A stretch of 64,000 nt of DNA, taken from contig NC_092693.1 of NCBI RefSeq assembly GCF_964275005.1, positions 20,017,706-20,081,705 of the forward strand, written 5' to 3'. Below the pieces are notes generated by a model. The model did no database searches and was not told the DNA's origin. It saw only the letters and a program-made list of their open reading frames with translations. Position 1 is the stretch's first letter. Every line of letters begins with the position of its first letter. This document shows, in pieces, positions 1 through 64,000 of the stretch. This DNA comes from Diadema setosum. Lineage: Eukaryota; Echinodermata; Echinoidea; Diadematoida; Diadematidae. A program made the translations under genes and the position numbers.

Positions 1-440
1 TTTTTTCTTTCTACACACGTAATTTAAATTTCAAACAGTCAAATAACGGGATAAAGAGAGAGAGACATTGAGATGATTTGATCAAAAGGACTAATTCATT
101 GAAAATTGTGCTGACTTTGTGGACTAGAACGTAAGTCCTACTACTCGCTATTCCCACCGCACTGGCACACAAGCAGACTGTATACAGCCCCCCCCCCCCC
201 CCATCCACGAGCATGCGCGTGGTCCATAGCGCATGTTGCTGTTCTCCGAGATAAGAAAGGGGGATTCCCCTCCACCACGCTGGCTTGGGCGTGTCCCCGA
301 AGTGGATTTTAACACTCAACACTCATGCATATTCGTCGATCGGAGATGATTCATTAAAACCGGCCCATTGTATGATTGACTATCAAGTTATTTTCTAAAT
401 ATATATTCTGAAATAACCTCAGATATACAGTGATATTATT
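1..440. other. A+T-rich sequence, no gene seen
   Basis: It holds a run of about 14 C at 188-201 and a short GA run near 56-64. Nothing else was recognised. Confidence 0.3.
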
Positions 441-1254
441 TTAAAGGGATGGTACAATTTTGGTTGAGATGGGGAATTCAGATTTAAACTTTTTGCGAGA
501 AATTTTTGGCAAAGAAAAAGGGTAAGCTTGCTTTACATTTTCGAAAATGGAGACTGGATTTTTAATTTATTTATGTAGTTGAATCCGGAGTCCCGGATGT
601 GCCACATATTTTGTTGGTCCTTTTTTATTGTTTGTTTCTGTATCTTGATAGACTACGGACCTGATGAAGCAAAGGGTTAATTGTAAAATTATGTTCCTAA
701 AAACCTCGTTATAACACTGTTTTACTTGATACAATGTATATTGTTTAGTGATTTATAATCGACATTATTGGTTTTTGTATGCTGTCTTATCTTATTTTTT
801 TCTTTTCCTTTTCTTGTGTATTTTTATTTGTATAATCATGTTTTTGATCTCTGTAATTTTGTTTGATGTTGTTTAATAAAAATTGAAAGATAAAAAAACT
901 TTTTGCGAGTTAATTAGAAACCTCTTATAAAATATGAAAGAGCATAGGCCTACAAATAATTCAAAGTTTTATTTGATGAAAGTTGGTTTTGTAATGGCTA
1001 AGATATCAAAAACCAAGATAAAACGGTGATCCTCATATAAGGCGGGCCCCATACGACCTCTTTGTTATTGGATATCCATCCTATTTTGAAACCAATTTTT
1101 TGATAAACTTTGATTTTATTATTATTATTATTTATTTTTTTTTTTAGAATTGCATGTTTTTGTTTTTTCAATATTTCAGAGGTTTCTCATTATTGTCTCA
1201 CACAAAGATTTGGAAGCCTGTGAAGCTGTTATCTCAACCATAACTCTACACCGG
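441..1254. mobile_element. TTAA-bounded fold-back MITE (AGGGATGGT family) interrupted by a retroposon
   Basis: The left end is TTAAAGGGATGGTACAAT at 441. The body matches three other copies in the window (25960-26337, about 34556-35083, 41939-42338), including the segments CTTTTTGCGAGA, GAAACCTCTTATAAAATATG and TTTGATGAAA. The right end near 1240-1254 is decayed. An unrelated segment at 500-895 splits it. Confidence 0.75.
500..895 (+). mobile_element. Truncated non-LTR retroposon (3' end) with 14-bp target duplication
   Basis: The 14-mer AAACTTTTTGCGAG occurs at 486-499 and again at 896-909. The sequence between is foreign to the host MITE and ends with AATAAA (875-880) and an A-rich tail. 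No open frame remains. This is the signature of a 5'-truncated LINE 3' end; the family was not recognised. Confidence 0.7.
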
Positions 1255-1590
1255 TACTCTACCATCACTTCAATCAACGCGTACCTTTGATCAACAGCCA
1301 AATTAGTCTCTACAATTGCATTCATTACAAGGTTAGGGTGTGATCAGCCCTGCCTAAAATTGAAACTAATGTGAAGCTTTGAAATATCATATCATGACGT
1401 TAGGTTTCTTCTTCTTCGTCATCATCATTTTCTCTGTTCTGTCTCATTTCACTCTTCATAACTTGCATGGATGAGCTCACGTGGTCAATATGTTATATCT
1501 GACTAGGCTCTAACCATTACTCAATATCGAATTTGGCGAATATGGGTTGTATCACTATGTATGCTCCATAAACAACCTCATACCGCTCAA

Positions 1591-1631
1591 CCAAGGAGGT
1601 AGGCTACTAGGCGAGCCTAGTACCTCCTTGG
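1591..1631. repeat. Perfect-stem hairpin, CCAAGGAGGTA arms
   Basis: CCAAGGAGGTA (1591-1601) is the exact inverse of TACCTCCTTGG (1621-1631), with further GGCT/AGCC pairing inside. The same CTCCTTGG word ends the dispersed repeat at 20266-20636. Confidence 0.55.
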
Positions 1632-1741
1632 CTCAACCCACTGGTATAGTGAAGCGTAAATAGGGATGCATGTGATAGCATTAGCAATGAGCAACATGGT
1701 GGAAAAGCAGGATACTAGTAGTATTCCGTGTCAGATTTGGT

Positions 1742-1810
1742 GCCGTTGTACGTCAAAATGCATGACACAGGATACGAGGTGTGTCGTATTGCACTTTGAC
1801 GTACAAAGGC
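1742..1810. repeat. 69-base miRNA-like foldback
   Basis: The arms GCCGTTGTACGTCAAAATGC and (inverted) GCCTTTGTACGTCAAAGTGC pair with two mismatches. Pairing resumes at ACACA/TGTGT around a loop of about 10 bases. It could be a small inverted-repeat element or a precursor-like hairpin; the sequence alone does not decide. Confidence 0.45.
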
Positions 1811-3276
1811 GCAATATATAGCTGAAGGAATGATGACAAACTCGATATCGACATCTCGCTCTTCTAGTTTAACTACTAGTATATTGGATGATGCACTACC
1901 GGTACTAGTTTATTGAAGGGGGGGGGGGGGGGGCTGGAAGTGAGGGGGAGAAAAATGTAAACCCATGAAGAAACGATTTTCTTCCATGTACTGACTGTCG
2001 CTGAAAGCCAGTATATTTGATTTTACTAGAGAGTTATCTGTTATTACCCGGTATATTCTGCCCAATTATAGATTTTGTAGGCCTTTCTGGATGCACTCCA
2101 GAGGCTGTGTCCATGTACATTATGTACAGCACAGTTTATACTGCAGTACTATTATGTATCCGAGTCAACGAACTTCTCAGCTCGGGACGGTTTCTTATTT
2201 TGCATGTCCCCGGGTTGAACAAACTTTCGAGCTGGGGACTGATAAACATAACGACAGAAAAAAAAAGAAGAATTACCAAGAAATACATCAACATGAGCGT
2301 ACGCGTGTAGAGGGAACGCTGTTTTCACAAGCGAGGCATGCAGCTTGTCTGGATACGCGGTGAGACAGCTGCTTTCGAAATCGTCTCGAGCGAGCGCGCG
2401 CCGCCTGTGCAACCGTCGTTAGGGGAGGTATTAGTCATCGCATGAATTAGCATACAATGCCAAGGTACCAGCCACACCATGAAGGGCGACACAAGGGTAG
2501 CTCGAGATATCCGCAAAATAACAAAATTGAAGTTAATCCTCTTGTAATCAATGCATTCTAATGTAAAGTAATTATATATCATTTTGTTTTACTGCCCTGT
2601 AGAGTGGGAAGTGTATTTCTGAAACAAACAAAATATGAAATCATACTTATTCCGGGATTTATTCCCATTTTAAAATGTTTTCTGCAGAGTGAAGTATGGT
2701 TAATCCAATGAATATTCATCTTGACTGGTCGAGCCCCCGATCTGTAATTGGTGCAGTAAAAGGCCTTGTCTGATTTTACAGATTCTGATTGGTTACTGTT
2801 TATTTCACCCGGGGACTGGGAATCGGAATCTTCCATTAGCCCAACTGGAAAACTTATCATTCCTTGTTGAGGGATGTCATTTGATCTATAAAAGTGATCA
2901 CAGGAGACGATCTCTATGATAATTCTATGAACCAAATCACCGCACTCTATAAAGTGATCACTACAAGTAAATAATGACCTAAATTTCCAAAACATAAAAT
3001 CATACTTTGTAGTCGATTTCCCCCAACTCGCTGATGTTGTCCATCGAGAAAGAGTATGGACGCTACCGTGCTTAGCTTTCAGTTCATGCTGTTTTATCGA
3101 TGAGAGATTTTTATGAAAGTCACCTTCACGCCGCACACACGTACGTACACGTAGGTCCTCCGTTCGCTCAAGCTGCTCGACGCAGTGAGCATTGGCCCTA
3201 CCTAACCTAGCGCACGACACACACTTTTATTCACACACACACACACACAGTGTAAAATGCCCACGAGTAGTCTCCG

Positions 3277-3310
3277 TATATAAATTTGCGGTAACCGCAG
3301 TTCGCAGACA
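3277..3310 (+). promoter_or_regulatory. Putative MYLIP core promoter with TATA box
   Basis: TATATAAA lies at 3277-3284, 94 bp before the MYLIP ATG. A start about 30 bp downstream would fall near 3305-3310, in TTCGCAGACA, giving a 5' UTR of about 70 bases. The region just upstream (3120-3220) is richer in CpG than its surroundings. The placement is inferred from motif spacing only. Confidence 0.45.
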
Positions 3311-3377
3311 AAGCAAGCAGTGTTCGCTGTTCGTAGGGTAAAGTTGGTTGTCGCATGAGGAATAAAAGTGCTCCAAA

Positions 3378-3464
3378 ATGTTGGTCTTAGTGAAAAAGCC
3401 GGATGGTCATATCTTGGAAATTGAAGTAGGACCTAAAGCAGTAGGTCAAGAATGTCTCGATCTG
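3378..3464 (+). CDS. MYLIP: MYLIP coding exon 1
   Basis: It encodes residues 1-29, starting [17 protein letters not shown], the first strands of the FERM F1 lobe. The ATG is preceded by CCAAA, a reasonable start context. The donor GTGAGT lies at 3465 and the phase is 0. The exon is too short to show up as an open reading frame by itself. It was recognised because it aligns with the vertebrate N-terminus (MLCYVTRPDAVLMEVEV) and splices cleanly to exon 2. Confidence 0.9.
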
Positions 3465-6400
3465 GTGAGTTTTGTGTTATCGTTTGCAATAAACGTAATA
3501 TAACGTTACAAGGTATCTAGATGATACACGTTTGAGACTCGAGAGACGTAGGCCATGCAGGCATGTCGGCTCCAGCTGATCATCAGCTGGTCACATGATG
3601 AGGACCTTGTCAGTCTTTGCAAATACACTGTAGCTATGTAGTGTACCGCGTACCGGCGGCAGGTTTACCTATCATGCATTGACATGGACATGCGGGCGAT
3701 GCAGCTTTGTGGTCATTTCTCCCACATGGCTTGCAGTTGCACTTCGATTTGGTCATTTGACACAGAGTAAATTTATTCATTCTATGGCAAAACCAAATGT
3801 GATTGTGAGTTAGGGTTTTGATATTTTTAGAGTTAGTGATGCCGATTCGATTTCTACATGAATTGAAAGCGTAAGTAATTTTGTAGGATCCAGCAATCAT
3901 GGTACCGTATCATCATGATCATTGATCATGTTGATCAAGAAATAGGCCTAAAAGAAATTTTCTAGTCTTTGACATGTCTGAACATGCCATTCTAGTCTGG
4001 CGAGACTGTCACTGTCAGTCATGACGTAATTTGAATTTAACTGTATTATGTAAGTGTAGAGCATAGATAGAGGATAAGGATTGGGACATACACTACCATG
4101 GTACAATCACGTGGTAGTTTCACTAGACCCTGAAACAGAGTGTAGGCCTTTAATATTTGTTGACATTTCGCCTATCTGGATACTGTTGTAAACTATTTTT
4201 TTATATTTTTTTTTTGTTAAACAAATGGATTTTCAACCACTTGTTTTGGACTGTACAAATTGACAATATTGTGACCAAGCAAATAGACCCTTTAGATGCC
4301 CTAGTCACTCTGAAATGAGATTGAAATGAGTCTAGAGTAACTTTCACATTAAATGTTCATCTAGAGTTCGAAATTCTATAGACCAAAAGATCAGTCTGCA
4401 TTTAGCATCGAGTACATCTGTGTAGACATGTTCCGTGGAGATTTCACCTGGTTTCATGGAATCCCTTGCAGGAAAACTGTCAAAGTCAAATATTATGAAA
4501 CTCCTAAATATTAAACTAAAGTCTTTGACTCTTATATATCAGACAAAATTTTCTGTGTAATGTTAATCATACTTTATTGCCATATATTGCCATTGGTAAG
4601 TTGTCTCTTGTTTTATACATGTAGCATCAAGTTGTGGTTTTCTGAGTTTGTTGAAATCTATAACTTGTACAAGTGTACAGTTTGTATACAGCTGTAGTAC
4701 AATGTATACCTTGGTCCTTGCATGTTTTAATTATTATCCAAGTATGGATGATGATGATGATGAGTGAAGACCAATGAAGTTGAAGTATTAATTCAACTGG
4801 TCTTAATTTAGAATCAAAGGTAATCCACTTTAAAAAGAAAGTCATCTAATCATTTGAAATACAGTCTGCAACTATTGTAAATGGCTTTCATTAAAAATAA
4901 CCCAAATGCCAGAACTGGTATGTGACATACAACATTCAACAACCTGTATACTGTAAATGACTGCACCTGACCACTTTTCGTGTATACATGTACTATATGT
5001 CCTCATGATCATATTTAAAAAAAAAAAATCCTACTTTCAGGAATTTTTGTTGAATCAATGTTTGTAGACAAACACTAGCTACATGTACAAGTGTACATGT
5101 AGATTAGCAGACCTCCCAACCATTCAGAATTTGGAGGAGAGAATCTGAATTTTGACCATTCCCAACTCTTGTTTCAGTGTAGGAGTTTCATTGTTTTTCT
5201 GGATAATTTTACCAAATTCCTGTAGGAATTGCTCTTTCTTTCCTTCTCTTGAGCCAATTCATCCCTATTTTTTTTTTTTTCAGTCAAAAAAGATCGGGAG
5301 GTCTGAATTAGTGACAAGAGTTATCATAGCATCTGCTGAAAGAGTTAAAAAAATTAAATTTGCATTATGTATACCCTTCATCTGTGCTTATTAGAGAAGT
5401 TAGTTTGATGAAATTCAAGTGAAAGTGTGTACATTGTATTAAGATTATGATTTTTTTTTTTAAATTCTCTGATGTATTAACATATTACAGGGGTATCCAT
5501 TTTGATACACAGAGACCTGTTCAAATGCTGCTATTCTATGAAAGTGATGAACATGATAATAGTATTTCAGAATATATACAGAGTTTGTTTGTCACCCATG
5601 GAAGGTCAAGCTGAAACTTGTTTATTATTGCATTCTTTCAGTGACTGGCAAAAAGTACACATTTACTGTGCTTTGACTGGCAAGTGTGCCATAACTTCGC
5701 TTTTTGATTGTTTATGTGATCTAAAATAATGTATTCAATGTTTCCCTGGCCCCACAGGCCTGTAACATGTTGAACATGGTCGAAGTGGACTACTTTGGCC
5801 TCCAGTTCCTTGCCAGGAAAGGAGAGCGTCATTGGCTCAATCTCAGGAATTCAATTACATCTCAGTTGCCGATTGGGTTCTCCGCACCCATCCGCTTGGA
5901 GCTGAGGGTAAAGTTCCACGTAGAGCCCCACATACTGCAGCAAGACATTACGAGGTGAGTGGACCCAGCATGTGTGAATGGCTGCGATCTTTCAGTGAAA
6001 TGTGATATTAGTGAAGACCGTGAAAAGTGAAAACCATTGATTAGAGATAGGAATATTAGTCATCAGCTTTCATTGCTGTACAGGTACATTGTACATGTTT
6101 GTTATGATACTATTCATAGAGGTGGCTGGCATTGAACCCTCTGGTAATAGCTGTTAACTTCTAAAAATGCAGAGTAGTGTTTTTGTTTGTCTTTGCTGCT
6201 CTTGTTTGTGTTAGTGATTTGTTTGTTTGCTTTGCAGGAGTATGCATGTGTCAAATTCTGTAGTTCATGACCTGACACATAGGTATTCAATTGTCAAATG
6301 AAAAGAGCAAACACTCCTAACTACAAAGATGCTTCAAATTCACTATTATTTGATGTTAATACATCAGCAATAAATCTAAAAGTACATACAGTGTAAACAC

Positions 6401-8049
6401 AGACATGCCTTGGTGACCACATCATTGAGGGCATGCCAGGTAACAAGTACAAATTGTAGTATCCCCATGGGCACTGCACCTGTTTGTAACATTGTACAGG
6501 CAGAACTTGATTGCACTTGTAAATCAAAACATTTCCCCTCGCTTCTCTCCTTTGCAGACATCTCTTCTTTCATGATGCCAAACTGCTGGCGCACGAGGGT
6601 AAATTGAAGGCGCCCATGAAGGATGCCGCCCGCCTCGCTGCCTTCTTCATGCAGGCAGAGAAAGGGGACTTCTCGTCGACGAATGGCGATGTCGAGCAGC
6701 TCGCCCAGTGCTTTCCTCAGTATCAAGACTCTGAGGAGTTCAAGGTGACAGCGCAGGCGGAATACGCCCGGCTGCGGAGCATGAAGCAGAGTCATGCCTT
6801 GGTCATGCTGCTGAGAGAAGTATGTGGGAACGATACGTACGGCCTGGACACCTTCAGCGCCAAGGGCTCTTCAGGCCAGCTCTACGAGGTTGGCGTTGGT
6901 CCTCATGGAGTTCTGGTCACCAGTGCTGACTCTTCAGAAATGTTGAAGTAAGAGCATTACTTTTTATGCCCTTTGTCCTTTTTGAAAGACTTTTCAGAGT
7001 ACGGAATGTAGAGACATTTTCTGTGTTGATGCTCATTTTTTTCCTTATTTCTAGTCAACAGTTTGAACTTGTAGAAATGTTTTTTTATTATTCTCATGTT
7101 ATGTCATAACAACAAATTAAAGATGGAGTAAACAGTTTAAAGTTAGGTATTGTAGTTGGTGATGATGTTCATCCACTAGATAACTACATTGCAGTTTGCA
7201 GCTTTGTTACAATTGAGGATTTAGAAGTAAAATCGTTTTTATTAAATGTTATTTTGCATCCTTGGTAGAAGATTTCTATTTGCCCTTGCAAGGAGAGTAT
7301 CTGATAGAATTGTAACATTCAGGATTAGTATTTGTCAGCAAGCCTAGGGTGTTCTTTGCGGCAATGGTGTGGAAATGCAAGAATTTTCATGCAAGATTTC
7401 TTTTTTTGTCATGTACTCTTGTTGTAGGATCCCTCTGGCTTGTGTCAAACAGCTTACTGTAGACAAGAGAGATTGTGACATCTGCTACACAGTTGATGAT
7501 GGACACAACTTCAGGACTGAAAATCTCGCAATGACGCTGGGCAGCAAAGAGTTAACGGAGGGAATATACCGGTCCATCACAGAGAAAGTCGAGTTCTTCA
7601 CGAGCGAGACAGTCAGCGAGCCTGTCAAAGACACATTTGTTAGAGATCTTCGCGGCAGCATCTGCTCCTTCCTGAAAATGCAGACGGACACGGGGAAGAA
7701 GTACTCATTCGACCTGCGCCGAACTCAGCAGGAGGTGCATGACCAAGCGCGGCGGGAGCTATTCCGACGGGGCATCACTGCGCAGTGCGCGCACTCCGAC
7801 CTCGCCGCCCAGGCCAACGACAGGGATAACCGGACTGAACTCGAGGAACAGCTCCAGAGGTACCAGGATGCCGTTCTCTGCCGGGTCTGCATGAACGCCC
7901 ACTTGGATACCGTGCTCTTGCCCTGTGGCCATCTCATTATCTGCAGTACCTGTGCCGAGATGGTGTCCTGCTGTCCGTCTTGCCGCGTCGATATCGTAGA
8001 GAAGAAGAGAGTGTATTGGGCAGGGGACAGCCCGCTCAGGCCGTGCTGA
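3378..8049 (+). CDS. MYLIP: MYLIP/IDOL-like FERM-RING E3 ubiquitin ligase, complete, 4 coding exons
   Basis: Coding exons are 3378-3464, 5758-5954, 6558-6947 and 7428-8049. All have GT-AG introns and joining phases 0, 2 and 2, giving 431 residues (human MYLIP is about 445). The N-terminal FERM domain (roughly residues 1-280) includes [10 protein letters not shown] and [10 protein letters not shown], which match the vertebrate protein closely. A C3HC4 RING follows at the C-terminus: C376, C379, C391, H393, C397, C400, C407, C410, with the same spacing as vertebrate MYLIP. In vertebrates the family ubiquitinates lipoprotein receptors (LDLR, VLDLR, ApoER2) and myosin regulatory light chain at the membrane-cytoskeleton boundary; that role is inferred here from family membership. 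The tail after the RING is about 21 residues and does not resemble the vertebrate one. The linker between FERM and RING is short and charged. Identity is secure; substrates are not shown by the sequence. Confidence 0.95.
3465..5757 (+). other. MYLIP intron 1
   Basis: Ordinary A+T-rich intron. It holds an A-run near 5019-5028, a T-run near 5270-5281 and another T-run near 5452-5461. No other feature was recognised. Confidence 0.6.
5758..5954 (+). CDS. MYLIP: MYLIP coding exon 2 (FERM F1)
   Basis: The acceptor is CCCCACAG and the exon begins GCC TGT AAC. It carries [20 protein letters not shown] and [17 protein letters not shown], the most conserved block of the FERM F1-F2 junction in MYLIP. 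The donor is GTGAGT at 5955, leaving two bases of an arginine codon (phase 2) that exon 3 completes. Confidence 0.95.
5955..6557 (+). other. MYLIP intron 2
   Basis: An intron of 603 bases with nothing recognisable inside. Confidence 0.6.
6558..6947 (+). CDS. MYLIP: MYLIP coding exon 3 (FERM F2 and start of F3)
   Basis: The acceptor is TTTGCAG at 6551-6557. The first base completes Arg95, followed by [16 protein letters not shown] (vertebrate HIFFLHIKEALLAG). The exon covers the helical F2 lobe and ends in the start of F3 ([20 protein letters not shown]; vertebrates have LLIGVGPEGI). The donor GTAAGA begins at 6948, phase 2. Codon third positions are clearly richer in G and C than the flanking introns. 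Confidence 0.95.
6948..7427 (+). other. MYLIP intron 3
   Basis: An intron of 480 bases with nothing recognisable inside. Confidence 0.6.
7428..8049 (+). CDS. MYLIP: MYLIP coding exon 4 (FERM F3 and RING), stop codon
   Basis: The acceptor GTTGTAG ends at 7427. The exon encodes the rest of F3 ([34 protein letters not shown], which matches vertebrate [20 protein letters not shown]), a short acidic and polar linker, then the RING from LCRVC at residues 375-379 to C410, ending with TGA at 8047-8049. Vertebrate MYLIP divides this part among more exons, so the single exon suggests lineage-specific intron loss or gain. Confidence 0.95.
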
Positions 8050-11000
8050 GTGACCATGTACATGTGAACCCATAAACAGTTTTGTTGTCATCAGTATTAT
8101 GAAATTTCTTGCTCAGTGTTATAATTATATGATGTAAGAAGAAAAGAAAAATGGTTAGTGTGTTCAAGCGTGAATACAACTAAATCAAATGAAAGAGCTA
8201 AAACATTCTAAATTAAAGTGAAGGCAAAAAACATTTTATTTGTCTTCTAAGGTTTTCCTTGTTTTCTATTTGGGCCACATAAAAAAAAAAAGAAAAGAAC
8301 ATTGGTAAGTCATAGAGGCTGCTGAACTTTTTCTATTTAATTGACAATTTCAACCCCAATAGTACAATAGCATCTTCCATACAACTGAGTGTGTGCACAG
8401 TCATGTAAGCACAATTGTGTAAGAAAATATACACATGTTTGTCTCTACTTGAACATGTTTACATGTATGCCAATGTGGGGAAATCTAAACTCTTGTCAGT
8501 TTTCATTAATTTGAATGCCGCACTGATGTAGGAGGATAATATAAAATGCTGAATTTCTATGTAGAGTAGGGGGATAGACAAGAAGTATACATGCACTCGC
8601 TGTGATTATATCAGCATCTATCACTCCATTGCAAGGTTATTCTTTTAAAACTTATGTACAGCCTTGTACAGGTACATGTAAATACCAGCTCAGAGGCACA
8701 GTGGTCTATAAAATGTCTCTGTGTTTGTGGGGCTGTGATGTGAATATTACGACTCCATCAGATATGAACTTTGACACCCTTCTGTGTACAGTTACAGTAG
8801 TGGGCCGAGTCGACATGTAATGTCCTGTGGTTTGATACGACGTAGTGAGAGACTGGGGATGTTGGAGATATTGAGTGCAGCTGTCATGCATACAGCTGTA
8901 TATATGGCATATCCCATCTCATGATGGTGATGCAAAAGATTACCACATACTTATTGTAATGTTCTTTAAGATGCTAATATATAGTTAGCTTTACATGATG
9001 CAAGTTTTACTACTAGAAATGTGATATGTGCCACATGGTAAGATGTTGCTAGTTTTGGACAACATTTTTGTAGATAGTATAGCTATATATTTCAATAATG
9101 GTCACATTTTTGTAAAGTTTATAAAGAAATTGCCTTGAGAAGTAGAGTCTTGAAGAGTGCTCATATTTTTAGATGAAAATTGTAAAGGCTTCTGGTTGAT
9201 GATACATTTGTTTACTAAAAGTCAGCAGGAGCCATGTTACACTGTATTGTAATGCAACAGAATGCATACGTTGTGTATTCACATTATTTATAGTTTTTAG
9301 TGTTGTAGATTTACTCTTTGGTATGCACCACATATGCGTTAGGATTGTACATGTGATTATTGTACAGTCACATCATACATGTAGAATTTGTACACATTGC
9401 TTTCTACCAGTAAGTACCTGATGTACATTCATGGTGTCTTGTGTTGAAATAGTGCTTCAGATTGCAATTTTTGTACTTTTTATTTTGTTGTTTGCATTCC
9501 GTGTGATAGAAATTTCAGCTACTTAGTATGTGCAATATATTTGGATTGTATGTGACAACCATGACTCCTTTCATGCTTTCAGTGGAGTCCTTTAAAATGC
9601 TATGAATGGGGTACAATGTACACATAGGGAGGCCTGAATATTTGTTGCTTGGTGCTTATGGAATTCAGGCTAAAAATGTAATTGTACTTAACACCAGGTG
9701 CAGAACTCAGAAGTTCATGTAGATTTGACCCCCGCCCCCTGCAATTTTCCCCTGATATGTGTTCTCAGATCGCCTTTACCTTTTTTTCTTTTTTCTTTTT
9801 TAACAGAAAGGCCAAGCCTTCTTTTTAAGCAACATACATGTTATTTATTTATTTATTTTTATTCTCTGGTGGTCCCTGTAATTGGCTTCTGCTTTTTTAG
9901 CACACATTCCAAATCTAACCACAGTTTAGTAACTCAAAAAGCTCACAGGGTTGCTACAATGTACTAAAGATTTCTGGAATCCACCACATTTGGTCTTTCT
10001 GTGTGACAGTCTGCCTGTCTGTGTTGCAATGAAGTTTTTACTCATTTGTTTGGTTCTCAGGTACACATGTGGTAGGATGCCTCATGTCACTTGAGAATTG
10101 TGACAAGTTTGCATTGTGCCAGGCAGAAAGCACTGCAGATGAATGCAGTAAGGCAAGGTTTAATTGTTTTGCAATTTTCTCCTCCTTTTTTTTTTAAGTT
10201 ATTGGGTACAGTGCAAGCATATGCACTTGCAGTGTATGATTTTTATTTCGTATAAATGAACTAAGTAAGATTTCTATGTAAAGCTGATGCTGTGTCACTC
10301 ACATCAATATTTATGATATAACAAGGCGAGAACCTTGTGTGCTTATTCAATGCAAGTAGATTAGTGCTGAGCTGTGAGTACCTCGGTTGCATGTACGTTG
10401 TACTGCAATAATTTCATTCATTTGAGTTACAAGTATGTGTATGTAGTTTCCCCTAGTATTGAAGTTGTGGATTTGCACCTGAAGCAAATTTCAAAGAACA
10501 AGAGCGTTGCTTTTTACCTTAATGAGAGGCAGAATTATTTATTTTACTTTGACTACTTTAACAGTTTGAAAAAGAAAAACCAAAACAAAACCGGAGTATA
10601 CAGGGATGAATGGATTGTATGCAGGCAGTTACACCCCCCCCCCCCATATTTGTGCCATAACACAAATATTTGGGAAAAACCCCTTTTTTCTAATTTTACC
10701 AAATTGTGCCATATTTTAAATGTTGTACAGGCTTGTACAACCAAATGTAGTAAATGCAGACACCCCAAAGCATGTGATCCACATGTACAGCTATCTGGAT
10801 GATGTACATTGTAGGCTTGAATGCAGCGATGGCTTTGGCAGGCTTACTGTTTGCTAGTGAGGCCATATAATCCCTGTACTGATTGCACAAAGCCAAAATC
10901 CCGTCACAGCTCTGGAAAACTGTCATTGAAAATTTCTTACAAAGATGTACATCGCTTATTGCGCAATGGCCAGAATATTGGCGAATTCCTGTGTGTAAGA

Positions 11001-12300
11001 AGTCTGGTATGATTCCAACTGGAATACAAAAAGAAAGAGAGGAGAGGAAAAAACAGAATGGAATTAAGTACAATGTACAAGGGAAAAACAGTACAATTCG
11101 TGTGCACAACTCGTGGTAAACAAGCCACTAGGTGACTTTGTGGGCTTTGTGAAAAGGCAACGAGGTGTGTTACATTGTGCTGTCATTCAGGAGCTTCACA
11201 ATGGGGCTTTCCAGTTGATGTGCCCAATTGCTGGGGAATGAACTGTATACTGGACTGAATTCCTGATCAGCCCTAGCTGGAGATAATCCTACACCCCTTT
11301 CCCCACCCCCACTACTTCTCTGCCATAGCATTGAACAGACAAATAATGCTTTGATGTACAGTGTATGAAGACACATTGTATTTAAGTAATTTCACCTCTT
11401 TGCCAGTTGCTTGCTCCAGTTCTTTATATATTCTGGAAGATCCTTCAAAATTGAAAGAAAAATGTCAAGGAGAATGTTTTGTTCTGCAAGTCGTGTGTAA
11501 TTTGATGATAAAGCCAACTGATTTATTTACCTAACGTTCAGGTTTTTGCACCTTCATGCCAATTCTCATGATCAAGACTCAAACTGTAACGAAGTCAGCA
11601 CTATGATATTCAAGAATTACAGTTGTAGGTGTGATGAAAGAAGTATTTGTTGTTGTGTGTATCTCCTTTTCGTTGGTGCAGTATAAAAGAAAAGCATGTG
11701 TTGACTCATTGTCATAGTAAATTCTTTCTAGGCATTGCACTTAAAACTGGTTTGAAAAGTTTGTTGTCCCTCAGTATACAAACCTTGTGTCAAATGCTAA
11801 TGAAGACTCAATTTTTGTCTGGTTTTGCTTGGACCAATCGTGTGATTTTACTTATTCTACTAGTAGAGATACATGAATTTATGTACTCAGAAAGCTAACA
11901 TTGCCAAATGCAGTAGTCTGTGGAGAGCCAATACCACTGAAGAAATGCGTAAATTTTTATGAATTGTGTGCAGATGTCAATTGGCTATTTGGAGATGTTG
12001 CCATAGTAATGAGTTATCTGTGCATGCCATAGAATAAACCCCCTAATGTAAAAATGGATAGCCAAACATGCAGCTCATTCCATATCGTCTTGTAAATTAT
12101 GGTAGCAGGAGAAATGGAAATTATCCTGTAACCCCCCTCTTGACCATATGGATTTTTAAATGTGAAGCCAATAAACATGAAAATAACCGGAAAGTATTTT
12201 TGCATTACCATTTGGGCTCTTCATATCTGCCTGCGTCCTGTGTGTTCTGCATTTGGTATAAGTATACAGTACATAAAGTATACAATGTAAGTACATACAG
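8050..12300. other. MYLIP 3' UTR and A+T-rich intergenic DNA, no gene seen
   Basis: No open frame here resembles a protein. The first 1-3 kb may be 3' UTR. It contains Pumilio-like words (TGTAAATA near 8678, TGTATATA near 8896) and many TGTACA/ACATGTA words, but the latter are common across the whole window. Homopolymer runs occur at about 9780-9800, 10187-10196 and a C-run at 10634-10645. AATAAA at 12033 and 12173 could end a long transcript. Confidence 0.4.
8212..8217 (+). terminator. Candidate proximal MYLIP poly(A) signal ATTAAA
   Basis: ATTAAA lies 163 bases after the MYLIP stop, with a T/G-rich stretch 20-50 bases downstream that would suit a cleavage site. A longer 3' UTR is equally possible: AATAAA also occurs at 12033-12038. 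Confidence 0.3.
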
Positions 12301-12318
12301 TATATGTAAATATGTTTC

Positions 12319-12330
12319 ATATATATATAT

Positions 12331-12379
<49 letters not shown>

Positions 12380-12390
12380 CACACACACAC
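12319..12390. repeat. (TA)n followed by (CA)n microsatellite
   Basis: A run of TA from 12319 to about 12372 continues as CA to 12393. Open frames here are repeat artefacts. Confidence 0.9.
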
Positions 12391-12798
12391 ACAGGTAGTG
12401 CTTTTTTAGAAGTGTAACAAAACACTTAACGTCTCTAAAGGAGGAGTTCTATTTTCCTGAAGAGATTTTTTTTTTTTTCCCTTGAAGTGCGTACATGTAG
12501 TGCTATTGGAAGGGAAAATGTCTGGCATGGAAAATGTAACTCCCAAAGGACCGTCAAGCGTAATAATACAATGATAGACAACACAATACCGGTTCTTCAT
12601 TCTAGGCCAGTCTGCAGCAAGTGAAAATTATGAAATATGCTGATGTGACGTCTCTGCTCGCAAATATAATAACTTTGTTAGTCACATGATTGCATTGCAT
12701 CACTGACCAGTGTTATGTAGAGCGCTGATTGCACATACACCTACATAAAAAACACACACACACAATATATGCATATCTTGTTCATGTGACATAATATA

Positions 12799-12914
12799 CT
12801 TTTTTTGGATAATTCTTTATTCAAATTTCGTTCAATTTCATATCACAGAAACAATCTTTCACAGAAACAAAAACAAAAAAACATACAAAGACAAACTGCA
12901 TTATACACAAACAT

Positions 12915-12915
<1 letters not shown>
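12799..12915 (-). repeat. Possible retroposed 3' end on the - strand
   Basis: Read on the - strand, the sequence runs into AATAAAG then, after about 10 bases, a run of A (the T-run at 12800-12806). This suggests a polyadenylated end that abuts the tandem repeats to its right. Confidence 0.3.
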
Positions 12916-13950
<1,035 letters not shown>

Positions 13951-15150
13951 ATCTACAGGAGATGTAATCATCAGGCAAGTGATAAAACATTTTTTTTTTT
14001 TTTTTGGTTATAAGTCAATACTGTCGGGCAAACACAGTGGAAACTGTATTTAGTGCAAAACACAATATCACACAAAAGGTGGTGTGCATGTTACTGTAGG
14101 TGAAGTGGGTGTAGAAGGGGATTGAAATACATGTAGGTTTTTAAAAAAAGAGTCTGCATGGTAGGGTACATAACTTGTTGCAATACGCTTTTGGGAAAAC
14201 TGCAGGTGAAAAGAAAATTCAATTTGTAAACTAGTATATCCATTGATATTCAAATACTTTTGAATGCAAGAAAATGGATAAAAATTATATTAGTTTGATT
14301 TACACAATGCTGTGGAAAAATCACCAGTGACTGTGCCAATGATGATATATTATGACAATTATGGCTAAATTTGATTATGTTTAATATTTCAGTATTATGA
14401 TTTTATCGACAAATGATAAATTTTACCATTATCATTATCATTATGTAGTATATTAACCTTGATAATATATTGTTATTGACACAACCAGAGAATTGATACT
14501 GAATATTTCCGCGTCTTTCACTCTTATGAAGTTTACACACAAGAAGAGTGTGGTGATAAACAAATCATGTTCCGTGGTATATACAAACAACTATATAAGT
14601 AGTAATTTTATGGTACCAAATATATCAATATTATTGATATACACATATCAGACCATGCATAGATTATACCATGCGAAAGTCTACCCTGCTATCAGGATTG
14701 TACTGTGTACACTCTACAAACCACACATCATTTTCTCGAGGGAACATGTGGTAAGAAAATACACCTCATCCCTTTGTTATTATCATCATTATGATAATTG
14801 TCAACGTTTTCATTGACATCGGGATTTATTGTTCACTACTTTAGTAGGCCTACTTGTAAGTTGTAGTTTGTGCATGTAAGATCGGTCTGTATCTGGTTGT
14901 CGGGGATATGTTCAGCGGAGACTGCGTCTGGCTTCACAGAACCCCCTCTTATACAACGGATGAGAGCTGATAAAGTAAAAAAAACACCAAAAAACAAAAG
15001 ACTCCTCTGGACATAGACGGATTTTTCTGTCTACCTATCAATTATGGTACGTAACATGTAGGCCTACATGTATTTTGACGGCGCACCTGAAGAATCACAC
15101 AGATAAACATTACACAGCCTTGAATCAGGCTATGGAACCTCTTTGGTAGG
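13951..15150. other. Intergenic DNA left of RTTN, no gene seen
   Basis: A+T-rich sequence with a T-run at 13992-14006 and an imperfect ATTATC run near 14425-14445. Nothing coding was recognised. Confidence 0.4.
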
Positions 15151-15169
15151 ACTGTATGTTATGCATAAT

Positions 15170-15267
15170 GTTCACCCCTACAGTACGTGCGCACGTACGT
15201 ACGTAAACGAGCTAAAAATGGCGGCCTATTCGAAGTGTTCAACCAACGACAGAGTGTTTGACAGACG
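15170..15267 (+). promoter_or_regulatory. RTTN promoter and 5' UTR with a YY1-like site
   Basis: This CpG-rich stretch just before the RTTN ATG contains tandem TACGTACGTA and, at 15215-15226, AAAATGGCGGCC, a match to the YY1 core that often lies just downstream of start sites. No TATA box is placed suitably. An in-frame TGA at 15259-15261 precedes the ATG and closes the upstream frame. Confidence 0.5.
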
Positions 15268-15367
15268 ATGTTAACGGCGACGGGGCCTCTCCCAGAGCTT
15301 GAGAATATGGATAGGAAAGCAGAACCTGCTATGCTACCTACGCTGGAACCAATATTTACAAAATTGG
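15268..15367 (+). CDS. RTTN: RTTN coding exon 1
   Basis: ATG at 15268 opens a frame ending in TLEPIFTKLG, with donor GTAAAT at 15368 and one base carried over (phase 1). TKLG joined to HEVEEIRARAL matches vertebrate RKLGHQLAEIRERAL. Three in-frame ATGs exist (15268, 15307, 15331). The third would give a leader closest in length to the vertebrate one (MLPTLEPIFTKLG against MVLAGLIRKLG). The first was taken because it follows the in-frame stop. Confidence 0.8.
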
Positions 15368-18300
15368 GTAAATATCTCAACATCTGACCCTCATCTACTG
15401 GACCCATCCTGGGCCACAGTAGCGTGAGTACCGTAACCCCGGCGCGGGGCACTGTTCAGTGGAAGTACGGGGTGGTGCATGGTGGGGTCGCCGGGTCGCT
15501 GGTGCATGGTGTCAGGGAGGTCTCTTCCCACCTCCCTGCTCTGGTGCGGTTAACAGCACCGTAATCTAGAGACAAAGAGTCAATCTCGTAGTCGTACGTG
15601 TGTCGTGAGCCCGACCGCGACCGACGCGACGGCCGACCAGACCCCGTACGAAGCACAGTGACAGGGGGGTGTTTCTGTTCTTAAACTTAAAAAGTTACGA
15701 AGGACTTGAGAACGACTGGTTGCTGGTGATCAGTTCTTGTGCTAAATTATTGAGATTTCTAGTTAACGTTAGTAGGATGGGGGTTGGGTGTCCAGACACT
15801 TAAGACTCTCGCGTACTGACTTGCTTATTTTACTTTTTTGAATACGCATTTACTGTTTACGTATATGTAGGCGCGTCAATTGTCAATTGTCAATTGTCAA
15901 ACCAGACGCACTTTACAGTACGCGTCCGGTCCCACAACCTGTCCTGACACCCAATGACTGGGTATATAGCACTAACGTTACTACATGACATACATTAAGA
16001 TAGCCCGACCAGACGCTGTTAATACGCTACGCGAATACAGCGTCTGACCAGCGAGCGGGCACCTTCAAAGTGGGGAACCACAACACAACTACAAAACTTA
16101 TGAAACTTTATACGTTCTTTATAAACAGTGTTTCTACACGTTACCAAACGTTACTCACCTTAAGTGCATGCTTGTATTAGAGAAGGTTCGTAAGTCCATT
16201 GAGAGCCCTCGTGATAAGTCCGTGGAACCAAAAAATGATACTTTCTGGCGGATTCCCTAACACCGTCGGGGTTCATCGTTGCAGTATTCAAAATGGCGCC
16301 TTGATCTCTGCGGAAATCTTTTGCGTGCGTGCGATGCGCTGCGCTTGAGTGTTGGTGTAGCAGCACGGTCGGTATCGACAGCGCGACCTTTTGAAAGGGC
16401 ATTCAGAAGACGATGTACTGTTCGTGAACCGTTCACACATGCTGCATATAACCATCATTTTAGGTAAGTAATTAAATCTAAATTTCAATATTCATAGCAT
16501 AGATATGAAGTCTCATTATCATTTTGTTCGTCAGATGAGTTTGAAGTGACAAAAAAAATGATCTAAAGTATCAAAATTCAATCCGATCGCATGCGATCGT
16601 TGGACCCTCTTCGTGTTTGGAGCTTCGCTGGTACAGCCCTGTCGTGCTACGTATGTACAGCGGCGACTGGGCTGTGTATAGTTAACATTAAGACTACTTA
16701 AGAACTGATCACCAGTCCCGTCCTTCGTAACTTGCTAATAATGTTAAGAACAGCTTTGTGAAACACCCCCAGGGCTGTGCTGACTGCTATCATGCTATGC
16801 AAATCGAGTCGTTACCATTTTCATGTTAGTTGTTGATGCGATGTCGAGTGGCAAATACAGGTCGAACCAGTGTACATTCACTTGATTTAGGGAGAATTGA
16901 GTAAGATGAAAAAGCTTTTTTCTGTTCAATGACATGAGACAAGATCGGCAATGTCAGGAAATCTACATTTTTGTAGATCTCTAGCGTTAGACCATGTAGA
17001 CTACAATGTAGATCGACTATAGATCTAAACTACCATTAGTCATAGATCTAACTTTCCTATATAAGTGAGAAATAATCAAATTATTCTCTAACATGTTAAT
17101 AGTCTTTTCACAAACACAGTCACACAGCACAGATAATTTGCTTGTATGTGTGAATCCGTAATCACAAGATTTGCATTTGTATACATCATACATGTAACAC
17201 TATTAACAGTACTTCTACTACTACCAACAGTAGGTCTAGATATAGAGGTCTACTCCCTGTTTGACATTAAATTTGGTTTAGCGATTATATAGACCCCAAT
17301 CCTTGTAATAGCTTTGGAACCATCCATTGCAGATCCATGCAACAATACAGAGCGCATGCTGGTGGCATAGATAGTGCGATTTCGCACTGGGTGCCTAACT
17401 TCTATTTTATGTATTTAGGAATCTATCTTTTTTTTTTTTTTTTTTTTTGGCATAGGACCTAAAATTCAATCTTTTAATAAGCTCGAGGCATTTTCTGGAT
17501 GTATCTGGATCTGGATGTAGAAACTAGTACAGTGTAGGACCTTTCGGTATACATGTACATGTAAGGCACCGAGGGTGAGAAGAGGGTGCAGGTACTTTAG
17601 TCGAATTGAAGATGACTCTTCTCAATCTTTGCTTTAAATACTACAGGTGATATGCTATTGGCGACTTCGATGTGGAGCTGGTTCCAAACCAGAGTTTAGA
17701 AAAAAAAAAAATTCAGTTGCTCTGTTTTACAATGTCTTACCGAGTATCAAACACTCTGTGATTTGTGGCATATTTCTCTACAATGTTGTCTGTATTACAA
17801 TCTTCGAATTTCTTTACTGTGATGTTTCGCTTTGGTCTTATTTTTTTGAAAGGAAGTTTTTCAACAGGTAGGGCTGGGACCAACCCCTCGACCACTTTGA
17901 AGAAGGATGTTAATCTCAGGACCTGGCTTCTCGAGGCAAGAAGTGGCAGATTTAGTTTTTCCTTCATTTAGGTGACACTACTGGATCGTGGGAGGTGTAG
18001 TCACTGCATATAAACCTTGCAGCTCTCCGTTGTGTTTTTTTTCTAGGCATTTGATGTCTTTTCGTAGATACGGGCCCCATACACAAGCACCATACTCCAA
18101 GCTTGACCGTACCAATGCAATGAATGCTGTTCTCTTGCAGTTCTCAGGGCAGAAGTTGATATTCCTGCGTAATAGTGCAAGTTCTGTGTTTGCCTTCTTC
18201 ACTGATCAGTTGTTGTAGTAGGACCATTTGAGGTCATCTGCTATAGTGAGTCCAAGGCATGGATGTTGTGGTGTGTACTTGAGGATGTGCCCATTTATAT

Positions 18301-21300
18301 GATAAAGATATGAGGATTTTACATCAATGCTCTTAACTTACCATTTGTCAGCATTGAACCTCATTCCCCAATCAGTTGCCCATTTTTCCAGTTGAGATAG
18401 ATCTTCTTGTAACTTGAGATGAACCCGCTGAGATTTGACTTGTTTGTGAAAACCTTTCACCCATCTCTTAGCTTGCATCACTTTAGATCCTCAAAATGAT
18501 GAATTTTCACATCAAAGTCAACGATACACATTCTCAAAGCAGCGCACACTGCAGTCATTTGTTTGATCTGAATATGAAGTAGCCATCGTATTTATAGTGA
18601 TCACAGCGAAATGTCGATGGTACATCAACTTCATGTGTCTTCAAAAAGATATTTAAAAATTTTGTCCTCTTTCTGTCAGCATGTACCAAGTCTTGCTGTA
18701 GTGGTTTTATTAACTACTAGTACTATTTGTGACCATGCATCACAAGACCAACGAAAAGTCGCATGCCCTGATTTTGCCTGAGGACTCAAAACAGGTGAAA
18801 TGGGTGAACTTACTCAATCTTAAGTTGTTTATATTTTCTGATAGAGCAAATTTTCTATGTAACTCAAATGTTGAGGGTTTTTAAAGCGAATTGGAAAGTA
18901 TGTTTTTCTCAGTCTTTACAGAACAGTATTTTTAAAGAATAGAGTGATTAGGTATGTCTAGAGGTCTCTTTTCATTTCACAAAAACTCTGTTCACACTGT
19001 TCACTTTCAACTCTGATAACTTTTGAAAGGATAATGCTACTGCATTTAAAGTTGATATCAGTCGTGAATAGGATGAGATGAATGAGTGAAAATTTCAGCT
19101 TAATTTGATGATCCCTTTATTCAGGGATGCTAGTTTTCAGTTTAAGCCTGAATTCAGGCCCTGGCAGTTTCAAAGGTCAGGCTTTTTCATGTAAAAAAAA
19201 TTTCAAAGCCTCTTTTGTCAGTGAACACTTCCAGAGTGTATGTACTTTTTTCCATTATTTAGACAGGTGAGGAAGGTCCAGTTGTATTGAGTTACATATA
19301 TACAGTCCGACCTCTCCTATTCGGACATGTCAGGACCGACGCTCATCTGAATAAGGGATTTGGCTGGATATGGGAGACTCAATGTTTTATACACACAGCT
19401 GCCGAAGATCAGTCGCCTGTTACTGTGCCATGCCGTGATTTAATGAGAAGTTATTCTGCCCATGCTCTTGCAGTGATTTGGGGGTAGTGAATCTCTGAAT
19501 GCATATTATTTAGATGAAAATTAGATGTGAATGTGTGTTAATTACGTTGGGAATAGTACATGCAATTCATGTGAGTTTGTGTAGGAATTTGGCTATGAGT
19601 TCGAAATTTCCCTTTTCCCCATTAAAAAATTAAATCACGTCAGATCACATCCAAATATAAGAAAGATCCGAATAAAGGGAGGCCGCATAGGAGGGGTCAG
19701 ACTGTACATCATTTAAAGCTTAGAGTCTTCTCTTACAGAATCTGCCTTTAACTAAAAATCTGTGAGTGGCAATTTTTTGTTGGTTTTGTGATGCATGGTC
19801 ACATATAGGCCTACAGAGAGGTTGAGGTTTGTTGTTTAATGTGATGTTTGTGTGTGTCATTGTGCATCCCCTTATCTTTCTCTCTTTCTTTTTTTTCTGT
19901 CTTTCCTTCTTTCATATTTTAAGTACAAATATCTTTCTCTTTCCTTCCAATTGATATTTTCCTTCTTACCTCCCAACTTTTCTTTATTTCCTTTCTTATT
20001 ATCTGTTATTTGCCTCCTTCCATTTGTCTTTTCCTTTGTTTGCATTTTCTATCTTTCCTTTCCAATATATCTTTTCCTTCATTATTATGTTAATAAGCAT
20101 CTTATACTTATTAAAACTTTTCAAACAATATAATATGTTTTTTTTTTTTTTTATCTCTAGTCATCTTTTCTTTTTTTTTTTTTTTACTTTTCAACCATCT
20201 CTCTTTGTATCTTCTTTTCTGTTTCAGTCTATTTTCATGTTTTCCTTTCCTCTCAGAGAGCACAGATGTCTGCCAAGCAGCTCATTTCCGTCACCCCACC
20301 CATTATAACATGCATGCTAATAATCGCCCAATTTCCCTCATCAGCGCCTCGGACAGAGCCCGTGCTTTTGTGCGCATTGATGCAAACCTCAAATATGCAC
20401 AGATTGAACTCCCAAGTTCATTGACCTCATCTGCTGAAAAATAGAAAATCCTTTGAAAGTTCATAAAAATTCCCAGATCACTGCCCAAATTTAATCATAT
20501 GTTCCTTTTGTCATTATTGACTTTCTGCATCACTTTCATTTAAATCCATTCATAATTTTTTGAGTTATTATGCAAACAGACAAACAAACAAACCAACCAA
20601 TGCTGAGAAAATGTAACCTCCTTGGCGCAGGTAATAAAGGGAAATTAAATGTAAAATTGCTTAAATTCACATCATTTATCACTGAAGTGTCAAAGGCCCA
20701 GTTGCATAAAAGTTGAGATCGAATGTAAGCAAGAAAATCCAGCATAAGTCTCTGAATACTCTAGTCTGATTGGCTGACACCTGACTTACTTTCGATTTCT
20801 CTCTTACTTACAATGTAGGTTTGATTCCATCTTTTTATGCAACAGCTCCCAGGGTTATGTACAAAGTGTATGTGAGTATTTCTTTGTCTCAGAATGCACA
20901 AGGTGTACTCTGATTCATACACACTAGGTTTATGTGTACATCATGCACGCAATCAGTCAAACAAATGTTATATAAATGTCTATCCATGTTGTATCATTCA
21001 CAACCTTGCACATCTAATGGTGCCCTTCCACAACACTTTGTAAATAGTGAGCTTGATAGTCTGGTGTACAAAGTGATAACACTTATCTTTTCTTCCTTTT
21101 TTTTCTCTTAATACCAGGCCATGAAGTAGAAGAAATACGTGCCAGAGCTCTGACAAATCTTTTGAGCAAACTGGAACACCGGCTGGTGGACGAGTCCGAC
21201 CTCGTCCAAGAGCGCCACCTCCTGATTCGGCTGCTCGAGTGGTTCAACTTCAAAGATTGCCCCCTGAAGCAAGAAACGCTCTCCCTCATCTTGCGTTTGG

Positions 21301-24300
21301 CTGCTGTGAGTTGCACTCTATAAAGTCTACAGCTGTCAGAGGCTTGATAATACTTTGTACAATTTTACATTTAAATTAAACAACAGGAATCTATGAAATA
21401 CTGTTAAAGTGGATATTTTTGCACAAAGTTTTGTTTGCGCTGAGGTCGGTAAGATGAATATTGTGTCTGTTTATTTTCACTTAATCAAGATACTTAAAAC
21501 TGCGCGATAGATGTTACTTACTGTATGACATACTAAAATATTTGCATGCTTTTAATTTCGTGCTAGTTTCTGGTTCTGCAAAATGCCTGAAAATTTCCAC
21601 TTTTACAGTACTTGATATCATTGTACATAAACAACAGGTGCCTACAAAAGATGTTCATTTGGCATCCCTAATTTGCCTTTGGAAACTTCACAACACAAGG
21701 CTCTGTGACTTCTAGTGGCTATGTGTACACTGTATTTCAAATTGTTTGTGCTACACAGAGGCCAAATTAAACTTCTGCCACAAAGTTTTGAAGGTAAACT
21801 CAAAAGTAAAAACTTCAGTGTACTCCAGTGTAAACATAACCTGTTCTAGTGCTGTAGGAGTAAAAGAAAAATCTCAAGAGCTTTCTAACTCTTAGTAATT
21901 TTCGAAAGTGTTGATGCTTGTTCACATGATCAGTACTCTTCTGAAAAAAAAAAATAGTGATACAATGTGTCATACACTTAGATTTGGTAATGAGGCTATA
22001 CTGTAGTGTATGCACTGTTCAGTATGTCCCTAAAAAAATTACAATCAGATTTTTGAATTGATAACACTCAATGTGATTAAAATGTCTAAATGCTACTTCA
22101 GAGTCTTAAAATATAACATCTTAGCTCTATTTTGCAGAAAACCCCATTCAATTTGGTTGAGCAGTCACAGAGAAATGTGGATTGTTGTAAAGCATGTCAT
22201 GAGTCTGATTCTTCCAAGTTTAGCACTTTGATGCTTCTGTGTGTGAATACAATAGACAGAACTTGGAGGGAAGAGATTTCTGACATCCTCTACAAAACTC
22301 CTGGGGGGTGTTTCATCAACGTTTGTCGGCGCTGACAACTTGAATCACCATAGTAACAGTCAGTGACCAGAGCATCTCAGCCAATCAAAACCAAGGATTT
22401 TGCTGAAATTGGTCAGCGCCGACTGTTGTCGGCGCTGACAAGCGTTGATGAAACACCCCCCTGATTTCTCATTGACCACTGAAGCAAATCAAATGGGGTT
22501 TTCTGTAAGATGTGGGCAATGAGTTATAGTTTCATACCCTGAATTTGTATTTAGATTGATTCATTATTTTTAAAGATATCATTGCGAGGGTCCCATTCTA
22601 ATTTTCTTTTTTCTTTTTTTCTTTTTTTTTTGGGGGGGGGGGGGTGGACATGCAGTATTTCTCTGCCTTTTCATACCAAGGTATAACAAAGTTGAGTATA
22701 ACATTTCACAGATACTCAGCATCATTTTTATTATTACACTAATTTTATTGTCTGTAATCATTAATTAAGTAACCATTACGTGTTCTGGAAACAAGAATGC
22801 TCCCCTTAGCATCCTTTCCCCATTAGCCTCTTGGACACAAGTTATTTAGAACCCTACTGTAGATATCAAATGCCAGTGTTTAGATAAACACATGATTTTT
22901 TTTTTCCCCTCTCCTTTCTTACTGTAAGATGTTGGCAAAGTCGTGAAATTGGCCCCACCGCAGTGCGCGTGCACCCGTGCGTTAGCAAGCAAGGTTAGGT
23001 TAGGGTTAGGTTAGGGTTGTATTTAGGGTTAAATTGGCATTTAAATTCGTTGAGGGACATTATAGGGAGTCCTTCTGAGAATAAGAAGTTGAAGACCAAA
23101 GGAAAAATGTGAGAAAGGGAGGACGAAAGATGCTATGCTATGGAAATCGGCCCCTCCACTATATCAATCTCGCACAAATGCCGTTTGGTGGGGCCGCATT
23201 CACAAGTATTATACTGTGGAAGAAAGCCCCACCGCCGTGCTCATATACCGATGAACACCACACGGTGGGGCTGAATTCACGAGTGTATGAACAGGCCAGC
23301 AGCCGTAGTATCAGTACGGACACGCAGTGGTGGGGCCTATGTCACGAGTGCATGATCATGTCCAATGTGTTTGTGAAAGCTGCTCCTTGGCATTTGCTGC
23401 TTGACATGTGCTGTGTGGCCAGCTGCTAAAAGTATTCTGAAACCCTGAGTCAAATTTGAGTGTGGGGACTTTCCTCGAAATTCATCATCTTCTTCGTCAC
23501 CATATCGATACCAGAAACAAAGATGATAATAATAACAAGCCATATTTGATCAATCAAGGTGATGTGGCAGTTTTTTGGTTCAGATTTAGATGTTTAATGA
23601 CAGAGGGGGCGTTAAAATAACTGATCACCCTGTTCAATCATTTCTATAATGGGAAAATGGTTGACACCCTGTATCTAATTTCTGTCATTTTACTTCTCGG
23701 TCGCAAATGAAACAAATTGTGAAATTTCCTAAAAGTTACAAGTCGCAATTAGCAATATATCATTTATGGAAATAAATTGTACACGTGTATCAGTGGTACA
23801 AAATATATGTACAGTTATGGATAGGCTTGTTAATGCTTTCTGCAGAGATTTATTGATGAACTTGGCCTAACTACATATATTCCAAAGGTCCTGTCATTTA
23901 CGTATGTATTTAAAAGGTACAAAATGCAAAGATCATTTAATTACAGGAGTTCACAACTTTTACAGTCAGTCTCAGGTACTACATGTACATGTACCATTTT
24001 GCGCATGTTCATTAATAACCAGAAATGACTGTGATACTGTGTACTCTGTAGAATGCATGCATATAAACCAACACTTTATTGTCAACTTATGTGCATATAA
24101 GTCAACAAAGTTTCCCTGGTCCCATGTATGTTAACTTGTGTGAGGTATACTGTGTTTTAATCTTTAGTTCTGGGCCATGTTCTAATATAGCAAACAAGCA
24201 GGTTACCAGCATAAATATGAAATATATCTGAACAGATTTTTTTTTTTTTCTTTTTGAATCAGTATGAAAATTAATCATGAAGACATAAATGTTTTCACTT

Positions 24301-27300
24301 TCATTTTTAGACCATGTCAGTAGGGATACTGTGTAGGTTGAAATTTTTTGTGGCATGTTTTTTCTAAATGAATTTCATGTGTACAAACGTACATGTAGGC
24401 TGTTGATTGCAAACATAACATGCATGAAAATATTGACAAAAATGAAAACAAAAAATCTGCCCTGCACGCACTGTCCCAGCACACTGTATGGTTGCAATAT
24501 CAAGTGACTACTATAGTGTACACTAAAACTTTTTTTTTCTTTGAGAGTTGATGTCCTTTTAAGCAGTGATTTGACAAAAAGATTTGTTTGAGAAGTCACA
24601 CTTTCCCCTGAACAATTTTTTTCCCTTTTTGCAATAATCTTGATAATGAGAAGACCACACAGCATAACTGTTTGATCAGATGCCATTTGTGAAAATACAT
24701 GTCCGCAAAAAATATCAGCATGTTTGTTGTGTTATCATCTGTTGCAGTGTACATGTATGTCTTTAAATTATCCGTAATGTAATAAAATTATTGACTCTAT
24801 GATATTGTATTTAATACTCAAATTTTTCACACATTCTTAAATTGCAAAAAGAAAAGTGACTATTCCTTAGAAGTACTCTGATATAAAAATTGGACATATA
24901 CGTATTATTTATCCTGTATAGTTCAGACTAGTTCAGACCCAGTATCCACAAGGATGTTCTATTTAATGTATTGTACAAGCTAGTAGTCAGTGCCAAAGAG
25001 GCACACTTCTCACATTTCACTTTAATCAACTTGTACACATGTAGGTTTACCTCACAGAGGTAGGTGAAAGGTACTTATGTGTTCTTCAACTCCAACAGGT
25101 ATTTATTTTGTAGTACAGGTGTATAATCTGCAGGTATGATTAACCAGACGCTCTGCAGAATTCTGCATATTGAGACCCAATTTTTTTTTCTCCCCATCCA
25201 GCATGCGTCTGCGGTAGAGCACCTCGTGAAGATCGGTGCAGTAGAGTTCCTCTCCCAGCTGCGGTACGACGTCGGGGATGGCCTACACCCTCTCATCGAT
25301 GACATCTTGGAGAGGCTGCTGAGTCTGCCGGCTGACACGCCCAGTGTTTCTTCTCAATATTGCTTGTATGAGATGCAGGGCGCAGATCACTGTCAAGGTG
25401 GGTCAAAGAATTTTTTACAAATAGTCAAGAGGATTCTGCACTCTCATTGGTCGAGAGCTGTATGTTGATATTTACTGGCTACAAGTTGCCTCACTGACAA
25501 AAGCCACTGTAAACTTGTTATCTCGCATTTGTAGCAAGACTTCACGCACTAAGCAAGCGTTTGAATGCACTCAGTAAGAGATACCTATCGGTTAGCTTAC
25601 CATGCATCCAGTAAATTTAACGAACATTAATTAATTTTTATAAAATGGGCTTTAGAATCTCTGCAATCTGATTGGTTAATTGTCATACATTGATTTTTAC
25701 TGATCCACGCTGAGCCATGCGTCCTGTAAAATTCGAACGCATGGCCATGTGTCAGGTAAAATCCGAACGCATGGCTCAAGTCTTGTACAGTGTTGTAGGT
25801 GTACCGGACGCATGATGGGGAAAATGGTTGTATTTCATGAATTTACTGGCCTATTTTATAACACAAATGATGCACAGGCCTATTTCATGGATCAGTGAGA
25901 ATTGGATGTTCTTGTTTAACTTTGGAACAGTCTAAAACCCACTCGCTGCGCTCGTGGGTTTAAAGGGATAGTGCAATATTGGTGGAGATGAGAATCGGGC
26001 TTTTAGCTTTTTGCGAGATACCAAGAAAACACTTATGATGTAGTACAGAGCATACTGATTACCATTTTAAGAGGAATTCAAAGTTTATTTGATGAAAATC
26101 GGGTTTGGAATGACTGAAACATCCAAAAGCAAAGTAAAACAAAGTGATCATGTGGGCCCCACACTTTTTTTTTTGGATATCTCAGCCATTTCAAAACCAA
26201 TTTTCATCAAATAAACTTTGAATTCCTCATAGAATTACATGCTCTTTCATATTTCATAAGAGGTTTCTCATTATTTCACAAAAAAAATGTTAGAAACCTG
26301 AAATTAGGTCTCAACCAAAACTGTGTGATCCCTTTAAACAGTTCCAAAGTTAAACTTGTGCATCCAATTCTCACCGATCCACTCTGTCCTGTGCATCATT
26401 TGTATACAAGATGCATGGCTTTAAGTACTGGATGCTCGGTTTGCGCCTGTCAGGCAAAAAGGAAATGCAACCGGTAAATTTGCCATCAGGTTACATAATC
26501 AAAAATTGATTTCTGGCAACAACAACAACAACAACAACAAAAAAATTGTCCTCTGTCCTATAAAACAAATGATGCACACTTTCATACATGCAGTAACTAT
26601 TGAATTTAGTCTAAACCCACTTGGCTTCCCATCATGGGTTAAGCATTCCACAGTTACATTATGCTCATAGTTCGATCCTACTGACGCATTCAGACCCGTG
26701 CATCAGTGCCTCTCCTCCCCACCCCCCCCCCCCACCTTCCCCTGTAAACAATTTGTTTGACTAATGTTGGACCATATACCCATTGCATTGTACGGTAAAA
26801 ATGGTGAGGACTGATGTAAAAGGCAAAGAGTGACAGAGGGCTTACCTTACTGGTAAAAACTCAAAGCCTTAAATATGATATATCTGCATGCTTCCATTCA
26901 CAGATGTCTACTGTAGTCTACCCCAAGATTTTCCATGTAATGATTCAACATTACATTATAAATGATATACATTGGTAGATGATAAACGGTATTGGAAGGT
27001 TATGAATACTCCACAGCTCAGTAGTGAAGAACACTGTCCGTAGTTCATGCAACTGTTAGTGGGCCACATGAATGCAGTAATTTATAAAAAAAAATTATGG
27101 TTTAAAACCTTAACCCGTGAAAGCCCAGCAGCACTCCCAGGAGCATCATGACTTAAAGAGGAAGTCCGCTTGAAGAAATTAGAGTGAATAAAAGTGGAAA
27201 AATGAGAGTATCAGGACTGAAATATGAGCAGATTCTGAGCAAAACAAGTAAATTGCATTAGTGCCTGTCTGAGTGCATATAGTTCTCCTAATGTATTGTC

Positions 27301-30300
27301 ATTGTGAGTGTATCGTACATTTCCTTGTCTTTTTATCTCTGACTTACAAAGTTTTTCATGTACACCTGCACTCACTTTGCCATTATAGAAAGGAAGAACG
27401 ACCCCTCCTGGCATGCCGCTCTGTCACCCGAGACAGGCAGGGGTTATTTCCCCCCAAGTGTTGCCCTGTCAACCGATGGTAGCAGGAGCCCATTGCGACG
27501 CCCGTTGCTGCAAGAAAAGTCATCATCCGGTAAGTTGATTGGCAGAGGATCTTTCCAGCCCTTGAAATCAGCTGTTTGTTTCTTACTTTTTACCTTGATT
27601 TTTTTTTTTTTTTTTTTTTTTTTGTGGTGGGGGGGGGGGGTGTAGGGTGGTGTAGGCAATGACATCTGATATGCCGTGGAATAGTATGGCAACAGATAGG
27701 CCGTTTTCACATGAGCAGAGAAACTCAAATTGCAATGCTGATAATGCTATAAGAATTATCATCTGTACACATGATAGAGGAAGGCTTCGCAGAGTCTGCA
27801 GTTTTGCATTTCAGAGCAAGGAGAGGAGGCATTGCTTCTTTCCAGGTACCCGTATGCATCAGTCACTCTTCAACAGAGCTTGCGATGCCATAGGAGCGTT
27901 AAAATTTGAAAATGTGTCGGTGCCCTGAAATTCAAATTTGTGAGGTGGAAGAACATGTCCTTAGAACCCTAGCAAAATTTCTTGCTCATCACAAAAAACG
28001 CCCATAACTAAGAATTAGCAATTTTTAACCTGTTGAGGATAAGTTCCGAGTATACTCGGGCAAGAGTCTATGGGAGATGCATGTTGTAGCAAAATCAGCC
28101 CATCCTCAATGGGTTAACATACGTGCATGACCATGCGAGCTGCATTAGAAGCTAGTTCGCTTATTGGTAGCCTTGCGTAACCCTTTGGCATGTGTATGTT
28201 TCTTTTGTTTGCCTCTATCTGCAAGTAGTATCAAATACTTTCTATCAGTATCACCTCACTTATTGATCAACTACACAAACCTACATGTGTGTGCAAGTTC
28301 AAAAAGTGATACCAAACATTGAAGTTTGCCCAGAAAGTTATCGAACTACACAGTATGCAATCAAATGCAATCAATAAAGCTTGGCGACTAGTTTAGATCA
28401 AGGCGCCTGCAGTTTAGATGTTTGGGTACTGATTGTTTTAATTCAATATCTCTATATGGGAGCAACGTCATACTTTCAAATTTCTCAGTGATATTACCAA
28501 TACTATAAACTACAATGTCAGAAAATTAAATTTTTGTGTACAGTTACACTTTAACTTTCCTTTTTTGCTGTTTTGGGGATTCAGTGGTAGGAGTAGTGGT
28601 GGTACATAAGAGTAGACACAATCTTTCCCGACAGCAGTATTGCTTTTTGGATTTATCCTTTCTAAAAACAGGTGTGAAGGCTCCCATGAGCGATTCAATA
28701 TTCGAGGCACACATTTTTTCTACAGAACTGGTCGCAAGGTCACTGTAAGCTCCCCCCCCCCCCCCCCCCCACCAAAGCTTGATATGGAAGTCAATTCGTA
28801 CACATGACTCTAATGATTAGTCATTCTGGAGAATCATCACTGGTAAACACCGCCAGACCATCATTTGAATTGTGCAATTCAAATTACCCTCTGTAATTCT
28901 AGTCTGCTATACACAGCCAAAATGTGTCACCTGAATGATGATTCTACTGACGCATCACCAGAATCGTCATTCAAATGACACACTCTCTTCTCACATACGA
29001 ATAGGTCATTGACAAATGCAGCTGGCATGATGCCCATTGGCACCTATCCAACAAGTGAAAGTGAAGGAAGTACAACAGAAAAAAAAATTGAAAAAATAAC
29101 AACATGAGATTAATGTTATATGCAGATGAGAGCCTTGAGTAATTCCTGACTATTAAAGGTAATGACATCCTGTGGTATGTCACTGCCCGAATTTGTCAAG
29201 TGTGTTTATGACTGTCTGGGGGAAAGAATGAAGTGCTGATCTCCCTCTTAGCTTGGTTTATTTGTCACAGTGTAGAAATGAAGTGGAAAACTACCTGTGA
29301 AGGTTAAAACCATTGTACACACGTGCCAAATGTATGGAACAAATTACACAAAGAAACCTTTTTTAGGGGGGTGGGATGGGGCTGGGGCATTTGTGTATGT
29401 CACTGCATCCTTTGCTTTCTTTGTCTCTCTCTCCGCCTTTGTTTTTGTGTTTTTTCCCTCTTTCAATACATTTTTTTTTTTTTTTCGAGAGAGAGAGCCA
29501 GCTGTTTCATGGTCCATCTACTGTCTTGAATAGACTGCTATTTTTAGAGCATGTTCGTGCAGCACTGCTTGTTTCGTGCATTGTACGATGCAGTCGCTGC
29601 CACTCGAGCGTGAAAGTCACATGGTATTGACATTTAGCTGTTTTTGACCCCGTGTCTCGGCCGTTCTATTTTCTGTGACAAAATGTACGGTTGGAAAAAA
29701 GATTTGCTCACCTTTTCTCAAATTTCTGACGTAGTAGTGCAAAGCAGCAATGTTCAGTGAGCTACATGGTTGGCAAATCAAATAATTCATTCAGCACGTA
29801 TTCTACACGTCAAGGCATTGTTAATCCACACCATGTTCCAAATCGAATTTGTTAAGCAAAAGCTGTATCAAATGGAATGGTAGCTATTCCATCAAAATTA
29901 GATCCAATTTAGAAAACCTGCGGAATTCAGAATTTTCACATGTTTTCACTTACATATTATGTAAATCAATATTCATAGCAAATTAGGTACATGATAGAGC
30001 CGGGGGGGCTCCCAGGCCCCCTCTCCAGATCTCGGCCGTCGACCGCGCGATCGCGACAAAAATTGGCACACACATTGCCTATGATGTAATCTAAAGTACC
30101 ATGAAGTTAATTTTAAAGAAAATTAGCATTTATGCTAAATTATGCTAATTTATGCATAATGATGCATGAAATCAGACTATTTGGTATACATCACTAAATA
30201 AAGCTCAAAACAGGCACATTTTTTGTGTAAATATTCTTTTTTAGTGTCCTTAGCTAATATAAGAGAAAAAAATTGTGCCATCAGAAAAAAAAATTTCTTA

Positions 30301-32054
30301 AGTATTGTTTTTGAATTTCTTATAAATGTATTTCTGTGTTTTTTCGACTTTATGATTTTCATTGTTTTTTCGATGAAATTTGTCCGCGACATTGTTCCGA
30401 ACAAGAAAATATAATTGATTTTAATCAATAAAACCCCCAAATAATCATGCTTTTATGAAATTTGCCTGTAAGTACAGTTTGCATTGAAATTGTACACAAA
30501 ATTCATGTTTTTGAGCAATTTTTGATCTGACATGCACGTACATATTTATGCACAACTTCGGAACCGCGCGCCCAGGCATCGCAAATTTGGTGTCAAAAGA
30601 TGCGGGAGACTCAAAAGAAAAAAGTCATGAAACGCCGCGGCGATAGCTTTTCGCAATAGCGATACATCGCGTGGAACATCAGGGGGCCTCCCCCCTAGAG
30701 AGAGACAGTTGAAATGAAACCAAAATCCGAATATAAATGGGTACAAGGATATCGGTATAAATGTTTTAAGGGTAATATCATTCCCCTTATTCTCTGAAAC
30801 AATTAAGTCAAGGGCTCTTTCGTTACAAAGGAAAATGAATATATGTGGGATCTTCTTTGTATTTCCCTATACATCATGAATCGTAGTAGTCTCCTTATCC
30901 AGCGATGATGTCACCGAAACTGAAATTCATATTCGCATCGAGTTTGATCCCCACGCAAAAAGCTATGTTTGATGACATATATATGACGGTTGAATTGTCT
31001 TTACTTTCTGAGTATTACACTTTCACCCATGATATAAACACACTTGAAAGTTTATGGGATATTAGTGGGGCAGATATGTGAAAAAGATGCACACATCCGG
31101 CGGAAAGTATGAAATTTTGCATATAGGGGTATTTTGAGGCGCTGATTTCAAAAACTGCCGGATCCAAGAGATCTGGCCACGAGTTCGGCCGCCATTTTGA
31201 ATTCCTATATGGCCGCCGTCAAAGATCCCTATCTTCAGTTCTGAATGACAAAAGCCATTGGAATTTGATACATAAAAGCATGGTGATAATGATGACTTCA
31301 ATAACAGACTTATTTGATATTTCTGACAAGCTGCACGGCAGCCAGTTTTAATTTTTATACATAGTTGCCATGTTGGAGTGTTGAAAATCTATATCTCGGG
31401 TTTGTAAATTAGGCAACCTGATTGAGCGCGCGTTTTTAACTGATTGAGTGCGCGCTGCTGTATTTACATTGTGACGTCAGTGAAAGGTGCATTATGCTTC
31501 CTTTTTGCTGCACTTCTTGACATGCCCGTTAATGTTAGTCGTGATGTTTGTCTTCGTGGCCACATTGGAAATCAAAATAGCAGGCATTGCGTTTGTCAGA
31601 CACATCACATTAGTTAATATTTTAACTCAGTATGTTAAAATACTTGTTTACACCTAGTTTCAGCGTCACTCACCACTTAGAAATCTAGATAGGGATTTTG
31701 AATATTTCGTCGAGGCGGCCATATCGGAATTCAAAATGGCGGCCATTCGATATTTGTCAGACACTTCAAATCAATCTGTCATCAAATTCAATATGTCAAA
31801 AAGCTCATGTGTACCAAATTTTGGTGCCACAGGTCATTCAGAACTGAAGATAGGGATCTTTAAATTCATTTTATAATGGCGGCCATATTGGAATTCAAAA
31901 TGGCGGCCGACCCCGTGGTCAGATCTCTTGGATCCGGCAATATTTGAAATCAGCGCCCCAAAATACCCCTATTTGCAAAATTTTATACTTTCCGCCGGAT
32001 GTGAGCATCTCGACCAATTTTTGCTACATATCTGCCCTACTATATATGTTATAT

Positions 32055-32102
<48 letters not shown>

Positions 32103-35100
32103 CTATCAGCCATGGCAGTCAGTGTAATGATGATAAAAAAAAAAGATTGTAGGTGTCAGCAACAAAACTATTTTTTTATTTATTTGTGAGTGTTCTTTTC
32201 TCTGACCATTTCATGAACCCAAAGGAGGTGACGGTATACGAGGTGTGGTCTTCTCAACTTTTCCGTGGTTACCACTGACAGCTACAGACGTCCATGTCCT
32301 TCGGTCAACAAACAAGTAAGTCTCGTGCCCTGTTCCGTTAAAGAGGAAATCCACCCCAAAGATAAATAGACATTGAAAGAAAGAGAGAAATATTCCCTAC
32401 AGAAGTCAAAAAATGTTTTTCAAAAAGATGTGAAATTTCAAAATGTCATAACTTCCTGAATTCTTATCTGATTTTTGTCATTTTTGTATTGTTCTGTAGG
32501 AAATGATTTTCTCTTTCTGTTGAAGTTTATTCATTTTTGGGGTAGATTTTCTCTTTAACATAAGGCTTGAGAAGGAAAGCTGTTTGCAGGCAAAAACCTT
32601 TTTTTTGACAGGATTTATTACCCGGGTGTGTGATTACTTTGTGTGTGACTTTCAAACAACTTGAGGTGAAACGGAAAAGAAAATATAAAAATGACAGATA
32701 TTGTGTCCCACCTTGCCTGATCACATGTGGTGAGTTCACTCATGCACCCAAATCTGACATTCAATGTTTACACTTGCATTCAAATGAGATTAGTGACCTA
32801 CGCACTTAGAAGTGAAACCAGAACAGGGTTCTCCGCTTTCCGTGGCATTTAGCCAAGTCAAGCCGTCCCACATCTTGTGCTCGCGTTTTCTGGCTGTTGG
32901 GAGGTGTGTAAGTTCATGAACCTTATTAAATGCAGCTGCCACCTTCTCATATCTGTCATTAAATTGCGTGGACTCAATATGCCAACTCTTGTGTATCCTG
33001 CGGTGATTCGTGTTTAAATGATAATAATTGATGTTCTGACTTCACTTCATTCACACACAAAAAGCTTACAAACTGCAAATCATTGTGTATTATTCAGGGA
33101 AGAAAAAAAGAAGGAGATGAATCTTACTTCTTTGAGTAAGATTTGCACCACAACCAGGTCTTGATACCCCCGCCAAACAAAGTTTGAAGGGGGTATATAA
33201 GAATCAGCGGACGGTCGGGCGGTCGGTCGGGCGGTCGGTCGGGCGGTCGGGCGGTCGGGCTGTCGGGCTGTCGGTCCGTTGCAAATCTTGCGTCGCGAAC
33301 TACTTCCTCAGTTTTCAACCGATTCCCATAAAACTTGGCACAGATGTGTGCCTTGGTCTGTGCCTTGGGTTGTAGATGTGCAAGACGTATTTTTTGACAG
33401 TACCCAAAAGTACGTTGCCATGGTAACGGCATATTATGGACAAAAATGGGTACAAATCTTGCGTCGCGAACTCCTCCCACAGTGTTTGATCAATTTTTAT
33501 GAAATTAGGTACAGATGTTCATCTGAATATGTTAATGTGCAAGACACATATTTCCGCAGTGGCAAAAAGTGTGTTGCCATGGTAACGGCATGTTATTGGT
33601 AAAATATAGGGCAAAATGCTTCATGGCAAAACTGCTTCATCAGTGTTCTTCCAATTCTCATGGAATTCATATTGAATGTTTGTCTTAGGATATAGGTCAG
33701 CATGACACATTTCTTGACAGTGACAAAAAGTATGTTGCCATGGTAACAGCTCACATATTATGAGCCAAAATGATGGAAAATTTTGTGTTGCAAACTACTT
33801 CCTCAGTTTTTGCCCAATTTCCATGAAACTTGGTACAGATGTGTGCCTTTGGTTGTAGATGTGCAAGACGCATTTTTCGACAGTACCCGAAAGTACGTTG
33901 CCATGGTAACGGCATATTAATGGCAGAAGATCAAGGAAAGATCTTGCGGATTTAACTACTTCCTCAGTTTTTTGACCAAAGCTTATGAAATGTTGTTTTG
34001 ACCAAAGCTTATGAAATGTTGTTTGGCGGGGGTATAACCAGTCGCTGTAGCGACATTTCTAGTTTTATTAGCTTTTTCTGCCTGCACATATGAAAAAGTG
34101 GTGTTTGAATTGCTATTCCTCACTCTTTGTTGTTTGGGTGAACCAAAGAGGACTTGTGGTTTGTCTGATAATAGTTCATCAAGGAGCCCTGTAAAAAAAA
34201 CATGTCTATGAGACCTATATGAAATCAACAAATTATTATGTTCAAAGTTTTAACCCATTCCATATGGGAACCTGGTGGCCTGCGCATTAAAGTCTGTTGG
34301 CATTTCAGAATTCTTCATGGAACGGGTTAATGAGGAACAGTATCTCCCCAGAACGTAGATGTTTGTGTACGGAGCACTCTCTCCATTATCTTCATGTTAG
34401 CCACCAGGGATAGTATAATAATTTCCAAGTTTTACTTGAATAGACCAGAACTGGCCCATTGTCCAGTATAATCCTCTGACTGCCTGCTTAGGGTGGTGAG
34501 TATAGATGATGGTATTGTATACCTACCAGCCTGGGAGTCAACTTCCATTTCTTGTCTTGAAGGGATAGTACAGTATCTGTTGAGATGAGGATTCAGCCTT
34601 TAGCTTTTTTGCTTGATGCTTAGAAACCTCTTTATGAAATGTTAAAGAGCATACAGTACTCTCAGTACTGTATGCTCTCAACCGAGTAACTCTCGGTTGA
34701 GATGGGACTACAGGTTTCCAACGTTTTTTGATGATGATTTTTTGATATGAGAAATCTCTTATGAAATATGAAAGAGCACATAGTTCTAAGAGGAATTCAA
34801 TGTTCATTTGATGAAAATCAGTCTTGAAATGGCTGAGATATTCAAAAACAAAGTAAAACAAAGTGATTTTAATAAAAGTTCAGTCCTGCCGTTTATTAAG
34901 ATTGCTTTGTTTTGAATATCTCAGCCATTTCAAACCAATATTCATCAAATGAACTTTGAATTCTTCTTAGAACTATGTGCTCTTTCATTTTTCATAAGAG
35001 ATTTCTCATATAAAAAAATCATCATCAAAAAATGTTGGAAACCTGTAGTCCCATCTCAACGGAAACTGTACCATCCCTGTAATAGCGGAGGAAAATATAG

Positions 35101-38100
35101 ACACTGGTTATCTTTCAGTTGCATCTGTCTTTGAAATAAGTGATACTGAAGCTGAGTAAGTGATATTGAGAGTTTGTCAAGGTTCATTAAAACTGTGAGA
35201 ACAATGAGAACCGAAGAGCAACACCCTCCTTGTACACTGGCGTACACTGTTCGGCCTTATTGTGTGTCACATCTATTAAGGGTTATTAGATATCTCTCAT
35301 AGTGATTGAATGACGAAAAGATTTGACTCACAAAAAGATTGCAACTTTCATATTACAATATAGGCAAGTTTCCTATAGAGACCTACGCTATCGACTCCTC
35401 TTTAGCGCTTACGCTGTGGCCCACTTCCCAGAGTCCGAAGAAGTCCAATCCACTGTAGTCAGTGGTCCGATCACAGTTCGGCTCATGATTCAGCTGAGGG
35501 GGATGACAGCTTTAGCAAACTTCTTTTGTGATGTCATAATAAGAAGCACATATGCACGCACCCTGGCATTACTACAGACTGCGTGATGCACAGAGAAGAC
35601 AACGAAGGCAACGTTACATAGCAACACCTACGCGCTTTACTCTTGATGACAGCTCAACTTCGGCAATCTTCGTATCAATGCTAACGGTGATCGGCAGTAT
35701 CATCAACAGCGCCCTCTACACTACTGGGACTATGCACCTTTAAGATTCAGTTCCTCACCAAGTTACAGATGACTTTAAATAGATTACCACAATACTGCAT
35801 TCTCCATGACAAAATCAATAACAGTATTTTAATCCAAAGAAATAAATACTGGGTACAAATGCTCAGAAGAAAGAGTAATTTTGATCCATGACCCAGTGAT
35901 TCGTACTAGGAATAGTGGTGAAATTCCGATATTAACACATACAAATGTAGTGTAAAATAATGGTTTACAGACACTGTTTCACTTGAAGTACGGCCAGAAC
36001 CGTGATTTCATCTTTTCTCTTTAAATGTTCGTATTCTCTTCCCTGTAGCTCATTGTGCAGCCCCCAATCGCATGTGGTCTTGACGTCATGTGATTTCATC
36101 ACAGATGTTGTACTCCACGACTTTCCTGCGGAGATATTCCTTCAGAGGCCTGCCATCATTAAGGTGAGACTTTGGAGTTCACTTTAATACCCTTGTGTAT
36201 CACTTTTTTTTTTTCATTGAAAAGTATATTTCCTCGACTTGTCAAAGACGTATGTATAGGGTAATATTCCCTCTGCTTTCTGAAAGAGGTAAATAATATA
36301 TGTAAATAATATGTGAATTTTATTTTTATTTTCTTTGTATATCATTTTCCATAGGTGAGTTCACAGTCTGTAGTAGTCTTTCTATCCAAGCAATAGCAGC
36401 ACCAAATTTATTCTAGAATTGCATAACTTTTACACAGATTGTGGGATTTTTCATAAAACCTTCACTGATGTGTTTTGTAACCCTATTTCCCTTCAAAGAC
36501 AAAATTTCCCCTCATAGTTGATCTACTGTATTTCTCCGAAGAGTCTGCTATTACTGCTTGCTGACTCAAGGCAAGCTGTGGCGGATGAGAACAACGTTAC
36601 TCTGAGGGCCACCCAGTGCCTTGTCAGCATCACAACTCTCCTCATGGCTCGTCTTCAGTTCTACCATGACCCCGCCCTCTACTGCCCAAAGCAAGGTATG
36701 GCGAGTCACATGATGCTCTCCTGTTGAATGGCATGTGACCTGACATGACGTGATGTGACGTGTTTGAAATGAGCTGCAATTAGTTTAGGCCTTATGTGCC
36801 CACTTCCCGTGTAATGGTGTTTTTGTTTGTTTTGTTTGTTTTTTTGTAATGTGTGTATGTGTGTCTAGATATAGTTACTCTTTAAACAATATGCAAATGC
36901 CTGGAGCTTCTCAGCACATCATATCTTCACTGAATCTTCTCCCCAAAGCACAATTTGTTTTTGTTTTTGTATTCTTCTCCGCTCTTTGCACAGAGAGGGG
37001 GGGGCGATACAGCATTTTGTCCATGGGTCCTCTTACAACTTGAACCCACGTCCTGCCTGTGTGGGTTGGAATCACTAACTACATGGCAACTCTTTGCCTC
37101 GTGCATGCCAATCCAGGAGGGCGTACTTGGACTTGCACTCGACTCTTTAGTCAATTAATGCTTGAAAGTCCTTTATGAAAGCGGAAAAGACAAATAGGAG
37201 AAAGAAGTGAAACAAGGTGTAGAGGGAGAAGAATGACCCGAGAGTCTGAACTTTCAAGAGAAGCCTATTGAATACCCGGTGCGTGTTGCAGTGACAGAAA
37301 TACTAAGGAAGGAAAGACTGAAACTAAGACAAAAATACAGAATGATATGATAAACCAGTCATGAAGCATATTGGTGGTGACTAAACTCCTGTGAATGGTA
37401 GAGGGTTTTTTTTAAATGCCTCTGCCACGAAGTGTCCGTGGAGGCATTGTGTCTTCGGTTTGTCCGTCCGTCCATCTGTCCTTCTGTCCGTAATCAATTT
37501 TGCGGACATTTTTTGTGGATTTTTGTAGAACTGTTGGAGGTACCCAAATGAAACTTGGCATATGCATGTAAGAGTGGACATCTCTGCAGTGTCTGAAGGT
37601 ATTTTCATGAAACTTAGTGTATACATGAATTACCAGGTCAAGATTCACGAGGGGAAGTTTGGGGGTATTGTGTTAAAGGTCAAGCTCCAGTGAAAATGCT
37701 AAAATTTCACTTTTTCTTCCATATCTCAGAAATGGCTCTTCGTGAAACGTAGTATATACGCATATATTACTGCCTGGCAATGATTTTCTTGAGAAGTTTT
37801 GGGTCATGGGTTCAAAGGTTAGGTGAAAATGCTAGTAAGATTCTAAGTTACACTATTTTCTCCGTACCTTGAAAATTGCTCAGTGCATACACATACTAAG
37901 ACTAGATGTGTATGCATTAATGCTCAATAATTCTGTGAGGAATGGACCATAGAGTCAAAGGTTAAAGTGATAATGTTGAGATTTTACTATTTTTTCCCAT
38001 ATTTTGAAAATAGCTCAATGTATTGTGGAATGTAGATATAACCTGTTAGTGACTATTTGAACAAAGATGTGGGCCATGGGATTAAAGGGCAAGAGTCAAA

Positions 38101-41100
38101 GGTCATGTGAAAATGCTGAAATTAGCAAATTCTTGCTTCGTGAAACAATTCAGCCATCAAAATGAAATCTGGCTCAAGGAATGTGTATAGACACTCAATG
38201 CATGTTGGGTTGTGCCATCAAACTTTCAAACATGTCATTTCAGTTTTTTACCAGTCATGTGAAACTCTCATCTCACACTGTCAAGATGTACTACAGACCT
38301 TTTTGGAAAATGTTGCTATATGGCAGAGGCATACCAGTCACCATAGCGACATTTCTAGTTATGGCATGTCATTGAACTTTTGGGGAGGCATGGGTGTTTC
38401 ATACGCTGGACAAGTACTGTAAAACAAGAACATTTTGAGGCGTTAAATTATTATGAATCGGCACTGGCATTCAATGCATATATATTGTGGACAAGAGCTT
38501 TGGCATGCATTTTGATTCCCTAAATCTTGGCTCTTGCCAAATTTTGAAATTAAGATGTATTATAAGATTTCTAGTTTTACGGTATGCTATTAATCTAGCA
38601 GGCACAGCTGGAAATGAAGGTTACTAGGATTGAGGAAAGGTGCTTGAAATCTGAGTGTACTGTGTAGGAGGAAGTGAAGGCAGATATTCGATATTCAACA
38701 AAATAGAGATGTGGGGAAACCCACGTTTTCGTTTCCTCTCTGCAGTGTTGTCGCTGGCTGCTAGCCAGCTCTTTTATGATTGAGAATCATCTTGGAGACA
38801 TGTTATTTTCATAACAACAAGTTGAATACACTCATGATGATAATAGGGTGGGTGCATCTATCTGTGACTTGCCAAAGGCCAGAAAAAATGAATGTTAGTT
38901 AAGCTGTAGTCCAAAAGAACGTACCAGTACTTTTGCTCTGATGAATATGATACTATTTTTTTCTAAATAGTTGATTATTCTGTTAGTGTCAGTGCTGTGG
39001 GTTGAGCTGTTCAAAACAAACAAACAAACAAACAACAAAAAACAGACCAAAACAAACCAAACCAATAAAGGAGAAAACAAAAATCCCCGAGCCCACCCTA
39101 ATTTGCGTACAGAAAACATAACATGTCAGTCTTCAGAAGTATGTCCTGGACATCTTACAATATATAGAATATGAAACTTTATACAGAAAAATAACTGGTG
39201 TCAACCTAGCGGAGCAAGAATTTTGCAACACAATGCCTTTATGCAAACAAAAGAACAGGGGAAAGAAAGAAAGAAAAGAAATTTTCAATGTGTTTATACA
39301 CAATGTGCCGTATGTGGTATGTGTAGTTTTGGTTGTGTTTTCCTCTTCATTCATGAATTTTGTAGCATTAAATGTGTGTTCTGTTTGCATACCTGCCAAC
39401 TGTTCAGTTTTAATCTAAATATTCAGGTTTTTTTTTTCACTGAAAGAAAATGCATTGATTTTAGTGTGTTCTGATTTGTTGGAAATATCTGTTGATAGTA
39501 AAGTATATGAAATTTATGAAAGTTCAGATTTTTATGTAATTTTTCTTTGTTTGTTCAGACTTATTAAGTCTCAGGGTTGACAGGTATGTGTTTGTGATTG
39601 AGTGAGTGTTTTTGTTTGTTTCAATGTTTGAGTTAGTTTGTGTTTATGCGTGTGTTTTTTTTTTTTGTAATATAAATTAGAACTGGTGGGATGATTCTGA
39701 CTGACAGAAATAGAACTCTGACGAAATGGTGCATTTTTCGCAATTTTTTCTTATCTCCGGATGTAAAATTATTCATATTATATAGATAACTGAGAATCAA
39801 AGAGGCAAATTCTTTGTCAAGCTTGTCTTATGATTTGCTTCTTTCTTTTTTTTTTTTTACTCGGATTGCAGCATGGAAGGGTAGGGGTGACTGACATGGC
39901 ATGATAGGTATTTGTGTAAAATTGCCATCTACTGCAGATTTCGTGTCGCCAACAAACTCCACAACGTCTTCAGTGGGCGGGGCACAGTCGCACTCGACAA
40001 TCCAGTCGATGCTGAGTTCAGACTCCAGGCCCTCCATCATAGGACGGAACAACAGACGGGTCAGCGGGGATGGAAGAGACTGGGACTCCAACAGCTCTAT
40101 GTGAGTGATGCGATGTGTCAAAGGTCAAAGCTCAAACGTTTCATGATTTTTTTTCCCCCCAAATTTTGAAAATGGCTTGAATTATTGTAATGAAAATTGG
40201 TGTATATAGTACCAGATAGTGATTATTTGCCAATAATGATAAATTGTCATCTCACATTCTTATGCTGTATTGTAGACCTATTGGGAAAACAACGCAATAT
40301 TGTGAAGGCATATTATATGCACCATATTTCACAGAGTTTTCAATTTTGGCAAATTTTGTGAGTCGGGCTATTTGCAAATTCAACAACGTGCAAAAATGTA
40401 TCACCTCTGATTCCGACATTAATGCAAAGTATGGGCATACATTTCTTTGTTCATTACTGTACTCCACCGCCCCAGATTTAAAGGACAAGTTCACCTTCAT
40501 AAACATAAGGATTGAGAGAATGCAGCAATATTAGTAGAACACATCAGTGAAAGTTTGAGGAAAATTGGACAATCCGTTCAAAAATTATGAATTTTTAAAA
40601 TTTTTGTGTTGGAACTGCTGGACGAGGAGACTACTACAGCTTGTGATGTCATATGAGTACAACAGTATAAAGAAAATGTAAAGAAAATTCAACATATTTT
40701 CATTTTTTTTCACGTAACAAAAGAGCATTTGACTTGCCTCTTTCTAAAGGCAGGGGGAATAATATTACCCATAACATATGTCGGTAACGAGTCAAGGGAA
40801 TGTGTACTTTTTTCAAAAGATGAAATTTTGTGAAATTCTCTTCATATTTTCCTTATATTGTTGTACTCATGTGACATCGTGCACTGCAGTAGTCTTCTCA
40901 TCCAGCGGTTACTGCACAAAAACTTCAAAAAATCATAACTTTTAAACGGATTGTCCGATTTTCCTCAAACTTTCAATGATGTGTTCTACTAATATTGCTA
41001 CATTTTCTCAATCCTTATGTTTATGAAGGTGAACTTGTCCTTTAACCACTTGCGAAATTTTCGGTAAGTCCGCAGTTTGTGAAAAAATAGACTCTCTCAA

Positions 41101-44100
41101 TATATGCCATATATAGTGCCAGTTGCCAGAATGGCATTTCTAGTGATGCATTGGTTAAATCAAAATTATAGCATGTATCATTGTATGGGGTAGTATGTGT
41201 GTTTGTAAGAATTTACAAAATTCATTTCATCATAAAATGTAGGAGTATTATGCTGCTGGTATGTCTAGTGGTGTTTTTCTTGCCATGTGGAAATTCACTT
41301 AATTTTGTGCTCACCTTGAGATCCAGAAGCTGTGAGATTCCTTGATGAAGCATCTCAAGCACATCAAACAGATACCATTCTTTATTTTGATTCTGTTTAT
41401 CACTTAATTTTGTAGGCAGTTTTGTGCTACCAGTATAGTGAAAATTTTATTGGACTATTAACTTTATGAGAACTCGCACAATCGACAGAAAGTGACTTTG
41501 GGCTCTTATCTTGTGTTATTAAAGTTGTTTTGCAACTTCAAGTTATCATCAGCACTGTGATAGCCAAGCTGGAGGTCAAGGCGTACTGAGTGCAGCTAAA
41601 CTTTGTTTTTTGACACGGTTGAAGCTTAAAATGTTATTCTGAATAAGCCCTCTTATGCCATGGTTACACATTTCGCTCATTTCTTACTACAAAAGTAGCT
41701 CTCTTACCATGCTGTTTCCCAGAAAGTTTTTGGCAATTACTGTTAAGGTGACTGCAGAACAGGTGATTTGGCTGAAAAGTGAGAAATCTTATTCTTGTCC
41801 AAAATTTCACGGCGTGAATTTTAGACTTCTCCTGTCGGTGTTTCACATCACAAGACCCTGTGAAATACAAAACTTCTTAATTTTCTGAGTCCTCTGAGAG
41901 TATGCCTTTTCTTTCACACGCTTGAGTGCATCTACATTTTAAAGGGATGGTATAGTATTGGTTGAGGTGAGAACTCAGTTTCTAACTTTTTGTGAGATAC
42001 TTAGAAACAATGGTATGAAATGTTAAAAAGCATGCAATTCAAAGAGGGATTCAAAGTTTATTTGATGAAAAAAATTGGTTTCGAAATGGCTGAAATATTC
42101 CAAAACAAAGTAAAACAAAGTGATCCTAATAAAAGGTGGGTCCTTTCCCACCTTTTATTAGAATTGCTTTATTTCAGATATCTCAGCCATTCAAAAACCA
42201 GTTTTCATCAAATAAACTTTTAGAACCTCCAAGAATTATATGCTCTTTCATAAGAGGTTTTTCATCTCAAAAAATCATCATCAAAAAACGTTAAAAACCT
42301 CAAGCATCATCTCAGCCAAGACTGTACCATCTCTTTAACTTCAATTACATCAGAGTGAACTTCACTAGTGGTCAGCCATTTTTTTTCCATTTTTATGATC
42401 GGTTGTTCTATGTTACATTTGGAAGATTGTGTAACATTCGAAAACTAGAAAGGGCATCCGCCAAGCAGCTCATTTCCAGGCGTGCTGAAAATCCCGCAAT
42501 TTCCTTATGATAAAGAAGCCTCGTGTTAACCTCATTAGCTTCCTGCATGCTGCATGGCGCCTTGAGCAGAGCTCGCACTTTATTGGGCGTATGCAAACCT
42601 CAGATACGAGCAGCTTGACCTCCCAATTTCATTGACTTTATTTGCCAGACTATAAAGAAAAAAAATCCTTAAAAAAATAAAACATTTCCAGAAACACTGC
42701 CAAAATTTATTTATCTGTTCTTTGTGCTAGTATCAACTTTTCCTGTAAGTTTCATTTAAATCCAATCTCAACTTTTTGAGTTATTTTGCAAACAGACAAA
42801 AAAACAAACAAACAAACCAACACCAATAAAGATATAACCTCTTTGGCAGAGGTAAGTATGGTTAAAAAAAAAAAAGAAAGTTAATATTGTTAACTGTTTG
42901 GGGCCTTTGTAGGGACAGGTCGCAATTGATTATGGGCCAAAATCAATTTGTGGAAATCCTGACAAATAACAAATTAATAAACGAGCCAATGTCAAATTAT
43001 AGTGGACGTTGATTAACTCTATTAACCAGCATTTCCATTTGCAACTCCTTTGCCCTTTATCCAATTTCAACCAAATGTGATGACTATTCGTAGAAGCTTA
43101 TTGGGAACATTTTGATATATAATTTAGCTACATTTGATATTACTGGTTGCCATGGCAACCATAAACTGACAACCATGTCAGTCTGATTTTGCATATTTTT
43201 CTATTCCAATAAGCAAAATGTGAAGTATTTATGGCCCTGAAATGGTTTTCCTAATATGTATCTATTATTTCCTTTGTTTTAATGTGACAGAGACATGAAA
43301 CAATAGAGAGAATAGAGATAATTGAAAACAACAGTATTTTCCAATGATTGCCCTTCTATTTTGTGTCATTTTAATTCCTTCACCCAAGTTATGCGTGTAA
43401 TATCATTTGTTTATCATATTATCAATCTGCAAACTTAAAATTCCAATATTATGGAAACATGAAATGTCATAACTAAACATGTACCTATCCCAAACAGTGC
43501 ATCACAGGTCTCATAATTTATTTCTTTGTGTTGTTATGAATAGCACCCCCATGTGGTGACGTTGAGAAATTTCAACCATAACAAATAATTAGATTCGATT
43601 TGTTTTGTAGCAAATATGAAAATGATTGATCTATAATGAGGCATATATACTGGGGATAAAGAAATTGTACAGAAAAGTAAAGTTTTTAGCATATTTCTTA
43701 TGTATTTCTTTATATTTTGGTAAATAGCTCCCTCTGTGGATGACCTTGAAAAATTCAAATGTGCGGTCATGTAGAGTATGAGTTGCTCTACCCATGTGCC
43801 AAATAATGACGTTGATACATCAAACAATAACAAAGTTATATGGGGGGGGGGCACAAGGGGCCTGAGAAGGGTCAAAATAGCTTGGGCTTTATAGGGTTAA
43901 GGTGCATAGCTAAACCTACATGTGACTTGACCTTGTCATGTAGGGTTCGGCTGTTCACTGTATGTCCAGTAAACATGCTTGATATAACCATGAGCAGTTA
44001 ATGATTCATCCCACCCATCTGCCATGTTCTCAGATCACAGCAGAATGTATCGTAAGTCAGTATATGAAGGTTGGTTGTTGTTTTTTTTTGTGATGTAAAC

Positions 44101-47100
44101 CGTTTGGACTTGCTTGTGTTTTTGCTTTGTTCTTGTTTGTTTCTATGAAAGTCGCCAAGTTTACTTTCTCCCGTTAACAAAGTGCTGATTCCACTGTGCC
44201 ACAGAGGATCCAGTCCGCCCCTCCCGGAGCCAGCCACGCCTGTTCCTGACCCGGAGACGGATTCGGATGACACCATCGTCCTTCAGTTCTCCCAGATGAC
44301 TCTACCCCAGTTCACACTGGAGGTCACCGAGCACGCCCTGAACCTCCTGAAGCTCTGCAGCTCGCAGCTGGCAACCCACCTGATCCAGATGCTGTACCAA
44401 ACGTTTCGCCTCATGTGTGTTTCCATGACAACGGACATTTGGCAGGACAGCAGTGTATCGGGCAGGCTTCTGGTATGGTCATGTCAGGGTTTCAGAGTCA
44501 TGTAATTAAAGTTGTTTTTGTTTGCCCACCATATTACATACCACTGAATTGATATATGGCATTCTACTATAACTACTGCACAGCATGTCGCAAAAGATTT
44601 TAATTAATTTCTGCTATTTATGTTTAATCCAAACTTTAGATAAATGCTCTAACATGAACAATTCAAGACTATATACCAATTGATTGACTTATCTTTGTTA
44701 CACAATTGTACTAGTAAATGTTTTTCACTATGCCTTGCACAGCATGGCTTTTCATGAGCTTACCTGAGCCGAAGGCTCAAATAAGCTTCTGTAATCATTT
44801 ATTGCCCGCTGTCCCTTATGTGTCTACATCATGCATAAACTTTTTACATTTCCAACTTCTTCATGAAAACCTGCAAACTTGTGATACTCAGGTGAGTGCC
44901 AGATCCACTGGGTAACTGAAAATCTGTGAAATATTTTATTATGGCAACAGAGGGGTTTCTTTTCTACAACCCAAGCAAATGAAAGATCCAATATGATAGC
45001 ACAATCCCAAAACTTGAAGTTAGGTTTGAGTGACTAACACCCTGGTAACATGTATCAACATGCATTGTCAAGAAAAAAAGGAAAGAAGAATTTAATTTTT
45101 AGAACACCCTTGGACTTTGAAATCTGGACAGGTAGAGGTTGAAAGAAGAAACTTTTGATATTTGAACAAATATCTCATTTCATATTTTCAGCAGAATGAC
45201 ATCATTGCATAGTCTCTCAGTACTAATGTGTTTGACTCTTATGAAGGTGATGTGGTCATGGTTCAGGTTTGGGCTAACTGTAAGATCTTTATAAGTGCTG
45301 AGCCTGATTCCTGCACCTATTGCAACATACCCACAGACAGACAAAATGAACGAATGTCTGGAGACCCTGGGAGCTCTGATACATCACCACTGCCAGTCGG
45401 CCCACGAGGGCGACGGTCACACGACCAGCCAGCAGCGGGACCACCACGTCCGCATGTACCAGGTTCTGACCTCGTACACACTGCTCTACTGCGAACACTT
45501 CGTACCTGCATCAAAGGTGTGTTTTGCATATATGTTTGAAAAGACAGTTGTCGACTACATGTATATGGATGTTTATCATTTAAAAATCAGATCTTATATC
45601 TACAGCTGTATGATTTTCTTTTGTTGTTGTTGTTGTTGTTCTACCAGTACTTCTGTAAGAAGAAAGAGACAAAACAAAAACAAATCCTCAAAATTTTAAA
45701 CTCCTCTCAATACTACTAACTTACTCGTTTTTGTTGTTGTTGCATATGTGTCTGTATGCAACAAATAGACACTATGTGTCTATTTGTTTTGATTTGTCGC
45801 TATACTTGGAGGAAAAAATACAGAAATAAAGCCAAACCAAACCAATTCAAACCGATCTCCTTCCCCCGGCTCCTCTTGCATCCCACCCCACCCCCAACAA
45901 CCCCCCATACTTCCTTCAGTCTGGAGACGTCCTCCCAGAGGTTCTCTCCTCCGCCCTGGGTGTGATGCTACTGGATGCGGGCTTCGCCACGGCCTGCCCC
46001 GAGGTCGGTGAGAGGCTTGAACTCTACACCAGGACCACCTGCCCGGAACAGACTCGCCTCCTTGGAGAGGTGCAGCGGGTGGCATCGTCCATGTGCGGAG
46101 CTTGTCGTTTGATCAGGGAAAAATCAGGCATGGTAGGTAGCGATTTCCAAATTGTCATACAGTATTCATGAATAGCAAGCTTTAGAGCTGTGACAGGAAC
46201 AATAGGATGATGCTAAAAATGGTGTTCTGCACATGCGTCAGACAGCAGTTTCCACTAGTCAACCCCGGGAGGCTGCGTCGTCTCAGTGTTAGCGTTGCAG
46301 ATCTGAAGCTCACCAATGAAACAGCTGTGGAATCTAGCAGGACTTTCTTTTCTTACATATTTCATGGATGTTTTTCTTTTCAAAAGATATCTTCATTATT
46401 TCACCTTATCGTTGAATATTGTCAGGACTTTGAAGTCACTTCATATTGCTTCATAAGTGCCTAAATGCACTGAAATAATGGAAGTTATGCTGATCGCTTT
46501 CTACCTGCATTCTATGTATGACAGATTTATCCATAATAAGAAAATCCTCATACACTTCACTGTGGCACTTGCCTTATGACCAATAATGTAGATATGTCAC
46601 ACAGAAGAAATTTTAACAACGTTCTGTCTCAATAAACTGCTCACTTTTTGCCCACTTTCTTTTGACACACATCTGAGTTATAGCATGTCTCACAATCATT
46701 CCTCCATACTATCATTATCATATATCATCATATCCACAGTTTTCTTTTCTTGAATGAGGAAACTTCATGTGCAGTTTTGTCAGTGATATATATTGTCTCT
46801 ATAGTTAGATGTGAATAGCCATTGCTTGTAACTGTTTGTAAAAAGACTGCAGACCATCACATCACTGTCTCCATATTTTTGTCTTTCCCCTGCTAGAGTC
46901 TAGCGGATAAGATACATAGTGTGAATGAAGCCTGCCTCTCTTGGGGTTATCACAGAATGAAGGAAGTTATTGATGTTCTTGTTCAGACCTGTTCAGACAT
47001 GTAAGTTCCATAACTCTTCCTTCACTTACAGATCATCACGATAAAGTCTTACTTCCCCTTTCATATCAGTTGATGAATGGAAAATAAAGGCATACAACAC

Positions 47101-50100
47101 AAGAATGACTGGAATTTTTTTTTTTTTAACTCTCTGTAACCAAGACTGTTTGTTTTCTCTGTTACACTCTCGAAACGAGATTGCAGTGCTCAATCAGTAT
47201 CATAATATGCTGAGTAAAAAAGAACGAACTAGCCTGGGATTTAAATCAGTCAAGGAAGAACAATTTTAAAATTGCACACAAAACATGCAAACAAAACACC
47301 TATACAATCCTCTTTTAATAATCCTTTTGCTTATAAATACACATGTATGTTTCATGCCCTATAAAGAATCGCAAGTAGCCAACACTAAAGCAATACATAG
47401 TGGGATAGGGCTTGAAAGTGCGGTTCTGATGATATGAAATAATTGATTTAATACATTCTGTATGTGGTCATTCCCTACATTTCTATGTTTATTTGTTTCT
47501 TAGTTTTCCTTTTCCAGCATATACTGACAACCTACTGTATACGCTGAATATTTCTTGAGGTTTTTATTTTCGCGAATTTCGTGAGTCAGCTGCTATTTGC
47601 GAAATTAAAGACATGCGAAAATATTGACTCTAATGCTGATATGAATGTGACGTACGCTTATACATTTCTCCATGCAGTACAGGACTCCATGATCACGAAT
47701 TTAACAACTCACGAAATTGTCGGGAAGTCCCAATGTAGACTCGTGAAATATATGGCCTTTACAGTATCTTGAAGCAGTCTGTAGTATTACAAAGAGTGTG
47801 CTTAAAAAATTGCCCCCCCCCCCCCCATTGTCATGATTGATTTGCTCGCTGGTAAATGATATTGATGCTGTCTACAATAACTGTTTCTTGAACACACCTG
47901 TTTGCACATAAGCCAACTATTGCAAACTTCTTTTTTTTTTCTGGCCTATAAAATGCAGTAATTGTTGATTTGTTGTATGTGTACGACTTCAGGCTTTACA
48001 GAACTATTTGCATGTTACATTTACAATACACAGATGCAGAACTCGTGAAGCCACCTCCAGAGGTGAGGATGTTAGAGTGCAGTGCAGACAAGCCTTGCTG
48101 TGTTACATGGCCCATCCTGATGCCAGCTGTAGATTGAACACTTACCAGGCATGCCTTAAAATCACTCAGGTAAGGTTTTTATGCCTCCACCACGGAGTGT
48201 CGCCAGAGTCATTATGTTTTCGGGTTGTCTGTCCCTCCATCTGTCTTTTCGTCCATCCATCCTTCCGTCTGTAATCAATTTTCTGGACAGCGTTACTAAA
48301 AAACTGTTGGAAGTATCCTAATGAAACTTGGCATGTATATGTATGAGTGGGTGAAGTTGTGCCTATCAACGCTTGGGTGCACATGCTCAAGGTCAAAGGT
48401 CAAGGTCAAATGCTCAAAATTTCACTATTTCCCCCATATCTATGCAATGCCTGAAGGTATTTTCATGAAACTTAGTGTATACATGTACTACCAAATAAGG
48501 ATTCTCCAAAGAGAGTTTCTGGTCATGCGGTCAAAGGTCAAGTGAAAATGTTAAAATTTCACTTTTTTCTTATCTCGCAAGTGGTTCAAGGTATCTTTAT
48601 TGGAACTTAATACATATGCATGTACTGACTGACAGTGATTATGTAGGAAATTTAGGGGTTGTCGATCAAAGGCCAGGGGGTCAAAGGTCAAGGTCAAGTC
48701 CTCAAACTTACTTTTTTCCTCATATTTATGCAATGCCTGCAGGGATTTTTCTTGAAACTTAATGTATACATGTATTACCCAATAGAGATTCTCTTGAAAG
48801 TTTCTTGCCAAAAGGTCAAAGGTCAAGAGAAAGTGCTAAATTTCAGTTCTTCCTCCATATCTCAATAGTGACTCAAGTTATCATCATGAAATTTAGTACA
48901 TGTTTATGCATCTTCTACCTGACAGTGATTCTCTTGGGAATTTTAGGGTTATAGGTCAAAGGTCAAGGGTCAAAGGCCAGATTAAAATGCCAATGTTTTA
49001 CTATTTAATACTGAAATTACACTTTTTCTCCATACCTTGAAAATCACTCAATGTATAAACTTATCAAAAGGTTCAAAAATCAAGTAAAAGTCCTCAAATC
49101 CCCAAATACCTGCACTCTTAGACAATATAGCCATTCATCCAATTAAACCTAGTTCAAGGAAAGTGCTTATTCAACACATTTGTGACAAACCTGTCATTTT
49201 AATATTTTGCCAATTATGAGAAACTGGCATCACACATTGTCAAGACATTGTACTACAGACCTATTAGGAGAACCATGAATTATGGCGGAGGCATACCAGT
49301 CGCCATAGCGATATTTTCTAGTAAAACACTGAAGCACTGCTTGGAAGAAGAAATCAAATGATTGAGTGGGTAATGACATACATGTAGCATGATAAGTGTT
49401 ACATAACATCCACAATATGCAACTTCGGAGACAGAAATTCAGCTCTGTTCTCGCTGACCAATAAGGCAGAGGTGAGGTCATCACTTACCAAATGTTAGTG
49501 GCCAAAAATAAAACAAAAACCAACTACCAGTAATTTTTTTTTTTCCAAGTTAACAACTCATAGCCTGTAAATAGTGTTGTATGTGAAATATACTTTTAGT
49601 AACAGCATAAAATGGTATACCATGGGATTATCAAGGAATTTTTTGAATGCATGTAAGAATACAAAAGATTTGAAGCTGTACCATTCAAAGAAATTTGCAT
49701 TTGCATATAAAAAATTGATATTCTGGCCCCCTGATCAGATTTATAACATTATTGTTACCAGGCCACTAGAGAAGCTGCTGGTTTTGAACCCTTGTAAGGT
49801 GTGTTAACCATTATTCCATTTCATTGACTTCTGTCAATGGTAAAGATTTAAGGTTAAACAGAATTATGTTTAGGGTTGATATGATTGTATGATTGTTTGC
49901 TGAAGAATTAGAAGTAGACAAACTGGTTGAATATGCTTGAGATAGCAAAGTTTGATGACCTGTGTAATATGATATGATGAGCCAAGCATGCTGTCAACAA
50001 ACAACAGTTCTCCCACTTGATGGTTCATTTCATGTTTATTGAAACCAACCAAAATAATGTAGAAATCAATAGTTCATTATTTCTTGACAATGGACATGGT

Positions 50101-50929
50101 GCAATGTACATGCAACACCTGCTCTTTGAAACAGGTGTTGCAAGCTGTTTACAGCTTAGGTGATGTGAAATTCACTCAGATGCACCTGGCACAGGAATGC
50201 TAATGATAATAAATGCTGATTAGCCAATCAGGTCATTTGCTTTGTAAATATCTGTTAAAAGCTACAAAGAATTTGTGAAGATGGTGGACCATAAGAAACT
50301 GTTAAAAGCTTCAGAAATGGGGGTGACAATGTAACATACTTCACAGTAGCTTTCAACAGAAATGATTAACAAGCATGTATACATAGTGTGTGACAAAATT
50401 GTACAGTGAGTGTGGGTCTGCTCCATATCTTGAAAGTGACTCAAGGTATCATGAAACTTGGTAGGCGTACTACATATTTATGCATGTTCTACCTGACATT
50501 GATCCTCTTGGGAATTTTAGGGTCATAGGTCAAGGGTCAAAGGCCTGGCTGAAATGCAATTTTTTTTCTATTTAATACTGAAATTACACTTTTTCTTCAT
50601 TCATTGAAAATTACTCATTGCATAAACTTATGAAAGGGTCAAAAGTCAAGTAAAAATCCTCAAATTCCCAAATATATGTACCTGCACTCTTAGACAATAT
50701 AGCAAACCTAGTTCAAGGAAAGTGAACATTCAACACATTTGTGACAAACCTGTAATTTCATTATTTTGTCAGTTATGTGAAACTGTCATCACACATTGTC
50801 AAGACATTGTACTATAGACCTTTTAGGAGAACCATTCATTGTGGCGGAGGCAAACCAGTCGCCATAGCGATATTTCTAGTCTTTTCTTCTCTCCCCAGAT
50901 TTAATGATCTTTCTTTCTTTGGGTTTTTT

Positions 50930-50970
<41 letters not shown>

Positions 50971-53817
50971 AGGCAAAATTAGATTCATTTCTCATCTACC
51001 AAGATCCATTCTGTTGGATTGCTGAAGATCAACTCTGAAATCAATGAATTTAAGTCTGTAAGAGTTTTAGTAATGTCATTTGTCATGTTTGCTTAGATGT
51101 TCAATAAAGAGATTATGCTCTGGGTACTATATATGCTGAGTATTTCACAAGGTTTTTACTTTTGTGAATTTTGCAAGTCAGGTGCTATTTGCAAATTTAA
51201 AGCGAATCTCTCCCCTAAAATTAAAATTTGAGAGGTGTGAGAGCAAGTCCTTAGAACTCTAGAGAAAATTCTAACCCATCACAAAAAATGCCCCAAACTG
51301 TGAAATATCAATTTTGATAAATCAGCATGCACTAGTGTGCGCTTCAATAGTAACCGCGCGTAGACCATCGGTGTGTGCACGTCTCCTTCGTTCGCCTCCG
51401 TCTGCACACAGCTATATCGAATACTGTCTATCGGTATCCCAGCTGCCTGGTCAGTAGCACGGTGCGGCGGCAGCACCAACCTAGCTGCGTACATGGACAC
51501 TTGCATGCGTTTGAGAGTATTGAGAGTATCGTAGTACACTGATCGTACAGAAAATTATCGAACTACGCAATCGAATGCAGTTGATAACGCCAGACGACTA
51601 CTCTTAGATGAAGGCGCATGTACTTTTTGGCATTTTAGAGATTGCTCTATGTCTCTTTATATATTGCTTTATCTCTGTATGTGAGTAACGTTGCACTCTT
51701 ATATTTCATATTGTTATTACCAGTACAATAACCTACAATGTCAGAAAACTAAATTTCTGTATACAGATACACTTTAAATACACGCGAAAATATTGACTCT
51801 GATTCCAGTGTAAACAAAGCGTGCACACATCCTTTTCTTTATTCAGTCCTGTGCTCCATGATCATGAATTTAACCACTCACGAAATCATCCGAAAATCCC
51901 GATTCATGGAAAAATTGAACTCACTAAATATATGGCATACAGTATTTGATCGAACATCGTGTTACTGCCATGATCTGGCTGCAGTTCCATGACAGTGCTG
52001 CTGCCAGGTAAGAAAGCCGTAGGTGACTCTGGTTGAAATCCCAGGCTAATTCCTTCTTTTGCACTGGATGTTCATGATAATACAAGATACAATCTTGTTT
52101 ATGGAAAGTAACAGCAAAAACAAGAACAAAAACAACAGCAGCAGCATAACAACAACAACAACAACTAGAGACAAAAACAACAAGCAACCAAAAACAAAAA
52201 CATAAAAACCACAAACAGAAGTCTCTCTTAATATCATATTTCACCTACGCTCAAATTGAAAAGTTGTATTTGCAATGATGTAAACAAACCTATCATCTGT
52301 TCAAGGGGTCATCCTTGTATCAATGACTCGCACATTTTCCCCCTTTTTTTGCATTCAGGATAGTCTTCAGGTCAAAGAAGCCATACAGCCGGGGTCAGAG
52401 GTCAGTTATAAGGTGACCTTTCTCGTCGACTCCGCAATTCTTCATGAAATTGCCTGTTACGGTCTAGATGACGCTTGCGCAGAGGTATGTCATTGGAATT
52501 GTCCCTGTGTATAGGAGAGCAAATTATGTCTCAAAAAGCCATTATTGTAAAAGTTACAGGAAGTCAACAAAAAAAAAAAAATCTATGGCACAGTTTCTGC
52601 CAGTAAATCAGGGTATGGTTTACCCCAACATTGCATAAAGAACATACATGTAATATTGCCCTTTCAGGGGCATATGTGTGTTTATGTGTGAGTATGTGTA
52701 TTAAAGTGTGTATATATTTGTGTCCTTTAAATCATTACATGTATCTCCTTCAATATTACCCTAGTCTGCAAGTTAACCCTGTGTGTGATTTGCATGCCTA
52801 GATAGCACAGAAAAGGCCCTAGCATTGTATGCACTGTCCAGTGTCCCTGGCACACAAAGAGTTAATCTCCATTCGTATGATTATGATCATACTGTTGAAC
52901 TCTGTGCAAAAAGGTTGTAAATTACTGCCTTCTTCAGTAGACATAGTATGGCGAGAAGAACCCTGGGTGCTTAGGGGTTGGGTGATAGTCGGTAAAGTGG
53001 AGCATTGTTTAGATGTGCAGAGCCTTGTTTGTCTACCGTCTGCTGTGGTGTTTGTACACTGTAATAAAGGTTCACCAACAACATCCTGGAAGAAGAAAGA
53101 TCCAAATGCACTTTCAAATCGATGTACGAGGGTAGCTGTCCCTTTTAAAAATAATTATGGCTCATTGTTTATGTTTATTGGATTTTCATGTGGAGTGTTA
53201 TCTTGAAAACTGCACTATTCATTTTCCTCTGAGATGCCTAGACAGTATATCTGGAAGCACTACCCTCAGCTTTATATTTTTTTTGTTGTATCTCATATGT
53301 TTATGTAATTTGGTCAGGAGAAAAGGAGGTCACTGTGTATACTGATTGCTTCTGCTTTACAGAAGTGAGTCATAAAAGAATTGGTTCAAGCTTATCAGAC
53401 AAAGAGTATTTGTTTACTCCATCACTATTTTATGCCCTAAATCCTGTCCTTGATCTTCTGCCTTTCAAAAATCTATAATCTTTGTTTCAGCTGTTACGGT
53501 ACTTTGCCAGTAAAATAAACTACAAAGTTATATTGCTCTTATGTATTTGAAGAATTTGGTTGCAAAACGGGTTAACTCCATTCTTGTTAAGTTGAGATAT
53601 TTGCGATTAAAACTGCTAAAGAAAACAAAAAAACAAAACGACAACTTAGGAAATGATAAGAAAGTATAGTATAGTATAGTATTTGTAATCATAACTTTAG
53701 GAATATTCCTTGATTTGTTACAAGTAAGTTATTTCTGGAAAGGTTTCATTTTCCTCTATCTGATGATAGACTTAGTGTAAAAATAGCCCATTTTGCAATC
53801 AAACCCTCCATTTGATA

Positions 53818-53878
<61 letters not shown>

Positions 53879-53887
53879 GAAAGGTTG

Positions 53888-53921
<34 letters not shown>

Positions 53922-56900
53922 TCCGTGCAAGAATAGAAAGGAAGAGATTAGTATACAAATAGTGAATGGTCACGAGTGCAATGGTACGAGATTTTGCATG
54001 AGGTGAAAGATAGAGGCGCTCTATTCAACGAGGCGAAGCCGAGTTGAATAGTGCGCCTCATCTTTCACCGAGTGCGAAATCTCGTTCCATTGCACGAGAA
54101 AAGACCATACACTATTTGTTTTATACAACACCTCGAACGTCAACGAATTTGGTACTCACAGATTCTTGAATTTAGCACAGAAATGGCAACCATTTTCTGT
54201 GAAAGACGAATGAGTAGCCTCACAGTCGCAGTCACCGTGTATGTACATGTTAACGTGTACGTACGTATGCGAAATGAAGTTGTTTACAAGAAATAGTGTC
54301 AAAAGTACGCGCTTGTAAGCGCGCTTGTAATTGTTGAGTGTGCGCGGCACATGTTTGTTTATTGTGACATCAGGGCGCGTGCAATAGAACATTTTGATCG
54401 AACCAAAATTGCATGCTGAGACAGCCAGAGCGTGTAATAGAACCTTTCACTAAATGTCACTTGATGGGCAATCGACCAATCCGATAGCTACATTCTAAAT
54501 AGGTGTTGTATAATAAAACATTTGTCATGACTTATAATCTAAAAAAATACAAACAAACAAACAACCCTGCTTTGGCTGTCTTTAGGAATAAGCCAGTGTG
54601 GAGTTATCACATGCCCATGTGACCTTGCTTTTTCTTCCTTGGTGGGGCACTTCACTTGTATTTAAAGCCACATAATGCATAAGCTTGCCTGACATAAGAA
54701 TTTATGGAATTCATAAATCATATTCAAACAAAGATGGACTTGCGTAGAATAGGTGACAATGCCAGGTGACCAAGCATGGTTTGTCAATTAATACTTGGGG
54801 AAGAATCCATTTCGTTATTTTGCATGACTATTATTTATTGACAATCTTTTTTGTTGATAGTGCCGAATACGACTTTTGCTGTCAAGTAAATGTGCTGGGT
54901 AGCACCATTTATAAGCTTCGGATTACTTGAATAATCATTGCATCACAGATGCTTGTTTCAGTAAGTAAAAAAAAAAAAAATGAAAAAAAAAAATATATAT
55001 ATATATGCCTCGTTGGTACAAATGACCTTTTTCTGCTCATGTGCAAAGCGGGACCCCCAAATTGGCTTTAATATTAGTGTCTTCCTTTTCAACTCTCCTC
55101 TCCTTTCTGACCCCCCTTGTCACTTTTCAGGTGCAGGAGAAGAGTGAATCCCTGCTGCTAAGCCTTCTCCAGGGGAAGCTTCTGATGGACCCAAGCCTCT
55201 GGGGAGACCTCATTCAGGCCCTTCTACCAGTTTTGCCACTGCTACAGGTACAAGTAACTTGGAATAAACATTACAGTTAATGAGTCGTATGTTGCTGTAT
55301 GTCACAAAACCAACAAAAAAGTCAGCAAAACAATTGAAGAGAAAATTGTACACAAATGAAAGAGTGTACTGAGACTAGCACTGTTGAATCAGAAAGCTTA
55401 TGGGTATTTCAATGGCCAAGATAATTTGAATGGCGAAAGATTCTGTTAATTCTGACGATGCAAATCTAAACACTTCGCATGTCATATGATGCACAAATTC
55501 CATATCACACTTGATAACCACTCACTTGTTTATGTCCCAGGCCAGAGTTGGTGTTAGTCACCCAGCCGTTGGTCGATGTGTTAACGACTTGGTCCACAAG
55601 GCCCCTGGCCCAGGGGCATTTGAGTCTTATGCCAAGCTTCCATCATCAGAGCAGGTCCAGGGGGCCCTAAGGCTTCTCTTCAGCAAAGATTTCAGGTAAT
55701 GGCATGATTTCCTCTATTTTTGTTTGTTTCTTTGTACTTTATATGTAGCTCATCTGAGCAAAGGACTCCTATTTTTTGTTTGTTTGTTTGTTTGTTTGTT
55801 TGTTTTTTGTCTATTGTGTCATCTGTAAAATTTCTGCTTATTTATCTTCTATAATACCTGCATGGCCAGATATGGAATGCCATAGAAGGGAAGCACTGGG
55901 GCAGAGATACAGAGCTGTTAGGATGGTACAGGTTGTCCTCCCCCCTCCCCCAAGGGAGTGAAAGTATGGGGCCCTAAAAGGCCAAAAGTGTGTAGATTTT
56001 AATCCACTGAGGACGAGTCCTGAATTTACTCGGGCAGGTGTCCATGGGAAATGCGTGTTGTAGCAAAATCAAACCGTCCTCAACGGGTTAAAGATATTTT
56101 CCTCAGATTCAGAAATCTGTGATGAATGTAAATAAATGGCAGTCTGTTTGATGCTCGGAATGTTTTTTAGCTGCTGTCGCATACTTCAAAGGATCTACCA
56201 TGGTATGGAAAAAAACAAAGCCAAATCAAACTGAAGGTCTTAATGTACAAAGAAATATTTTTGACTTTGTTGCCAGTGGTCATTCTCCTTTTGATATACA
56301 GTTCGACCTCGATTATTCGGCCTCCTTTTATCCGGAAATCTCTATTATCCGGACGCAATCACGCAGTGAAGGACTTTTTTTGATGTGAGACCCGAATACC
56401 AATCCTTTTCTCCCCACAGGGTGCGCACGGAGGCCTCCACCACCCTCATGTGGCACCTGCTACAGGAGCCAGAGGCCCACCTCAAGCAGCCCTCCCTCAA
56501 TCCCCCTCCCATGGGCGTGGCAGATCTCTTCATCTTCTCCTCCGCGAGCAGCCTGGATGACGACGGAGGGACGTCGGTATTCCAGGTCAGGGCTAGCATT
56601 GAACCGTCAGAATGATGTTTCCGTAGTGATTTCCTCCTCCAATTAAAAAATGCTGTGATATAAATCAATTAGCTTTAATTTCCACTCATGAATGAGAAAT
56701 ATGACATTTTTTTTTTTTTATATGTCAGAATAATCATACTGGGGGGGGGGGGGGGCAGTCATTCGGTGGGATACAGTTTGTGGTTGTTGCATGGGTGATC
56801 CTGCATGTTTAATACAATCATTTGCATCTTCATTGCTACAGAGATATTTCATTATTATTATTATTTTTTTTTTTATACAGGAGAATGAAACCACTAATCA

Positions 56901-57661
56901 CCAGGAGACTTGTGTTGAATTGGTGTTTGATTGTAATTTAGAAACACTAATTAATGGCACCACATAATGGTTCCATGACATTTGCTCCTGCGACAATTGC
57001 TCCCATGAAATATCTGTAGGCTAAGCCCAACATAAAACCTACTCAAGAAACCTACTCAGAAAATAAGACCGGAGCAATTGTCGCAGGAGCAAATGTCGTG
57101 TCACCCCACATAATATGTAGGTGTGTCTTGTATGCGCTAAGTAACTCCCGTGGAAAATGACACAAAATTAAGTACTCATTCTGGATACTGTTAAACCAGA
57201 AACATTTGCGGCATGAAACTTTTGCGAATCAGAGCCAACTATCTTTTGTGCAGCATGAAATTGTTGTGAATTGCTACGAGTAATCAATGTCTTGTGTAGA
57301 CAAGAGAGCTTTTCTATATATTTCACTAAATTACAAATCATGGTTCCTTGCAAAATTTGTGAAAGTGTCATGCATGAGAAAATTTAGAAATGTGTATTCT
57401 GCTTTCCAGTTGGCACTCCATTAACTGATCCATAACAACAAACAAACCATGTTTATGAGAAACCTCTTCTGCTTTTTGAGAGAGAGAGAACATGAACAGC
57501 AGCCTCAGTTTAGATTTCCTCATGACAAAATGCTGATGTTGGTGTATCTTTCACCACTCAGGAGGAAGGATTCCTGCAGGTGTTCAACATCTTTGCTGCG
57601 GAGGACACTGAGTCGGACCTGAAGAAGTCAGCCCTGCAGCAGATGGCTATCATCTTGCAAG
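15268..57661 (+). CDS. RTTN: Rotatin (RTTN), 5' 18 coding exons; 3' part lies beyond the window
   Basis: Eighteen exons join in frame to 2713 coding bases (904 codons plus one base). Every intron is GT-AG and every phase matches. Diagnostic blocks that follow the vertebrate protein in order include FPAEIFLQRP (exon 6), GDGRDWD (exon 8), STFPWLPLT (exon 5), LQFSQMTLPQF and TTDIWQDSS (exon 9), and LLQGKLLM (exon 15). Exons 2-3 form the rotatin N-terminal armadillo-like domain. The rest is helical repeat with no enzyme motif. In vertebrates rotatin is a centriole and basal-body protein needed for procentriole elongation, cilia and left-right asymmetry; that role is assumed by homology. Vertebrate rotatin is about 2226 residues, so about 60 percent remains to the right. 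Introns range from about 290 bp to more than 6.3 kb and are loaded with mobile DNA. Confidence 0.95.
15664..16770. mobile_element. Inverted-repeat element in RTTN intron 1 (GGGGGTGTTTC ends)
   Basis: The left end GGGGGGTGTTTCTGTTCTTA (15664) and the inverted right end GGGGGTGTTTCACAAAGC (ending 16770) share AGTTACGAAGGAC and CTGGTGATCAGTTCTT farther in, about 80 bp in all. The same terminal word starts the small MITE at 22303-22461. The interior is CpG-rich and unlike a typical MITE. Confidence 0.6.
16159..16463. promoter_or_regulatory. CpG-rich core with diverging splice donors
   Basis: On the - strand, CACTTAAG followed by GTGAGT begins at 16158 reading left. On the + strand, CATTTTAG followed by GTAAGT begins at 16464 reading right. 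Between them is a CpG-rich stretch with AAAATGGCGCC near 16290. The layout suggests a bidirectional promoter with two short first exons, perhaps noncoding. The + exon has the wrong phase to feed RTTN exon 2 in its longest open frame, so it would have to be untranslated. Confidence 0.3.
16771..17690 (+). other. RTTN intron 1, middle part
   Basis: A+T-rich, with several AGATCTA words near 16973-17050 and a T-run of about 20 near 17430. No element was recognised. Confidence 0.35.
17700..18460 (-). pseudogene. Degraded LINE reverse transcriptase C-terminal fragment
   Basis: On the - strand the translation reads DLSQLEKWATDWGMRFNADK, then HILKYTPQHPCLGLTIADDL, then KKANTELALLRRNINFCPEN and LVRSSLEYGACVWGPYLRKD, then SRSQVLRLTSFFKVVEGLVP. 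This order is typical of the thumb and C-terminal region of CR1/Jockey-like non-LTR reverse transcriptases (LGFLRRNL, LVRPQLEYASSVWDP). At least two stops and a frame change interrupt it, and the catalytic half is absent. Confidence 0.85.
18470..19300 (+). other. RTTN intron 1, unremarkable stretch
   Basis: No gene or repeat with legible ends was recognised. Confidence 0.3.
19301..19706. mobile_element. Pogo/Tigger-like MITE
   Basis: The left end TACAGTCCGACCTCTCCTAT (19301) and the inverted right end TACAGTCTGACCCCTCCTAT (ending 19706) differ by few bases and continue with CGG-type words. The TA at each outer edge fits a TA target duplication. The CAGT-GACC start resembles pogo-group termini. 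There is no transposase frame. Confidence 0.75.
19707..20265 (+). other. Pyrimidine-rich stretch in RTTN intron 1
   Basis: The + strand is strongly CT-rich from about 19870 to 20250 (many CTTTCCTT words and long T-runs). Open frames rich in Phe, Leu and Ser reflect this composition only. Confidence 0.5.
20266..20636 (+). repeat. Dispersed repeat, copy 1 (GCCAAGCAGCTCATTTCC family)
   Basis: It shares GCCAAGCAGCTCATTTCC at the left, CATTTAAATCCA and TTTTTGAGTTATT in the body, a CAAACAAACAAACC tract, and TAACCTC-TTGGC-AGGTAA at the right with 42452-42856. The short inverted words at both ends (CCGCCAAG / CTTGGCGC) suggest a DNA element. The class is unknown. Confidence 0.7.
20697..20851. mobile_element. 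Small MITE with CAGTTGCATAAAA ends
   Basis: CCCAGTTGCATAAAAGTTGA at the left matches the inverse of the right end (CTGTTGCATAAAAAGATGG). TAAGCAAG inside the left arm pairs with the inverse of CTTACTTAC. The element is about 155 bp and noncoding. Confidence 0.65.
21118..21305 (+). CDS. RTTN: RTTN coding exon 2
   Basis: The acceptor is ATACCAG. The exon encodes HEVEEIRARALTNLLSKLE and then LIRLLEWFNF, matching vertebrate rotatin (LFLHLLEWFNF). The donor is GTGAGT at 21306, phase 0. It belongs to the rotatin N-terminal armadillo-like domain. Confidence 0.95.
22303..22461. mobile_element. 159-bp MITE with GGGGGGTGTTTCATCAACG termini
   Basis: The arms GGGGGTGTTTCATCAACGTT and (inverted) GGGGGTGTTTCATCAACGCT are nearly identical over 24 bp. 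A second inverted word, TGTCGGCGCTGACA, occurs just inside each arm and is itself palindromic. High arm identity suggests a fairly young copy. Confidence 0.85.
22940..23349. mobile_element. MITE with TCGTGA-GGCCCCACC termini and internal direct repeats
   Basis: The left end TCGTGAAATTGGCCCCACCG pairs with the inverse of the right end (TCGTGACATAGGCCCCACCA). Inside, a unit of GGTGGGGC followed by TTCACGAGTGTATGA-like sequence recurs near 23190, 23265 and 23330. A telomere-like GGTTAGGTTAGGGTTAGG tract lies at 22993-23030. Confidence 0.65.
23352..25201 (+). other. RTTN intron 2, right part
   Basis: A+T-rich intron. A T-run lies at 24238-24249. No gene and no element with clear ends was recognised. 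Confidence 0.35.
25202..25397 (+). CDS. RTTN: RTTN coding exon 3
   Basis: The exon begins HASAVEHLVKIGAVEFLSQL, matching vertebrate PAVQHLVDVGAVEFLSKL, and ends with the LLSLPADTPSVSS segment (vertebrate LFLLPSEVPALSS). The acceptor is CCAG after a T-rich tract. The donor GTGGGT at 25398 is weak but fits the phase (1). Confidence 0.93.
25640..26480. repeat. Large palindromic repeat with a TTAA MITE in its centre
   Basis: The left arm contains ATCAGTGAGAATTGGATG and TTTAACTTTGGAACAG. The right arm contains the inverse, CAGTTCCAAAGTTAAAC and CATCCAATTCTCACCGATC. The centre has the hairpin AACCCACTCGCTGCGC-TCGTGGGTT, which abuts the inserted element at 25960-26337. Confidence 0.7.
25960..26337. 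mobile_element. TTAA-bounded fold-back MITE (AGGGATAGT family)
   Basis: TTAAAGGGATAGTGCAATAT at the left and ATCCCTTTAA at the right, with whole-length inverted arms meeting at a centre near 26155-26170. Removing it leaves one TTAA between GTGGGT and ACAGTTCC of the host palindrome. Confidence 0.85.
27389..27529 (+). CDS. RTTN: RTTN coding exon 4 (less conserved)
   Basis: The acceptor is TTATAG. The reading ERKNDPSWHAALSPETG followed by GYFPPSVAL aligns only at GYFP with the vertebrate protein. The segment is rich in Ser, Pro and Arg, like a flexible linker. Phase fits on both sides (1 and 1) and the donor is a strong GTAAGT. Confidence 0.8.
27899..28554. mobile_element. TTAA-type element, copy 1 (AGTGTATCT family)
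   Basis: Most of its length aligns with 51197-51777 (GTCCTTAGAAC, CATCACAAAAAA, ACAATGTCAGAAAA, CAGTTACACTTTAA). The right end at TTAA (28551-28554) is clear; the left end is blurred. A 93-bp element sits inside at 28025-28117. Confidence 0.65.
28025..28117. mobile_element. 93-bp TTAA MITE, copy 1 (CCYRTTGAGGA family)
   Basis: The ends TTAACCTGTTGAGGAT and, inverted, TTAACCCATTGAGGAT. The inner sequence (ACTCGGGCAAGAGT-CTATGGGA, TGTTGTAGCAAAATCA) is shared with 55999-56091. It lies inside the larger TTAA element. Confidence 0.85.
28560..29990 (+). other. RTTN intron 4, middle part
   Basis: Holds a C-run at 28751-28770, a T-run near 29470-29484 and a CT-rich tract near 29420-29460. No element with clear ends was recognised. 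Confidence 0.35.
29996..30706. repeat. Probable inverted-repeat element with GGGGGGG-rich termini
   Basis: GAGCCGGGGGGGCTCCCAGG at the left loosely pairs with the inverse of GGGGGCCTCCCCCCTAGAG at the right. The inner segment GCAAATTTGGTGTCAAAAGA and GGGAGACTCAAAAG resembles part of the fold-back element at 59165-60303, so the two may belong to one family. Confidence 0.45.
31062..32043. mobile_element. Fold-back element with arms of about 190-210 bp and YY1-like words
   Basis: The left arm (31062-31252: GTGGGGCAGATATGTG, CATCCGGCGGAAAGTAT, GATCCAAGAGATCTGG, GATCCCTATCTTCAGTTC) is the inverse of the right arm (31834-32043). A third, partial copy of the GGCGGCCAT block lies at about 31680-31765. 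AAAATGGCGGCC or its inverse occurs near 31187, 31733 and 31897. Confidence 0.8.
32056..32094. repeat. (GA)n microsatellite
   Basis: An uninterrupted run of about 39 bases of GA/AG, abutting the fold-back element on its right. Confidence 0.95.
32225..32315 (+). CDS. RTTN: RTTN coding exon 5
   Basis: This 91-base exon encodes [18 protein letters not shown] and then ATDVHVLRSTN. It matches vertebrate [20 protein letters not shown]. The donor is GTAAGT at 32316, phase 2. The exon is partly hidden because its frame is closed by stops in the flanking introns. Confidence 0.92.
32338..32558. mobile_element. TTAA-bounded MITE (AGAGGAAATCCACCCC family)
   Basis: The ends TTAAAGAGGAAATCCACCCC and, inverted, TTAAAGAGAAAATCTACCCC match over about 24 bp. 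It lies 22 bases after the exon 5 donor. A related single end, TTAAAGAGGAAGTCC, occurs at about 27154. Confidence 0.85.
33159..34063 (+). mobile_element. Helitron/Helentron-like element, copy A
   Basis: The left end holds ACCCCCGCCAAACAAAGTTT and a GGGGGTAT inverse, then a (GGTCGGGC)n tract (33210-33275) and body units with CTTGGCACAGATGTGTGCC and TTGCCATGGTAACGGCAT repeated about four times. The right end is GGCGGGGGTAT, the stem-loop GTCGCTGTAGCGAC and TTTCTAGT, ending at 34063. Terminal stem-loop plus CTAGT is the expected Helitron-type 3' end. There is no Rep/helicase frame. Confidence 0.65.
34250..34330. mobile_element. 81-bp TTAA MITE (CCCATTCCAT family)
   Basis: TTAACCCATTCCATATGGGA at the left; the right end inverted reads TTAACCCGTTCCATGAAG. 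Confidence 0.75.
34556..35083. mobile_element. TTAA-type fold-back MITE, AGGGATAGT family, compound copy
   Basis: It starts AAGGGATAGTACAGTATC and ends GAAACTGTACCATCCCTG. An extra partial arm at about 34556-34700 precedes a fuller copy, suggesting either a rearrangement or one copy inserted next to another. The outer TTAA sites are no longer intact. Confidence 0.65.
35090..36048 (+). other. RTTN intron 5, right part
   Basis: No gene or bounded element was recognised. The stretch 35350-35750 is somewhat richer in G+C and may be an old element. Confidence 0.3.
36049..36163 (+). CDS. RTTN: RTTN coding exon 6
   Basis: The acceptor is CCCTGTAG. The exon encodes SLCSPQSHVVLTSCDF, then VVLHDFPAEIFLQRPAIIK, nearly identical to vertebrate VIMQDFPAEIFLQRPKIV. 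The donor is GTGAGA, phase 0. This is the most conserved block of the gene in this window. Confidence 0.96.
36366..36480. repeat. Diverged half copy of the AGGACAAGTTCACC fold-back family
   Basis: TAGTAGTCTTTCTATCC, CATAACTTTTACACAG and CACTGATGTGTTTT align in order with the right arm of the element at 40478-41045. Confidence 0.5.
36542..36695 (+). CDS. RTTN: RTTN coding exon 7
   Basis: The exon starts SLLLLLADSRQAVADE and ends RLQFYHDPALYCPKQ (vertebrate RLNFHRDPGFFSNKH). Two in-phase acceptors exist, CCGAAG at 36541 and CTCATAG at 36517. The downstream one was preferred because it reproduces vertebrate spacing (QRPKIVQSLLSLL). The upstream one would add eight residues. The donor is GTATGG, phase 1. 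Confidence 0.9.
37405..38359 (+). mobile_element. Helitron/Helentron-like element, copy B
   Basis: The left end is TGCCTCTGCCACGAAGTGTC-CGTGGAGGCATT followed by GTCCGTCCGTCC. The body has repeated AGGTCAAG/TGAAAATGCT units about 130-150 bp apart. The right end is ATGGCAGAGGCATACCAG, CACCATAGCGAC and TTTCTAGT (38359). Noncoding. Confidence 0.7.
38360..39937 (+). other. RTTN intron 7, right part
   Basis: Holds a CAAA-rich run at 39017-39060 and T-runs near 39657 and 39845. No gene or bounded element was recognised. Confidence 0.35.
39938..40100 (+). CDS. RTTN: RTTN coding exon 8
   Basis: The first bases complete an Asp codon; then come a Ser/Thr-rich stretch and RPSIIGRNNRRVSGDGRDWD, matching vertebrate [20 protein letters not shown]. 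The donor is GTGAGT at 40101, phase 2. The basic, Ser-rich character suggests a disordered, possibly phosphorylated linker between helical-repeat regions. Confidence 0.94.
40314..41113. mobile_element. TACTGTA-type MITE, copy C, inside the Helitron-like element
   Basis: The ends TATATGCACCATATTTC and, inverted, TATATGGCATATATTGAG. The body (GTGAGTCGGGCTATTTGC, ATCACCTCTGATTCC, TTGCGAAATTTTCGGTAAGT) aligns in order with the complete copy at 47533-47766. It is split at a TTAA by 40478-41045. Confidence 0.7.
40478..41045. mobile_element. TTAA-bounded long fold-back element (AGGACAAGTTCACC family)
   Basis: The left arm TTAAAGGACAAGTTCACCTT continues as the exact or near-exact inverse of the right arm for more than 120 bases (ATAAACATAAGGATTGAGA, ACACATCAGTGAAAGTTTGA, ATTGGACAATCCGTT). 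The ends are TTAA at 40478 and 41042. There is no open frame of note in the roughly 300-bp centre. Confidence 0.9.
41939..42338. mobile_element. TTAA-bounded fold-back MITE (AGGGATGGT family)
   Basis: TTAAAGGGATGGTATAGTAT at the left and GACTGTACCATCTCTTTAA at the right. The arms meet near 42130-42160, where GTGGGTCC-TTTCCCACC forms the tip. Confidence 0.85.
42452..42856 (+). repeat. Dispersed repeat, copy 2 (GCCAAGCAGCTCATTTCC family)
   Basis: Starts CATCCGCCAAGCAGCTCATT and ends ATAACCTCTTTGGCAGAGGT-AA, parallel to 20266-20636 along its whole length. Confidence 0.7.
42860..44204 (+). other. RTTN intron 8, right part
   Basis: Two loosely similar segments (GTGGTGACGTTGAGAAATTTCA near 43553 and GTGGATGACCTTGAAAAATTCA near 43735) hint at an old internal duplication. 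No gene was recognised. Confidence 0.35.
44205..44472 (+). CDS. RTTN: RTTN coding exon 9
   Basis: This is the longest exon here. A proline-rich start (PPLPEPATPVPDPETD) leads into LQFSQMTLPQFTLEVTEHAL (vertebrate [20 protein letters not shown]) and TTDIWQDSSVSG (vertebrate STDIWDDSSLFG). The acceptor is GCCACAG. The donor GTATGG begins at 44473, phase 0. Confidence 0.95.
44473..45336 (+). other. RTTN intron 9 with a short hairpin
   Basis: A hairpin AGCTTACCTGAGCCGAAGGC-TCAAATAAGCT lies at 44757-44789. Otherwise no feature was recognised. Confidence 0.4.
45337..45516 (+). CDS. RTTN: RTTN coding exon 10
   Basis: TDKMNECLETLGALIHHHC matches vertebrate DMKEKLLLVLGALGETL. The exon continues through a His-rich loop to YTLLYCEHFVPASK. 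The acceptor is CCCACAG and the donor GTGTGT, phase 0 on both sides. The local GC content is much higher than in the flanks. Confidence 0.92.
45920..46132 (+). CDS. RTTN: RTTN coding exon 11
   Basis: SGDVLPEVLSSALGVMLLD corresponds to vertebrate ASEFLPEPMSTALFLLSLD. The exon goes on with a helical segment rich in Cys, Glu and Arg, and ends LIREKSGM. The acceptor is CCTTCAG and the donor GTAGGT, phase 0. Confidence 0.9.
46133..46896 (+). other. RTTN intron 11
   Basis: Nothing recognisable besides an ATCATTATCATATATCATCA tract near 46710. Confidence 0.4.
46897..47000 (+). CDS. RTTN: RTTN coding exon 12
   Basis: SLADKIHSVNEACLSWGYHR followed by MKEVIDVLVQTCSD fits the vertebrate region LIKEIISICSGIWK. 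The acceptor is CTGCTAG and the donor GTAAGT, phase 2. Conservation is modest, but the splice phases force this reading. Confidence 0.85.
47533..47766. mobile_element. TACTGTA MITE, copy A (complete, 234 bp)
   Basis: The ends TACTGTATACGCTGAATATT and, inverted, TACTGTAAAGGCCATATATT. Internal words recur as inverses (TTTCGTGAGTCAGC / CACGAAATTGTCGGG). It serves as the reference for the two interrupted copies. Confidence 0.8.
48034..48169 (+). CDS. RTTN: RTTN coding exon 13
   Basis: The acceptor is ATACACAG. The exon encodes VQCRQALLCYMAHPDASCRL and then NTYQACLKITQ, corresponding to vertebrate QKVLLHMLSHPLPRVKAECY and HCCLEIAK. The donor is GTAAGG, phase 0. A Helitron-like element begins within about 20 bases of this donor. 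Confidence 0.9.
48178..49322 (+). mobile_element. Helitron/Helentron-like element, copy C
   Basis: The left end TTATGCCTCCACCACGGAGT, then GTCCCTCCATCTGTC-type repeats. The body units each contain GGTCAAAGGTCAAGGTCA-like sequence and TGAAACTTAGTGTATACATG. The right end is ATGGCGGAGGCATACCAG, the stem-loop CGCCATAGCG and TTTTCTAGT (49322). It starts about 10-20 bases after the exon 13 donor. Confidence 0.7.
49323..50409 (+). other. RTTN intron 13, middle part
   Basis: A palindromic ACACCTGCTCTTTGAAACAG-GTGTTGCA hairpin lies near 50115-50145. No gene was recognised. Confidence 0.35.
50410..50880 (+). mobile_element. Helitron/Helentron-like element, copy D (3' part only)
   Basis: It aligns with the last 470 bases of copy C (CTCTTGGGAATTTTAGGG, TTACACTTTTTCTTC, CACACATTGTCAAGACATTG) and ends GTGGCGGAGGCAAACCAG, the stem-loop GTCGCCATAGCGA and TTTCTAGT at 50880. 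The left end is missing. Confidence 0.7.
50935..50967. repeat. (GT)n microsatellite
   Basis: About 16 GT units follow a T-run. Confidence 0.95.
51125..51944. mobile_element. TACTGTA MITE, copy B, split by a TTAA element
   Basis: The left part (51125-51196) and right part (51778-51944) together align with copy A. The outer ends are TACTATATATGCTGAGTATT and, inverted, TACTGTATGCCATATATTTA. The break falls at a TTAA present once in copy A. Confidence 0.8.
51197..51777. mobile_element. TTAA-bounded element, copy 2 (AGYGWATCT family)
   Basis: The left end TTAAAGCGAATCTCTC and the inverted right end TTAAAGTGTATCTG form a TIR of about 13 bp. The element is 581 bp with no open frame of note. TTAA at both edges is duplicated relative to copy A of the host MITE. 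Confidence 0.85.
52359..52484 (+). CDS. RTTN: RTTN coding exon 14
   Basis: DSLQVKEAIQPGSEVSYKVT is followed by AILHEIACYGLDDACAE, matching vertebrate VLYEISVFGIQEPESE. The acceptor is GCATTCAG and the donor GTATGT, phase 0. Confidence 0.93.
52485..53815 (+). other. RTTN intron 14, left part
   Basis: No gene or bounded element recognised. An A-run lies at 52570-52581 and a short (TATAG)n run near 53668-53682. Confidence 0.35.
53820..53918. repeat. (TA)n microsatellite, two blocks
   Basis: TA runs occupy 53820-53876 and 53892-53918 and are separated by a short unique spacer. Confidence 0.95.
53951..54127. repeat. Near-perfect hairpin with arms of about 80 bp
   Basis: The left arm (TATACAAATAGTGAATGGTC, CGAGTGCAATGG, GGTGAAAGAT, TCTATTCAAC) pairs with the right arm (GTTGAATAG, ATCTTTCACC, CCATTGCACGAG, GACCATACACTATTTGT). 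The loop is GAGGCGAAGCCGA. It is probably the core of an inverted-repeat element; no outer ends were settled. Confidence 0.75.
54520..55130 (+). other. RTTN intron 14, right part
   Basis: A-runs near 54968-54990 and a short TA run at 54993-55006. No gene seen. Confidence 0.35.
55131..55247 (+). CDS. RTTN: RTTN coding exon 15
   Basis: This 39-codon exon encodes LLLSLLQGKLLMDPSLWGDL then IQALLPVLPLLQ, matching vertebrate IMLYLLQGRLMMTALTWNKF and IESLCPVIPILQ. The acceptor is ACTTTTCAG and the donor GTACAA, phase 0. Confidence 0.95.
55541..55695 (+). CDS. RTTN: RTTN coding exon 16
   Basis: ARVGVSHPAVGRCVNDLVHK is followed by EQVQGALRLLFSKDF, corresponding to vertebrate TRLKSMLRLLLVKKPSVRS. The acceptor is GTCCCAG and the donor GTAATG, phase 2. 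The intron before it (55248-55540) is the shortest in the gene here. Confidence 0.9.
55999..56091. mobile_element. 93-bp TTAA MITE, copy 2 (CCYRTTGAGGA family)
   Basis: It starts TTAATCCACTGAGGACGAG and its right end inverted reads TTAACCCGTTGAGGACGG. The body matches 28025-28117. Confidence 0.85.
56297..56360 (+). repeat. Single pogo/Tigger-like terminus
   Basis: TACAGTTCGACCTCGATTAT followed by repeated TCCGGA words resembles the ends of pogo-group elements. No matching right end was found before exon 17, about 60 bases away. Confidence 0.5.
56420..56585 (+). CDS. RTTN: RTTN coding exon 17
   Basis: VRTEASTTLMWHLLQEPEA continues the helical repeat (vertebrate VRSLALKLLAFHLTSEEGA) and ends in an acidic linker with DLFIFSSASSLDDDGG (vertebrate VTDLFIGKK region). 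The acceptor is CCCCACAG and the donor GTCAGG, phase 0. Confidence 0.92.
56586..57561 (+). other. RTTN intron 17
   Basis: Holds a G-run at 56740-56754 and a pair of inverse words (ACATTTGCTCCTGCGACAAT near 56979 and its inverse near 57070) that may mark a small inverted-repeat element of about 120 bp. Confidence 0.45.
57562..57661 (+). CDS. RTTN: RTTN coding exon 18, last one in the window
   Basis: EEGFLQVFNIFAAEDTESD precedes DLKKSALQQMAIILQ, matching vertebrate [20 protein letters not shown]. The donor is GTGTGT with one base carried over (phase 1). No convincing exon 19 was found between 57662 and the end of the window, so intron 18 exceeds 6.3 kb. Confidence 0.92.
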
Positions 57662-57764
57662 GTGTGTCAGAAATGCCTTTTTTTTTCTTTTTTTTTTGCC
57701 AGTATTTTGTACTGGCCTTTTTGCCATAAAAATGCTGCATGTTTTATGGTAAGTAGTTTGTTTT

Positions 57765-59131
57765 TATGCCTCCGCCACGAAGTGGTGCCGGAGGCATTAT
57801 GTTTTCGGGTTGTCCGTCCGTCCGTACGTACGTCCGTACGTACGTCCGTACGTCTGTACGTCCGTACGTCCGTACGTCCGTACGTCCGTCCGCTTTCGTT
57901 TACGCGATAACTTGAGTATTATTTACTGGAATTTTACCAAACTTGGTCCAAGTATGAAGTATGATGGGGCAACGATTTGATAAGATTTTGGGTGAAATCG
58001 GCTAAAGATCAAAGGTCAAAGGTCAAGGTCAAATCATGAAATTGTATCCGTTTACGCGATAACTCAAGACTGTATGGAGCAAATTTCACCAAACTTTGTT
58101 GGAGGATGATGTATGATGGAACAATTACTTGATTAGTTTTTCAGTGAAATCGGACAGAGGTCAAAGGTCAAAGATCAAGGTCAAATCCTAAAATTTATCT
58201 GTTTATGTGATAACTCAAAACTGGATGAAGCAGCTTTCACCAAACTTGGTCCAAGGATGATGTATGATGGGACAATTAGTTGAGTAGATTCTAGTGACAT
58301 TGACAAGAGGTCAAAGGTCAAAAGGTCAAGGTCAAATGCTAAAAATGTTGCTATTTCCCCCATATCTATGCAATGCCCGCAGTTATTTTCTTGAAACTTA
58401 GTGTAGACATGTACTACTGCGTAAGGATTCTCCAGAGAGTTTCATGTCATAAGGTCAAAGGTCAAAAGGTCAAAGGTTAGGTGAAAATGTTGCAATATCA
58501 CTTTTCTCGCAAATGGTTCAATGTATCTTCATGGAACATGGTACATATGCATGTACTGACTGGCAGGGATTATCTAGGGAATTTAGGGGTCATGGGTCAA
58601 TAGTCAGGGGTTCAAAGGTCAAGGTCAACTCCTCAAAATGTTACTACTGTATTTCCCTCATACATGTATACTAGTATATGCAATGATTGCATTATTAGTT
58701 TTAAAAGTGTTTAATATATGTACATGTATTACTTGATGGAGATTCTCTTGGAAATTTCCAGCCAGAAGGTCAAAGGTTAAGGGTCAAAGGTCAGGTTTAA
58801 ATGAAAAAAAAAATTTGTACTGTAATTACACTCTTTCTTCATACCTTGAAAATTATACTCAATGCATAAACTTATAATAAGGTCGGTCAGAAGTCAAGTA
58901 AAAATTTTCAATTCCCCAAATATGTGTACCTGCACTCTTTAATAGACAATTATAGCAAACCCAGTTCGTGAAAAGTGAACATTCAAGATATTTCTGACAA
59001 ACCTGTTATTTCGATATTTTGCCAGTTATGTGAAACTGTCATCACACATTGTCAAGACATTGTACTATACACCTATTGGGAGAATCATGCATTATGGCGG
59101 AGGCATCAGTCGCCGTAGCGACATTTCTAGT
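57765..59131 (+). mobile_element. Helitron/Helentron-like element, copy E (longest)
   Basis: The left end TATGCCTCCGCCACGAAGTG-GTGCCGGAGGCATT, then a (CCGTACGT)n tract (57811-57894). The body has ten or so units with GGTCAAAGGTCAAGGTCA. The right end is ATGGCGGAGGCATCAGTCGC, CGTAGCGAC and TTTCTAGT at 59131. There is no open frame for a replication protein. Confidence 0.7.
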
Positions 59132-59164
59132 TTCCCTAATTGTATCACTACTTAATTATTACTT

Positions 59165-60303
59165 GGGTACCTAAGGGGGGGAGGGGGGGTCACCGTGCAC
59201 CCCCCCCCCCCCCCGACTCCTCAAAACTTACATTTTCAGGATCCTCATGACATACCAAAACATAATCAAGATGTTAACAGGAACGAAAAGTGGCTGTTCT
59301 AGGTGAAATTTAATGTATTCTATTGTTTTTCATAATTTCTTATGTATTTCTTTGTTTTTCAACTTTTTCAACTTTTGTTTTTTCTTTGTTTTTCTATTGG
59401 AAATTGTCACTGACCACTTTTCTACCATAATTAGCACAAAACTAATCAATGAAAGTGATTAATTGTAAAAATAATCAGGTTTTCATGACCTTCATGACAG
59501 AGCACCTGTTTTCCATAGGAAATGTACACAAAATCACAAAATTGTGCCCGTTTTGGGGAGACATACCGTTACAATAATGGGCGTGACTTCGCAAAAGTAT
59601 ACGCGGATGTTGCAAATTTGGTCTCAGAAGTTGTGCGAGACTTGACCAAACAAAGTCAAGAAGCCTCGCGACAGATTTATAGCGCAAAACTTTGAGGGGG
59701 GGGGGGGGTGGCGGATCCCCCCCCCCCCATCCTTATGTATGTATGTAATATATATGTGCTTACATGGCATACCTAAGGGGGGGGGGGTCACCATGCACCC
59801 CCCAGGACTCCTCAAAACTTACTTGACTTTGTTTTGTTCAAGTCTCACGCAACTTTTGAGACCAAATTTGCAACTTCCCCGCATACTTTTGCAAAGTCAC
59901 GCCCATTTTTGTAACGGAATGTCGTCCCAAAACGGGCACAATTTTGTGCTTTTGTGTACATTTCCTATGGAAAACAGGTGCTCTGTCATGAAAGTCATGA
60001 AAACCTGATTATTTTTACAATTAATCACTTTCATTGATTAGTTTTGTGCTAATTATGGTAGAAAAGTGATCAGTGACAATTTCCAATAGAAAAACAAAGA
60101 AAAAACAAAAGTTGAAAAAGTTGAAAAACAAAGAAATACATAAGAAATTATGAAAAACAATCGAATACATTAAATTTCACCTAGAACAGCCACTTTTCGT
60201 TCCTGTTAACATCTTGATTATGTTTTGGTATGTCATGAGGATCCTGAAAATGTAAGTTTCGAGGAGTCCTGGGGGGTGCATGGTGACCCCCCCTTAGGTA
60301 CCC
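59165..60303. mobile_element. Long fold-back element with arms of about 490 bp
   Basis: The left arm 59165-59662 starts GGGTACCTAAGGGGGGG. The right arm 59821-60303 ends CCCCCCTTAGGTACCC. Between these, the arms share long inverse stretches (TTTTCAGGATCCTCATGACA, GGAACGAAAAGTGGCTGTTC, AAAACAGGTGCTCTGTCATG). The centre contains a further copy of the terminal GGGGGG-TCACCATGCACCCCC block at about 59775-59805. Several C- and G-runs interrupt it. Confidence 0.85.
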
Positions 60304-60307
60304 GACT

Positions 60308-62834
60308 ATATGGCCCATTCTCAGTAAAAGCGTTCAAATACAGAATTTTGGTGTCGCCGACATTCCATGACAGTTTGCGGTTCCCTGAAACATATTAGAT
60401 ACTATTTAAATGTTTATAATATATCACGAGGACTTTATTTGTTAAAAATAAACACGATCAAATGCGGTTGTCTGCCTTTTTGTATAAAATTTTGCTGTTA
60501 AACTTCGTTAAGACCCCCAAAACGCAGTGTCGCCGGCTATGTCAGAAATATGTTTTATTGCTCCTCTCCGTCCACAAACACACTTTCCAAATATCATTTT
60601 CATGGACGATGAGCATATCATATGTGCTAATCACAATACTCAAAAAGTTCCAAAATTTTTATTGACTTCTTTTTTTATAGCCTTTTGAAACCTGTCGCCA
60701 AGTTCACCGCCAGATACGTTACCAGTTTCTTTAGTGTTACAGCATTGCAAAAATAACAAGACTATGCAATGACCCTGTGTATATGAAGCCCTGAGGATAT
60801 ACTTCATACAATGCAAGTACTTAGATTTTTTTGTGCAACAGCTCTTTTTTGAGAATACGGTACAATGTTTGAAATATCGGTTTTCTACACTTTTATTTGG
60901 ACAGATACGTGACATACTTTTCACGCCACCCACTGCGACAGATATTGCAATGTCAGACAAATTGTATATTATACATTACTCCTCGGAATGACGCATCGAT
61001 TCAACATTAAAGTTTAGTACAAGTGAGAAATATTTGGTAGATATCGCTCTCATAATAATATGATCGACCATATACGTTACCACAGATACGTTACCCCAGA
61101 TACGTGACCGAATTTTGCTCATTGGTCTTGTGCTTTCTGGGGATCAAATCTGGTCAAAATTCATCCCTACACATTACATGCTTCGTTTTGTTGGACCTCA
61201 GGATTATATTCTTACACCAAAAGGACAGAGAGGTGAAAAAGATCAACACTTCCACATGATTTTTCTTTCTGCGTCAGTGTCTCACAACTTAATGCCAAGT
61301 TTTCCGACAGATACGTTACCATATAATCAAAATGCTGAAAAGAAATTGTAAATGTTTTTACAAACAAATCGTTGTGTGCTCATAAACTCCAAAGTTCTAT
61401 TCTATGAAACCCAGCCACTTTCATATTCTATGCAACAATTTTGAACGTTTATTTTACAAGACGAAGCTAAGATTCAGCATATCAGTTTTTTGCTTTTCAG
61501 ATTTAGCAGATACGTTACGTATAATTCAGGGCACCCACGGTGACAAATAATGTTATGTAAAACAAAGTGTTCATAAAACAATTCTGCATAGAATGACGCT
61601 TCCATAAAAAATTAAAGTTATGTTCAAATGAAGAATATTCAGTAGAAATTGCTCTGTAACTTCACCGACAGATTCATTTACGGTACGCCAGATACGTTAC
61701 CAAACTTTGAAAGAGTAAAAAGTAGTTTATGAAACGCTTCCGAGAAAAGTTTCAGTGTTCTGTTGCATATTTATTCTAGTGTTTTTCAACATATGAAGAA
61801 CTACTCAAGATTCATTGATAAGTTGAACAATTATTTATTCATTTTCATTAAAAGGAATGAGCCAAATACGTTACCATAAGGCAAACAACTGTTTAGCATA
61901 TCGAGTTCATAGAGACTGTACCTACTTCCTTCTAAGTGCCTGCAAAAATATATTTTTTAAACCTTGTTTGCATTATCCATCAAAACTTAATGAATATTTA
62001 TAGTCAGATGGATAAATACATTCAGACGTAAGATGAGAATATTCTGTGAATGAAGAACTCAGCTTTCACATTTAGGGCTCTTTTCCACTACATTTCATAG
62101 TTTAAATATTACGTACAATGTTTAAAATGGTTAATTTGGGCTTACATCATTCATTTTTACATCAATTCATGAGGTAAATAATTAAGCAGGTGATATTTAT
62201 TAATTCATACACAACTAAAATTATTACTTATATTTTACCAGATACGTTACCAAAGGTGATTCGATGTTTTTCAATAGATATTTCCCCAGGAAAGCAATTC
62301 ATATTTGTTTCCTGTGAAATTCCAGATCGGATCGTTCCCTTTGCATGATTTGTGGGATTCGAAACTTTATTTGTAAGCGAAATTTGCTAAAAATACAAAG
62401 TGAATTTTAAGGTTATATTTCATTTCAGCAAAAAGCATACTTCAACCTACCACACAGAAATAATTTCTACCAATTAGCAAGGGATGACAACATCTTTACC
62501 TGTTGAAAAACCCCAATATCTTTAGGGGGGACAGATGTCTTTTCCTGAACAGAAATTGGATCAAAACAATAAATTTAATTCAGAGTTAGGAGTCCATTAC
62601 AACATGTAAATTTGCGGTAACGTATCTGATTGGTGATCAAAAATCATATATGATGCTCTATTTCAATTCATTTTTACTCGATGAATGGCCATCATTTAGA
62701 ATGTTCCACTTTTTGTTTCGTATTTGACCGGTTTTGAAGTTTCCGGAAAAACATCTTTGAATGTATTACTTTGTGGTTAATTTTTCGGTTTTACTCACAT
62801 GGAATTGAACACTTAATCTGAGAATGGCCCATAT
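60308..62834. mobile_element. Roughly 2.5-kb nonautonomous DNA element with 11 copies of CAGATACGTTACC
   Basis: Terminal inverted repeats: ATATGGCCCATTCTCAG at 60308-60324 and, inverted, ATATGGGCCATTCTCAG ending at 62834, with further similarity (GTTCAA-type words) inside. The 13-mer CAGATACGTTACC or a one- to three-base variant starts at 60711, 60902, 61069, 61083, 61097, 61308, 61507, 61689, 61863 and 62239 on the + strand and at 62616 on the - strand. No transposase frame is visible. Repeated internal motifs are known as transposase-binding sites in several cut-and-paste families, but the family here is not identified. Confidence 0.7.
60690..61890 (+). repeat. Two diverged tandem units of about 600 bp inside the 2.5-kb element
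   Basis: GCCAAGTT-CCG-CAGATACGTTACC occurs at about 60697 and 61294. TGCAACA occurs at 60834 and 61432. CAGATACGTGAC/CAGATACGTTAC occurs at 60902 and 61507, followed by CACCCACTGCGAC and CACCCACGGTGAC. GAATGACGC occurs at 60986 and 61591. The offsets run from 597 to 606. Confidence 0.7.
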
Positions 62835-63557
62835 GTCTTTTGCAGGAAAAGTAAAAAATGTGTTTGTCTGTTTTTTTTCAACAAAAAAAAACACAAAAGA
62901 CCTTTTCAACCTTCAGAATATTGTGCACAATGGTATTTACAAGGTTGGCATGCCCTGTTGTGTTAGACGAACAAGGACAGAAGCAGTAACAAAATCTCTC
63001 TTCACTCTAGTGATGAGGAAATGAAAGTTTGTTCACCTCCCTCGGCAAAGAAGTGAAATTTCATGCTTCAATTTCTACATTCCCATCTCTTCATGTCTTA
63101 GTTTTCTTCCCTTGTAACGTGAGAATTATCTTCCCTCTCTGAAACTTGAGAATTTTCTACGATTGCTCGTGAGAATTTCTAGATTGCTTGTGAGAATTAA
63201 CTTCCCTCTCTGAAACTTGAGAATTTCCTGTGATTGCTCCATGGAAATCATGAGACCTTACATCACGTAGCAGACAAAATGTACAAATAGTATTATTTCG
63301 TGATGTGTATGTTTCGGGGCAACAACATTTCAATCCTGAATTGAAATTCCTTCTATCTACATCTCGAATTCAAAGCATCACATTTACTGAAAGTCTTGTT
63401 GTCATTTTATATTTTCTATGTATTGCACTACACATGTGAAATTCCCTCTATCTACATGTCAACATCTGGAATTTGAACCATCAAAATTGACTGAAAGTAT
63501 TGTTGTTGTTTTTTAATTTCTTTGTAACTATCATTCTACACATGTGACATTACAAAC
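62835..63557 (+). other. RTTN intron 18, right part
   Basis: A direct repeat of GAGAATT(A)TCTTCCCTCTCTGAAACTTGAGAATTT-type units occurs near 63122-63160 and 63193-63228. No gene seen. Confidence 0.4.
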
Positions 63558-63714
63558 TAGTAGTAGTCTTCTCATCCAGCGATGGCAGCACTGAAAATTC
63601 AAAAATGGCTAACTTTTAAAGGGATTGTCGGATTTCCCTCAAACTTTTGATCATGTGTTTTACTGATATTACTGCATTCACTTGATCCACATATACAATA
63701 TACTTGTCCTTTGA
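63558..63714. repeat. Half copy of the AGGACAAGTTCACC fold-back family
   Basis: TAGTAGTCTTCTCATCCAGC, GGATTGTCGGATTTCCCTCA and TACTTGTCCTTTGATGG align with the right arm of 40478-41045; the left arm is absent. Confidence 0.7.
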
Positions 63715-64000
63715 TGGAATTTGTACAGTGTATATTCCAAGAAGTATTAAAAGGCTTTACATCCCTTCAGTCAGTACACTTCAAAACATCCTGAACTGAA
63801 CCCCTTATCTCAACAGTAACATTCTAAGAGTTTGTATTTCTAATAACTTATTTCAGATTTGATGATTAAATGCCATTGGGAAGCTGAAAGATGCCTGGGC
63901 TGTGTATGCCTACTTTTTATTACTTTCATGATGGCCAGGTCACATATTCTAGTTGAAAATATTGTCTAAGTCAATGCATAGCCCTTTGTGTAATCCCAAA

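Follow-up and report, generated by a model that had tools for sequence, protein, structure and literature searches.

The window analysed here is a 64,000-bp stretch of the genome of Diadema setosum (contig NC_092693.1, positions 20,017,706 to 20,081,705 of the forward strand). Pfam matches suggest host genes in it, with a FERM exon at 6523-6951, a RING exon at 7348-8049 and a weak match to a rotatin exon at 25127-25468; an Rfam scan of the window gave no match. Other repeats are found at 12989-13737 (2.1 copies of a 347-bp unit at 93%, accompanied by AT microsatellites) and at 57812-57889, where a GTCCGTAC microsatellite lies close to a tandem repeat at 57930-58348 (151-bp unit, 2.8 copies, 81% matches). 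The word-studded element that is the subject of this analysis occupies 60312-62830 (2519 bp) and belongs to a subfamily that we call A. Another inverted-repeat element, whose arms read approximately ACCTAAGGGGGGGTCACCATGCACCCCCCAGGACTCCTC, occupies about 59770-60307 and abuts the target duplication of the first; its right part has many genomic copies at 93-98% identity.

The window contains exactly two occurrences of ATATGGSCCATTCTCAG, at 60308-60324 and 62818-62834, in mutually inverted orientation. The initial annotation had taken these as terminal inverted repeats, and the inverted pair is indeed present, but the leading ATAT is not part of the repeat. The outer 4 bp vary between copies of the element and mostly agree within a copy, and are thus a target-site duplication; the true element is therefore 60312-62830. 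Its inverted repeat starts GGSCCATTCTC, an 11-bp core. The features of the window copy are as follows.

60308..60311, no strand: target-site duplication ATAT, left copy, from comparison of the outer 4 bp among copies
60312..62830, + strand: transposon copy of subfamily A, 2519 bp, one of 40 scored copies, the others being 96-98% identical to it
60312..60322, + strand: left terminal inverted repeat GGCCCATTCTC
60352..60358, + strand: second word TGTCGCC, copy 1, element position 41
60528..60534, + strand: second word TGTCGCC, copy 2, element position 217
60693..60699, + strand: second word TGTCGCC, copy 3, element position 382
60711..60723, + strand: 13-bp word, exact, position 400/401/402 in A/B/C
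60902..60914, + strand: 13-bp word, 2 mismatches, position 590/593/594 in A/B/C
61069..61081, + strand: 13-bp word, 1 mismatch, tandem copy 1, position 757/760/759 in A/B/C
61083..61095, + strand: 13-bp word, exact, tandem copy 2
61097..61109, + strand: 13-bp word, 1 mismatch, tandem copy 3, position 785/784/787 in A/B/C
61308..61320, + strand: 13-bp word, exact, within the duplicated left block of A
61507..61519, + strand: 13-bp word, 1 mismatch, within the duplicated block of A
61689..61701, + strand: 13-bp word, exact, within the duplicated block of A
61863..61875, + strand: 13-bp word, 1 mismatch, right array, 956/994/974 bp from the right end in A/B/C
62239..62251, + strand: 13-bp word, exact, right array, 580/604/591 bp from the right end in A/B/C
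62616..62628, - strand: 13-bp word, exact, inverted, right array, 202/217/202 bp from the right end in A/B/C
62820..62830, - strand: right terminal inverted repeat GGGCCATTCTC
62831..62834, no strand: target-site duplication ATAT, right copy

At up to two mismatches the 13-bp word, CAGATACGTTACC, is present in 11 copies (6 exact, 5 with one or two mismatches), against 0.85 on average and never more than 3 in 100 shuffles. The earlier description of the words held up well: ten lie on the + strand and one on the - strand, all at 60711-62628; the rest of the window contains none at up to two mismatches; and those at 61069, 61083 and 61097 are phased exactly 14 bp apart.

This stretch is one copy of a dispersed, multi-copy DNA-transposon family. 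A whole-element search of its own genome (913 Mb in 102 contigs, of which the window is part) returned 216 candidates, of which 40 were scored; the 39 besides the window copy are 96-98% identical to it, two of them being less than full length (query 97-2527 and 3-2340). The end pattern GGSCCATTCTCNNNNNAAG occurs 527 times genome-wide (264 + 263) versus 2 (0 + 2) for its control, ATATGGSCCATTCTCAG 67 times versus 0, and a further count of the family ends gave 181 versus 0. The left-end junction, consisting of TGTCGCC, 8-14 bases and CAGATACGTTAC, is found 233 times versus 0. The initial annotation had proposed counting its end words across the genome and would have dropped its reading if pairs of them were no commoner than chance; the counts just given put them far above it.

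Insertion has left a consistent signature. A script detected a perfect 4-bp target duplication in 32 of 42 two-ended elements, and two more become perfect once the inner end is corrected (AGCC/AGCC at L015, ATAC/ATAC at L017), the other eight having imperfect duplications; L026, which is the same place as L055, was left out by this script and by the A consensus, and L001-L008, which overlap L009 and L010, were excluded from the counts. The duplication is 4 bp in length, as bases farther out differ between the two sides. The strings seen include AATA, TAAA, ATTT, TATA, ATCA, AATT, AAAC and TTTG, among others, with ATAT at the window copy, and A/T makes up 89% of the 32 perfect duplications versus 60% of the six flanking bases on each side, although duplications not rich in A/T (AGCC, AGTC, AGAC, TGGA) are also present. 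Because the query contained ATAT, the similarity search may favour copies with that duplication; at loci found by the word, the nine perfect duplications are nine different strings, two of which (ATAA and TTAT) are reverse complements of one another. The base just before the duplication is a pyrimidine in 30 of 32 cases and the base just after it a purine in all 32, a palindromic preference as expected of insertion by a transposase. Terminal inverted repeats common to the dispersed copies, and a target duplication of fixed length, are as in TIR transposons. An empty site was sought for the window copy with its joined flanks: among the 40 scored of 321 candidates no match spans the junction, and the flanks match as separate halves only. 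The left half is itself a copy of another dispersed repeat, with matches that stop at the duplication or within a few bases of it.

An apparently genic region with so many similar sites close together might also point to a clustered host transcription-factor site or an enhancer of the surrounding gene. Such a reading is, in our judgement, highly improbable for an array that has 39 other scored genomic copies and whose flanks, where examined, vary among copies.

The family comprises three subfamilies, namely A (the window type, 2.5 kb), B (2.55-3.1 kb) and C (4.3 kb). The members of B are L009, L013, L014 and L017 together with decayed relatives, and C is represented by L012 (4.29 kb). At least 22 ends of C are listed, with nine pairs, of which seven span 4281-4328 bp, one 5438 bp and one 7245 bp. 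All three subfamilies carry GGCCCATTCTC or GGGCCATTCTC and 4-bp duplications. The Repbase rule for a superfamily calls for the same duplication length and for agreement over terminal positions 1-11 with one mismatch, in the available text of its description (PMC4455052). A, B and C share the 4-bp duplication and agree over the terminal 11 bp, so the rule puts them in one superfamily. Their interiors share little: BLASTN at E 1e-4 gave no match between A (window copy) and B, and between A and C only matches of 55-121 bp at the ends and one 57-bp word cluster. Simple repeats apart, B-like loci matched C only over 25 bp internally and 33 bp terminally.

No coding sequence was recognised in the representative of any subfamily. 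Internal frames run to at most 111 codons in the window copy (A consensus, 95), 103 in L014 (B) and 94 in L012 (C). We scanned the internal frames of at least 60 codons in one representative each (window copy for A, L014 for B, L012 for C), the set being made up of frames lying inside the ends and one C frame that runs 4 bases over. None of the 24 frames (5 in A, 7 in B, 12 in C) reached a curated Pfam cut-off, and the four weak matches (E 0.033-0.15) fell below it. There is thus no transposase in the scanned frames of the three representatives, as in a non-autonomous element, and the family is apparently non-coding.

Within subfamily A, 36 copies lie 0.9-1.7% from their own consensus, the window copy at 0.99%; this alignment consists of uninterrupted two-ended copies, L015 and the other interrupted or one-ended copies being excluded. 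Such low divergence suggests that A may represent a recent spread of a non-coding family. Subfamily A also holds a duplicated left block of about 520 bp (element positions 378-893 and 974-1500), the two copies of which are identical at 330 of 475 aligned bases, with a score of 297 versus at most 132.5 in 100 shuffles. The three extra words of A (positions 996, 1195 and 1377) derive from the left-block copy. The duplication is old, spans approximately 60689-61811 in the window, and is the source of three of its eleven words.

Elements with such different interiors nevertheless keep their words in place. We aligned globally the left 820 bp and the right ~1020 bp of the three representatives, with the words and the last 60 bp excluded from the background. 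Non-word identity between pairs of A, B and C is 64.5-69.7%, versus 66.0-67.3% for shuffled sequence; on the right, A-B and B-C stand 1.3 and 1.8 standard deviations above the shuffled value. Word columns on the left are identical at 71/73, 80/86 and 69/69 positions in the pairwise alignments, and on the right at 25/26, 26/26 and 26/26. Only 26 of about 39 right word columns, corresponding to two of three words, are in register in each alignment, so spacing is looser on that side. When four ungapped left segments were compared, faint homology appeared between A and C in two of them (0.42 and 0.47 versus 0.33 and 0.34, none of 500 shuffles being as high), all other segments and pairs being at or near chance (shuffle fractions 0.042-0.72). 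Matching word positions are therefore partly inherited.

From the left end, the 13-bp words begin at 400/590/757-785 in A, 401/593/760-784 in B and 402/594/759-787 in C, and the three copies of TGTCGCC at 41/217/382 in the A consensus, 41/217/384 in B (L014) and 41/216/384 in C (L012). Of 200000 random triplets drawn in the left region, one agrees with that of A to within 3 bp, a figure to be read with the facts that the A triplet was picked after looking and that common descent contributes to the match. Distances from the right end are 956/580/202 bp in A, 994/604/217 bp in B and 974/591/202 bp in C, and the last right word is inverted in all three representatives. Two B members deviate: in L017 two copies of TGTCGCC are shifted 33 bp towards the end and the inverted right word is absent at up to two mismatches, and the third TGTCGCC of L013 is reduced to GTCGCC.

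The words are also tied to the ends of the family among the matches listed. Genome-wide, CAGATACGTTACC occurs 1599 times (817 + 782) versus 15 (6 + 9) for a reversed-pattern control, a count that the initial annotation had also proposed. The shares that follow rest on the first 100 listed places for each pattern and hold among the matches listed. On contigs C1 and C2, a word lies no more than 4 kb inward of 31 of the 32 listed ends, the end at C2:21207336 being the only one without a listed word. Conversely, 87 of the 100 listed words on these contigs have an inward-facing exact end within 4.5 kb, where random placement gives a mean of 0.31 per 100 and a maximum of 3 in 1000 trials. The other 13 words sit in four copies of A or B with imperfect ends: L015 is an A copy with its first end base altered, and L016, L019 and L021 align to subfamily B with ends altered or missing. 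A word spread through the genome without these ends, which had been named in advance as a sign against the transposon, is not what is seen among the matches listed.

The same words speak to whether a satellite is in the making here, with the word as a tandem unit that spreads by unequal exchange. Tandem runs of two or three words at a 14-24 bp pitch, and the ~520-bp duplicated block of A, are what such a process might leave, yet the first 100 listed words are grouped into 23 separate clusters, none with more than 8 exact words, with recurring offsets, and most listed clusters are bounded by ends and target duplications. We regard this origin as scarcely credible. Dispersed copies and end-bounded clusters disfavour both alternatives kept by the initial annotation (clustered transcription-factor site and satellite), and its main proposal, a transposon-like element whose interior carries repeated words, is supported by dispersed copies with matched ends and with words inside them.

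Sequence variation within subfamilies indicates constraint on the words. Within A, 12 singleton changes fall in words versus 29.8 expected, or 30.2 when base composition and CpG are taken into account, and 20000 random placements include none as low; the A set is possibly biased, as search seeding may favour intact words. The 30 A copies found by similarity alone have 9 singleton word changes versus 24.4 expected (fraction 0.00085). If all changes are taken rather than singletons, the random-window fraction is about 0.011-0.012, a weaker result, as most of the changes come from the polymorphic word at 590. Within B, ten B-like loci compared with L014 are identical at 698/719 word columns versus 15467/17640 elsewhere, in a set that is biased by having been chosen for exact words; taken singly, seven of the ten fall below P 0.05, the exceptions being L009, L013 and L028.

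Longer relatives were considered as autonomous copies. A 10.6-kb end pair at C6:2114127-2124755 was rejected: the stretch examined within it, L059, proved to be a dispersed repeat unrelated to the family, and the left-end junction found at C6:2116333 (- strand) implies a shorter element inside the pair. No longer relative with a transposase was thus found in the 1801 bp examined of one long end pair. L059:1-1801 (C6:2118600-2120400) is in its own right an abundant repeat with internal repetition and 659 matches, the best copies being 93-96% identical. Other long end pairs lie at C11:15724315-15734617, C12:28110407-28118996 and C12:29578736-29585980. The 7-kb A copy L015 was likewise rejected, its extra DNA with reverse-transcriptase frames being a nested insert: at L015:3107-7176 a LINE-like sequence on the - strand, with frames matching Pfam RVT_1, interrupts the A copy. 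As a coding candidate, the 4.3-kb subfamily C offered 12 frames of at least 60 codons, without a Pfam match at cut-off.

The element is probably a non-autonomous cut-and-paste transposon, with words that would be binding sites kept by selection for mobility. Words held at matching distances from the ends amid divergent sequence suggest binding sites needed for jumping, and that they are sites for a transposase is what we infer from sequence. A transposase made by an autonomous partner elsewhere would mobilise the family, cutting at GG(G/C)CCATTCTC and inserting into A/T-rich 4-bp targets. TGTCGCC, near the left end, and CAGATACGTTACC, in an array whose outermost copies lie 400 bp inside the left end and about 200 bp inside the right end, may be sites for this transposase or for an accessory protein that joins the ends. 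Copies with broken words or broken spacing would transpose poorly, and by this proposal the array would be kept by selection for mobility. Subfamily A would then have spread recently, the left-block duplication having added three words to it.

The pitch of the words bears on what might bind them. With the last tandem copy taken, left steps are 190, 195, 192, 191, 192 and 193 bp, and right steps, at 376-390 bp, are about twice as long. A step of ~192 bp and its double resemble the nucleosome repeat. The pitch is a suggestion and not a rule, as the second left step becomes 165-167 bp when the first tandem copy is taken and other steps vary (211, 199, 182 and 174 bp in A, 176 bp in C). The same non-autonomous transposon could have its words bound by a host factor, transcriptional or architectural, acting in expression or chromatin positioning. 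In favour of a host factor, besides the regular left and right steps, the words extend to ~0.8 kb from the left end and ~1.0 kb from the right end, farther than the repeats of Hermes, which the available text describes as concentrated at the tips (PMC10368747). A gene-less copy, however, has little need of a promoter array and yet keeps one, the array is tied to the family ends, and the pitch varies with the tandem copy taken; we think a host factor unlikely.

It is tempting to speculate that the words form a long-range ruler, with nucleosome-scale sites (~192 bp or double) needed by the transposition complex or its partner. Spaced along 0.8 kb at the left end and 1.0 kb at the right end, the sites would in that event let the element be recognised in the form of chromatin, not of naked ends. 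We give the ruler an even smaller chance than a host factor. If true, it would be a mode of end recognition absent from the descriptions in the available portions of the papers compared here. A literature search for nucleosome-periodic subterminal repeats with transposase binding found nothing, and an exact text search of the available papers for the 13-mer also returned nothing, which says little as sequences are seldom printed in text.

Short motifs inside transposon ends are already known. Here one genome holds three subfamilies with interiors at or near the random level of similarity and with words and their left-end distances kept. These subfamilies amount to a natural mutagenesis record of the internal bases that transposition may need, and the ends together with the two words provide a direct search key for the autonomous partner.

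By target duplication, the nearest known group is Sola2, of which the family is a possible member. Sola2 elements have A/T-rich 4-bp duplications (AWWT; ATAT, AAAT, ATTT) and inverted repeats of 12-21 bp, and like the present family they combine short inverted repeats with related elements of unrelated interiors, as far as the available description goes (PMC3627910). The family could be a defective member of Sola2, its words being ordinary Sola2 transposase sites, a serious possibility that we nonetheless hold to be less probable than its opposite. The ATAT, AAAT and ATTT-like duplications and the 11-bp core repeat resemble that description (PMC3627910), but no transposase is seen in the family, the likeness is one of description and not of end sequences, and the available part of the Sola2 account mentions no word array. 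The 89% A/T share of the 32 perfect duplications agrees with Sola2, and the AGCC, AGTC, AGAC and TGGA duplications do not. Other groups, such as Ginger and Chapaev, also make 4-bp target duplications. With no transposase seen, the family is not filed as Sola2.

Use of repeated internal motifs has parallels in other groups. In CACTA elements, subterminal motifs recognised by TNPA are cis-determinants of transposition and differ between families, and the soybean En/Spm-CACTA element Tgmt* has 4 motifs within 159 bp on the left and 24 within 732 bp on the right, according to the available text (PMC2613891). The present family is similar in its repeated short subterminal motifs and in the asymmetry of its two ends, but the CACTA ends and 3-bp duplication described there (PMC2613891) are replaced here by GGSCC ends (GGSCCATTCTC) and 4 bp, and the dense repeats there by sparse words, the first 13-bp word lying 400 bp from the left end. 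Hermes, a hAT element, likewise has inverted repeats that are imperfect through a swap of two bases, interspersed motifs placed asymmetrically and ends of ~450 bp, in which the exact phasing of the outermost subterminal repeats from the end is reported to be crucial, in the parts of the account available (PMC10368747). Extra transposase binding at more interior repeats is there judged unlikely in cells (PMC10368747), which disfavours a simple carry-over of the Hermes arrangement to words 200-1000 bp inside. The Hermes target is 8 bp, as is the duplication of hAT elements generally, whereas the duplication here is 4 bp and the 13-bp word starts 400 bp inside on the left and ~200 bp on the right. 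Ac/Ds elements, too, differ from the family in making 8-bp target duplications. Their non-autonomous copies resemble it in having common ends (11 bp) and some subterminal repeats with great variation in size and composition, in the available text (PMC3260210). By analogy with these systems, the family may work much as Hermes and CACTA elements do, and, since its duplication length and ends differ from theirs, it is filed with neither.
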